From: Clostridiales bacterium
GTDB lineage: Bacteria; Bacillota; Clostridia; Oscillospirales; Oscillospiraceae
Reading direction: 5' to 3'
DNA: 35,774 nt
Assembly (NCBI GenBank): GCA_021202515.1
Contig: JAJQCW010000076.1
Span: 1 to 35,774, forward strand
Every line of letters starts with the position of its first letter. Position 1 is the stretch's first letter. The notes beneath the pieces were generated by a model. The model saw nothing but the letters and a program-made list of their open reading frames with translations, was not told the origin of the DNA and did not search any database. The position numbers and the translations under genes are program-made. Positions 1-35,774 of the stretch are shown here, one piece after another.

Positions 1-2
1 AA

Positions 3-197
3 CGGTACCGGTGCAAAACCCGCAAGAGGTTCGTCAAATTACTCATGGCAGACGGGAAAACACGGAACTTTGCAGAGTGGGAAGCGGACATCCCGCTGAG
101 AGTAACAGGCATTCGTGAAAGATACCAAAGCGAGTATCTGCTGCACCGGGCGTTCTGGATACCAGCAATCAGGCCAAAGAAAAAGAAAAAGGGGTAA
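3..197 (+). CDS. Partial phage hypothetical protein (paralogue of the next gene), 5' end outside window
   Basis: An open frame enters from the left edge and stops at TAA 195-197, giving 64 visible residues with no start in view. The visible part contains TRKRFVKLLMADGKTRN and ends in a lysine-rich tail (KKKKKG). The downstream gene has a closely matching segment, TRKRYIKLRMADGVSRN, in the same relative place, so the two are tandem paralogues. I do not recognise the family. The AAGAAAAAGG just before the next ATG could serve as that gene's weak ribosome site. The lysine tail suggests nucleic-acid contact, but that is only a guess. Confidence 0.6.
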   Translation, partial: RYRCKTRKRFVKLLMADGKTRNFAEWEADIPLRVTGIRERYQSEYLLHRAFWIPAIRPKKKKKG

Positions 198-200
198 AAC

Positions 201-626
201 ATGGGACCAAACGATGAAACCAATTACATAATGACGATTGACAGCAAACCCATCGAGTTTGCCGATTTTACAGAAGACATAACAACGGAATTAGGAACGA
301 AATCGGAAAGCAAGGAGTTCGCCAAGTTTGGCCAAAACGCAGTCGATGGGTTTGCTGCTGGAATAAAAGGAGTTCAGTGTGAATTTGAGTATAAACCGCC
401 AAAACGCCTTCGCTGCACCACCAGGAAACGGTACATCAAACTGCGCATGGCGGATGGGGTCAGCCGGAACAGGGCGAACCTAGAAGCTTGCGTACTCATT
501 GATATTATAGGGTACAGATGTCAGGACGCCTACAGTTGGGGCAGATGGTTCATTGAGAACTTTTTGCGTCGCGCAGAAATGATGATACGAACCATGAAGG
601 AGGAACAAAAAAGTGACAATGAATGA
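201..626 (+). CDS. Phage hypothetical protein with conserved TRKR..KL.MADG motif
   Basis: The 141-residue protein is not one I can name. Residues around 72-95 carry the motif RCTTRKRYIKLRMADG, repeated almost exactly in the truncated gene upstream, so this is a tandem duplication. The N-terminal half is acidic (TEDITTELG) and the C-terminal half basic and aromatic (WGRWFIENFLRR). No membrane segment or known enzyme motif is visible. It ends inside the following mazG-like gene (overlap 613-626), which implies translational coupling in one rightward early operon. Its own AAGGAGGAAC near the 3' end serves as the ribosome site for that next gene. Confidence 0.65.
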   Translation: MGPNDETNYIMTIDSKPIEFADFTEDITTELGTKSESKEFAKFGQNAVDGFAAGIKGVQCEFEYKPPKRLRCTTRKRYIKLRMADGVSRNRANLEACVLIDIIGYRCQDAYSWGRWFIENFLRRAEMMIRTMKEEQKSDNE

Positions 627-954
627 GTATCAGCAGGACGCATTGCGGACCGCTGCGGGGATGGACAAACAATACCCTGACATTTTGATGGGGCTAATGG
701 GCCTCTGCGGGGAAAGCAGCGAGTGCATGGACTTGCTGAAAAAGCACTACTTCCAGGGCCATACCCTGGACAGGGACCGTCTGGCGGAGGAACTGGGGGA
801 CGTTTTCTGGTATCTGGCGGTGGCGGCGGACGCCATTGGCTACGATCTGGAAAGCATCGCCGCCGGGAACGTGCGGAAGCTGAAAGCCCGGTATCCCCAC
901 GGATTCGACGCGGAGCGGAGCATCCACAGAGGGGCTGAACATGGCCGGAATTGA
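613..954 (+). CDS. MazG-like nucleotide pyrophosphohydrolase
   Basis: This 113-residue protein shows the MazG all-alpha NTP-PPase signature. A first acidic pair, GESSE (E34, E37), is followed by EELGDVFWYL (E60, D63), the two Mg2+-binding ExxE/ExxD elements on neighbouring helices. Members hydrolyse (d)NTPs to (d)NMPs plus pyrophosphate. In phages they are thought to clean nucleotide pools or lower host alarmone signalling. I chose the GTG at 613 because AAGGAGG lies about 10 nt upstream; ATG 619 is the alternative two codons in. It overlaps the genes on both sides, typical of a tightly packed early operon. Which nucleotide it acts on cannot be read from the sequence. Confidence 0.85.
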   Translation: MTMNEYQQDALRTAAGMDKQYPDILMGLMGLCGESSECMDLLKKHYFQGHTLDRDRLAEELGDVFWYLAVAADAIGYDLESIAAGNVRKLKARYPHGFDAERSIHRGAEHGRN

Positions 955-1177
955 ATGGTTCAACTGTAAAAAACCTCCGAAAGAGACTGGACTGTACCTC
1001 TGCGCCATTCGGCGGCCAGGCTGGGCGACAGACTATGTGGTTCTGGCATGGGCACCGTGGGGAAACCCACCGGAGCGCGGGTGGTACACAACTGACAAAA
1101 ACGGGAATCCCAAACCATACAAGGGTTTTCCAGTCACCCACTGGACGTTTTTGACAGAGCCGCCGCTGGAAGACTGA
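941..1177 (+). CDS. DUF551-like phage protein
   Basis: The 78-residue protein has the layout of the DUF551 family common in phages: an N-terminal W-x-x-x-KKPPKETGLYL stretch and a C-terminal VTHWTFLTEPPLE that resembles the family's 'VTHWMPLPEPP' ending. Tryptophan-rich beta strands lie between. Biochemical function is unknown for the family. The start ATG overlaps the end of the mazG-like gene by 14 nt, so it is co-translated with it. It has no signal peptide or membrane segment and is followed by a 26-nt gap carrying the AAAGGAG site of the ParB-like gene. Confidence 0.6.
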   Translation: MAGIEWFNCKKPPKETGLYLCAIRRPGWATDYVVLAWAPWGNPPERGWYTTDKNGNPKPYKGFPVTHWTFLTEPPLED

Positions 1178-1203
1178 GAAAGCAAAAAAGAAAGGAGTTA
1201 CAG

Positions 1204-2643
1204 ATGAAACAAATTGTCCCTATTGCCGTGGACACAATTTTCCCGCACCCGGACAACCCCCGGAAAGACCTGGGGGACCTGACCGAGCTGGCAGACAGCA
1301 TCAAGACAAACGGAGTGTTGCAAAACCTGACCGTGATTCCGGGCCACACGCTGAGCGGTCTCGAAGCCACCGCCCTGATGAAAATGTGGGTGAACGGGCA
1401 AATTCAACTGACCGATGAGGAAGTGGCGGAAGTCAAGCTCCACAAATGGAGCAGGGACGGCTACACCGTCATCATTGGTCACCGCCGCTTGGCCGCCGCG
1501 AAACTGGCGGAGGTGACAGAGGTTCCCTGCGCTGTGGTGGAACTGACCCAACAGGAGCAGATCGCCACCATGCTGGCAGAAAACGTCATGCGGGCGGAAC
1601 TGACCGCTTGGGAACAGGCACAGGGGTTCCAGATGATGCTGGATATGGGCGAAACGGTGTCCACCATTTCAAAAAAGACCGGCTTCTCGCAGTCCACCGT
1701 CCGGCGGCGGGTGAAGCTGCTGGACCTGGACCCTGCCAAATTCAAAGCCAGCGAGCAACGGGGCGCGCAACTCAAGGACTACGCCGAACTGGACAAAATC
1801 AAGGACCCGGAACTGAGAAACGAAGTTCTGGGCGATATGGCAACGGCAAATTTCCAGAACTCGCTGAAACGGGCGATGGAAACGGAGAAAGACCGCGAGT
1901 TCGTGACAGACCGGGTGGCGGAGATCAGCCAGTGGGCGGAGGAACTTTCAGCCGACTACGACAGGAAAGTATGGAGGTATTACGCTTCCTATTACCGTCA
2001 CAACTGGAAAAAAGGCGACAAGATGGAACGCCCGAAAGACGCCGACAGCGTAAAGTATGCTTTCGTCCGCTATGCCACAAACGTGACCGTCCTCCGGGAG
2101 AAAACCGAGGTCAAGGACGTGGAGTCGCCGGAGGACCGGGCACACCGGGAGGCAGAGGAAGCAGAGGAACGGAAAGGCAAGGAACTGGAGGCAATCTCCG
2201 AGCGGCACAGGGAGCTGCGGGAGGAATTTGTTCGGAATTTCCGGGTAAAGGACAGCCATGCAGACCTCATCAGCCAGTTTGCCTGCTACGCCATGACCAT
2301 GACAGACGGTTTTGCATACGGAATGGACTACAGACTGGCCGTCGCTCTCCTGGGCGGGGGCGCAGACGCTGACACCCCTGCCGACGAGTTGCGCGAAACG
2401 CTGAACAGAACGACAGAACCACCCCTCTACCGCCTGCTGGTCTGCGCCTACGCAAAGATAGAGCGCAAAGGCAACGGGTATTACAAAGAAGCATATGACG
2501 CCGATGCCAAAATGTACCACCACGAATACAAATGCTGTGATAACCTGGACGTTCTCTACAGTTACCTGACCGAGCTGGGCTATGAGATGTCCGACGAGGA
2601 AAAGGCAATGCAGGACGCCTCACATGAGATTTTCGACCGCTGA
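1204..2643 (+). CDS. ParB/Spo0J-like nuclease-domain protein (orphan)
   Basis: This is a 479-residue protein. Residues 3-45 match the ParB N-terminal region (PHPDNPRKDLGDLTELADSI). After an insert of about 35 residues comes IGHRRLAAAK (91-100), the arginine-rich box that binds CTP/phosphate in ParB-like folds. MLAENVMRAELT follows at 123-134, then a helix-turn-helix at about 150-172 (TVSTISKKTGFSQSTVRRRV). The long C-terminal part is charged (ERKGKELEAISERHRELREE) and unassigned. No ParA partner is adjacent, so plasmid-type segregation is not supported; phage ParB-like proteins often act as DNA-binding or nuclease factors. ATG 1204 is preceded by AAAGGAG. Confidence 0.8.
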   Translation: MKQIVPIAVDTIFPHPDNPRKDLGDLTELADSIKTNGVLQNLTVIPGHTLSGLEATALMKMWVNGQIQLTDEEVAEVKLHKWSRDGYTVIIGHRRLAAAKLAEVTEVPCAVVELTQQEQIATMLAENVMRAELTAWEQAQGFQMMLDMGETVSTISKKTGFSQSTVRRRVKLLDLDPAKFKASEQRGAQLKDYAELDKIKDPELRNEVLGDMATANFQNSLKRAMETEKDREFVTDRVAEISQWAEELSADYDRKVWRYYASYYRHNWKKGDKMERPKDADSVKYAFVRYATNVTVLREKTEVKDVESPEDRAHREAEEAEERKGKELEAISERHRELREEFVRNFRVKDSHADLISQFACYAMTMTDGFAYGMDYRLAVALLGGGADADTPADELRETLNRTTEPPLYRLLVCAYAKIERKGNGYYKEAYDADAKMYHHEYKCCDNLDVLYSYLTELGYEMSDEEKAMQDASHEIFDR

Positions 2644-2658
2644 AAGGGGGAACCGACA

Positions 2659-2769
2659 ATGACCGTGACAGCCTTTATTCTGGGGGCGATGTTCGGCGGC
2701 GGATGCGGCGTTTTCGTAATGGCGCTGCTCCAGGTCAACCGAGACAGCCACCATCACGAAAACGAATAA
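2659..2769 (+). CDS. DUF3789-like single-span membrane microprotein, 36 aa
   Basis: The short gene starts at ATG 2659 and ends at TAA 2767-2769. Its 36 residues form one hydrophobic, glycine-rich span (AFILGAMFGGGCGVFVMALL) followed by a polar, histidine-rich tail (NRDSHHHENE). This matches the pattern of DUF3789, tiny phage membrane proteins of unknown role. GAAAGGGGGAACC immediately upstream provides a ribosome site. It sits 15 nt after the ParB-like gene and before a GC-rich hairpin. Function is unknown; only a membrane location is supported. Confidence 0.65.
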   Translation: MTVTAFILGAMFGGGCGVFVMALLQVNRDSHHHENE

Positions 2770-2795
2770 AAACAACCCAATACAGGCCCAAAAGA

Positions 2796-2817
2796 CACGC
2801 GGCGGAAGCGCCGCGTG
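2796..2817. other. GC-rich RNA hairpin between early genes
   Basis: A perfect 9-bp inverted repeat, CACGCGGCG / CGCCGCGTG, with a GAAG loop lies in the 100-nt gap after the membrane microprotein gene. No T-tract follows, so a classical intrinsic terminator is unlikely. An mRNA stability or processing hairpin fits better. It separates the ParB/microprotein segment from the replication genes. Confidence 0.55.
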
Positions 2818-2870
2818 CGGGCTTGTAATGGGTATTAACAAACGAGGGAAACCAGAAAGAAAGGTAAACG

Positions 2871-3722
2871 ATGGGACGCTACGGCAAAGGCGGGGTTTTC
2901 GTCCGGGAGACCCGCACCTACTGCGGCGACGAGTATATGACAGTGGACGTTTTCCCCTATTCCGCCGAACAGGAAGACGCCGTCAGAAAGCCGCGCAAAA
3001 GGAGGGAGCAGGTTTCTCCGCCAAAACAACGAAACCTGAATGACCGGAACGCCAGACGCTACCTGGTTCAGTTGGGAAACGCCAACTTCGGGGAGGGCGA
3101 CCTGAGCGTTACATGTACTTATGACCGGCGACATCTTCCGACCACCCCGGAGGCGGCGGAAAAAGAGGCCCGGAATTTCCTGAACCGGGTCAAGTACGCC
3201 AGAAAGAAGGCGGGACTGGAACCGCTGAAATACATCCTGGTTTCTGAATATGGCACCCGCCGGGGAACAAACGAAATTATCCGGGTCCACCATCACATTA
3301 TCATGAACGGCGGACTGGATCGGGACGCGGTGGAAAACCTGTGGAGGGACAAACGGCGGAAAGGCGAAAAGCAGGGAGCACGAAAGGGTTTCTGTAATGC
3401 TGACCGGCTGCAACCGGAGGAAAACGGCATAGAAGCCCTGACCAGATACCTGACCAAAAACCCGAACGGAAAAAAACGCTGGTCCAGTTCCAAGAACCTA
3501 CGCAAGCCGGAGCGGGTGAAAAACGACCACAAATACTCCCGCCGGAAGCTGGAGCGAATCTGCTCTACCGGCGAAATCTATAACCGGGGGTTCTGGGAAA
3601 AGAGCTATCCGGGCTGGACACTGGCGGGGGCAGCGGAGTTCGCGGTGGAAGCGGACCCACCGGACGAACTGAACGGATGGCGATTGTACGCCAAACTGCG
3701 GAAAATCACGAGGAGATGGTGA
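2871..3722 (+). CDS. HUH-type replication initiator-like protein (REP_ORF2/G2P-like)
   Basis: The 283-residue protein carries the motif order of small HUH endonucleases. Residues 79-84 (SVTCTY) form the motif 1 strand. YILVSEYG (121-128) is followed by VHHHIIMNGG (139-148), the metal-binding histidine motif. Motif 3 is TRYLTKN (191-197), where Tyr193 with Lys196 gives the YxxK catalytic arrangement. The following RWSSSKNLRKPE resembles the RxWSxSKNLxxPE stretch usual in this family. Such proteins nick one strand to prime rolling-circle-type replication. In this phage it is probably the early replication initiator. ATG 2871 follows AAGAAAGG; the gene abuts the RecU-like gene (1-nt gap). Confidence 0.8.
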   Translation: MGRYGKGGVFVRETRTYCGDEYMTVDVFPYSAEQEDAVRKPRKRREQVSPPKQRNLNDRNARRYLVQLGNANFGEGDLSVTCTYDRRHLPTTPEAAEKEARNFLNRVKYARKKAGLEPLKYILVSEYGTRRGTNEIIRVHHHIIMNGGLDRDAVENLWRDKRRKGEKQGARKGFCNADRLQPEENGIEALTRYLTKNPNGKKRWSSSKNLRKPERVKNDHKYSRRKLERICSTGEIYNRGFWEKSYPGWTLAGAAEFAVEADPPDELNGWRLYAKLRKITRRW

Positions 3723-3723
3723 C

Positions 3724-4335
3724 GTGAGACTGGAATGGGAGGACCTGCCCTATCCCGTCCGGGAGCAGGCGGCAAAGCAGATTCTGGCCGACAAACGAAA
3801 ACAGACGGCGAAAAGCGCCAAGCAGTACCAGCGGACAAAGCAAGCGGCACAGGCCAACGCCGAGGGCCACCACTTCGAGGATGAAATCCTAAAAGCCTGC
3901 AAGTTCTACCGGGCAACCGGGCGAGCGTCGGTGGACAAGACGCCGGAGAGCTTCCGGGTGACAAAACTGCTGGGGAACGGAGCTTTTCAGGGAAGATTCA
4001 CAGGAAAGGCCCAGCCGGATTTTCAGGGCGTGTTGGACGGGGGACGGGCCATTCTGTTTGATGCCAAATACACGGGCAAAGACCGGATCAGTGCCAGCGC
4101 CCTGACCAAGCACCAGGCGGAACTGCTGGAAATCCACAGCCAACTGGGGGCGGTCTGCGGCGTGTGCGTGGGGATGCAGGACGGGACCTATTTCGTGCCG
4201 TGGGACACCTGGAAAGGGATGCAGGATGCCTACGGGCGAAAGTACATGACGAAAGAAGAACTGGAACCGTGGAGGCTGCAATTCAGCGTCCACTCTTTCG
4301 CCATGTTTCTGGACTATGAGGAGGGCAGCAAATGA
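3724..4335 (+). CDS. RecU-like Holliday junction resolvase
   Basis: The 203-residue protein contains a PD-(D/E)xK nuclease core: AQPDFQGV (D99), then AILFDAKYT (D113, K115) and TKHQAELL (Q131). This order and spacing match RecU / PBP-related factor A proteins of Gram-positive bacteria and their phages, which cut Holliday junctions during recombination and before packaging. The basic N-terminus (about 20-45) may be the flexible arm used by RecU to invade junctions. The start is GTG 3724, placed right after the stop of the initiator gene, with the GAGGAG inside that gene's end as ribosome site. Its end overlaps the next gene as ATGA. Confidence 0.75.
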   Translation: MRLEWEDLPYPVREQAAKQILADKRKQTAKSAKQYQRTKQAAQANAEGHHFEDEILKACKFYRATGRASVDKTPESFRVTKLLGNGAFQGRFTGKAQPDFQGVLDGGRAILFDAKYTGKDRISASALTKHQAELLEIHSQLGAVCGVCVGMQDGTYFVPWDTWKGMQDAYGRKYMTKEELEPWRLQFSVHSFAMFLDYEEGSK

Positions 4336-4985
4336 AAACGGCCAAAATCACCAAAATTCTGAAAGGCAGCAACCACGCAGAGGTTTTCCGCGCGGGCTAC
4401 TCAGACTTTGCGGGGGACGAACTGGCAGAGGAGGACGTGCAGCGGGGGAACGGGGCGCAGTGGCTTTCCAACGGGGCCGCCAGTTACCAAATGGATTCCA
4501 TGCCGCTGATTCGCAGCGTCGGGCAGTTTTGCGCCACTTTCGATGTACCAGAGAAGAAGCGGGAGAGTTTCTTTTTCCGGTTTTCCGGCCTACCGGAGTA
4601 CCTGCAATTCGAGCGGTGGGACCCCAGACTGGCAGGAGCAGTGCGACTACCGGTGTCGCTGGTGACGGACGACAGGCGCATTGAACTGTTCAGTTATGTG
4701 CACCCGGTCAACGGTCAGAGCCGAGTCATGTTCATTGACGCGCTCTACCTGACGCCTTTCGATGGGATGGACAACCTGACCTTCTGCGTGATGCAGGACA
4801 GGCTGGTGGTGTTCGACGGGGTGTTCACCTGCGCCGTGATCCATCCGATGGACATCCGGGACGATGAACTCTCCGCCGCCCTGATGCAGGCACAACGGGA
4901 GATTCAGCAGAGTTGCCGAGAGCGGGACTTCGAGATCACACAGCGGGAACGGAAGAACCGAGAAGCGAGGGGATTTGCCGACTGA
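4332..4985 (+). CDS. Phage hypothetical protein (early operon)
   Basis: I do not recognise this 217-residue protein. It appears mostly beta-rich, with alternating hydrophobic strands (VRLPVSLVTDD, VMFIDALYL, FCVMQDRLVVFDGVFT), and ends in a charged helix (QREIQQSCRERDFEITQRERKNRE) that could be a coiled coil. No catalytic motif, signal or membrane span is visible. It starts at ATG 4332 within the stop of the RecU-like gene (ATGA overlap) behind GAGGAGGGC, so coupled translation is expected. Its position among replication and recombination genes suggests a DNA-metabolism accessory role, but nothing in the sequence proves it. Confidence 0.7.
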   Translation: MKTAKITKILKGSNHAEVFRAGYSDFAGDELAEEDVQRGNGAQWLSNGAASYQMDSMPLIRSVGQFCATFDVPEKKRESFFFRFSGLPEYLQFERWDPRLAGAVRLPVSLVTDDRRIELFSYVHPVNGQSRVMFIDALYLTPFDGMDNLTFCVMQDRLVVFDGVFTCAVIHPMDIRDDELSAALMQAQREIQQSCRERDFEITQRERKNREARGFAD

Positions 4986-4999
4986 GAGGGGGCGGTTTC

Positions 5000-5425
5000 G
5001 TGGCCATCCGGGACAGAAACGGGCAGCAGCGCCGTGTGGATATGCTGAAATGCAACAACTGTGGGAAACAGTTTGCCATTCGGGGCGTGAAGATTCGAAC
5101 GGAACAGTGGGGCGAGTGGACGGTGAGCTATTTCGCCTGCCCCCACTGTGGAAAGCAGTACAACGTGGGGACCACCGACGAGGCCCAGCGGGAATTGCTC
5201 CGGCAGATTCGGGAGGCGAACCACAAAATCAAAGTCGGGAAAGAGAAGCATTTCACGGCAAAGACGCTGAAAAAATACGCCGAGGCCCGCAACGCCGCGC
5301 AGGAGCTGGCAAAGAACCGGAACAAGTGGATGGAGGACGTGGGGAACCGGCTGCTGGCCGGGGAGCCGCTGGAGGAGGTTCTGGCCGGGGCCGGGATGGA
5401 GGGGCCACAGGATGAACAGAGATGA
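5000..5425 (+). CDS. Zinc-ribbon phage protein
   Basis: The product is 141 residues from GTG 5000, which I chose because GAGAGGGGG stands about 8 nt upstream. The frame is open further left, but only inside the preceding gene. Two CxxC knuckles, CNNCGKQF and CPHCGKQY, separated by about 30 residues, form a zinc ribbon near the N-terminus. The rest is a lysine/arginine-rich helix (REANHKIKVGKEKHFTAKTLKKYAEARN), consistent with nucleic-acid or RNA-polymerase contact. The exact role is unknown. The 3' end overlaps the ArpU-like regulator by 14 nt, so the two are probably co-expressed and could work in the same late-transcription step. Confidence 0.7.
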   Translation: MAIRDRNGQQRRVDMLKCNNCGKQFAIRGVKIRTEQWGEWTVSYFACPHCGKQYNVGTTDEAQRELLRQIREANHKIKVGKEKHFTAKTLKKYAEARNAAQELAKNRNKWMEDVGNRLLAGEPLEEVLAGAGMEGPQDEQR

Positions 5426-5768
5426 AACCATCAAAATCCTGCGGGCCTACGGCACCCTGGGTTGGGAGATCAGGACCATCAAAGAGATGGGAACGTCAGA
5501 CGGGCAGGAGAGAGTTTCACTGCTGGAGCGGGTCCAGCAGGACGTTTCCAGCGGGTTGAACCAACTGGAGTACGTGGAGATGGACGCCATCTGGGGGCGC
5601 TATGTCAAGAGCCAGAGCATGGAGGTCGTGCGCCGCCGACATTGCTATTCGGAACGGCAAATGCGGAACATCGTCAACCGGGCGTTAAAAAAGCTGGGGG
5701 AGACGTTGGAAACGAGCGAAGCGGTCAGATGTTACTTCCGGGAAAAGCGGAGGGACGACACCACTTAA
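5412..5768 (+). CDS. ArpU/sigma-like late transcription regulator (candidate)
   Basis: The 118-residue protein ends in a sigma-region-4-like helix-turn-helix: MEVVRRRHCYSERQMRNIVNRALKK (about 72-96). There YSERQMRN corresponds to the turn and recognition helix. Phage proteins of this size and layout (ArpU/RinA-type) activate late structural operons in Gram-positive phages. It is encoded near the end of the early operon, as such regulators usually are. I propose it recognises the tandem ATTGCCGGT repeats of the three late promoters at 13838, 16581 and 24699; that link is inference. The start lies in the preceding gene behind GGAGGGGCCACAGG. Confidence 0.6.
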   Translation: MNRDETIKILRAYGTLGWEIRTIKEMGTSDGQERVSLLERVQQDVSSGLNQLEYVEMDAIWGRYVKSQSMEVVRRRHCYSERQMRNIVNRALKKLGETLETSEAVRCYFREKRRDDTT

Positions 5769-5842
5769 TGCCCAGGAAGGAAAACAGGAAGAAAAGGCGT
5801 CGGAATTTCGAGCGGGAAAATTCATCACGAGCGGGTGAGTAA
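5768..5842 (+). CDS. Possible 24-aa arginine-rich microprotein
   Basis: ATG 5768 overlaps the stop of the regulator gene (TAATG) and opens 24 codons of very basic sequence starting MPRKENRKKRRRNF. The first four residues equal the start of the small terminase gene 125 nt downstream (MPRKRNPARDK), so this could be a decayed duplicate of that gene's 5' end. The stop/start overlap permits reinitiation. No independent ribosome site is convincing. Confidence 0.25.
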   Translation: MPRKENRKKRRRNFERENSSRAGE

Positions 5843-5892
5843 TTTCGCAGGAATGGGAGTTTGAGAAAACAAACGAAGGGAGGCAAACTGCC

Positions 5893-6609
5893 ATGCCAAG
5901 AAAGAGGAACCCGGCGCGGGACAAGGCACTGGAAATCTGGCTGAAGAAGAAAGGCAAAATTACCCCAACAGAAATCGCGGAACAGTTGGGCGTGACGGCC
6001 AAACAGGTCCGCGAATGGAAGTGCAAGGACAAGTGGGAGGACAAACTTCCCAAGCGGGGCGGCCAGCGGGGAAACCGGAACGCCGCAGGCCACGGAGCGC
6101 CGAAGGGCAACACCAACGCCCAGACACACGGGGCCTATTCTTTCCCCAGAGTCGAAAACTGGACGGAGGAGGAACGGGCGCGGCTGGAACAGATGCCGAC
6201 GGAGTTTCAACCCATCGCAAACCAGCAGTTGAAGCGGCTGTTGGCGAAGCAGGAGGAGCTAGAGCGGCGGATCGCCGCCCTGGACGACGAGGACGAAGAA
6301 AACCCGGCCTTGTTTCTGGACCGGGTAACGACGATGAAACTACCGAACGGCGGCGAGATGAAATACAAAATGGAGAGTTCGGCGTTTTCCCGGCGGATGG
6401 TACTGGAGGCGGAGTTGAACCGGGTTCATGGGCGGATTCAAAAGCTGATGGATTCCATCAGAACATGGGAAGAGGCCCAAAAGCGGATGGCACTGGAGCG
6501 GGAGAAGTTCACCTTCACCAAACAGAAAACGCTGGGACAGTTCAACATGGACGAAAACGGGGAACTTCTGGAGGAGCCGGAGGACGAGGACGACGAGATC
6601 ATAAAGTGA
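5893..6609 (+). CDS. PBSX-type terminase small subunit (orphan second TerS)
   Basis: The 238-residue protein matches the PBSX/XtmA-type small terminase layout. Its N-terminal RDKALEIWLKKKGKITPTEIAEQLGV carries a helix-turn-helix that continues into TAKQVREWKCKDKWEDK (to about residue 50). Then comes GNRNAAGHGAPKGNTNAQTHGAY, a signature of this family. The middle (LKRLLAKQEELERRIAALDDEDEE) is a coiled coil and the C-terminus is strongly acidic (EEPEDEDDEI). Its usual partner, an XtmB-type large subunit, is not adjacent: the gene is followed by a terminator, and a different Nu1-like TerS plus GpA-type TerL lie 7.4 kb away. GGGAGG precedes ATG 5893. Confidence 0.75.
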   Translation: MPRKRNPARDKALEIWLKKKGKITPTEIAEQLGVTAKQVREWKCKDKWEDKLPKRGGQRGNRNAAGHGAPKGNTNAQTHGAYSFPRVENWTEEERARLEQMPTEFQPIANQQLKRLLAKQEELERRIAALDDEDEENPALFLDRVTTMKLPNGGEMKYKMESSAFSRRMVLEAELNRVHGRIQKLMDSIRTWEEAQKRMALEREKFTFTKQKTLGQFNMDENGELLEEPEDEDDEIIK

Positions 6610-6652
6610 AAGAAACCCAGGGAGCACACGGGGCACTCCTTGGGTTTCTTTC
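6608..6652. terminator. Bidirectional intrinsic terminator between convergent operons
   Basis: A 17-bp stem (6608-6624 with 6636-6652, one G-T pair) has an 11-nt loop and an A-rich left arm and T-rich right arm (GAAAGAAACCCAGGGAG / CTCCTTGGGTTTCTTTC). The arms give a U-tract on either strand. It overlaps the stop of the small terminase gene and faces the stop of the leftward AP2 gene, so it ends both the early operon and the leftward accessory block. Confidence 0.9.
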
Positions 6653-6656
6653 ATTT

Positions 6657-7397
6657 TCATTTTTTGGATTTCTGAATTTTCGCCCATGCGCCGGGAAACT
6701 CGGCGGCGTACCATTCGAGGAACCGACCGTGAATTTCTTCCTCCGCAGTTTTCCGGGCAGCAGCGGCGTCCTCAAGTTTCACATATTCGCCGAGATGATA
6801 TTGTTTCCTCTGGAAATTGATATAAGCGCGGTATTTCCCGCTGCGCGCATTAAAAGAGACGCCTTTCACACCGGTGGTGTTATTTTTGTTACGCTTTCGA
6901 TTCGGGGAACAATGAACCGCGCTGCTGCCGCCAACGGCGGCTTCCTTCAACAGATCATGCCCGGTCTGCAAGTGCTTGCCCTGGCAAGCCCGGCACTCCT
7001 TCACATGATTGTTGATTAACTTCGATAAGGCAACTTCTGTCTCGCTCCCACACTGGGAGCATTTGCACCACATAAAAGGGTGAACACCCTTTTGCCCTTT
7101 TGCCGGATAGAACCCAGCAAAGTCCGTAATGGTAAGGGAACCGACCTGCTCTCCAATATGAGAACGGGCTGATTCTTCGATGGCGTGGCGCTTAGCCTTC
7201 TCTCTGCAATCGGGACAGCCGCGATCCTGATACCTCAGAACGTTTTGCCCGGAAATCTGAAATTCATTACCGCAGGAACAGCGACAATTCCAAAACTTCC
7301 GGGTGCGCTTGCCGGATTTTCCGGGCCGATACTCGCAGGAGAGAAGCGTCAACTTTCCGTAGGTATCACCAGCTTGCAGCCAGACGCCTTGAGCCAT
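6657..7397 (-). CDS. AP2-domain DNA-binding protein with two zinc-knuckle repeats
   Basis: The 246-residue protein has an N-terminal repeat (GDTYGKLTLL with CRCSC and CPDC, residues 10-64). A second copy (GEQVGSLTI with CKCSQC and CRAC, 82-138) follows. An AP2/ERF-type domain sits at about 173-225 (TTGVKGVSFNARSGKYRAYI then QYHLGEYVKLEDAAAA). The same layout occurs in phage AP2 proteins related to HNH homing endonucleases, but I see no HNH nuclease motif here. It may therefore be a DNA-binding remnant or regulator. It directly follows the XRE gene (TAA adjoining ATG) and shares its promoter. Confidence 0.75.
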   Translation of the reverse strand: MAQGVWLQAGDTYGKLTLLSCEYRPGKSGKRTRKFWNCRCSCGNEFQISGQNVLRYQDRGCPDCREKAKRHAIEESARSHIGEQVGSLTITDFAGFYPAKGQKGVHPFMWCKCSQCGSETEVALSKLINNHVKECRACQGKHLQTGHDLLKEAAVGGSSAVHCSPNRKRNKNNTTGVKGVSFNARSGKYRAYINFQRKQYHLGEYVKLEDAAAARKTAEEEIHGRFLEWYAAEFPGAWAKIQKSKK

Positions 7398-7751
7398 TTA
7401 GCCCACCTCGGCTAGGCCACACAGCCGGGCCAGCATGAGCCGAACATAAGGGGGACAACCGCCCCTGGATTCCCAGTTTTCCACCGTTCGCCTGGGGATA
7501 CAAAAGCGAACGGCAAATTCGCCTTGGGTCAGACCAGTGGCGGAGCGGATGTCCTTGACGGACATCCGCGCAAGGTCCCAGACCTTGCCACAGGCTTCCG
7601 CCAGGGCGGTCAATTCGTCGCCCTCTGCCAGTTCTTCCGGGTCTCCCCAGATACTAGATAGTGCCCAGTCGGAACAAAATGCGTCCCGATCTTCATCGGC
7701 CAGCGCCTCTCCAAAGAGCTTGCAAAAAATTTTGTCAGTCATAGTAACCAT
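7398..7751 (-). CDS. XRE-type HTH repressor
   Basis: The 117-residue product has a C-terminal HTH, VKDIRSATGLTQGEFAVRFC followed by IPRRTVENWESRGGCPPYVR, as in XRE-family antitoxin-type repressors that bind DNA through the domain's C-terminal position. The N-terminal half is acidic (EALADEDRDAFCSDW) and unassigned. I place the start at ATG 7751 because GGAGG lies about 10 nt upstream; a start 39 nt further up would fall before that ribosome site. Immediately upstream sit a consensus promoter and an 11-bp-arm palindrome overlapping it, so autorepression is likely. No toxin partner of HigB/RelE type is visible; its downstream partner is the AP2 protein. Confidence 0.75.
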   Translation of the reverse strand: MVTMTDKIFCKLFGEALADEDRDAFCSDWALSSIWGDPEELAEGDELTALAEACGKVWDLARMSVKDIRSATGLTQGEFAVRFCIPRRTVENWESRGGCPPYVRLMLARLCGLAEVG

Positions 7752-7780
7752 AGCGTTGTTACCTCCGTTTTGATAAATAT

Positions 7781-7809
7781 AATATACCACCTATTAGCGT
7801 ATACGTCAA
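7781..7809 (-). promoter_or_regulatory. Promoter of the XRE/AP2 gene pair
   Basis: On the minus strand TTGACG (7809-7804) is separated by exactly 17 bp from TATATT (7786-7781), a near-consensus sigma-A promoter. It lies about 30 bp upstream of the XRE start and inside a large palindrome. Confidence 0.8.
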
Positions 7810-7818
7810 TAGGTGGTA
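7785..7818. promoter_or_regulatory. 34-bp palindromic operator overlapping the XRE promoter
   Basis: Perfect 11-bp arms, TACCACCTATT (7785-7795) and AATAGGTGGTA (7808-7818), flank a spacer whose core CGTATACG (7798-7805) is also palindromic and shares the same centre of symmetry. The arms cover the -35 box and the edge of the -10 box. This is where a dimeric HTH repressor would block transcription, most simply the XRE protein encoded just downstream. Confidence 0.8.
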
Positions 7819-7833
7819 AGAAAATTTTAAATT

Positions 7834-8580
7834 TCAATGGGGCGTTTTGGGGCTATGCGCCCACACCCAAAATTCGTCCCAAAACGACTGGTTTTGGCCG
7901 ATGGGGGAGAGGAGACAGTGCATTTCCTCCATCTGCTCCCTGGAGGTGATCCGCAGGGTGGCAGAAGTTTGGTTCGCCGCCGGGGTCAGTTTCCGGGGCG
8001 GGATAACGCCAGTTTCCGACAACGTGGAGACAAACTGCTCCATGATGGGGTAGCTGGCGCAGAAACGAACACAGGGGGCATAATAGCGCTGCCGGTTCCG
8101 TGAGTGGTGGAGTTGCCGGGAGAAGGAACAGCGGCTTTCCACCAGCGCTGCGGCGAAGTCCAACGGGTTCACCGGAGGAGGGCAGAGAGCGGCGTCTTTT
8201 CGCCCGGTAAAACCGATTTCCCGCAACTCAGCAAGAAGCTGCATGGAACCGGTCTTGAACACGAATTGGCCACCACCGCCATGCTGCCAAAGAGAGCCGG
8301 GGATTCTCCCTGAAAAGTATTTCGGGAGAAATTCGCCTTTCGAGCGGATCAACAGGTTTTTACCCGAAAGTGTGCCATTGAGCCAAATAAGACCGATTTC
8401 GTAATCGGTCAAATCGCCCAGGGTAGCACTGGACATTTTCGAGTAGAGCGGCGGCGGCGGGACGTCCTTCACGTCCCATCTGCCGTCAACCAAGGTTCCC
8501 TCTATTCGCCCGGAATAGAGGGAACGATAAACGCTGGAGGAGGGGATGCCGTATTTCACGGCGTATTCATTTGGAGTCAT
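7834..8580 (-). CDS. HTH protein with degenerate LAGLIDADG-like domain (WhiA-like architecture)
   Basis: The 248-residue protein starts at ATG 8580, overlapping the upstream stop as ATGA. Residues 1-40 form a small HTH (MTPNEYAVKYGIPSSSVYRS then LYSGRIEGTLVDGRWDV). Two LAGLIDADG-like helices follow: IGLIWLNGTLSG (62-73) and LDFAAALVESRCSFS (140-154). Each precedes beta-rich repeats (FVFKTGSMQLLAELREIGF; VRFCASYPIMEQFVSTLSETG; ATLRITSREQMEEMHCLL). The positions normally holding catalytic acids read N and R, so cleavage is unlikely. HTH plus dead LAGLIDADG is the layout of the WhiA regulator, so a DNA-binding role is plausible. The family assignment is by pattern only. Confidence 0.45.
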   Translation of the reverse strand: MTPNEYAVKYGIPSSSVYRSLYSGRIEGTLVDGRWDVKDVPPPPLYSKMSSATLGDLTDYEIGLIWLNGTLSGKNLLIRSKGEFLPKYFSGRIPGSLWQHGGGGQFVFKTGSMQLLAELREIGFTGRKDAALCPPPVNPLDFAAALVESRCSFSRQLHHSRNRQRYYAPCVRFCASYPIMEQFVSTLSETGVIPPRKLTPAANQTSATLRITSREQMEEMHCLLSPIGQNQSFWDEFWVWAHSPKTPH

Positions 8581-8774
8581 GGGGTCTCTGTGGTGTCTTC
8601 TTCGGTGTACTCGTACACGCGCAAGGGGTCTGCGTTTAGGTAATACCATTTTGCTTTTGGTGACAAATCCTCGGCAGCAGCTCCACCACGCCGGCCTTCG
8701 TCTGCGGTGAATTGGCATCCGCAGAAGAAAGTGTCATTCCCGTAATGGTAGTCGTCAAAAAATCTTCTGATCAT
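8577..8774 (-). CDS. Hypothetical 65-aa protein of leftward block
   Basis: Start ATG 8774 is set by AAAGGAG six bases upstream. The 65-residue product (MIRRFFDDYHYGNDTFF at the start, EYTEEDTTETP at the end) is aromatic at its N-terminus and acidic at its C-terminus. It has two cysteines (FFCGCQF) and no recognisable domain. It overlaps the HTH/LAGLIDADG-like gene by 4 nt, so the two are translated together. Confidence 0.6.
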   Translation of the reverse strand: MIRRFFDDYHYGNDTFFCGCQFTADEGRRGGAAAEDLSPKAKWYYLNADPLRVYEYTEEDTTETP

Positions 8775-8793
8775 GTCGTTCTCCTTTCTGCTT

Positions 8794-8813
8794 GCCGGGG
8801 TTTGTACCCCGGC
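8794..8813. other. mRNA hairpin upstream of the 65-aa gene
   Basis: A perfect 8-bp inverted repeat, GCCGGGGT / ACCCCGGC, with a TTGT loop lies 20 nt upstream of the leftward gene start and just before its ribosome site. There is no T-tract on the minus strand, so termination is unlikely. The 108-nt gap 8775-8883 holds nothing else that I can identify. Confidence 0.5.
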
Positions 8814-8883
8814 GCTGTGGTTTCTGCGATTACTGCCATTATACCCCCAAATTACGGGGTTTGGCAATGGGCTTGTGGGCGCT

Positions 8884-9369
8884 TCACCGTTCCCACGGTT
8901 TCTTTTCAATGTCCATTTCGGCGGTGATGCCGGGATGGGCTTTGACATAGTCGTTAAACGCTGCAATAGCCTTATGGCGCTCTTTGCCGGGGTAGCGGGT
9001 GGTTTCCACAACCACATCTTTGCCGCTATCCAAATTCCGCTGACAGACCTCCAGGTAATAGACCACCTTGCGTTCGGATCCATAGCCCCGCAGCTCCCGG
9101 GAGAGTTTCACCACGGGGATTTTCGGGGCGGTTTCCAGTTCGGCGTACCGTTCCGCCAGGGCCACGCGGTAGGCGGTGAGCCGCTGGAGGGCGGTGGTCA
9201 TTTCCTCGATGGTGCGGGCGGCAAAGTCGTCAAATATGGTGATGCGGCAGGTTTCGTGCAGTTCGGCGGGGTCTCGCAAATGACAGCTAATTTTCACATC
9301 GGTTTCGCCTACGGGATGGCCAAACCGGGTAAACAGTTCAGTGACAAGGGCGGTTTGTTCGGGGGTCAT
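8884..9369 (-). CDS. Hypothetical 161-aa protein of leftward block
   Basis: The 161-residue protein is not recognised. It begins MTPEQTALVTELFTRFG. A central helix with coiled-coil character (IEEMTTALQRLTAYRVALAERYAELE) follows, then a beta-rich part (RKVVYYLEVCQRNL, DVVVETTRYPG) and a basic C-terminus (DIEKKPWER). No signal peptide or membrane span is present. ATG 9369 is preceded by GAGGAGGG and overlaps the stop of the 55-aa gene (TCATGA), implying translational coupling. Confidence 0.65.
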   Translation of the reverse strand: MTPEQTALVTELFTRFGHPVGETDVKISCHLRDPAELHETCRITIFDDFAARTIEEMTTALQRLTAYRVALAERYAELETAPKIPVVKLSRELRGYGSERKVVYYLEVCQRNLDSGKDVVVETTRYPGKERHKAIAAFNDYVKAHPGITAEMDIEKKPWER

Positions 9370-9533
9370 GATTCTTTCCCTCCTCGAGCGGATTCTGCAA
9401 ATTGGATCAAGAGCGATTTCGCCATGCGGTGGAGTTCTCTGTCAGCGTCACTCCGGCTGTGGCAGGATTTATAAAACAGCTCGCTTTCCACTTCCTGCAA
9501 CAGATTCATGATTCTTTTGTCGTCTGCGTTCAT
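9366..9533 (-). CDS. Hypothetical 55-aa helical protein
   Basis: The start at ATG 9533 has AAAGGAG eight bases upstream. The 55 residues (MNADDKRIMNLLQEVESELF at the start, RGGKES at the end) look fully helical and amphipathic, with DRELHRMAKSLLIQF in the middle. The stop TGA 9368-9366 overlaps the next gene's ATG by 2 nt. No family is recognised, but the ribosome site and the overlap make it a credible gene. Confidence 0.55.
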   Translation of the reverse strand: MNADDKRIMNLLQEVESELFYKSCHSRSDADRELHRMAKSLLIQFAESARGGKES

Positions 9534-9555
9534 GGGCGTTCTCCTTTTGTCAGAT

Positions 9556-9741
9556 TCAGATGATGATTTCGGCGGCGGTCAGTTCGGCGGTGGCCTCCAG
9601 TTTCGCCGGGGCTGCGGCAGCACTGCCGAACAGGGTTTTAATGGCCTTGCGGATGGCAGCGCCGCCGGTGGGGGCGACAACGTGGAGACAGTCCGTTTCT
9701 CCCGTGTGGCGGGACAGGGTGACGGTGTACAGGTTTCGCAT
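9556..9741 (-). CDS. Hypothetical 61-aa protein
   Basis: I place the start at ATG 9741, behind GGGGGGTGTG, just after the upstream gene's stop; an alternative ATG at 9756 would overlap that gene. The 61-residue product begins MRNLYTVTLSRHTGETDCLH and continues VVAPTGGAAIRKAIKTLFG. That is a beta-strand-first, helix-second fold with a glycine turn, followed by an alanine-rich tail. No family is recognised. Confidence 0.55.
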   Translation of the reverse strand: MRNLYTVTLSRHTGETDCLHVVAPTGGAAIRKAIKTLFGSAAAAPAKLEATAELTAAEIII

Positions 9742-9743
9742 AA

Positions 9744-9965
9744 TCACACCCCCCAAATCTCACCGGAGAGTTTGGCGTCAATTTCGACGGTGTAATAGTC
9801 CGTCAAAATCAGCTCCAACATGGAGCGCAAGCCGGTGAGATAAGCGGCCTGCTTCTTCCCGGCAACAGAGCGGGGATTTGTTGCTTTTTCGGCGGTTTCC
9901 TGGGCGCGGAGCATCCGCAGGGCGGCCTCCAGCGTTTCCGGTCTGATCTTAGTTTCGCTTATCAT
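9744..9965 (-). CDS. Hypothetical 73-aa helical protein
   Basis: The 73-residue protein begins MISETKIRPETLEAALRMLR and appears all-alpha, with a second helix SVAGKKQAAYLTGLRSMLEL. Its ribosome site GGAGG lies at the end of structured repeat copy A, 7 nt upstream of ATG 9965. It is the first gene downstream of the repeat series when read leftward. No function can be assigned. Confidence 0.6.
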   Translation of the reverse strand: MISETKIRPETLEAALRMLRAQETAEKATNPRSVAGKKQAAYLTGLRSMLELILTDYYTVEIDAKLSGEIWGV

Positions 9966-9974
9966 AGCGTAGCC

Positions 9975-10043
9975 TCCATTTCGTGGGGTGGTTTCTGGTT
10001 TCGCGGGCCTCTGGCCCTCACTCCCGCCCGCCGGTTTCGGCGG
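9975..10043 (-). repeat. Structured intergenic repeat, copy A
   Basis: Copy A of a five-member repeat, read leftward. A short hairpin, CGCC-GAAACC-GGCG, is followed by GGGAGTGAGG, then the triloop hairpin GGGCC-AGA-GGCCC, then CGAAACCAGAAACCACCCC and GAAATGGAGG with the next ribosome site. Its first part is also the coding end of the 34-aa gene, and the left arm of the main stem is truncated. Confidence 0.85.
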
Positions 10044-10122
10044 CGAGCTGGAGCAGGGGTTTCACGGCCCGGTAATTGACGCCGCTGTGCCGCGCCTGGT
10101 CAAAAGATTTCTGTTTCTGCAT
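10018..10122 (-). CDS. 34-aa basic microprotein ending inside repeat A
   Basis: ATG 10122 has GGAGG seven bases upstream. The 34-residue product begins MQKQKSFDQARHSGVNYRAV and ends LAAETGGRE with a TGA inside repeat copy A. It is basic and probably helical, with no recognised family. The gene lies between repeat copies B and A, making it the shortest 'cassette' of the series. Its last five codons are supplied by the conserved hairpin sequence. Confidence 0.5.
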   Translation of the reverse strand: MQKQKSFDQARHSGVNYRAVKPLLQLAAETGGRE

Positions 10123-10135
10123 GGTGTTACCTCCA

Positions 10136-10201
10136 ATTAGTTTCGTAGGGTCTGGCCCTCACTCCCGCCCGCCGGTTTCGGCGGGCAGGGTCAAGGTCAG
10201 C
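10136..10201 (-). repeat. Structured intergenic repeat, copy B
   Basis: Copy B starts right after the stop of the clamp-like gene. Read leftward it has CTGACCTTGAC, then the 10-bp stem CCTGCCCGCC / GGCGGGCGGG with loop GAAACC. GAGTGAGGGCCAGACCC follows, a weakened second hairpin, and then the ribosome site of the 34-aa gene. Confidence 0.85.
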
Positions 10202-10204
10202 AGA

Positions 10205-10921
10205 TCAGGCGGCGGCCCGTTTCTGGAGCCGGACCGGGAGCAAAATCCCGTCGCCGTTTTCGGCGGTGAAATAGATGGGGCTGATAGGGGACGTGGCGCG
10301 GGCGGTGCAGCCGGGCAGCGCCTGGAGCATGTCCAGCAAATACTGCGGATTCACGCCGATTTCCATTTTCCCGGCGTGGAGGCGGTAAGGGTTGCCCTTG
10401 CACCACTCTTTGCCACATTCCGCCTTTTGGACGGCGATCCACGTTTTCAGTTCCGGGACGGCGGGCAGGTCCACTAGCTCCCCGGCGGTGGGATCGGGGA
10501 AAATCTCGTCAAGGTTGATCCGCCGGGAAACGTTATCCGGGCTGTTGTCAGCGTGAGACAGACTGGGAACATCGTCATTCAGCCGGACGGCGCGGAAGCC
10601 GTCGCAGATGCACCACTTCCCCTGCTGGAGGAACATGCCCTGATGCCAGGGCCTCCCCTTGCTATTGGTGAAGGCGTCCTTGTTGATTCGCTTCAAGGCG
10701 GCCAGCGTTCCGGCGGGTTTCCCGGCAGAATCCATGCGGCCTTGAATTTCGGTGATCAGCCGGGCGGCGTTCCAGTAGAAGGGCAGAAACAAAGCGGCCT
10801 TTTCGTCCTCCGCCCAACTCCCCGGATTCGCCAGGACATCGGCGGCGCCGCTGGCGCCGGTGGCGCGGTCGTGCTCGTAGAGCATGGCCGCAATAGTTTT
10901 CAACATGGTTTCGTTTGTCAT
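10205..10921 (-). CDS. Sliding-clamp (DnaN) C-terminal-like protein
   Basis: This 238-residue protein ends with IGVNPQYLLDMLQAL, SPISPIYF and GDGILLPVRLQ. That is the pattern of the last domain of bacterial beta clamps (Y-L-D-x-L, S-P-I, then a terminal PVRL-type strand). An upstream WCICDGFRAVRL resembles the clamp's 'TDGxRL' strand. It is much shorter than DnaN (about 370 residues), so it would be a reduced clamp-like protein or a clamp mimic; I cannot tell which. The N-terminal 60 residues are helical. ATG 10921 has GGAGG upstream, inside repeat C's leader; the stop lies at the edge of repeat B. Confidence 0.45.
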   Translation of the reverse strand: MTNETMLKTIAAMLYEHDRATGASGAADVLANPGSWAEDEKAALFLPFYWNAARLITEIQGRMDSAGKPAGTLAALKRINKDAFTNSKGRPWHQGMFLQQGKWCICDGFRAVRLNDDVPSLSHADNSPDNVSRRINLDEIFPDPTAGELVDLPAVPELKTWIAVQKAECGKEWCKGNPYRLHAGKMEIGVNPQYLLDMLQALPGCTARATSPISPIYFTAENGDGILLPVRLQKRAAA

Positions 10922-10930
10922 GGTGTTTCC

Positions 10931-11016
10931 TCCATTTCACGGGGTGGTTTCTGGTTTCGTGGGCCTCTGGCCCTCACTCCCGCCCGCCGGTTTCGACGGA
11001 CAGGGTCAAGGTCAGC
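10931..11016 (-). repeat. Structured intergenic repeat, copy C
   Basis: Copy C follows the 74-aa gene. Read leftward: CTGACCTTGAC, main stem CCTGTCCGTC / GGCGGGCGGG (still pairing through G-T pairs) with loop GAAACC, the second hairpin GGGCC-AGA-GGCCC, then CGAAACCAGAAACCACCCC and GAAATGGAGG. The last portion is almost identical to copy A, including the ribosome site. Confidence 0.85.
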
Positions 11017-11023
11017 GGGTTTC

Positions 11024-11248
11024 CTATGCCGTTTCCGGCCACTCGACGCCGACAACGGCGGTTTCGCGGGGCGTCTGGGTGGCGATGTACTGACGGCAAG
11101 CGTCAAGGTCGGTACAATGCCGCCCGGTGCCACAATACCACCAGGTCCGCCCGCCGTCCACAGAGCGGAAAACCTGGACATTAAACCAGCGGTTGCCGTC
11201 CACGGGGAGAGACAACTTAGAAACGCAAAATTTCGTAAGGGTTTTCAT
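11024..11248 (-). CDS. Hypothetical 74-aa protein
   Basis: The 74-residue protein begins MKTLTKFCVSKLSLPVDGNR and continues with a tryptophan-rich beta region (FNVQVFRSVDGGRTWWYCGT). A short helix (DLDACRQYIATQ) and a final strand (AVVGVEWPETA) follow. It has the look of a small single-domain alpha/beta protein, but I recognise no family. GGAGG stands 7 nt before ATG 11248. It lies between repeat copies D and C. Confidence 0.6.
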   Translation of the reverse strand: MKTLTKFCVSKLSLPVDGNRWFNVQVFRSVDGGRTWWYCGTGRHCTDLDACRQYIATQTPRETAVVGVEWPETA

Positions 11249-11274
11249 GGGGGTTCCTCCTGTTTCACCTTGTG

Positions 11275-11360
11275 ATTTCGGGGCTTCTGGCCCTCACTCC
11301 CGCCCGCCGGTTTCGGCGGGTAGGGTCAAGGTCAGCCGGTTTCCCGGCGGAGCGGATCAC
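11275..11360 (-). repeat. Structured intergenic repeat, copy D
   Basis: Copy D includes the stop codon of the J-domain gene. Read leftward: ATCCGCTCC, a small hairpin GCCGG-GAAA-CCGGC, TGACCTTGAC, main stem CCTACCCGCC (11324-11315) / GGCGGGCGGG (11308-11299) with one mismatch, loop GAAACC, and a weaker second hairpin GGGCCAGAAGCCC. The ATCCGCTCC start is shared only with copy E. Confidence 0.85.
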
Positions 11361-11824
11361 GCCGGAACAGGGGCATTGTCATCGGCGGAGAGGACGCGGG
11401 AGCCGTACCGGGAGCGGATTTCTTGCATAGAAGCGGAGCGGCGGCGGGGTTTGCGGGGTTCATCGCTGGGGTGCCAATACCACTGTTTCTTTTTGGCAGC
11501 CCAGCGGAAACCGACAGCCTTCAAACTGTCTTTGACGGGGCGAGTGTCGCCGGAGACCCACAGCCAGCGCCCGCACAGCTCGACGGTGACGCCCTGGCAG
11601 CGGATCGCCACGTCAACGGCCCGCATATATTCGGCGGTAGCTTCGGCGGTTTCGGCGGTGGTTTCGCCCTGGTTCATGGCGTCGCAGGCGGCGGCATACT
11701 GCCGGTTGATCTCCTTCATGGTTTCCTGGTCGCCGCCCCGGTCCGGGTGGTGGAGCTTGGAGAGCCGGAAAAACTCCTTCTTCAGTTCGTCGGCGGTGGT
11801 GCAGTTAGCAAAATAGTTCGTCAT
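11357..11824 (-). CDS. J-domain (DnaJ-like) protein
   Basis: The 155-residue protein begins MTNYFANCTTADELKKEFFR. LSKLHHPDRGGDQETMKEIN follows, a J-domain with the HPD motif at residues 26-28 that stimulates Hsp70 (DnaK) ATPase. The C-terminal part contains GRWLWVSGDTRPVKDSLKAV and GFRWAAKKKQWYWHP, a conserved tail seen in J-domain proteins of mobile elements, and ends with basic residues. A phage-encoded co-chaperone could redirect host DnaK to replication or assembly complexes, but the target is unknown. AAAGGAG precedes ATG 11824; the frame's upstream extension runs through repeat E and is not used. Confidence 0.8.
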   Translation of the reverse strand: MTNYFANCTTADELKKEFFRLSKLHHPDRGGDQETMKEINRQYAAACDAMNQGETTAETAEATAEYMRAVDVAIRCQGVTVELCGRWLWVSGDTRPVKDSLKAVGFRWAAKKKQWYWHPSDEPRKPRRRSASMQEIRSRYGSRVLSADDNAPVPA

Positions 11825-11852
11825 GATAAAAACTCCTTTCGGGTGTTGGTGG

Positions 11853-11941
11853 TGGTTTTGTGGGCCTCTGGCCCTCACTCCCGCCCGCCATGTACTGACG
11901 AGCGGGGTCAAGGTCAGCCGAATTCCTGACGGAGCGGATTA
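11853..11941 (-). repeat. Structured intergenic repeat, copy E (most divergent)
   Basis: Copy E begins at the stop of the secreted-protein gene. Read leftward: ATCCGCTCC, hairpin GTCAG / CTGAC around GAATTCGG, CTTGAC, then the main stem CCCGCTCGTC / GGCGGGCGGG with loop AGTACAT. Although the left arm and loop differ from the other copies, all 10 pairs are kept (two G-T). GGGCC-AGA-GGCCC follows. Pairing is conserved while sequence changes. Confidence 0.8.
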
Positions 11942-12241
11942 CTCGCCCCAGGTCTCCACCTGGACGCCGTAGCGCTCCAGGCCGGTGCCGTCGCCGTAGC
12001 TGATCTCAAAGTCAACGGCGTTTTCGGTGCCATCCTCGCTGGCGTAGACGTGCAAGCCGTAAATCGTATCACAGCAACCGTCATCATATCCGTCGGAGTA
12101 GGCGGCGGCGATCTCCTGGGCGGCGGTCTGCGTGGCGGCCTGGGTGCCTGCCTGGTAGCCTGCGCCGTGTCCGGCAGCAAAAGCGGCTGCGCCGATGGTC
12201 AGGGCCGCGCCAACGGCGGCCAGTGTGTGGGTGATTTTCAT
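11939..12241 (-). CDS. Small secreted or membrane-anchored protein
   Basis: The 100-residue product starts at ATG 12241, behind GAGAGGAG. Residues 1-20 (MKITHTLAAVGAALTIGAAA) form a short basic N-end plus hydrophobic core like a signal peptide, with a possible signal-peptidase site after AFA. The next segment is glycine/alanine rich (GHGAGYQAGTQAATQ). The remainder is acidic and contains a CC pair (DGCCDTIYGLHVYASEDG). It may instead stay anchored by the N-terminal helix. It has no known family. Repeat copy E follows its stop. Confidence 0.6.
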   Translation of the reverse strand: MKITHTLAAVGAALTIGAAAFAAGHGAGYQAGTQAATQTAAQEIAAAYSDGYDDGCCDTIYGLHVYASEDGTENAVDFEISYGDGTGLERYGVQVETWGE

Positions 12242-12442
12242 AATGCTATCTCCTCTCTGTGTGTCCCGGCGGCGCCGGGCATGTGTGGATGTGATCCATG
12301 AGCGCCGCCCCTTGCGGGGCGCTGGACTTGCACCAGCCACGCCAGCGGCGCGGGCCTTGCGGATTGCTTGACAGGAAGGGGGAAACCGTGGTATACTCTC
12401 AACAACCGGAGCCGCCGCGTCAACAGCGGCCCCGGCGGGCGT
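12242..12442. other. 200-nt intergenic stretch with two GC-rich hairpins
   Basis: Between the 32-aa and the secreted-protein genes I find no credible gene or tRNA. It holds two stems: CCCGGC-GGC-GCCGGG (12265-12279), and one pairing the GCGCCGCCCC region at 12302-12311 with GGGGCGC near 12316-12322. A rightward promoter lies at 12368-12397. In the leftward mRNA the hairpins stand just upstream of the secreted-protein ribosome site. Confidence 0.55.
12368..12397 (+). promoter_or_regulatory. Strong rightward promoter antisense to the leftward operon
   Basis: TTGACA (12368-12373) and TATACT (12392-12397) are 18 bp apart. The -35 is perfect and the -10 differs from TATAAT at one position. It points against the surrounding leftward genes, and an intrinsic terminator stands about 190 nt downstream with no rightward gene in between. 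Confidence 0.65.
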
Positions 12443-12541
12443 TTACCTAGCCTTGAAAGCTGTGGTCAACGCCTCATGGAGGTCTGGGAACACGATACCG
12501 TTCAAGTACCACGTGCCGTCCTCCCGCTTGAGAGTGAACAC
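12443..12541 (-). CDS. 32-aa microprotein, first gene of leftward operon
   Basis: On the minus strand GTG 12541 follows GGGAGG by about 9 nt and opens 32 codons to TAA 12445-12443. The peptide begins MFTLKREDGTWYLNGIVFPD and ends LHEALTTAFKAR: two short beta strands with an aromatic turn and then an amphipathic helix. That reads like a folded small protein rather than chance sequence. It is not hydrophobic, so a type I membrane toxin is unlikely. It is the first gene after the leftward promoter at 12741-12712 and lies opposite the candidate antisense RNA. Confidence 0.5.
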   Translation of the reverse strand: MFTLKREDGTWYLNGIVFPDLHEALTTAFKAR

Positions 12542-12558
12542 CGCGTTTCACCTCCCCG

Positions 12559-12594
12559 CCCTTGCCTGCGCTTTCAGGCAAGGGCTTTTCTTTT
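12559..12594 (+). terminator. Intrinsic terminator (rightward)
   Basis: A perfect 10-bp stem CCCTTGCCTG / CAGGCAAGGG with a 6-nt loop is followed by CTTTTCTTTT. The T-tract is on the plus strand only, so it ends rightward transcription (the candidate antisense RNA). In the leftward mRNA the same hairpin sits just before the ribosome site of the 32-aa gene. Confidence 0.85.
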
Positions 12595-12711
12595 CGGCTT
12601 TTCAACCCGATTGGTATTTGGCCGCCAACCGTCGCCGCCGGGAAACTCTAGGCCCTTCCAGCCGGGCCGCTGTTGCTTACGTGGTGTCCCACGTCTTGCT
12701 TGCATGGCCGT

Positions 12712-12741
12712 ATCTTAGCATTACGTGGTGTCCCATGTCAA
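12712..12741 (-). promoter_or_regulatory. Leftward promoter of the accessory cassette operon
   Basis: Minus-strand TTGACA (12741-12736) and TAAGAT (12717-12712) are 18 bp apart, with an extended -10 TGC directly before TAAGAT. Operator O2 fills most of the spacer. It is the only strong leftward promoter I see upstream of the 32-aa gene and the repeat-separated genes down to 7834. Confidence 0.75.
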
Positions 12742-12763
12742 GTGTTTTTTTCGATTTTGGATG

Positions 12764-12798
12764 ATTGCACAAAAAAGCTTGGGCAGTTTTTGTGCAAT
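12764..12798. repeat. 12-bp-arm inverted repeat between the divergent promoters
   Basis: ATTGCACAAAAA (12764-12775) and TTTTTGTGCAAT (12787-12798) form a perfect inverted repeat around an 11-nt spacer. The half-site TTGCACAAAA recurs at 13174-13183 beyond the RHH gene. It could be a binding site for a second regulator or a hairpin that insulates the divergent transcripts. There is no clean terminator geometry. Confidence 0.6.
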
Positions 12799-12834
12799 TT
12801 GACGTGGGACACCACGCTAAAGGTGTGCTATAAT
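12799..12834 (+). promoter_or_regulatory. Rightward promoter of the RHH repressor gene
   Basis: A perfect TATAAT at 12829-12834 is preceded by TGC, giving an extended -10. TTGACG at 12799-12804 is 24 bp away, too far for a usual -35, so the promoter probably relies on the extended -10. Operator O3 (12802-12817) covers the upstream part, consistent with autorepression. Confidence 0.7.
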
Positions 12835-12870
12835 AAACTTGATAAAATACATAAAAGCGAGGTGAAAAAG

Positions 12871-13116
12871 TTGACAATGACGCCAAAAAAGCGGATAACA
12901 GACGCAAAATGGCAAGCAAAAAATTTTGATAGGATCGGCTGCAAGCTGTACAAAGCGGACGCGGAAGCATTCCGCGCCTACGCAGCCGCCCACGGGGAAA
13001 CAGTCAACAGCCTGCTCCGGGGATACGTGGCCCAATGCCTGGGCCGCCCACTGGAGCGGCGCGGCCCGGCCCCGTCACCGCCCGGCGGCGACGGGAAAGA
13101 AGAACAGGATCAATAA
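12871..13116 (+). CDS. Ribbon-helix-helix (Arc/CopG-like) repressor
   Basis: The product is 81 residues from TTG 12871, which I prefer because GAGGTG stands about 8 nt upstream; ATG 12877 (79 residues) is the alternative. Its core is a strand (DRIGCKLYK) followed by helix (ADAEAFRAYAAAHG), turn and helix (ETVNSLLRGYVAQCLG), the Arc-like RHH fold that binds DNA as a dimer through the strands. The C-terminal 25 residues are proline/glycine-rich and charged. It sits right behind three matching palindromic operators and a terminator follows. It is therefore probably an autorepressor that also silences the leftward cassette operon. Confidence 0.75.
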   Translation: MTMTPKKRITDAKWQAKNFDRIGCKLYKADAEAFRAYAAAHGETVNSLLRGYVAQCLGRPLERRGPAPSPPGGDGKEEQDQ

Positions 13117-13124
13117 GCAGCGCA

Positions 13125-13160
13125 CGGCGCGGCCCATTGCAGGCCGCGCCGCTTTTTTTT
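13125..13160 (+). terminator. Intrinsic terminator of the RHH gene
   Basis: A perfect 10-bp stem CGGCGCGGCC / GGCCGCGCCG with a 7-nt loop is followed by C and eight T. It begins eight bases after the RHH stop codon, so the repressor forms a one-gene transcription unit. Confidence 0.95.
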
Positions 13161-13353
13161 GCGCTTTGGCAAGTTGCACAAAAGATTTGTCCGCACAAAA
13201 AATGGAAGCTCCAGAGCGAGGCGTACAAGTGCTAAGGGGGGACTTAGGGGGGATAAGATATTATATAAAGCTATAAACCAACCGCCGCGCGCGCATCAAG
13301 TCCTTCCCGGCGGTTTTGGGTGTCAAAAATCTGCGGCGATTTCCCCCCGATCT

Positions 13354-13643
13354 CACGGGCCAGCAGCGCCCACACGCCCACGCAGCCACACAGCAGCAGG
13401 CCACACAGCGCCCACACGGACACACAGCAGCCGGGCCAGGCCCACGCCGCCAGACAGTAGCCAGGGCAGGGCAAGGGCAGGCAGGCCGGGGCCAGCAGCA
13501 CCGCGCCCACACGGACACACCGCCACACAGCAGCCAGGTCAGCAGCGCCACGCCACGCCACCGCCAGGCAGTAGCCAGGGCAGGCAGGCCAGGGCCAGGG
13601 CCGGAGACGGGCCGAACAAGGACACCAGGGCGGCGACGCGCCC
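13354..13643 (+). other. T-depleted, repeat-rich block
   Basis: In these 290 nt the plus strand has only three T residues (13458, 13539, 13572). The remainder is about 40% C with A and G sharing the rest. Imperfect internal repeats are visible: GCGCCCACACGGACACAC-like units, ACACAGCAGCC, and CAGTAGCCAGGGCAGG near 13455 and 13570. The edges resemble each other (TGTCAAAAATCT at 13321 and TGTCTAAAAATCT at 13649). A C-rich, U-free transcript would suit Rho loading; a packaging or structural-RNA role is also conceivable. Confidence 0.7.
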
Positions 13644-13755
13644 TTGATGTCTAAAAATCTCGTCTTTTTCGATTCGTGAGAGGCTGGAAGGTACTGTAAG
13701 CCCGCGAGGGCGGTTGCGGGCACAGAGCAGCCCAAAGGTTGCCTAGATTATAAGT

Positions 13756-13786
13756 AAAAAAACCGGGCCTGCGCCCGGATTTTTTT
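13756..13786. terminator. Bidirectional terminator before the late operon
   Basis: AAAAAAACCGGGC / GCCCGG plus TTTTTTT form a strong stem with loop CTGC. A- and T-tracts lie on both sides, so it works in both directions. It insulates the first late promoter, 50 nt downstream, from the non-coding region. Confidence 0.9.
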
Positions 13787-13837
13787 CATATGGGGGTCCC
13801 CAAAAAAACAACGGAAACGCCATGCGGGGAGTGAAAG

Positions 13838-13871
13838 ATTGCCGTTCGTTGCTGGTTTGCTATCGTAAGAT
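13838..13871 (+). promoter_or_regulatory. Late promoter 1 (packaging/head genes)
   Basis: Two tandem 10-mers, ATTGCCGTTC and GTTGCTGGTT (13838-13857), are followed by TGCTATCG and a -10 box TAAGAT (13866-13871). There is no normal -35; the repeats occupy that region. The start of the repeats is 28 bp from the -10, exactly as in the two other copies. A leader of about 100 nt with a GGCCGG/CCGGCC hairpin follows before the small terminase gene. Confidence 0.75.
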
Positions 13872-13980
13872 GAAAACAGGGGAGGCTAAACGAGCAAGAA
13901 CGGTTCCTGGAACTCCTACCCTTCTAAGGCCGGGGAAGCTCCGGCCTCTCCCCCATTTCCAGCGACGGGAGGGGCGGCGC

Positions 13981-14460
13981 ATGAAGTTATACACCAGCGC
14001 GGCGATTGCCCGGACACTGGGAATCACAGAGAAGGAAGTTATCGCCCTGACGAAATCGGGCGTTATAAAAAAAGGCTACACCGAGCGGGGACTTTACACC
14101 CTGGAGGATACGGCGCGGGAGATCATAGCGAATTACCGGAAGCCGGAGGACGAGCGGGAAAATGTGGACTACGTGACCGAGCGGGCAAAGCTAATGCGAA
14201 TTAAACGGATGAACGAGCAATACAGCCTGGACCTGCGGAAGAAAGAGTTGATTCGAGCGGAAGAAGTTGAGCTTGTGCTGACCAAGATGTTGGTGTCGTT
14301 CAAGTCGAGGTTGTCTGCCATCCCGTCCCGCGTGGCTCCGCAGGTGGCGAGGATGACAGACAGCGTGGACATTATGGACCTGCTGAAAGAGAGAATCAAC
14401 GAGGCGCTGGAAGAACTGTCTGACTTTGATTCCATATTCGAGGACAAAACGGATGGATGA
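13981..14460 (+). CDS. Nu1-like terminase small subunit
   Basis: The 159-residue protein has an N-terminal winged-helix-like motif, YTSAAIARTLGITEKEVIAL followed by GVIKKGYTERGLYTLEDTA. This is the MerR/excisionase-type fold used by lambda Nu1 to bind cos DNA. A central helix is rich in charged residues (AKLMRIKRMNEQYSLDLRKK). The C-terminal helices (LVSFKSRLSAIPSRVAPQVA) resemble the large-subunit-binding part of phage small terminases. ATG 13981 is preceded by GGGAGGGG. It overlaps the large subunit gene by 8 nt, so the two are the functional packaging pair here. Confidence 0.8.
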   Translation: MKLYTSAAIARTLGITEKEVIALTKSGVIKKGYTERGLYTLEDTAREIIANYRKPEDERENVDYVTERAKLMRIKRMNEQYSLDLRKKELIRAEEVELVLTKMLVSFKSRLSAIPSRVAPQVARMTDSVDIMDLLKERINEALEELSDFDSIFEDKTDG

Positions 14461-16309
14461 CCAGAGAGAAGAAAAACAGGAACTCAGCCCGGAGGCAAAG
14501 GAACTGTTTCAAAAAGTATTCAAGAAGCTAGAGCCGCCGCCGGACATCACGCTTTCTCAATGGGCGGACAAATACCGCTATCTGTCCAGTGAATCGGCAT
14601 CAGAGCCGGGACGCTGGCGAACCGACAGAGCACCCTATCAGCGGGAACCGATGAACGCCATCACAGACCCACACAACCGGAAAATTATCCTGATGTGGGC
14701 CTCCCAGCTTGGGAAAACGGACAGCGCAATTCTGAACACTGTCGGTTATTTCATGCACTATGACCCGGCCCCCATCATGATTTTGCAGCCCACGGTCGAA
14801 ATGGCAGAGACGGTCAGTAAAAACAGATTGTCTCCCATGCTGCGAGACACGCCGGTTCTGGCCGAGCTGGCGAGAAATAAGAGCCGGGATAAGGCGAATA
14901 CCATCCAGGAGAAACAGTTCCCTGGCGGGTACATCACGCTACAGGGGGCAAACAGCCCGGCGGCGCTGGCCTCCCGGCCTATCAGAATTTTGTGCGCGGA
15001 CGAGATTGACCGCTACCCGCCGTCCGCAGGAAACGAGGGAGACCCGCTGTTCCTGGCGCAAAAGCGTATGACGGCGTTCTGGAACGCGAAGGAGATTGTC
15101 ACGTCCACACCGACCATCAAGGGACAGAGCCGGGTGGAGACGGAGTATGAACACTCCACGATGGAGGTCTGGAATGTCCCATGCCCCGCCTGTGGGCAGT
15201 ACCAGCCGCTGACCTGGGCGAAAATCAAGTTCGACAAGGACGGCTTTCGGGAAGGCCGGACACAGGACGTTTTCATGGAGTGCGAACACTGCAGCGTCGT
15301 TTCCACAGAAGCGGAATGGAAGTCCATGTGCCAACAAGGGAAGTACATCCCAACACACCCAAAACGCCGGGTACGTGGCTTTTATGTCAACGCTCTGGCC
15401 AGCCTGTTCACCACCTGGCGGGAAATCGTCGATGACTTCATCACCGCCGTGGATGAGAGCAGGCGGGGGAACATGAACCCGTTGAAGTCATGGACCAACA
15501 CGGTAATGGCGGAGACGTGGGACGAGGCCGGAACACAGGTCAGCGACAACGAGCTGATGCAGCGCCTGGAGGACTACGGCGCGGACGTGCCGGACATGGT
15601 GCTGTATTTGACCGCCGGGGTGGATGTACAGGATGACCGGTTTGAGTATGAGGTCGTTGGCTGGGGCCTCGGCAAAGAAAGCTGGGGCATTGAGAAGGGC
15701 GCGATATATGGCGACCTGAAACAGAAGGACGTTTGGGAACGGCTGGACCAGGTGCTGTTGAAAACCTGGAAAAAGAAAAATGGAACAACAATGGCGCTCA
15801 CCGCCTCTTGTGTGGACACAGGCGGACACTTCACCAACGAAGTCTATCGGTTCTGCCTCAACCGGTGGAACCGGAATGTATGGGCCATCAAGGGAAGCAA
15901 CAAGGGCATGGACGTTCCATATATCTCAAACCCGACGAAGAACAACCGCGTCAAGGTGCCGCTGTTCCTGCTGGGCGTGGATACGGGAAAGTGCCTGATT
16001 TACGACCGGCTGAACGTGGAGCATCCGGGACCGGGATACTGTCACTTCCCTGCCGGAGACCACGGATACGACGAACTGTACTTCAAAGGTCTGACGGCAG
16101 AGAAGCATATTGTCACATACAAGAAAGGCCGGGCGACCTGGGCGTGGGTGCTGAAAGACCAGGGATTCCGGCGAAACGAGCCGCTGGACATCCGAAATTA
16201 TGCGCAGGCCGCGATGGAAATAGCACACCTGCCGCTGGAGCCTACTGTCGCCATGCTGCCCGCAAAGCGTGGGAGGCGGCAGCTGAACCGAGGTATTGAG
16301 GAGGACTAA
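14453..16309 (+). CDS. Terminase large subunit, lambda GpA type
   Basis: The 618-residue protein starts at ATG 14453, behind GAGG inside the small-subunit gene. ATPase motifs are MWASQLGKTDS (81-91, P-loop-like) and RILCADEIDRYP (178-189, Walker B). Two cysteine pairs, CPAC (244-247) and CEHC (277-280), form the zinc element seen in GpA-type terminases. The nuclease half includes TAGVDVQDDRFEYEVVGWG, whose aspartates match the metal-binding acids of the RNase H-like fold, and later DTGGH. It translocates and cuts concatemeric DNA at cos. It ends 3 nt before the next gene. Confidence 0.92.
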   Translation: MDDQREEKQELSPEAKELFQKVFKKLEPPPDITLSQWADKYRYLSSESASEPGRWRTDRAPYQREPMNAITDPHNRKIILMWASQLGKTDSAILNTVGYFMHYDPAPIMILQPTVEMAETVSKNRLSPMLRDTPVLAELARNKSRDKANTIQEKQFPGGYITLQGANSPAALASRPIRILCADEIDRYPPSAGNEGDPLFLAQKRMTAFWNAKEIVTSTPTIKGQSRVETEYEHSTMEVWNVPCPACGQYQPLTWAKIKFDKDGFREGRTQDVFMECEHCSVVSTEAEWKSMCQQGKYIPTHPKRRVRGFYVNALASLFTTWREIVDDFITAVDESRRGNMNPLKSWTNTVMAETWDEAGTQVSDNELMQRLEDYGADVPDMVLYLTAGVDVQDDRFEYEVVGWGLGKESWGIEKGAIYGDLKQKDVWERLDQVLLKTWKKKNGTTMALTASCVDTGGHFTNEVYRFCLNRWNRNVWAIKGSNKGMDVPYISNPTKNNRVKVPLFLLGVDTGKCLIYDRLNVEHPGPGYCHFPAGDHGYDELYFKGLTAEKHIVTYKKGRATWAWVLKDQGFRRNEPLDIRNYAQAAMEIAHLPLEPTVAMLPAKRGRRQLNRGIEED

Positions 16310-16312
16310 GGG

Positions 16313-16567
16313 ATGAAAGAGAAAAAACGACCACGCGGCATCACACTGAAAGTCGCGCAGAAGCATCTGGACGAATGGTTGGAAGCAGAACTGGAAGTCA
16401 CAACGCACCAGTCCTACACGCTGGGCAGCCAGAGCCTGACCATGGCAGACCTGGACATGATCGGCAACAGAATCGAATACTGGAGCGGGAAAGTAGCTGA
16501 GCTGGAAGTGCAGGAGGAGAGCGGCGGACGAAACAGGGTATACCTGGCGGTCCCCCGCGACTGGTAG
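16313..16567 (+). CDS. DUF6148/gpW-like head-joining protein
   Basis: This 84-residue, mostly helical protein has the pattern ITLKVAQKHLDEWLEAELEV, then SYTLGSQSLTMADLDMI and IEYWSGKVAELE. That matches the small DUF6148 proteins, which take the place of lambda gpW between terminase and portal. The QSLTMADL segment corresponds to the conserved S-x-x-DL turn of the gpW group. In lambda, gpW joins at the head neck after packaging. GAGGAGGACTAAGGG provides the ribosome site. Confidence 0.7.
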   Translation: MKEKKRPRGITLKVAQKHLDEWLEAELEVTTHQSYTLGSQSLTMADLDMIGNRIEYWSGKVAELEVQEESGGRNRVYLAVPRDW

Positions 16568-16580
16568 GAAAGAAGAAAAG

Positions 16581-16614
16581 ATTGCCGGTCATTGCCGGTT
16601 TACCGTCCTAAAAT
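16581..16614 (+). promoter_or_regulatory. Late promoter 2 (portal onward)
   Basis: ATTGCCGGTC and ATTGCCGGTT stand in perfect tandem (16581-16600), followed by TACCGTCC and -10 TAAAAT (16609-16614), 28 bp from the repeat start. It lies in the short gap between the gpW-like and portal genes, only 26 nt before the portal start, and boosts expression of head proteins. Confidence 0.8.
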
Positions 16615-16640
16615 AATCCTGAAAGACAGGGGGTGAGGAA

Positions 16641-18227
16641 TTGGCGAGTGCGCTGGACAAAATCATTGGCTATATCAGCCCGGAGAAAGCCCTTGAGCGG
16701 GAATACGCCAGGAGCAAACTCAAAGCTCTGGAGGAAGTCAAGAACAGCGGCTACGGCAACTACGGAGCCAGCCGGTCCAAGAAATCACTCAAAGGGTGGA
16801 AAGCCGACGGCGGAAGCGCCGTTGAGGATATCCACGACCATATGAGCACTCTGCGGCAAAGAAGCAGGGATTTGTATATGGGCGTCCCTCTTGCCAACGG
16901 CGCAGTCAAAACCTACCGCACAAACGTCATTGGCAGCGGCCTGACACCAAAACCGACGATTGACGGCGGGGCGCTTGGCCTGACGGAGGAGCAAGCTGGA
17001 AAACTGGAAACAGAAATCTCCAGAGAGTTTAACCTTTGGGCGGACAGCGTCAACTGCGACGCAGAGCGGCTGTCCAACTTCTACGACATCCAACAGATCG
17101 CGTTTCTGAACTGGCTGATGAGTGGGGACGTTTTCGCAACACTGCCCATGAAACAGCGAGCGGGCACCCCCTACGAACTGTGCATCCAGCTCATTGAAGC
17201 AGACCGGGTCTGCACACCGGGAGACTACACCGGAATCGGACTGGAAGTAGACCCCAAAATCATCGGCGGCGTGGAGGTAGACAGCCACGGCGAGGTGGTG
17301 GCCTATCACATCGCCAAGCAGCACCCCCTCTCCTACCGGGCGAGGTTCCGGGAACGGCAAGAGTGGACGAGGGTGGAGGCATTCGGCAAGCAGACCGGAC
17401 GGCGCAACATCCTCCATGTCATGGCCGGAGAACGGATCGGCCAGCGGCGCGGCGTCCCGATTCTGGCCCCGGTCATCGAGAGCCTGAAACAAATTGGGCG
17501 ATACACTGACGCAGAATTGACAGCCGCCGTTGTGAACGGATACTTCTCCGTGTTCATCCAGACGGAAACCCAGCAGAGCGTAGCCCCGCTGGGAGAGCTG
17601 GACAAGCCACAAGAGGCGCTGGTAGACGCTGGAGACAAAAACTCCGTGGAGCTTGGGCCAGGTTCCATCATCGACCTGGCACCCGGAGAGACCGCCAACG
17701 CCGTCACACCGGGGCGACCAAACGCAAACTTTTCGGGGTTTGTAGAGGCTATCGCCAAGCAAATCGGGGCCTCGCTGGAATTGCCCTATGAAGTGTTGAT
17801 GAAGCAGTTCACAAACAATTACAGCGCAAGCCGCGCCGCGCTGCTGGAAGCGTGGAAGAGCTTTTCCATGTGGCGAGACTGGATGGTGGGAAAGTTCTGC
17901 CAGCCGATTTACGAAGAATGGCTGGCAGAGGCCGCGGCAAAAGGCCGAGTAAACGCGCCTGGCTTTTTCAGCGATCCGGCCATCAGGCAGGCTTATTCTT
18001 TTGCCCAATGGTACGGTCCCACACAGGGCCAGCTTGACCCGGTGAAGGAAGTAGAGGCGGCGGAGCTGCGGATTCAAAGCGGTTTCTCCACCAGAGCGAA
18101 AGAGGCAGCAGAGCTGACCGGAACTGACTTCATGGACAACGTGAGGACGGCGAAGGTGGAAACAAAACTGTGGAAGGAGGCGACGGGTAATGAGAATCCA
18201 ACTGAACGGTCAGGTAACGAGCAATAG
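16641..18227 (+). CDS. Portal protein, lambda type
   Basis: The 528-residue protein starts at TTG 16641, behind GGGGGTGAGG. Typical lambda gpB-like stretches include RDLYMGVPLANGAVKTYRTN near residue 75, and VIGSGLTPKP just after. Others are GVPILAPVIESLKQIGRYTD, LPYEVLMKQFTNNYSASRAA and LLEAWKSFSMWRDW. Portal dodecamers form the ring through which DNA enters the capsid and to which terminase docks. The C-terminal end overlaps the protease gene by 38 nt, so these two are translationally coupled. Its length is normal for the family. Confidence 0.92.
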   Translation: MASALDKIIGYISPEKALEREYARSKLKALEEVKNSGYGNYGASRSKKSLKGWKADGGSAVEDIHDHMSTLRQRSRDLYMGVPLANGAVKTYRTNVIGSGLTPKPTIDGGALGLTEEQAGKLETEISREFNLWADSVNCDAERLSNFYDIQQIAFLNWLMSGDVFATLPMKQRAGTPYELCIQLIEADRVCTPGDYTGIGLEVDPKIIGGVEVDSHGEVVAYHIAKQHPLSYRARFRERQEWTRVEAFGKQTGRRNILHVMAGERIGQRRGVPILAPVIESLKQIGRYTDAELTAAVVNGYFSVFIQTETQQSVAPLGELDKPQEALVDAGDKNSVELGPGSIIDLAPGETANAVTPGRPNANFSGFVEAIAKQIGASLELPYEVLMKQFTNNYSASRAALLEAWKSFSMWRDWMVGKFCQPIYEEWLAEAAAKGRVNAPGFFSDPAIRQAYSFAQWYGPTQGQLDPVKEVEAAELRIQSGFSTRAKEAAELTGTDFMDNVRTAKVETKLWKEATGNENPTERSGNEQ

Positions 18228-19296
18228 CGCAGCCAAAGTCTACCGCCGCTGGGGATACGGCGAGATGTGCTGCCCGGACGATGTCCGGTCTGCGCTGGAA
18301 AACTGCCCGCCGGAGGAAGAACTGGTCCTGGAACTGAACTCTGGCGGCGGCAGCGTGTATGCGGGATTCGAAATGTACACCCTGATCCGCAACAGCGGGA
18401 GAACCATCATGGCGGAAGTGCAGAGCATTGCGGGGTCCGCCATGAGCGTCGTCATGGCGGCATGTGACACCGTCCTTATGTCACCAGTGGCAAACGTCAT
18501 GATCCACAGGGCGTCTACCTCGACCACCGGCAACTCCGAAACGCACCGCCAGGCAAAACAGATGTTGGAGACCATCGACGCCAGTATCCTGAACGCCTAC
18601 GAAGGCAAGGCAGGCGGGAAAACCAGCCGGACAGAGTTTGCGGCTATGATGCGGCGAGAAACCTTCATGACTGCGCAACAGGCCATCGACTGTGGCCTGG
18701 CTGACGGGATGCTGGGAGAACAGCAGGAAGGCGTTGACCCAATGACCTTTGCCGCGTCAACTTATGGGCCGGAGGAGCTGGCCCATGTGATGTGTACACT
18801 TCCTCCAATCGAGGATTTGCTACAACGAGAACAGGAAATGCAACGCACCGAGGGAACCACAGGTGACGAGCGGAATCAAAGGGAAGGACGTGAAAAGACA
18901 ATGGACGTAACAGAAATCAAGACCGTGGAGGACCTGACCAAGGCGCTGCCGGAACTGGTCGCACAGGTTCGGACCGCCGCGCAGACTGCGGAGCGGGAGA
19001 GAATCCAGGCAATCGACGAGGTGGCTATGCCGGGCTATGAGGGCATCATCACGGCGGCAAAAGCGGACCCGGAACAGACCGCCGGGAATGTGGCGATGCA
19101 GATCATCGCGGCACAGAAGAAACAGGGAGAGAACTACCTGACCGGCGCACGGAACGACGCCAACGGCGACGACGGCGAGGGCGGCCCAAACCATGTCCCT
19201 GCGGCGGAAGGCCCGGAGGACAACGAGGACAACCCGGAAGCGGACGCCGCGGCGGACGTGGCGGCCTGGAAGAAGCGGAAAGGCGGTGACAGATAA
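18190..19296 (+). CDS. ClpP-like head maturation protease fused to scaffold
   Basis: This is a 368-residue protein. The N-terminal 200 residues are a ClpP/S49-type serine protease: strand LVLELNSGGGSVYAGFEMY, nucleophile in IAGSAMSVVMAACD (Ser83), and histidine in ANVMIHRAST (His106). The C-terminal part, from about residue 215, is charged and helical (DLTKALPELVAQVRTAAQTA). A low-complexity acidic segment (EDNEDNPEADAAADVAA) follows, and it ends WKKRKGGDR, as in capsid scaffolds. ATG 18901 (MDVTEIK) with AAGGA upstream could give a separate scaffold, as lambda Nu3 is nested in gpC. Stop and next start overlap as TAATG. Confidence 0.88.
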   Translation: MRIQLNGQVTSNSAAKVYRRWGYGEMCCPDDVRSALENCPPEEELVLELNSGGGSVYAGFEMYTLIRNSGRTIMAEVQSIAGSAMSVVMAACDTVLMSPVANVMIHRASTSTTGNSETHRQAKQMLETIDASILNAYEGKAGGKTSRTEFAAMMRRETFMTAQQAIDCGLADGMLGEQQEGVDPMTFAASTYGPEELAHVMCTLPPIEDLLQREQEMQRTEGTTGDERNQREGREKTMDVTEIKTVEDLTKALPELVAQVRTAAQTAERERIQAIDEVAMPGYEGIITAAKADPEQTAGNVAMQIIAAQKKQGENYLTGARNDANGDDGEGGPNHVPAAEGPEDNEDNPEADAAADVAAWKKRKGGDR

Positions 19297-19643
19297 TGAG
19301 CAAAATCACAGGCGGAATCATGGATTCCCTGGCGGCTGACAACCTGGTCGCCAGCGACTACCCTGGTCTGGTCGCCAGGGCACTGACCCTGACCACCAGC
19401 GCAGAGATTCAGCGCGGCACCGTCCTGACGAGGGAATCTGACGGCACCTATGCGGTACTGGGCGCTGGCAGCGGCACAGCAGCGGCCATTGTGGCAGTGA
19501 CCACAGAGGAAGACGACACTGTCGTGGAGGCTTATGTCTCCGGCTGCTTCTACCGGAACCTCCTGCTGCCGGAGGACACCCTGACCGAAGAAGACGAGTT
19601 CAACCTGCGGCTGGCGGGCATCCTGCTGGCCGACGGAATCTGA
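19296..19643 (+). CDS. Head decoration protein, lambda gpD-like
   Basis: The 115-residue protein is dominated by beta strands and contains the decoration-protein hallmarks AEIQRGTVLTRESDGTYAVL and AAIVAVTTEEDDT, ending RLAGILLADGI. Lambda gpD trimers cap the expanded capsid and stabilise it against internal DNA pressure. Size and position between protease and major capsid genes match the lambda order C-D-E. Translation probably restarts at the overlapping TAATG. Confidence 0.85.
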   Translation: MSKITGGIMDSLAADNLVASDYPGLVARALTLTTSAEIQRGTVLTRESDGTYAVLGAGSGTAAAIVAVTTEEDDTVVEAYVSGCFYRNLLLPEDTLTEEDEFNLRLAGILLADGI

Positions 19644-19662
19644 GAGCGAGGTGAAATGAACC

Positions 19663-20772
19663 ATGGCTTATGATATTTACAGCCCGGAATATATGCTGGC
19701 CGCCATCAAAGAGATGAGGCCGGAGTACACCTTCATCCGGGATCGCTACTTCGCCCACGACACTTCCACGTTCAAGACTGAAAAAGTGTTCGTGGACTAC
19801 GACGACGGCGCGGGACGCATCCTGGCCCCCTATGTGCTGCCCGCTGTCGGCCCTGTGCCACTGACAAGGGACGGCTACGAAACCAGGGAGCTGATCCCTC
19901 CCTACATCAGCGTGAGTATGCCCTTGACTATCACCAATCTGGTGACCCGGCTGGCAGGTGAGAGCATTGTCTCCACCATGACCCCTGAGCAGCGGGAGCG
20001 CCACTACCTCATCAGCGACATGGACACCCTGGACCACGCCATTACCCGTCGGGAGGAGTGGATGTGTGTCAACACCATGCTGGATAACGCCTGCACCATG
20101 CACCATATCGGCAACAACGGGGACGACACCGGCAAGGACCTGATCGCCCAGTATTACGACGACGAGAACCCCGGCGTGTTCACTGTGGACGAGCCGTGGG
20201 ACGTAGGCAAGGACGAATACACCCCCGGCACCTGGTACACAGGCACATGCGACGTTCTCTCCGACATGCGGAAAGCAGGCAGAGACGCCACAGAGATGGT
20301 GGTCGGCAGCGAAGTCGCCCAGATGATCCTGACCGACCCCTGGGCGTGGAAGATGCTGGACAACCGCCGGGCACAGTTGGGCGAGATCGACCCCCGCTGG
20401 CAGTCCGCGGGTGTGACCAGACTGGGCAACCTGAACTTTGGCGGAAAGAACCTGGACATCTTCTGCTACGAGGGGACCTACGAGGAGCGGGACGTGAAGA
20501 CCCGTAAGCTGACCAGCGTGGACTACTTCCCATCTACCGCCGCTATGCTGGCCGCCCCCGGCACCGGAAAACTGCTCTACGGCGCAGTGAACCAGATGGA
20601 ACGGGACGAGATGTTCCACACCCGCACCGGAACCCGCGTCCCCAAGTACACGGCAGACGTGAAACACAACACCAAAGAGACCATGCTGACCTCGCGGCCC
20701 ATCGCCGCCCCGATCTACAAGTCCCCCTGGCGGGCCTGCCGGGACGTGCTGAACGCGACCACCACCGGCTGA
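19663..20772 (+). CDS. Major capsid protein, lambda gpE type
   Basis: The 369-residue protein begins MAYDIYSPEYMLAAIKEMRP. FKTEKVFVDYDDGAGRILAP follows, as in lambda gpE-type HK97-fold capsid proteins. Later landmarks are LGEIDPRWQSAGVTRLGNLN, FCYEGTYEERDVKTR and RPIAAPIYKSPWRACRDV. The length is typical. It is the main shell subunit of the head. The ribosome site is GAGCGAGGTG. The final TGA overlaps the next ATG (TGATG). Confidence 0.92.
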   Translation: MAYDIYSPEYMLAAIKEMRPEYTFIRDRYFAHDTSTFKTEKVFVDYDDGAGRILAPYVLPAVGPVPLTRDGYETRELIPPYISVSMPLTITNLVTRLAGESIVSTMTPEQRERHYLISDMDTLDHAITRREEWMCVNTMLDNACTMHHIGNNGDDTGKDLIAQYYDDENPGVFTVDEPWDVGKDEYTPGTWYTGTCDVLSDMRKAGRDATEMVVGSEVAQMILTDPWAWKMLDNRRAQLGEIDPRWQSAGVTRLGNLNFGGKNLDIFCYEGTYEERDVKTRKLTSVDYFPSTAAMLAAPGTGKLLYGAVNQMERDEMFHTRTGTRVPKYTADVKHNTKETMLTSRPIAAPIYKSPWRACRDVLNATTTG

Positions 20773-21158
20773 TGCCTACCGAGCGGAGCCTGAAAGCACA
20801 GATTGAGCAGAACGCAAAGCGGGTGTTTCTCAACCTGAATGAATTTGCGACAACGCATGACATTCTGTACTTTTGCGACGGACAGAGAGAACCGCCAAAA
20901 GAACTGCACATTCCTGCGGTCATCGAGGAGAACGGCGACACGCTAAAGACCTGGAACAAGCAGGAATCCTACCAAATTTCCAGCGACGAGCAGGTGACGG
21001 TTCAAAAAACCTACACCCTGTTCGTCGCGCTGGCGGATTTTGGAGAGGTCCCGAAACGGAGACGGTACTTACAGGCGGGCGATCTCATGTATCAAATCAC
21101 TGCCGTGACGGTTGAGGCGGGAATCCTAAAGGTCAAGCTGCGGCGACTGGAGGAATAG
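20772..21158 (+). CDS. Putative head-completion/connector protein
   Basis: The 128-residue protein has an N-terminal helix (LKAQIEQNAKRVFLNLNEFA), then a beta-rich body (TVQKTYTLFVALADFGEV, DLMYQITAVTVEAGILKVKL). Small beta-barrel proteins directly after the capsid gene act as head-closure or neck proteins (lambda FII-like). I infer that role from size and place, not from a diagnostic motif. It is coupled to the capsid gene by TGATG and ends 2 nt before the next start. Confidence 0.55.
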   Translation: MPTERSLKAQIEQNAKRVFLNLNEFATTHDILYFCDGQREPPKELHIPAVIEENGDTLKTWNKQESYQISSDEQVTVQKTYTLFVALADFGEVPKRRRYLQAGDLMYQITAVTVEAGILKVKLRRLEE

Positions 21159-21160
21159 CA

Positions 21161-21787
21161 ATGCCGGACATCAGGGTGGAAATCGACCAGGCGCAGGTCG
21201 AGCATGTCAACAAAATTCTCTACACGATGCCGGAGAAAAGCCGGGCCGTATTCCGAAACTCCATCAACCGGGCGCTGGTATCCGCCAGGACCCAGGCGAA
21301 GAAGGAAATCAAAGAACGGTACGCCATCAGCAGCAGTAATCTGAACTCATACGAGCGGATTCAACTCCGGGGCGCAGAATACACCGGCTCCGACATAGTG
21401 GGCGAGCTGCACTTCGCGGGTGGCAAAATCCCGCTGTACAAATACAAGGTTCGACCATCGGGTAGACGGTACACCAACCGCTATGTCAATGGACGCTGCG
21501 GATGGCGAATCACCACAAGAGTCAGCGCAGAGGACCTGAAAGAGACCGGCATGGTCCGCCGGGAGACGGCCTTTATCGCAACCTTCAAGAGCGGCCACAC
21601 CGGAATTTTCAAACGAACCGGCGGGACGACAAGCACCGGTAAAACAAAACTGCGGGAGTTCTACGGCTTTTCCGTAGCAGACATGCTGGACTACAAGGAA
21701 GCGCGGGAAAACGTTCTGGACGAAGCGGCGGAGACAGTGTCGAAGCGACTGGATCAGGAGCTTTACCGCGTCCTGAACGGATTCTAA
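21161..21787 (+). CDS. Minor tail protein Z-like / neck protein
   Basis: The 208-residue protein matches the prophage minor tail protein Z (GPZ) group: an N-terminal helix with NKILYTMPEKSRAVFRNSIN, then RALVSARTQAKKEIKERYAI. A beta core follows with GRRYTNRYVNGRCGW and a basic loop, and the ending is FYGFSVADMLDYKEARENVL. In lambda gpZ connects tail and head at the end of assembly. The following gene starts 12 nt later with GAGGTG as ribosome site. Confidence 0.75.
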   Translation: MPDIRVEIDQAQVEHVNKILYTMPEKSRAVFRNSINRALVSARTQAKKEIKERYAISSSNLNSYERIQLRGAEYTGSDIVGELHFAGGKIPLYKYKVRPSGRRYTNRYVNGRCGWRITTRVSAEDLKETGMVRRETAFIATFKSGHTGIFKRTGGTTSTGKTKLREFYGFSVADMLDYKEARENVLDEAAETVSKRLDQELYRVLNGF

Positions 21788-21799
21788 CGAGGTGAGCAC

Positions 21800-22309
21800 A
21801 TGAGCAGCCTGCGTGGTTTGCTGGACGCGCTGCAAATTTTTGTCAAAGACAGCCTGAAAGAGATGCAGTTGCCGGTCAGCCAGGAAGGACCGGGAGACGA
21901 TCCGATGACAAGGCCCATTGAAGTCTACAAACAGCGGCTGGACGACCCGACCAACGCGAGAGAAAAAATCCCGTACATCCTGCTGCAAATCCTGAACGGG
22001 GAAGACACAAGGGATTCCAACACAAGGGAACCGGAAGCATCCGTAACCGTGCGGGCAATCATCGCCATCTACGAGCGAGACCCGTCAGAGGGCGCGCTGG
22101 CGCTCATCAACATCGTTGAGAAGCTGCGGATGGACCTGCTGAGAACGGGCGTGATCGGCGGGGCATATGAAATCCTGGAACCCTTTGAGTATCTGTTCTA
22201 CCCCGAGGACACGATCCCATATCACGTGGCGGAACTCTCCACCACATGGAGAATTGGAACCGTTGAACGAGTCGTCCCTGCGCTGGATGGATACCCAATG
22301 AAATGGTAG
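21800..22309 (+). CDS. Tail terminator-like protein
   Basis: The 169-residue protein has an alpha/beta layout with N-terminal helix GLLDALQIFVKDSLKEMQLP, a strand KIPYILLQIL, ASVTVRAIIAIYERDPSEG, and helix ALALINIVEKLRMDLLRTG. This order resembles phage tail completion proteins (gpU/gp37-like) that cap the tube and meet the head. Its place just before the sheath gene fits. The specific family is not certain. Confidence 0.55.
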   Translation: MSSLRGLLDALQIFVKDSLKEMQLPVSQEGPGDDPMTRPIEVYKQRLDDPTNAREKIPYILLQILNGEDTRDSNTREPEASVTVRAIIAIYERDPSEGALALINIVEKLRMDLLRTGVIGGAYEILEPFEYLFYPEDTIPYHVAELSTTWRIGTVERVVPALDGYPMKW

Positions 22310-22326
22310 AAAGAAGGTAATGGAAA

Positions 22327-22650
22327 ATGGCAGACGAAACCACCGTGGCCGAGGAAGAAACCACCACCGAGGAGGAAACCTCCGAGATCGTTCAGAAGGT
22401 CTACATCGGCCCATCCATCCCACGCTGCGGTCTGCGGACCGCACAAATCCTGACGGGGACAGAGGCGGACATCGCCTCCTTCATCGGTAAATACACCGAG
22501 CGGTTCCCGGAACTCAAATATCTGGTCGTTGACCTGGCCGACCTGAACGAGGCAATGAAAAAGGTCAAGACGAAGGGCAACATCCTTCACAAATACTATC
22601 AAGACGCGGCGGTCAAATCCAAAGCGAGCAGAACGAGCAGAAGGGGGTAA
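22327..22650 (+). CDS. Hypothetical pre-sheath protein
   Basis: The 107-residue protein opens with a glutamate/threonine-rich stretch (ADETTVAEEETTTEEETSE). VQKVYIGPSIPRCGLRTAQI follows, then LKYLVVDLADLNEAMKKVKT, and it ends very basic (KSKASRTSRRG). A small gene with the 'YIGPS' segment directly ahead of the tail sheath recurs in Mu/PBSX-like myophages. The split charge (acidic head, basic tail) is striking. Function is unknown; an accessory of tail assembly is the simplest guess. Confidence 0.6.
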   Translation: MADETTVAEEETTTEEETSEIVQKVYIGPSIPRCGLRTAQILTGTEADIASFIGKYTERFPELKYLVVDLADLNEAMKKVKTKGNILHKYYQDAAVKSKASRTSRRG

Positions 22651-22656
22651 GACATC

Positions 22657-24111
22657 ATGGCTTCTTCTTTTTATGGCGTGCGAGTCATTGAGGAGGCAAC
22701 CAGCGCGGGTTCGCCCACCACGGCGGCAAGCGGCATTGTGATTGCTTTCGGCACAGCGCCCATCCAGCAGGTGGACGGCACAGCCAACGAAATCGTGGTG
22801 GCCAACAGCTACGACGAAGCGGTCTCTGCACTGGGCTACAGCGACGACTGGGACAAGTACACGCTCTGCGAGGCGATCTACTGTCACTTCCGGCTTTACA
22901 GCATGTCCCCGCTGCTGCTGGTGAATGTGCTCGACCCGGCGGCACACTGCACCGCAGTGGAGGAACAGACGTACACCCTGACCAACGACAAGGTGGAGCT
23001 TTCCGGCGACGCGATTGCTGACACCATCGTGGTCAAAGGCGGCGGTGCGACACTGACGGCTGGCACTGACTACGACGTGTTCTACGAAGACGGGAACTGC
23101 TACATCGAAGCGCTGACCGGCGGGGCCATCAAGAACGACAGCCTGGCCGAAATCACCGTCTCCTACTCTGCGGTGGACTTCGAGGCAGAAGACCTGGTCA
23201 GTGACATCATCGGCGGCTACGACGTGAACACCGGCAAGAGCACCGGTATGGAGCTGATGGACATGGCTTACTTCAAGGGCCGCGTCCTGCCGGACATCAT
23301 GATCGCCCCTGGTTTCTCCCAGTACAGTGAGGTGGCAGCGGTCATGGCGGCGAAGGCCACCTTCTCCACCGTGTTCCGGTGCGTGTGCATCTGCGACCTG
23401 GATACCACCACCAACCTGAGCTATCAGCAGGCAGTGGAGTCAAAGGCGGCGGACGCCAGCTTCCTGAACGAGAAACAAATCCTCTGCTGGCCCATGGTGG
23501 CGCTGAACGACCAGAAATATCACATGTCCACACAGCTCGCCAGCCTGATGAGCCAGGTGGACAGCAACAACGACGATGTTCCCTCCCGTGCGGCAAGCAA
23601 CCAGGTCATGCAGGCGGACAGCACGATTCTGGCCGACGGCACAGAGGTCCTGCTGGACCTGACCCAGAGCAACTACCTCCGGGCCAACGGCATCGTGACT
23701 GCCTACAACTTTGTGAACGGCTTCACGGCCTGGGGCGTATACACGGCGATGGTCACAGAGAGCACCGACCCGAAGGACGTCTTCATCAACATCGTCCGCA
23801 TGTTCAACTACGTGGCGAACAGCATCATCCTGACATTCTGGAGCAGGATCGACGAGAATCTGACCCCGCGCTATGCGGAGAGTATCGTCGATGAAATCAA
23901 CATCTGGTTGAACTCTCTGGCGAGCAGCGAGCACCTGCTGGGCGCCAGGTGCGCCCTGAACAGCGACGAGAACCCAACAGAGGATTTGCTGGCGGGCATT
24001 GTCCGGGTCCATATCTACATGACCCCGCCCACCCCCGCCCAGGAGATCGACGCCTATGTGGAATACGATGTGGACTACGTGGCCACTGCGTTCAGCACCG
24101 ACAGCGAATAA
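22657..24111 (+). CDS. Tail sheath protein
   Basis: The 484-residue protein begins MASSFYGVRVIEEATSAGSP. It contains NSYDEAVSALGYSDDW and LLLVNVLDPAAHC near the N-terminus. The C-terminal part reads NIVRMFNYVANSIILTFWSR then IDENLTPRYAESIVDEINIW, the conserved sheath core of contractile tails. Its end forms the strand that links subunits (AYVEYDVDYVATAF). Sheath contraction drives the tube through the cell envelope. Strong ribosome site GAAGGGGGT. Confidence 0.92.
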   Translation: MASSFYGVRVIEEATSAGSPTTAASGIVIAFGTAPIQQVDGTANEIVVANSYDEAVSALGYSDDWDKYTLCEAIYCHFRLYSMSPLLLVNVLDPAAHCTAVEEQTYTLTNDKVELSGDAIADTIVVKGGGATLTAGTDYDVFYEDGNCYIEALTGGAIKNDSLAEITVSYSAVDFEAEDLVSDIIGGYDVNTGKSTGMELMDMAYFKGRVLPDIMIAPGFSQYSEVAAVMAAKATFSTVFRCVCICDLDTTTNLSYQQAVESKAADASFLNEKQILCWPMVALNDQKYHMSTQLASLMSQVDSNNDDVPSRAASNQVMQADSTILADGTEVLLDLTQSNYLRANGIVTAYNFVNGFTAWGVYTAMVTESTDPKDVFINIVRMFNYVANSIILTFWSRIDENLTPRYAESIVDEINIWLNSLASSEHLLGARCALNSDENPTEDLLAGIVRVHIYMTPPTPAQEIDAYVEYDVDYVATAFSTDSE

Positions 24112-24126
24112 GGGGGCGAGTGAATC

Positions 24127-24642
24127 ATGGCAAAAATTGATGTTGGCGTAATCAACTATCAACTGTTTGAGGGTTCCACGGAATATGTGGGCATCACAGA
24201 AGCGGACCTGCCCTCTCTGGAGTTTATGACCGCCACTGTGACCGGCGCAGGCATTGCGGGCGAGTTTGAGGTGATTCTCATCGGCCAGATGAAGGCGATG
24301 GAGATCACGTTAAAACACACGGTCCTGACGGCGCAGGCCATTAACCTTTCCACCCCGGAGACCCACACATGGGAGCTGCGGGAGGTCCAACAGTCCCTGA
24401 CCGCAGGAGGCGTGCTGACCCCAACCGGCGTGAAGCACATTTTCAAAGTGCTTCCCAAACAGATGGAGGGCGGCACCCTAAAGCCGCAGTCCACCTCCGA
24501 TCCAAGCACCGTGGCCTCTGTCCTCTACTGGGCGGAGTACCGGGACGGGGAGAAGGTAATGGAACTGGACCCGTTGAACAATATCTGTTTTATCAACGGC
24601 ACCGACTACCTTGCCTCCGTGCGCTCCGCGCTGGGCAAGTAA
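24127..24642 (+). CDS. Tail tube protein (P2 FII-like)
   Basis: The 171-residue protein is a beta-rich tube subunit, starting AKIDVGVINYQLFEGSTEYV and containing PSLEFMTATVTGAGIAGEFE. MEITLKHTVLTAQ follows, ending with a strand FINGTDYLASVRSALGK. It matches the major tail tube family of Mu/P2-type phages, which form the rigid inner tube under the sheath. It follows the sheath gene by 15 nt and is followed by an intrinsic terminator. Confidence 0.85.
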   Translation: MAKIDVGVINYQLFEGSTEYVGITEADLPSLEFMTATVTGAGIAGEFEVILIGQMKAMEITLKHTVLTAQAINLSTPETHTWELREVQQSLTAGGVLTPTGVKHIFKVLPKQMEGGTLKPQSTSDPSTVASVLYWAEYRDGEKVMELDPLNNICFINGTDYLASVRSALGK

Positions 24643-24650
24643 CCACATAC

Positions 24651-24686
24651 AAGCACCCCGGCAATCGCTGGGGTGCTTCTCTATTT
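24651..24686 (+). terminator. Intrinsic terminator after the tail tube gene
   Basis: The 9-bp stem AAGCACCCC / GGGGTGCTT with a 10-nt loop is followed by CTCTATTTT. It closes the head/sheath/tube unit, and late promoter 3 begins 12 nt further on. Confidence 0.85.
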
Positions 24687-24698
24687 TAGGAGCGCAAG

Positions 24699-24732
24699 AT
24701 TGCCGGTCATTGCCGGTTTGCTGTCCTACAAT
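24699..24732 (+). promoter_or_regulatory. Late promoter 3 (tail chaperone, tape measure, baseplate)
   Basis: ATTGCCGGTC and ATTGCCGGTT are in perfect tandem (24699-24718), followed by TGCTGTCC and -10 TACAAT (24727-24732), 28 bp from the repeat start. The repeat is identical to that of promoter 2. The next gene starts 46 nt downstream. Confidence 0.8.
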
Positions 24733-24778
24733 ACAATATAGAGGGGAAACCCACAATCAAAAAAGGAGGACAAACACC

Positions 24779-25147
24779 ATGAGCGAAAAGAAAGAGCTTG
24801 GCGCCGCCATCGAAGAGATGGAAACCGAACTGGATATGGATGCCGAAATCAAACGGGCCAGCGACGTGACGGTTCGGCTGTCGAAGCCGATGAATTACGA
24901 GGGGAAAACCTACACCAAGCTGGAACTGGACTTCAACGGCATGACGGGCCGGGACATGGAGGCCATCGATGACGAGCTTCAGGCGCTGGGCGTCATTATT
25001 GCCAATCCCACCCTGAGCCACAAGTACCAAAGAATCCTCGCAGCCCGTGCCGCAGGCGTTCCCTCTGATATGCTGGAACACTTGCCCCTGCGGGACTACC
25101 AGAAGGTCACAAACGCGGTGCGCCGTTTTTTGCTGGCAACGGCCTGA
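24779..25147 (+). CDS. Tail assembly chaperone, first frame
   Basis: The 122-residue protein reads MSEKKELGAAIEEMETELDM at the start. The middle is VRLSKPMNYEGKTYTKLELD followed by LSHKYQRILAARAAGVPSDM, the Mu gp41 / P2 gpE-like tail assembly chaperone layout. Such proteins coat the tape measure during tail assembly. AAAGGAGG precedes ATG 24779. Close to its end lies the slippery heptamer T TTT TTG. The zero-frame stop overlaps the next small frame as TGATG. Confidence 0.75.
   Translation: MSEKKELGAAIEEMETELDMDAEIKRASDVTVRLSKPMNYEGKTYTKLELDFNGMTGRDMEAIDDELQALGVIIANPTLSHKYQRILAARAAGVPSDMLEHLPLRDYQKVTNAVRRFLLATA
25126..25132 (+). promoter_or_regulatory. Programmed -1 frameshift site T TTT TTG
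   Basis: The heptamer lies in the right phase (codons TTT 25127-25129 and TTG 25130-25132), four codons before the zero-frame stop. Slipping back one base joins the chaperone frame to the 52-codon frame that ends at 25305, giving about 175 residues. The phage P2 gene pair E/E+E' uses the same type of poly-T slip site. Confidence 0.75.
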
Positions 25148-25305
25148 TGCAGAAAGAGGGCCTGACGGAGTGGCTGCGGGAGCAATACATCATCCTGGCA
25201 AGGCAGACCAATACGCCGGTCTACTACTGGGAGAACCTGCCCCTCCGAAGGCTCTTTGACTGGATTCGGGCGCACAACAACGTGATGAAAACAAAGGATC
25301 GCTGA
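25147..25305 (+). CDS. Tail assembly chaperone, second (-1) frame
   Basis: This frame of 52 codons (from ATG 25147) encodes MQKEGLTEWLREQYIILARQ, then TNTPVYYWENLPLRRLFDWI and ends MKTKDR. It stands in the -1 frame relative to the first chaperone and corresponds to the extra segment made by frameshifting in P2 (E+E') and lambda (GT). Aromatic residues and a final helix are typical of tape-measure contact. It may be produced as a fusion through the slippery site, by reinitiation at TGATG, or both. Confidence 0.7.
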   Translation: MQKEGLTEWLREQYIILARQTNTPVYYWENLPLRRLFDWIRAHNNVMKTKDR

Positions 25306-25336
25306 ATGGGCGCAGGCAAACGCCTGCGCCCATTTT
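25305..25336 (+). terminator. Strong hairpin/terminator before the tape measure gene
   Basis: Perfect 13-bp arms AATGGGCGCAGGC (25305-25317) and GCCTGCGCCCATT (25322-25334) with loop AAAC run into TTTT (25333-25336). It begins at the chaperone stop codon. The T-run is short, so it is probably a partial terminator that lowers expression of the tape measure relative to the chaperones. Confidence 0.75.
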
Positions 25337-25404
25337 GCTGATACCAACAAAATGGGCTGCGCAGACGGAGAGAAAGAGGCACTGCATTTTCAGGAGGAAA
25401 AGAA

Positions 25405-28400
25405 ATGGCAACCGCAAAGGAATATGAGATTCTTTTCACGCTGAAAGCATATATGGACTCTGCGTTTGGAACAGGCTTCAATTCAGCGCGCACGTACCTC
25501 TCCCAGATACAGGGGGAGGTGAAACAATACAACTCCATCCTGCGGGACATTTCCGCCTACCAGAAGCACACCCAGGCGCTGGAGACCTTGAAAGGCAAGC
25601 TGGATGTTGAGAAAAAAGCTCTGGCTGACACGGAGGAGAAAATCAAATCCGAGGGCAAGGCCACCAAAGAGCTAACGGCGGAAAAGCAAAAGCATGAAAA
25701 GGCCATCAACACCCTGAACGAAAAAATCAAGTCCCAGGAGCAAACGCTGGAGCAGGACAAACAGGCTCTGGAACAGGACAAGGTCAGCGTCAACAACCTG
25801 GCGGAATCCGAAGCTGAGCTGAAGGCGAAGGTAGAAGAAGCCAAACAGCAAATGCAGGAGTTCGTGGCGCTGCAAAACAGCATCACGGACATGGCCAATG
25901 CGTTCAGCGCTATCAAGGTGGCGGCAGACGCAGCGGCCAACGCATCCAGCGCCCTGTATGACGCGGTAAAGGAGTGCATCGACTGCGCGGCAGAACTGGA
26001 ATACACCATGAGCGCAGTGGAGGCGGTCTCCGGGGCAACAGCAGAGGAAACGGAGCAGTTGACTGCCTTGGCAAAAGAGATGGGCGCAACCACCGTTTAC
26101 ACAGCAAGCGAGTGCGCCGAGGCCCTGCAAACCGAGGCCCTGGCCGGTTGGTCCGTGGAGGAAATGCTGGCGGGCCTCCCGGCAGTCGTCAACATGGCGG
26201 CGGCCTCCGGCGAGAGCCTGACCGAGATGACCAGCATCATCTCCGACAGCCTGAGCGCCTTCGGCCTTTCGGGTGAAGCGGCGGTAACGAAATTCGCGGA
26301 TGTGCTGACCACCGCAGCGACCAGCGCAAACACCACCGTCTCCCTGATGGGCGAATCTCTCTCCTACGTGGAATCAACGGCGGCGAACCTGGACTATAGC
26401 ATCGAGGACGTTTCCGTTGCCCTGGCGGTCATGGCCAACAACGCCCTGAAAGGCAGCGTTTCCGGTTCTGCCCTGAACACCATGCTCACCCGGATGTCCG
26501 GCGCAAACAACAACGCAGCCGGTCAGATGGACGATCTAAACATCTCCATGTATAACACGGATGGAACTGCCAAAGACCTGCTGACCTTCCTGAACGAGCT
26601 GCGGGACGCCTTTAAGCAATTCGGGGATGACAGTCAGTCCGCCCAGATCGCCGCCTACAAGCTGGCAGGCCAGCGGGGTATGCGCGGTCTGCTGTCCATC
26701 GTGAACACCACGGACGAAGAGTGGCAGTCGATGGTGGAGAGCATCTACGACTACGAGGGCGCCGCAGAATCCGTCTCTGACATCCGCCTGGACAACTACC
26801 AGGGCCAAATCTACCTGCTGGAATCCGCCTGGGACGCGCTGAAAACCACCGTGGGCGAGGCGTTCCTCCCTGTGGCAACAGACGCGGCGGGGGTGCTGAC
26901 CGACCTGGCAAATGTGGCGAATGACTTTGCAGGAGAGAACCAGACGCTAATTGTAAGCCTGAGCGCCGCTGCGTCTGCGGCTGGAATTGCGGCAGTTGGG
27001 ATCAGCGGCGTGGCGACAGCACTCCAGTTTGCCAAATATGCTCTGTCGGTATTTATGCCGGGATTTGGAGGAATCGCGGTAGTTGCGGGAGCCGCTGCCG
27101 CTGCCATAGGGCTTACAGCGGGAGCGGTTGCAGCATACGCAACAGCGCTTGATTCCGCGTCAGAGGAATCGGCGGAACTGCAAAGCGAAGCGGAATCTCT
27201 GGCAGAAACAACGCAAAGCACCCTTGACAGTTACGAAGAAACCTCCAACGCCTATGAAGACCAGCGTACCGAAGCAAATGCGCTCATAGACACCATTGAA
27301 GAACTGACCTCCACCGGGGACACAGACGAGCTGACCCAGCGGCGGATCGAGAGCGCGGTTGAGGACTTAAACGAAGTCCTGCCAGAACTCAACCTGGAAT
27401 ATGACGCGCTGTCCGGCACTCTCAGTAGCACGACTGATGAAATGCGGGAATTTGCCAACGTCATAAGCGATGATGAGATTGAAAGCAAAGTAGAAACGCT
27501 GACTGAACTGGAGACACAACAGGCACAGTTAGAAGAAGCAATCACCCTCGCGGAGCAGAAAGCGGCGGAATCCCAGGCGGAATATGCGGCACAGATGCAG
27601 GAGATGGCTTCCAGTTATTCGGACGGAATAACAATCCCGATAGGCTATTCCATCGTTGCAGGCGTTGCAGATGCTTCTACTGATGCGCAAACACTGGCCG
27701 GGCTGAAAGAACAGTACGAGGCCGTAGCAGAAGCAATCAAAGAGCTTGAAAACGAATTAAACGGATACACGGAAGACCAGGAAGACGCGGCAAACGCCAC
27801 TAGCTTCACTTCTTCTATGCTGGAGGAAGTGACTGAATACGCCACAGCATATGGCGAGGCATGGTCAAGCGCCTATGATGAAGCGGCGAGTTCTCTGGAA
27901 AATCAACTTGGCCTGATGAAGGAAGTTGAAGAGATCGAAGACCCGACAACCATGAGTGACATCATGGGAAACACAGAGGACCAGCTCGCCGCACTCACAG
28001 AATACAAAGACAACTTACAGACGATCTTTGACGCAGCAGAGCAATACGGAATCGACATTAGTTCGATTTATGATGATATAACAAGCGGCTCTACAGATGC
28101 TATGGAGCTAGTCAATGCAATGGCAAGCGACATAGAGACAAATGGCGTTACCAATTTGTCAGAGCTGATTGACACCCGCACAGCCGCTGAAACGATAGTT
28201 GAGGAAACCAAAAGCGCAATTACCGACGCTATGCCGGAAGTGCAGGAAGCATACAACAATATGCTTGACGGTGTAAACCTTTCAGACGAAACTGCGGAAC
28301 AGGCTGCGAAATCTGCGGCTGAACAGGTTGTGCAGGGATACATCGACGGTTTTACTTTTGGCACGACTGACGTTGTCTCCGCAGCGGAAGACACCGGAGG

Positions 28401-29301
28401 AAACGTCGCGCAGGGTCTCGCGGACGGAATGTCAGACGATTCCGCCGTCCTGGGCGCTGCCAATCTCATTGGGGGGAACCTGATTGACACCCTCAAAGCG
28501 GCGCTGGGGGTGAACAGCCCATCCACCATCACAACGTCCGCAGGACAGGACGTAGACCAGGGCCTCATCAACGGCATGACCGCGAAGGAGGCGGCAGCAG
28601 AGGCAAAGGCCACAGAGGTAGCCTCCGCCACGGCAAGCGCGTTTCAGGCGGAACTTTCTCAGAGCACGTTTTATACCTACGGCGCCAACGCCATTCAGGG
28701 CGCCATCAACGGCATCAACAGCAAGCGATCCGCACTGGTGGCGGCGGCAAAAGCGGCAGCGGCGGCGGCGAACCAGGCATACCACGATGAATCGCAAATT
28801 GGCAGCCCGTCCAGACTGTATTACTACTACAGCGAAATGGACGTGGCGGGCGGCGTACAGGGCTGGAACGCCAACCAGTACAAGCTGGAACAGGCTGCGG
28901 CAGACGCGGCGGCAGGGTCAGCGGACGCATTCTCCAGCGCTGTGCAATCCGGCACCACCGTCAGCCTGACGGGGTACGCATCCGGCACCGACAACGCCGA
29001 GGCCGGGTTGAAGATGGTGGGCGAAAACGGCCCGGAGCTGGTGGACTTCTCCGGCGGCGAGACCGTCTACACCAACCGGGAAACCACAAAGATCATGGGG
29101 GCGACCAACGAGGGAAGCAGCATAAGCGCCAGCGGGGGAGGAACCATCCAACTGACCTATGCGCCCAATATCACCATCAATGGCAACGCAGACAGCGAGA
29201 CACTGAAAGCGGCGCTCTCCGGCCACAATCAGGAATTGCTGGACCTGCTGGAGGGATACCTCAACGAGCGGGAGGCAAGCCAGAGGAGGAGGAGCTACTA
29301 A
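25405..29301 (+). CDS. Tail tape measure protein
   Basis: This is a 1298-residue protein. Residues 50-160 are a long coiled coil (ALETLKGKLDVEKKALADTE and onward). The PhageMin_Tail core at about 195-400 includes SGATAEETEQLTALAKEMGA and ASECAEALQTEALAGWSVEE. Membrane-like helices lie near 515-580 (GFGGIAVVAGAAAAAIGLTA). The C-terminal third contains ANLIGGNLIDTLKAALGVNS and LKMVGENGPELVDFSGGETV, usual at the tip end. It sets tail length and is threaded through the tube. The coding part around 27170-28430 is visibly AT-richer than both flanks, a sign of mosaic exchange. AGGAGG precedes ATG 25405. Confidence 0.92.
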   Translation: MATAKEYEILFTLKAYMDSAFGTGFNSARTYLSQIQGEVKQYNSILRDISAYQKHTQALETLKGKLDVEKKALADTEEKIKSEGKATKELTAEKQKHEKAINTLNEKIKSQEQTLEQDKQALEQDKVSVNNLAESEAELKAKVEEAKQQMQEFVALQNSITDMANAFSAIKVAADAAANASSALYDAVKECIDCAAELEYTMSAVEAVSGATAEETEQLTALAKEMGATTVYTASECAEALQTEALAGWSVEEMLAGLPAVVNMAAASGESLTEMTSIISDSLSAFGLSGEAAVTKFADVLTTAATSANTTVSLMGESLSYVESTAANLDYSIEDVSVALAVMANNALKGSVSGSALNTMLTRMSGANNNAAGQMDDLNISMYNTDGTAKDLLTFLNELRDAFKQFGDDSQSAQIAAYKLAGQRGMRGLLSIVNTTDEEWQSMVESIYDYEGAAESVSDIRLDNYQGQIYLLESAWDALKTTVGEAFLPVATDAAGVLTDLANVANDFAGENQTLIVSLSAAASAAGIAAVGISGVATALQFAKYALSVFMPGFGGIAVVAGAAAAAIGLTAGAVAAYATALDSASEESAELQSEAESLAETTQSTLDSYEETSNAYEDQRTEANALIDTIEELTSTGDTDELTQRRIESAVEDLNEVLPELNLEYDALSGTLSSTTDEMREFANVISDDEIESKVETLTELETQQAQLEEAITLAEQKAAESQAEYAAQMQEMASSYSDGITIPIGYSIVAGVADASTDAQTLAGLKEQYEAVAEAIKELENELNGYTEDQEDAANATSFTSSMLEEVTEYATAYGEAWSSAYDEAASSLENQLGLMKEVEEIEDPTTMSDIMGNTEDQLAALTEYKDNLQTIFDAAEQYGIDISSIYDDITSGSTDAMELVNAMASDIETNGVTNLSELIDTRTAAETIVEETKSAITDAMPEVQEAYNNMLDGVNLSDETAEQAAKSAAEQVVQGYIDGFTFGTTDVVSAAEDTGGNVAQGLADGMSDDSAVLGAANLIGGNLIDTLKAALGVNSPSTITTSAGQDVDQGLINGMTAKEAAAEAKATEVASATASAFQAELSQSTFYTYGANAIQGAINGINSKRSALVAAAKAAAAAANQAYHDESQIGSPSRLYYYYSEMDVAGGVQGWNANQYKLEQAAADAAAGSADAFSSAVQSGTTVSLTGYASGTDNAEAGLKMVGENGPELVDFSGGETVYTNRETTKIMGATNEGSSISASGGGTIQLTYAPNITINGNADSETLKAALSGHNQELLDLLEGYLNEREASQRRRSY

Positions 29302-29505
29302 ATGGCAGAAGTGTATACAACCATCAGCGGCGACACCTGGGACGGCATTGCATACAAGAAGCTGGGGAGCGGGTACTACATGGACCTGCTCATTGCGGAG
29401 AACCCACAATATTCGGACTACTTTGTGTTTCCAGCAGGCATCAAATTGAAGCTGCCGGAAATCGAAGAGACGACCAGCAGCAGCCTCCCGCCATGGCATC
29501 AATAA
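29302..29505 (+). CDS. Tail protein X (LysM-like)
   Basis: This 67-residue protein reads MAEVYTTISGDTWDGIAYKK, then LGSGYYMDLLIAENPQY and PAGIKLKLPEIEE. It is the short LysM-like fold of P2 tail protein X (phage_tail_X), which sits at the baseplate hub. LysM folds bind peptidoglycan, so it may help in wall contact. It starts directly after the tape measure stop with GAGGAGGAG as ribosome site. Confidence 0.88.
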   Translation: MAEVYTTISGDTWDGIAYKKLGSGYYMDLLIAENPQYSDYFVFPAGIKLKLPEIEETTSSSLPPWHQ

Positions 29506-29519
29506 GGGGGGCGTGAACC

Positions 29520-30857
29520 GTGAGCGATATTGACAGCGCGAGAAGGACAAAACTCTCCGTGTCCATCAACAACGTGGACATCTCCACCAGCATCAACGAC
29601 CACCTGCTGACAGCGACCTTCACCGACCTGGAGGACGGAAGCGCAGACGACATGGAAATTACGCTGGAGGACCGGGACAACGAAATTGTGTCCGGCTGGC
29701 TCTCCACAGAGCTGAACAAGCGGGGGGAATCGGCTTATGTCTATACCTGCCCCTACTCTGAACCCAGCGACACTCTGAAAAAAGGAGACGACGGAACCGG
29801 GGTCAAGTGGCTACAATGGCACCTGAACAAGGTGAACGGAGCGGGACTGAGCGTCAACGGCACGTTCGGGACGAAAACCCGAACCGCCGTGAAGAAGTAC
29901 CAGAAGAAGAAGGGTGTAAAGCAGACAGGCCAGGTGAACAGCACCCTCCGGGCAAAGCTGAAAGCGGACCTGGAAGCTACAAACGCCACCACAAAGACGG
30001 CACAAAAAACCGCCCGCATGTCGGTGTCAATCAAGCAAACGAATACAAACAGCGACGGGAAAGATCTGCGACTGAACTGCGGCTCCTTTGAACTGGACGA
30101 GGTGGCGATCAAGGGGCCACCCCAGGTGGTCACGCTGCGGGGGACGGCGCTCCCCTACGGTTCCGCACTGCGAAAAACGAAAAAGACCAGAGCATGGGAA
30201 AACACGACGCTTTTCGGAATTGCAAAGGCTATCGCAAAAATCGCTGACTACTCCGTGCTTTACCTGACGGACAAGACGGTGAAGTACACCAGGAAGCAGC
30301 AATCCAGCCAGACTTACATCACCTTCCTGCAAAGCCTGTGCACGGCGGCGGGGCTGTCGCTGAAAGTGACAAGCTCCACTTTGGTCATCTTTGACCAAAG
30401 CGAATATGAATCCAAAACAACGACAAGAACCATCAAACGCGGGGACGGAAGCTACAGTTCCTACAGCTTCAAGACCTCCCTATCTGACACAAGCTATTCC
30501 TGCTGTCATGTGAGCTGGACGACCAGCACCGGGAAGGTGATCGAGTACACCTACACCCCCAGCGGTTTCACGAAGGACGAGGACAATATGCTGGAGGTCA
30601 CCGACGAACCGGTGACCACTGTGGCCGAAGCAAAGACGTTGGCAAAGGCAAGGCTCCGGGAGGCGAACAAGGGGGAAACGGAAGGCTCATTCACCATGCC
30701 GGGAGACTTGACGCTTTGCGCCGGGCTGACCGTGGAAATCAGCGGGTACGGCGACTACGATGGAAAATACATCATCGAGCAGGCGAAACACACCATCGGC
30801 AAGAGTGGCGGCTTCAAAACCACCATTGACCTGCGGCAGGTCATTACGGGGTACTGA
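29520..30857 (+). CDS. Baseplate hub protein gpD-like with inserted peptidoglycan-binding domain
   Basis: The 445-residue protein starts at GTG 29520 behind AAGGGGGGCG. The frame of the P2 late-control/hub protein gpD is visible at both ends: SVSINNVDISTSINDHLLTA at the start, and GDLTLCAGLTVEISGYGDYD then GKYIIEQAKHTIGKSGGFKT at the end. Between residues about 85 and 150 lies a PG_binding_1 domain (KGDDGTGVKWLQWHLNKVNG then GTFGTKTRTAVKKYQKKKG). The hub is the tube's distal cap, so the insert would carry cell-wall binding to the tip. Confidence 0.82.
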   Translation: MSDIDSARRTKLSVSINNVDISTSINDHLLTATFTDLEDGSADDMEITLEDRDNEIVSGWLSTELNKRGESAYVYTCPYSEPSDTLKKGDDGTGVKWLQWHLNKVNGAGLSVNGTFGTKTRTAVKKYQKKKGVKQTGQVNSTLRAKLKADLEATNATTKTAQKTARMSVSIKQTNTNSDGKDLRLNCGSFELDEVAIKGPPQVVTLRGTALPYGSALRKTKKTRAWENTTLFGIAKAIAKIADYSVLYLTDKTVKYTRKQQSSQTYITFLQSLCTAAGLSLKVTSSTLVIFDQSEYESKTTTRTIKRGDGSYSSYSFKTSLSDTSYSCCHVSWTTSTGKVIEYTYTPSGFTKDEDNMLEVTDEPVTTVAEAKTLAKARLREANKGETEGSFTMPGDLTLCAGLTVEISGYGDYDGKYIIEQAKHTIGKSGGFKTTIDLRQVITGY

Positions 30858-30879
30858 GCATGAGGGGTACTGAGCATGA
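30848..30879 (+). repeat. Perfect 16-bp tandem duplication at a stop/start junction
   Basis: GGGGTACTGAGCATGA occurs twice, back to back (30848-30863 and 30864-30879). Each copy holds a GGGG ribosome-site core, a TGA and an ATG 8 nt after the Gs. The second ATG (30876) starts the real baseplate gene. The first (30860) is in another frame and would give a 55-codon decoy ending at 31027. Confidence 0.9.
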
Positions 30880-31136
30880 ACGGGAAGAACCCACAGGAAC
30901 AAATCAACGAGATCAGCGAACAGCTCACGCCGCTGAAAGAACTGCTCTGCGTTGGAACGGTGTCCACCATCTACGCGTCAGAGCACATGGCGAGGGTGAA
31001 GTGGTCCGCACCGGCTGCGGTCTCTGAGAAACTGAACGTAGTCCAGCGGGGGGACGGATGGATGCCGTCTGTTGGGCAAAGCGTCCTCTGCGTTAAGCGG
31101 AAAGACGGCGGCGGGTTTGTACTGGGAGGTCTGTAA
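30876..31136 (+). CDS. Small baseplate/spike-like protein
   Basis: The 86-residue protein reads QINEISEQLTPLKELLCVGT, then VSTIYASEHMARVKWSAPAA, GWMPSVGQSVLCVKRKDGGG and FVLGGL. The 'VGTV...ARVKW...VGQ.VLC...G.VLGGL' pattern is that of the N-terminal OB-like fold of phage gpV/gp45-type spike proteins, without their long beta-helix. It may be the spike base or a small hub plug. It is surrounded by gpD- and gpU-like baseplate genes. Its start lies in the duplicated 16-bp junction. Confidence 0.6.
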   Translation: MNGKNPQEQINEISEQLTPLKELLCVGTVSTIYASEHMARVKWSAPAAVSEKLNVVQRGDGWMPSVGQSVLCVKRKDGGGFVLGGL

Positions 31137-31140
31137 GTAA

Positions 31141-31935
31141 ATGGGATACAAAAAAGGCCAGAAAATCAAACTGAAAAACGCCGCGTCCTACGAATCCTCC
31201 ACGACATCAAAAATCAGTAAGAGAAGGACCGGCACTTACTACATCTGGTCTGCGGCGACCAGAAACGGGCGCATCCGAATCACGACCAAGAAAAGCTACG
31301 CGGGGAAAACCCCGGCCAGCAAATATGTGACCTGTTGGGTGAAGACCAGCGCAGTGAAAAGCACAAGCACATCATCGACGGGAAGCACGAAGTCGTCCAG
31401 CAGCAGCTCCAGTAGTTCCACGACCACCACAAAGACAACGACAAGCACTACATCATCGACCACCACATCCACCAGCACAACAGTGGTGAATGTGGTTGAA
31501 GCCACGGACGTTACGCCGACAACGACCCTGACCGGCCAAATCGGATATTTGGGGCTGGTGGTGTTTGCGGTGTCCGCCTCAATGGTCAAGACATTGGACG
31601 ATTTTACGCTGACTTCATCGGTAAGCTATGTGCAGCACGACAGGCACCTGACAACGCCGAGGTTGGAGTTCACAGGAATTGACGCATCGACGATCACGTT
31701 CACACTGATTCTGTCAGCCTATCTGGGAGCGGATGTGTGGTCGGACTACAACAAACTGGAAACCTATATGGACAAAGGGATTGCCGTCCCCTTAAAAATC
31801 GGGGACAAGACCTATGGCAACTACCGATGGTGCATTGAAAAACTTGTGCTGAAAGGTAGCACGACAGACGGAGACGGAAACTGGACCAGCGCGGAGGTGT
31901 CGGTCTCCCTAATCAGCATCGAAAAGAAGGGGTGA
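31141..31935 (+). CDS. gpU-like tail protein with N-terminal domain and Ser/Thr linker
   Basis: The 264-residue protein has three parts. Residues 1-70 (YKKGQKIKLKNAASYESSTT and onward to YVTCWVKTSAVK) look like a small SH3-like beta domain. Residues about 73-118 are almost only serine and threonine. Residues 125-264 match P2 gpU: LGLVVFAVSASMVKTLDDFT, SYVQHDRHLTTPRLEFTGID and VWSDYNKLETYMDKGIAVPL. Classical gpU lacks the first two parts, so this is a fusion. Its location among hub genes points to the baseplate; the N-terminal domain may bind the cell wall. Confidence 0.7.
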   Translation: MGYKKGQKIKLKNAASYESSTTSKISKRRTGTYYIWSAATRNGRIRITTKKSYAGKTPASKYVTCWVKTSAVKSTSTSSTGSTKSSSSSSSSSTTTTKTTTSTTSSTTTSTSTTVVNVVEATDVTPTTTLTGQIGYLGLVVFAVSASMVKTLDDFTLTSSVSYVQHDRHLTTPRLEFTGIDASTITFTLILSAYLGADVWSDYNKLETYMDKGIAVPLKIGDKTYGNYRWCIEKLVLKGSTTDGDGNWTSAEVSVSLISIEKKG

Positions 31936-31939
31936 GCGC

Positions 31940-32251
31940 ATGAATGTTTTGGCAACAGACGACATCGTGGAAAGCCTGAACTTTGGGCCGACGGACGAGG
32001 CAGAGGAAATCGCCCAGAACGTCGCCGTGCTGATGAACACGCCAGCGGGCAATGTTCCGCTGGAACGGGGGATGGGGCTGCGAAAGGACTATCTGGACAG
32101 CCCTCCGGCGGTGGCGCAAGTTAAGTTCGAGGCTGAGCTTGCTGATACACTGGATGACTACGAGCCACGAGCTACACTTCTCAGCACGACAGCAAAGACG
32201 GACGAGGACGGAAACATGGGAATCACAGCGGAGGTGAGATTCAGTGGCTGA
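31940..32251 (+). CDS. Baseplate wedge protein, gp25/W-like
   Basis: This 103-residue protein has the gpW/gp25 lysozyme-like-fold pattern: AEEIAQNVAVLMNTPAGNVP, then LERGMGLRKDYLDSPPAVAQ and DDYEPRATLL near the end. These small proteins form the inner wedge joint of contractile-tail baseplates and start sheath assembly. It overlaps the gpJ-like gene by 8 nt, as in the P2 W-J order. ATG 31940 lies behind AAGGGGTGAG. Confidence 0.88.
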   Translation: MNVLATDDIVESLNFGPTDEAEEIAQNVAVLMNTPAGNVPLERGMGLRKDYLDSPPAVAQVKFEAELADTLDDYEPRATLLSTTAKTDEDGNMGITAEVRFSG

Positions 32252-33368
32252 CGAGCGGGATTTTCCTGACGTGGAATTTGTGGAGACAGACACAGAAACG
32301 CTCGTTTCTGAAGCTCTGACAGAATATGAAGCGCAGTTCGGGCGGACGCTCTATCCGGCGGACCCGGAGAAACTGCGGATGCTGTGGTATCTCGCCATCA
32401 CTTCACAAACCAGGAGCATGATTAACATTGCGGCAAAGCGGAACCTGCCGCGATACGCCGAGGGGGAATACCTGGACAGTCTGGCGGAACTTTTCTACGG
32501 CGTGGAGCGACTGGCAGCTACACCAGCCACTGTGGACCTGACATTCACGCTTTCCGAAGCACAGGAGTTTGACATCACTGTTCCAGAAGGAACAGAAGTA
32601 ACAACGGAGAGCGGGGAGATCGTATTTGCGACCACAGAGGAGCTGGTGATTGCAGCAGGAGAAACAACAGGGACAGTTACAGCCGAATGCACAGAAGATG
32701 GAACAGTGGGCAACGATTATGCAGCCGGGATGCTGGGCACCATCATTGACCCGATAGCCTATGTATCCAAAGTGACCAACGCAGAAGCGAGCGGGTCTGG
32801 CACCGACGAGGAGGACGATTCCTCCCTCTACGCCAGGATGAAGGAAAGCCTGGAAGCGTACTCCACAGCGGGAACGGTGGGAGCCTACAAATACCACGCC
32901 ATGTCATACAACTCGGAGATCGAGGACGTGGTAGTGACAACACCAAGCGCCGGGTGTGTGGATGTCGCTATCCTGTTGGAGGGCGGCGTGATCCCGGACG
33001 AAAGCACGCTGGAGGAAATGCAAGAGTATTTGCGCTCTGACGAAATCCGCCCACTGACGGACTACGTCACTGTGAGCGCACCGACAGCAGTGGATTTCTC
33101 CGTGGACATCACCTGGTACACGGAGGCGGACAGCACGGAAAGCCAGGAGACAATCCAGGCGGCGGTGGAAGCCGCAGTAGAAAGCTATATCACGTGGCAA
33201 ACCAGAAAGATGGGGCGGCGCATCAACCCATCAAAGCTGGTTGCTCTGGTCATTGAAGCCGGAGCGGGGGCCGTTGACGTAACACAACCGGTAGCGACAG
33301 CGGTAGGCGAGTGCGCGGTTGGGCAGTGCAACGGAACGGCAATTTCCTACGGAGGAACAGACGCATGA
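32244..33368 (+). CDS. Baseplate assembly protein J
   Basis: The 374-residue protein starts at GTG 32244, behind GGAGGTGAG. Baseplate_J features: ERDFPDVEFVETDTETLVSE at the N-terminus and AAKRNLPRYAEGEYLDSLAE in the first third. VEDVVVTTPSAG-like text follows in the middle (EIEDVVVTTPSAGCVDVAIL), and the C-terminus is GRRINPSKLVALVIEAGAGA. P2 gpJ-type proteins build the wedge periphery and hold tail fibres. The stop overlaps the gpI-like start (ATGA). Confidence 0.9.
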   Translation: MADERDFPDVEFVETDTETLVSEALTEYEAQFGRTLYPADPEKLRMLWYLAITSQTRSMINIAAKRNLPRYAEGEYLDSLAELFYGVERLAATPATVDLTFTLSEAQEFDITVPEGTEVTTESGEIVFATTEELVIAAGETTGTVTAECTEDGTVGNDYAAGMLGTIIDPIAYVSKVTNAEASGSGTDEEDDSSLYARMKESLEAYSTAGTVGAYKYHAMSYNSEIEDVVVTTPSAGCVDVAILLEGGVIPDESTLEEMQEYLRSDEIRPLTDYVTVSAPTAVDFSVDITWYTEADSTESQETIQAAVEAAVESYITWQTRKMGRRINPSKLVALVIEAGAGAVDVTQPVATAVGECAVGQCNGTAISYGGTDA

Positions 33369-34033
33369 GCGAAACGGGATTGATCCAGAAGGTTGACCTG
33401 ACGCAAACCCTCCCTCTGGCACTGACCTACGATGAAGCATCTGTTGCCCTTGCAAAAGCACTGGCGGTTGGGCTTCAGGAGGCCGCACAGTTGGCAAAGG
33501 AAGCTGGAATCTACTACAGAATAGACGAGCTTCCGGAGACTATGCTGGACATCCTGGCGACAGACCTTCATGTGGACTGGTATGACGCCAACGCGACACT
33601 GGAAGAAAAACGGAGCGTCATTGCGTCCAGTGTCTTCGTCCACAGGAAGATGGGAACACCGTCGGCAGTCCAGCGGCTGTTGGATGACAACTTTGGTGGA
33701 GGGGCAATCAGTGAATGGTTTGACTACGAGGGAGAGCCTTATCATTTCCGCGTGAGTACAGAAAGCATGGAACTGGTCTACGCAAACTTGGACCAGTTCA
33801 TCACCATGCTGGAAAAAACAAAAAAAGCATCAGCAGTTCTTGACGGGATTGACATCTTGCAGACAATCGGGATAACCGCCGGCGTGGGGATGGCAAAAAA
33901 GACAGAGCTGAATTGCACGTATACTTCTGAGACCGTGGAGGATGTAGAAACGTCATACACCTGGATTGCAGACGAAGAAGGCAACACCCTGACGGATGAA
34001 ACGGGAATGGTTATTCTCTATGAGGAGGCATGA
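33365..34033 (+). CDS. Tail protein I-like (P2 gpI)
   Basis: This 222-residue protein contains ALAKALAVGLQEAAQLAKEA then ETMLDILATDLHVDWYDANA. TLEEKRSVIASSVFVHRKMG and TPSAVQRLLDDNFGGG follow, the signature core of P2 gpI. The C-terminal half is a beta segment ending SYTWIADEEGNTLTDETGMV. gpI links the wedge to fibres. ATG 33365 lies inside the J stop; the open frame further upstream overlaps J and is not used. Confidence 0.88.
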   Translation: MSETGLIQKVDLTQTLPLALTYDEASVALAKALAVGLQEAAQLAKEAGIYYRIDELPETMLDILATDLHVDWYDANATLEEKRSVIASSVFVHRKMGTPSAVQRLLDDNFGGGAISEWFDYEGEPYHFRVSTESMELVYANLDQFITMLEKTKKASAVLDGIDILQTIGITAGVGMAKKTELNCTYTSETVEDVETSYTWIADEEGNTLTDETGMVILYEEA

Positions 34034-34036
34034 CAA

Positions 34037-35161
34037 GTGACACCAAAAATTACGGGCGGCGGTATCAGCCTGATGATTCGCGCTCTGGACGGAGAAGGAA
34101 TCACATTCAGCAAAATGGCGTTAGGCAACGGAGAATTGCCGGATGATTATTCGATACTGACGAATCTGGTGAACCCCCTGGCAGAAATAGGACTGGACAG
34201 TTATGAAAAAGAGGACGCTTACGTTTTGCTGAAGGGCACCCTTGCCAATTCGGATGTAGAAGATGGATTCAATTGGACAGAAATAGGCGTTTTCTGTACC
34301 AATCCTGACGGGGGCGATGATATTCTTTACGCCTACGGACACTACCAGATGGACGGTGAAAGCGGTGGGATATATATCCCACAGTTCGGAAGCGACGTTG
34401 TTGACCTGGTCATCAAAATGTACGTCTATGTCGGCTCCACAGAAAATGTTGCGGCCGCCCTGGCGGAAAGCAGTGAATATGCCACGCAAGCAGCGCTAAA
34501 AGAGCACATTGAAGATGACCAAAACCCACACGATGTTACCAAGGAACAGGTTGGCCTCGGCAACGTACCGAACGTTACCACCAACAATCAGACACCGACG
34601 TTTTCCTTGCCAACAACGCTGAACAATCTTGCCAGCGGCGCGACCCTGTCAACCCAACTTGGGAAACTGGCGCTCGCGATAAAACAACTGATTACCCACT
34701 TTGCAGACTCCACCATCCATATCACTTCCAGCGAGCGGACGGCATGGAACAGCAAAGCAGCAGCAAGCCATACGCACAGCACAACGGACATTACCAGCGG
34801 CACGCTGGGACTTGCGCGCGGTGGCACAGGAGCAACATCAGCGGAGGGAGCAGCACATTCTATCGAGGCAATTTACGCAGGAACAGTTAGTTCAACTTAC
34901 CGCATTGCGTCTGGAGGTAATCTGGATGATTACACAGCGGGAGGAACATACTGGTGTGCCGGTTCTACCACTGCTTCTACGCTGTCAAACTGCCCCTACA
35001 CAGATACGAATTTCACTTTGCTGGTTTTCAGACCGACATCGACTGTCTGCTTCCAGATGCTACTCCCATCAAAAATCTATAGCACAGTAGCGCTATATTT
35101 CCGCGCAATGAATAGCTCTGAATGGGGGCCATGGATGAAAACAGCTACAGAATCCGCTTAA
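34037..35161 (+). CDS. Tail fibre protein
   Basis: The 374-residue protein starts at GTG 34037 behind GAGGAGG. The N-terminal 140 residues (ISLMIRALDGEGITFSKMAL, GNGELPDDYSILTNL) match the phage tail-collar-type anchor that fixes a fibre to the baseplate. A shaft follows with NPHDVTKEQVGLGNVPNVTT, a widespread fibre repeat, and HTHSTTDITSGTLGLARGGT. The C-terminus (about 285-374) is a beta tip with aromatic residues and ends SSEWGPWMKTATES, as in receptor-binding ends. The region is less G+C-rich than the head genes. Confidence 0.85.
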   Translation: MTPKITGGGISLMIRALDGEGITFSKMALGNGELPDDYSILTNLVNPLAEIGLDSYEKEDAYVLLKGTLANSDVEDGFNWTEIGVFCTNPDGGDDILYAYGHYQMDGESGGIYIPQFGSDVVDLVIKMYVYVGSTENVAAALAESSEYATQAALKEHIEDDQNPHDVTKEQVGLGNVPNVTTNNQTPTFSLPTTLNNLASGATLSTQLGKLALAIKQLITHFADSTIHITSSERTAWNSKAAASHTHSTTDITSGTLGLARGGTGATSAEGAAHSIEAIYAGTVSSTYRIASGGNLDDYTAGGTYWCAGSTTASTLSNCPYTDTNFTLLVFRPTSTVCFQMLLPSKIYSTVALYFRAMNSSEWGPWMKTATESA

Positions 35162-35174
35162 AGGAGTGAACACA

Positions 35175-35411
35175 ATGGCAATCAAGAAACTGACAGAGCT
35201 GGATTCGGTTACACCGGAATCTGGAACTAGCGCCAGCGTCTACGGCGAATATGGCGGGAAAGTAGTTAAAATGCCATACAACGTGGAAGGCGGGGAAATG
35301 AACGAGACAGTCGAAAAATTGGCGCTTTTGACTGGGTACGTCAAATTGAGCGTCAATGCTGATGACATGGGACTTGACGCCACCATTTGGGCAGAGGAGG
35401 AAGAAACATGA
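35175..35411 (+). CDS. Hypothetical post-fibre protein
   Basis: The product is 78 residues from ATG 35175, which sits 9 nt after AAGGAG; the GTG at 35166 touches that ribosome site and is less likely. It starts MAIKKLTELDSVTPESGTSA, then SVYGEYGGKVVKMPY, a small beta motif often found in phage structural proteins next to fibre genes. It ends in an acidic tail (EEEET). It may be a fibre accessory or chaperone. Its stop overlaps the next ATG. Confidence 0.6.
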   Translation: MAIKKLTELDSVTPESGTSASVYGEYGGKVVKMPYNVEGGEMNETVEKLALLTGYVKLSVNADDMGLDATIWAEEEET

Positions 35412-35774
35412 TAGAAATTGGGGACATCAACTTTCCACGCGACACCACCGTCCAGGCACTCGTCGAAGCACAGAACGTCACCAACGGTTACCTGGCAGCC
35501 ATTGCAGCGAACAGCGTTGCTGCCATGGCTACGGATTACTCCGCAATCAGAAAGGTTGTCCGTCAGGGCCTGGCATCCTCCGCCTTCACCATCGGCGACC
35601 AGATCAACGTCAACTGGACAGATTCCGTTGCCGGGAAAACCTACGAATGGCCTTTCGATGTCGTTCACTTCGGGGACGTGGAACTGGCGGACGGCGAGAC
35701 CGTCCCCGGAATGTTCCTGCAGGCGCACTATTGCAGCCCATTCGGAATCCCGTTCGATGCACGAGAGGCATTTT
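35408..35774 (+). CDS. Partial structural (receptor-binding region) protein, runs off window
   Basis: ATG 35408 overlaps the preceding stop (ATGA) behind GAGGAGGAAG. The 122 visible residues start MIEIGDINFPRDTTVQALVE and continue with a helix (AIAANSVAAMATDYSAIRKV). A beta part follows (GDQINVNWTDSVAGKTYEWP, FDVVHFGDVELADGETVPGM). This resembles proteins in the receptor-binding region of Gram-positive phages, but the diagnostic part is likely beyond the edge. No stop is reached. Confidence 0.6.
   Translation, partial: MIEIGDINFPRDTTVQALVEAQNVTNGYLAAIAANSVAAMATDYSAIRKVVRQGLASSAFTIGDQINVNWTDSVAGKTYEWPFDVVHFGDVELADGETVPGMFLQAHYCSPFGIPFDAREAF

Follow-up and report, generated by a model that had tools for sequence, protein, structure and literature searches.

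To our knowledge, few natural classes of self-cleaving ribozymes are known. Hammerhead ribozymes have the core motif CUGANGA/GAAA, integron attC sites are imperfect hairpins 3′ of genes with R and L core boxes (RYYYAAC...GTTRRRY), and the RAGATH motifs of Weinberg and colleagues are said to be structured RNAs that were defined by their association with ribozyme-linked genes. Clustered hammerheads are located in polycistronic transcripts, phage-related ones included (PMC3088659). There is precedent for the discovery of new ribozyme classes near ribozyme-associated genes (PMC4604425, PMC4604424), RAGATH motifs are structured RNAs associated with ribozyme-linked genes (PMC8191799), and an RNA of two stems and one internal-loop region is capable of cleavage, as in the twister-sister-like (TS-like) LINE-1 and OR4K15 ribozymes (PMC11620745).

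The DNA analysed here (35,774 nucleotides from a Clostridiales bacterium, below called the window) contains a twister-sister ribozyme followed by a series of genes between which a different, repeated element is found. In the direction of the minus strand the features are:

12289..12367, minus strand: twister-sister ribozyme (RF02681, 71.3 bits, gathering score 34), preceding the series' first gene
11939..12241, minus strand: secreted-protein gene, 100 aa, upstream of E, no Pfam match
11867..11919 (core), minus strand: element E, intact (R2 cmsearch 70.9 bits, E 2.4e-18), flanked by the genes for the secreted and the J-domain protein
11357..11824, minus strand: J-domain gene, 155 aa, between E and D (Pfam DnaJ, E 2.3e-6, 28 bits versus a cut-off of 27.8)
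11286..11337 (core), minus strand: element D, intact (R2 68.8 bits), 3′ of the J-domain gene
11024..11248, minus strand: 74-aa gene (ORF, no Pfam match), between D and C
10966..11017 (core), minus strand: element C, intact (R2 69.1 bits)
10205..10921, minus strand: 238-aa gene, between C and B, no Pfam match
10151..10202 (core), minus strand: element B, intact (R2 72.9 bits)
10018..10122, minus strand: 34-codon ORF, between B and A, stop inside copy A
10010..10061 (core), minus strand: copy A, half copy (R2 24.0 bits, sequence, fold)
9744..9965, minus strand: 73-aa gene (ORF, no Pfam match), 3′ of copy A

The sequence GAGTGAGGGCCAGA occurs at five minus-strand places, its sole matches in the genome of 2,626,628 bases with one mismatch allowed. 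The preliminary description of this DNA had counted five copies in the same orientation; the five places stand, four of them holding intact copies (B to E) and one a half copy (A), which with the covariance model R2 scores 24.0 bits versus 68.8–72.9 bits for B to E. Copy A retains the 3′ arm and the inner stem, its 5′ arm, which has no match to CTGACCYTGACC, being swapped for coding sequence of the 34-codon ORF. That each copy directly follows a stop codon and precedes the next gene was found for B to E (the upstream stop codon ends 4–21 nt ahead of CTGACC and the next start codon lies 28–44 nt past the core) but not for A, within which the preceding ORF terminates. Flanks are common to A and C and to D and E.

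All copies have one fold in common, in which an internal loop (YUGAC / AGUGAR) separates an outer helix (P1) from an inner hairpin (P2) of varying sequence and kept pairing. Since CTGACC pairs with GGCCAG across the internal loop, the element is a single hairpin of approximately 52 nt; the main stem reported earlier thus exists within a longer helix than had been claimed. A second hairpin, GGGCC-AGA-GGCCC, previously regarded as a regular part of the repeat, was abandoned as a core feature because it reaches 5 bp in just 4 of the 17 copies now known (A, C, E and that of G017) and has 2–4 bp in the other 13. The pairing itself is beyond chance and, as had been suggested, is preserved despite sequence change: in 15 copies standard pairs make up 94.6% of the pair cells (shuffles 77.5%, 0/500 as high), in 41 cells both partners have changed (shuffles 10.0, 0/500 as high), and 10 pairs show two-sided change (shuffles 6.3, 3/500), whereas slid structures give pairing in 34–50% of the cells. 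The helices hold a conserved core: P2 varies in sequence with its pairing kept, and P1 varies only in G740 and in L249, where the core is present with an unrelated outer helix. The second strand of the internal loop reads AGUGAR or GAUGAR, and in G740 three of the 11 loop nucleotides are altered. A descriptor with free helices yielded 15 distinct matches in 1.60 Mb of examined DNA (14 of the 17 copies, A, L078_1 and G740 being missed, plus L249) and 0, 0 and 0 in three Markov controls. A kink-turn, by the criterion of a 3-nt bulge adjoining a C helix and followed by tandem G.A pairs, was at first appealing in view of the partial fit of UGA/AGUGA; the reading was weakened by mismatches at the bulge, the pair beside which (columns 14–41) is non-standard in 6 of 15 copies, and by G740, which alters G.

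Searches with covariance models, a check that the preliminary description had proposed, and with sequence patterns revealed further copies in phage and prophage loci: besides the window there are 12 copies at eight other loci, giving 17 copies at nine loci in all, together with one core-only variant (L249) and one decayed copy (G206), a relative of the copy in the An82 prophage. The element is rare. R1 matched at E up to 0.1 in 56 of 400 family genomes and below 1e-7 only in four (G000, G017, G269 and G064); four of the other 52 were inspected, of which G206 contained the decayed copy, the matches in G385, G053 and G422 being read as chance. With R2, G740 alone matched among 87 genomes of its family. 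The relaxed pattern GACCYTGACC...AGTGARGG was present in 102 IMG/VR stretches; it gave 122 matches in the loci examined (overlapping loci included), of which the 20 that reached a stem score of at least 6 all had CT...CCA too and the rest were dropped as chance, save two true copies scoring 5 (D of the window and L078_1). A pattern search of genome contigs led to 20 loci, two of which by our reading fold as the element (L034, which is G017, and L045, the An82 prophage) and 18 of which do not; three of the latter (L038, L036, L028) owe R1 scores of 19–27 bits to their match to the search pattern. Also rejected as chance matches were L027, L084, L182 and L183. Blastn of element E versus the phage collection returned nine records, each covering at most 28% of the query. 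When window positions 9900–12400 were compared with Rfam 15 (E up to 10), no family came near its cut-off on the element; apart from the twister-sister ribozyme there were two weak matches only, isrK at 11227–11320 (16 bits, cut-off 50), which overlaps element D, and, on the opposite strand, HTT-AS1_3 (15.2 bits, cut-off 70). No RAGATH motif in Rfam 15 matches the element either; one outside Rfam could be the same thing. A literature search with the core strings gave no paper on the element, judging from titles and the first lines of abstracts. Of the 16 copies examined, 14 have a stop codon within −21 to +4 nt, neighbours having been sought on the element's strand only.

The element keeps company with known ribozymes: 6 of the 9 loci have one at gathering level next to it. 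Twister-sister RNA (RF02681) belongs to the same gene series and there, too, follows stop codons, and the TS-like ribozymes share with the element an architecture in which two stems enclose a conserved internal-loop region (PMC11620745); by reading, the loop sequences of both differ from that of the element, and the RF02681 model detects only the copy at 12289–12367, the sole match found in a search of the whole genome, and not the repeats. Twister-P5 (RF02684) adjoins the element in L025 and L085, in neighbouring intergenic gaps, the element being without match to this model. In four of the five element-bearing whole genomes there are RF02681 and hammerhead-II (RF02276) matches, and 7 of these 7 (one under the cut-off; the search scored the best 137–150 candidates per bacterial genome) lie within 0.37–1.99 kb of an element on the same strand; for comparison, matches at E up to 1e-5 were present in 8 of 260 and 11 of 260 family genomes, element genomes included. 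The four genomes are not independent draws since their phages share proteins with the window. At three loci (L026/G269, L083 and L086) the searched stretch has no Rfam ribozyme at gathering level, and the genome or record has no match to RF02681, RF02276, RF02684 or RF00008. Conversely, 28 further loci with twister-sister or hammerhead-II ribozymes (15 genomes) were all without the element.

Element and known ribozyme replace each other after two homologous genes. In the window the J-domain gene is followed by element D; its homolog in G064 (35% identity over 156 aa, E 9.9e-30) is followed by hammerhead II in the same position. Likewise, the secreted-protein gene is followed by element E, where its homolog in G740 (41% over 82 aa, E 5.5e-12) extends into a twister-sister ribozyme. 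Hammerheads resemble the element in being clustered in phage-related gene series; they fold as a three-way junction, whereas the element is one hairpin without the CUGANGA/GAAA core.

Because the element occupies a position where related phages carry self-cutting RNAs, it may itself be a new self-cutting or cut-marking RNA. We consider it a cis-acting RNA of the transcript, located between genes of phage accessory operons, and with slightly better than even confidence a small self-cleaving ribozyme whose class Rfam lacks. P1 and the freely varying P2 would hold the conserved asymmetric loop (YUGAC opposite AGUGAR or GAUGAR), which would cut one phosphodiester bond; the cut would separate neighbouring cistrons of a presumably co-transcribed series and leave structured ends, the same role as is expected of the adjoining hammerhead, twister and twister-sister ribozymes, and presumably to the benefit of the phage. 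The chances are about even that the element represents a new structural class of approximately 50 nt with one conserved asymmetric loop between freely varying helices, which unrelated phages use as their alternative to these ribozymes for cutting accessory-gene transcripts. In such a class the pair that adjoins the loop (U.G or C.A, in one case C-G) would be an isosteric wobble of the active fold. We count against the ribozyme the three ribozyme-free loci, the 28 ribozyme loci without element, J-domain homologs with neither (see below), the kinship of the association genomes and the loop changes in G740. A Watson-Crick helix can be drawn for most of the core as well, which is unusual for a ribozyme core, and sequence-specific protein binding would give a similar picture. 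The candidate is compact and comes with natural replacement pairs, one phage having a hammerhead or twister-sister ribozyme, and another the new element, after the same gene, which makes the question of cleavage directly testable. If the element cleaves, a catalytic core of approximately 11 loop nucleotides is new; if not, a ribozyme's position is taken by a different element. In both cases the gene series are productive ground for finding functional RNAs.

The mRNA processing element of the preliminary description is supported by the context of the copies (gene series, strand and intergenic positions common with twister-sister, hammerhead-II and twister-P5 ribozymes), the processing itself being presumed. 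Processing could instead depend on a protein: a host RNase or RNA-binding protein would recognise the arms of the hairpin, cut or protect the transcript and so set the level of each cistron. Such a hairpin, which we judge unlikely though worth keeping in view, would explain why a long stable hairpin 3′ of stop codons has conserved sequence within its paired arms, and would suit the copies L025_2 and G740, which by eye have no same-series gene close downstream. No protein frame of the window matches in more than 3 of the 8 other element loci (stretches examined), so that a partner encoded by all of the phages is not apparent; this counts in favour of the ribozyme, though a host factor would be conceivable as well. 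Yet an element present in 4 of 400 family genomes (E below 1e-7) is rare for the site of a widespread host protein, and its interchange with self-cleaving ribozymes after homologous genes also speaks against such a protein.

Equally part of the preliminary description was an attC-like site of single-strand DNA recombination by which genes are collected singly. The imperfect hairpin 3′ of genes, with bulge, mismatches and a variable inner stem, and the flanks common to A/C and D/E are reminiscent of this, but none of 17 copies with 10-nt flanks has the attC R/L core boxes on either strand. The expected gene turnover was seen once, L083 and L085 differing by one gene beside the element; homology resumes 13 nt ahead of CTGACC, at a point not within the element, and the element remains joined to the downstream gene, so that gene replacement took place without visible recombination at the element. 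In the variable stem G-U cells outnumber A-C cells by 18 to 5, which speaks for the transcript strand, but by no more than 13 to 5 if distinct events are counted (p 0.10), and the positions are those of ribozymes; a recombination site is therefore quite improbable. Marginally more improbable still is a REP- or origin-like DNA hairpin recognised by the phage's HUH Rep: a Rep (Pfam PF23343, E 4.1e-10) is encoded at 2871–3719 of the window and homologs in G017, G064 and G740, which makes 4 of 9 element loci, but at E up to 10 there is none in L025 (51 kb), L085 (17 kb), L086 (28 kb), L083 (11 kb) or 110 kb around the G269 copy, records that may be incomplete. Least probable of all is a transcription terminator or plain translational spacer, to which a hairpin 3′ of stop codons would conform: a T-tract is absent (within the 20 nt past the core, no stretch of 8 nt has more than 4 T in any of 17 copies), a terminator scan of 9400–12600 gave one minus-strand site (9826–9812) away from the elements, and the core sequence is far too conserved.

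The preliminary description had named homologous phages with the same genes but no repeats as evidence against its reading, and for the J-domain gene they exist: tblastn versus the phage collection gave two records, both without element, and the element was present at none of 13 IMG/VR loci found via J-domain proteins. In L199 and the two phage records the next gene is so close that neither element nor ribozyme fits after the J-domain gene, which can thus do without the element. For the secreted-protein gene and the G017 gene, tblastn gave no match in the phage collection. The C-terminal stretch of the 238-aa protein resembles a DNA polymerase processivity factor (PHROG 947, E 1.3e-7).

The window is the entire contig 16 of a 2.6-Mb genome and carries a contractile-tailed phage, whose terminase, portal, head maturation protease, major head protein, tail sheath and tape measure were recognised with PHROGs. 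Left of the terminase genes runs a leftward series of small genes, with the copies of the element (an RNA hairpin repeat of about 52 nt) between them. Of the five copies (A to E) counted in the preliminary description all five places are real, but only B to E are intact; in A the 5′ arm is gone, its place taken by coding sequence belonging to a 34-codon ORF. In minus-strand orientation an intact copy consists of CUGACCUUGACC, a hairpin and AGUGAGGGCCAGA. The pattern GAGTGAGGGCCAGA, with at most one mismatch, was matched five times in the whole genome, always inside the window. Further features of the window are:

2871-3719 (+), gene for an HUH-type Rep (PF23343), adjoining ParB- and RecU-like genes
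12289-12367, twister-sister ribozyme (Rfam), immediately upstream of the series' first gene
13366-13598, low-complexity direct repeats of the CACACAGCAGCC type, right before the terminase small-subunit gene
13835, 16578 and 24696 (+), positions of a 38-nt repeat (AAGATTGCCGGTCATTGCCGG..., family D5), which occurs three times amid rightward genes

Of 148 related genomes searched for the pattern, 13 had a match and one, G017, was a true second genome; pattern searches of IMG/VR yielded the loci L025 (three copies), L026, L083, L085 and L086. The covariance-model search proposed in the preliminary description brought to light further copies: a model from nine copies (R1) picked out G064 (with three copies) and G269 from 400 family genomes, the G269 copy being the same as that of L026, and a model from 15 copies (R2), run on 394 genomes of the order, recovered the window's genome (G000), G017 and G269 and, in addition, a single divergent copy in G740 (E 7.8e-6). 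With R2 there was no match outside the window's own genome in 398 genomes of the phylum, and G740 alone matched among 87 genomes of its family. Altogether the nine loci (G000, G017, G064, G740, L025, L026/G269, L083, L085 and L086) hold 17 copies, of which the window has five and the other loci twelve; a decayed copy in G206 and the core-only variant L249 are counted separately. The decayed copy (L080, 3226-3278, +) is a homolog of the L026/G269 copy, at 86% over 136 nt; as in copy A, its 3′ arm and stem persist and its 5′ arm is gone.

The structure CUG(A)CCYU(G)AC-P2-(A)GU(G)AR-GG(C)CAG, P2 being the inner variable hairpin, was tested on 15 copies (all except A and G740). Pairing occurred in 94.6% of the cells vs 77.5% in shuffles and 41 cells were changed on both sides vs 10.0, values neither of which was reached in any of 500 shuffles; slid structures paired in 34-50% of cells. 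The earlier observation that pairing is retained where sequence differs thus holds for these 15 copies. The ten pairs with double changes all lie in P2; seven conserved-arm pairs, invariant in these 15 copies, therefore say nothing on pairing. Columns 9/47 (U.G in ten copies, C.A in four, C-G in one; Fisher p 0.004 on copies, relatedness ignored) fit a wobble-shaped pair, and A.C at 6/50 and G.G at 11/45 are constant across the 15. In G740 the outer helix is UGUG/CACA in place of UCUG/CAGA, and C13-G43 is changed to U-A, but 3 of the 11 loop nucleotides differ.

A descriptor fixing only YUGAC and AGUGAR/GAUGAR, and requiring two helices of any sequence, gave 15 distinct matches in 1.60 Mb, a count that is no survey, most of this sequence having been gathered on account of the element. 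The matches were 14 of the 17 copies (A, L078_1 and G740 were missed) and L249. In each of three Markov controls it gave 0 matches, which shows only that the descriptor seldom fires by chance. L249 (G269:C1, 15314-15367, −), about 10 kb from the L026/G269 copy and on the same strand, has a wholly unlike outer helix (CUUAAUG/CAUUAAG) around UUGAC...GAUGAG, which is the loop form of L025_1 (R2 E 0.02). That one internal core recurs in this region inside an unrelated outer helix hints at a wider family.

Neighbouring genes were sought on the element's strand, with ATG starts only, for 16 copies (all but G740). In 14, the end of the upstream stop codon falls within a stretch from 21 nt ahead of CUGACC to 4 nt inside it (in six the stop codon is the UGA of CUGACC itself), the upstream ORF of the L078_2 copy having 22 codons; the exceptions are A, and L026 with no upstream gene called by this search. 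The next start codons follow 27-101 nt beyond the element.

Rfam places three twister-sister ribozymes behind the element in G017, hammerhead II near it in G064, and twister-P5 near it in L025 and L085. A known ribozyme at gathering level lies beside the element at 6 of 9 loci, and none was found beside it in the searched stretches, genomes or records of L026/G269, L083 and L086. When the best 137-150 candidates per bacterial genome were scored, there were five twister-sister matches (three in G017, one each in G000 and G740) and two hammerhead II matches, both in G064, where one scored 34 bits, below the cut-off of 37. Each of the seven has an element on its own strand at a distance of 0.37-1.99 kb. 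Neither family was matched among these candidates in G269, nor in 14 control genomes. The product of chances, about 1e-11 with each genome counted as one draw, overstates the association because many protein frames of the window recur in G017, G064 and G740 (32, 18 and 12 in the stretches compared); L025 and L085 have three and four in common with it. Among 260 family genomes, G000, G017 and G064 included, 8 have a twister-sister and 11 a hammerhead II, and the element was found, with filters off, in 0 of 28 further loci of these two ribozymes in 15 genomes.

Element and known ribozyme also follow homologous genes. The J-domain gene (Pfam DnaJ) before copy D has a homolog in G064 (35% over 156 aa, E 9.9e-30) followed 2 nt after its stop by the hammerhead II match, and the secreted-protein gene before copy E has one in G740 (41% over 82 aa, E 5.5e-12) that runs directly into twister-sister. 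In a third pair, G017/G064 (43%, E 5.7e-31), the element follows in both, in G064 behind a 22-codon ORF. As counter-evidence, it was absent from all 13 IMG/VR loci retrieved with J-domain proteins, most of which match part of the protein only; in L199, whose protein is 41% identical along almost its full length, the following start codon comes 11 nt after the stop, and two phage records with J-domain homologs likewise leave no room for it.

Searches near genes associated with known ribozymes are reported to have revealed new ribozyme classes (PMC4604425, PMC4604424). Three clustered hammerhead arrangements reportedly cleave polycistronic RNA during in vitro transcription, one of them, around a phage-linked Agrobacterium gene, also in E. 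coli (PMC3088659). A ribozyme can consist of two stems that enclose a conserved internal-loop region, the TS-like precedent being described in PMC11620745. In context and architecture the element agrees with these expectations of a candidate self-cleaving ribozyme, and we lean towards self-cleavage by the element. Processing or stabilisation by a protein at the element appears rather unlikely. Among the window's protein frames none matched at E 1e-4 in more than three of the eight other element loci in the stretches compared. An HUH Rep is common to four related phages, those of the window, G017, G064 and G740; the records of L025, L083, L085 and L086 and 110 kb surrounding the G269 copy gave no match to it. 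From these frame and Rep searches no phage-encoded partner common to all was seen; a host partner is possible.

The preliminary description had also considered an attC-like site collecting genes. Comparison of L083 with L085 gives 83% over 101 nt for promoter region plus ribosome site and, starting 13 nt ahead of CUGACC, 91% over 549 nt for the element with its downstream gene, whereas the genes in between are unrelated. The gene set is therefore exchangeable, as the preliminary description had supposed, but the homology breaks outside the element.

Rfam 15 at E up to 10 gave no match near cut-off, a weak isrK match overlapping copy D at 16 bits vs a cut-off of 50. The open-access literature, judged from titles and abstract starts with supplements outside the search, gave no paper on the element by its core strings, and topic searches no title describing it among the matches listed. 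It may have been listed unnamed before, e.g. among the 3161 microbiome candidates of PMC8040213.

Two to five twister-sister/hammerhead-II matches per contig, several within about 1 kb, were seen in G292 (C1:490847-491643), G289, G210 and G156, genomes of the same family as the window's, where ribozyme-punctuated operons look common. Near two element copies of L025 (~9050-9000, −) lies an intergenic hammerhead-like sequence with CUGAAUGA (inserted A, by eye), which gave no Hammerhead_3 match at E up to 1, the record holding no Hammerhead_II match. Upstream of the L086 copy a second intergenic repeat (GGTCCTGGAGGGTCCACCCG..AAAGGCCCTTCTCCA, by eye; ~11735-11775 and 12036-12075, +), without Rfam match at E up to 10, may be a further unnamed structured RNA. 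Repeated GGTGAAATTTTT..CCCGG-like stretches (L024, ~3390-4560, +; by eye) lie between and after genes that follow the twister-sister copies in G017.
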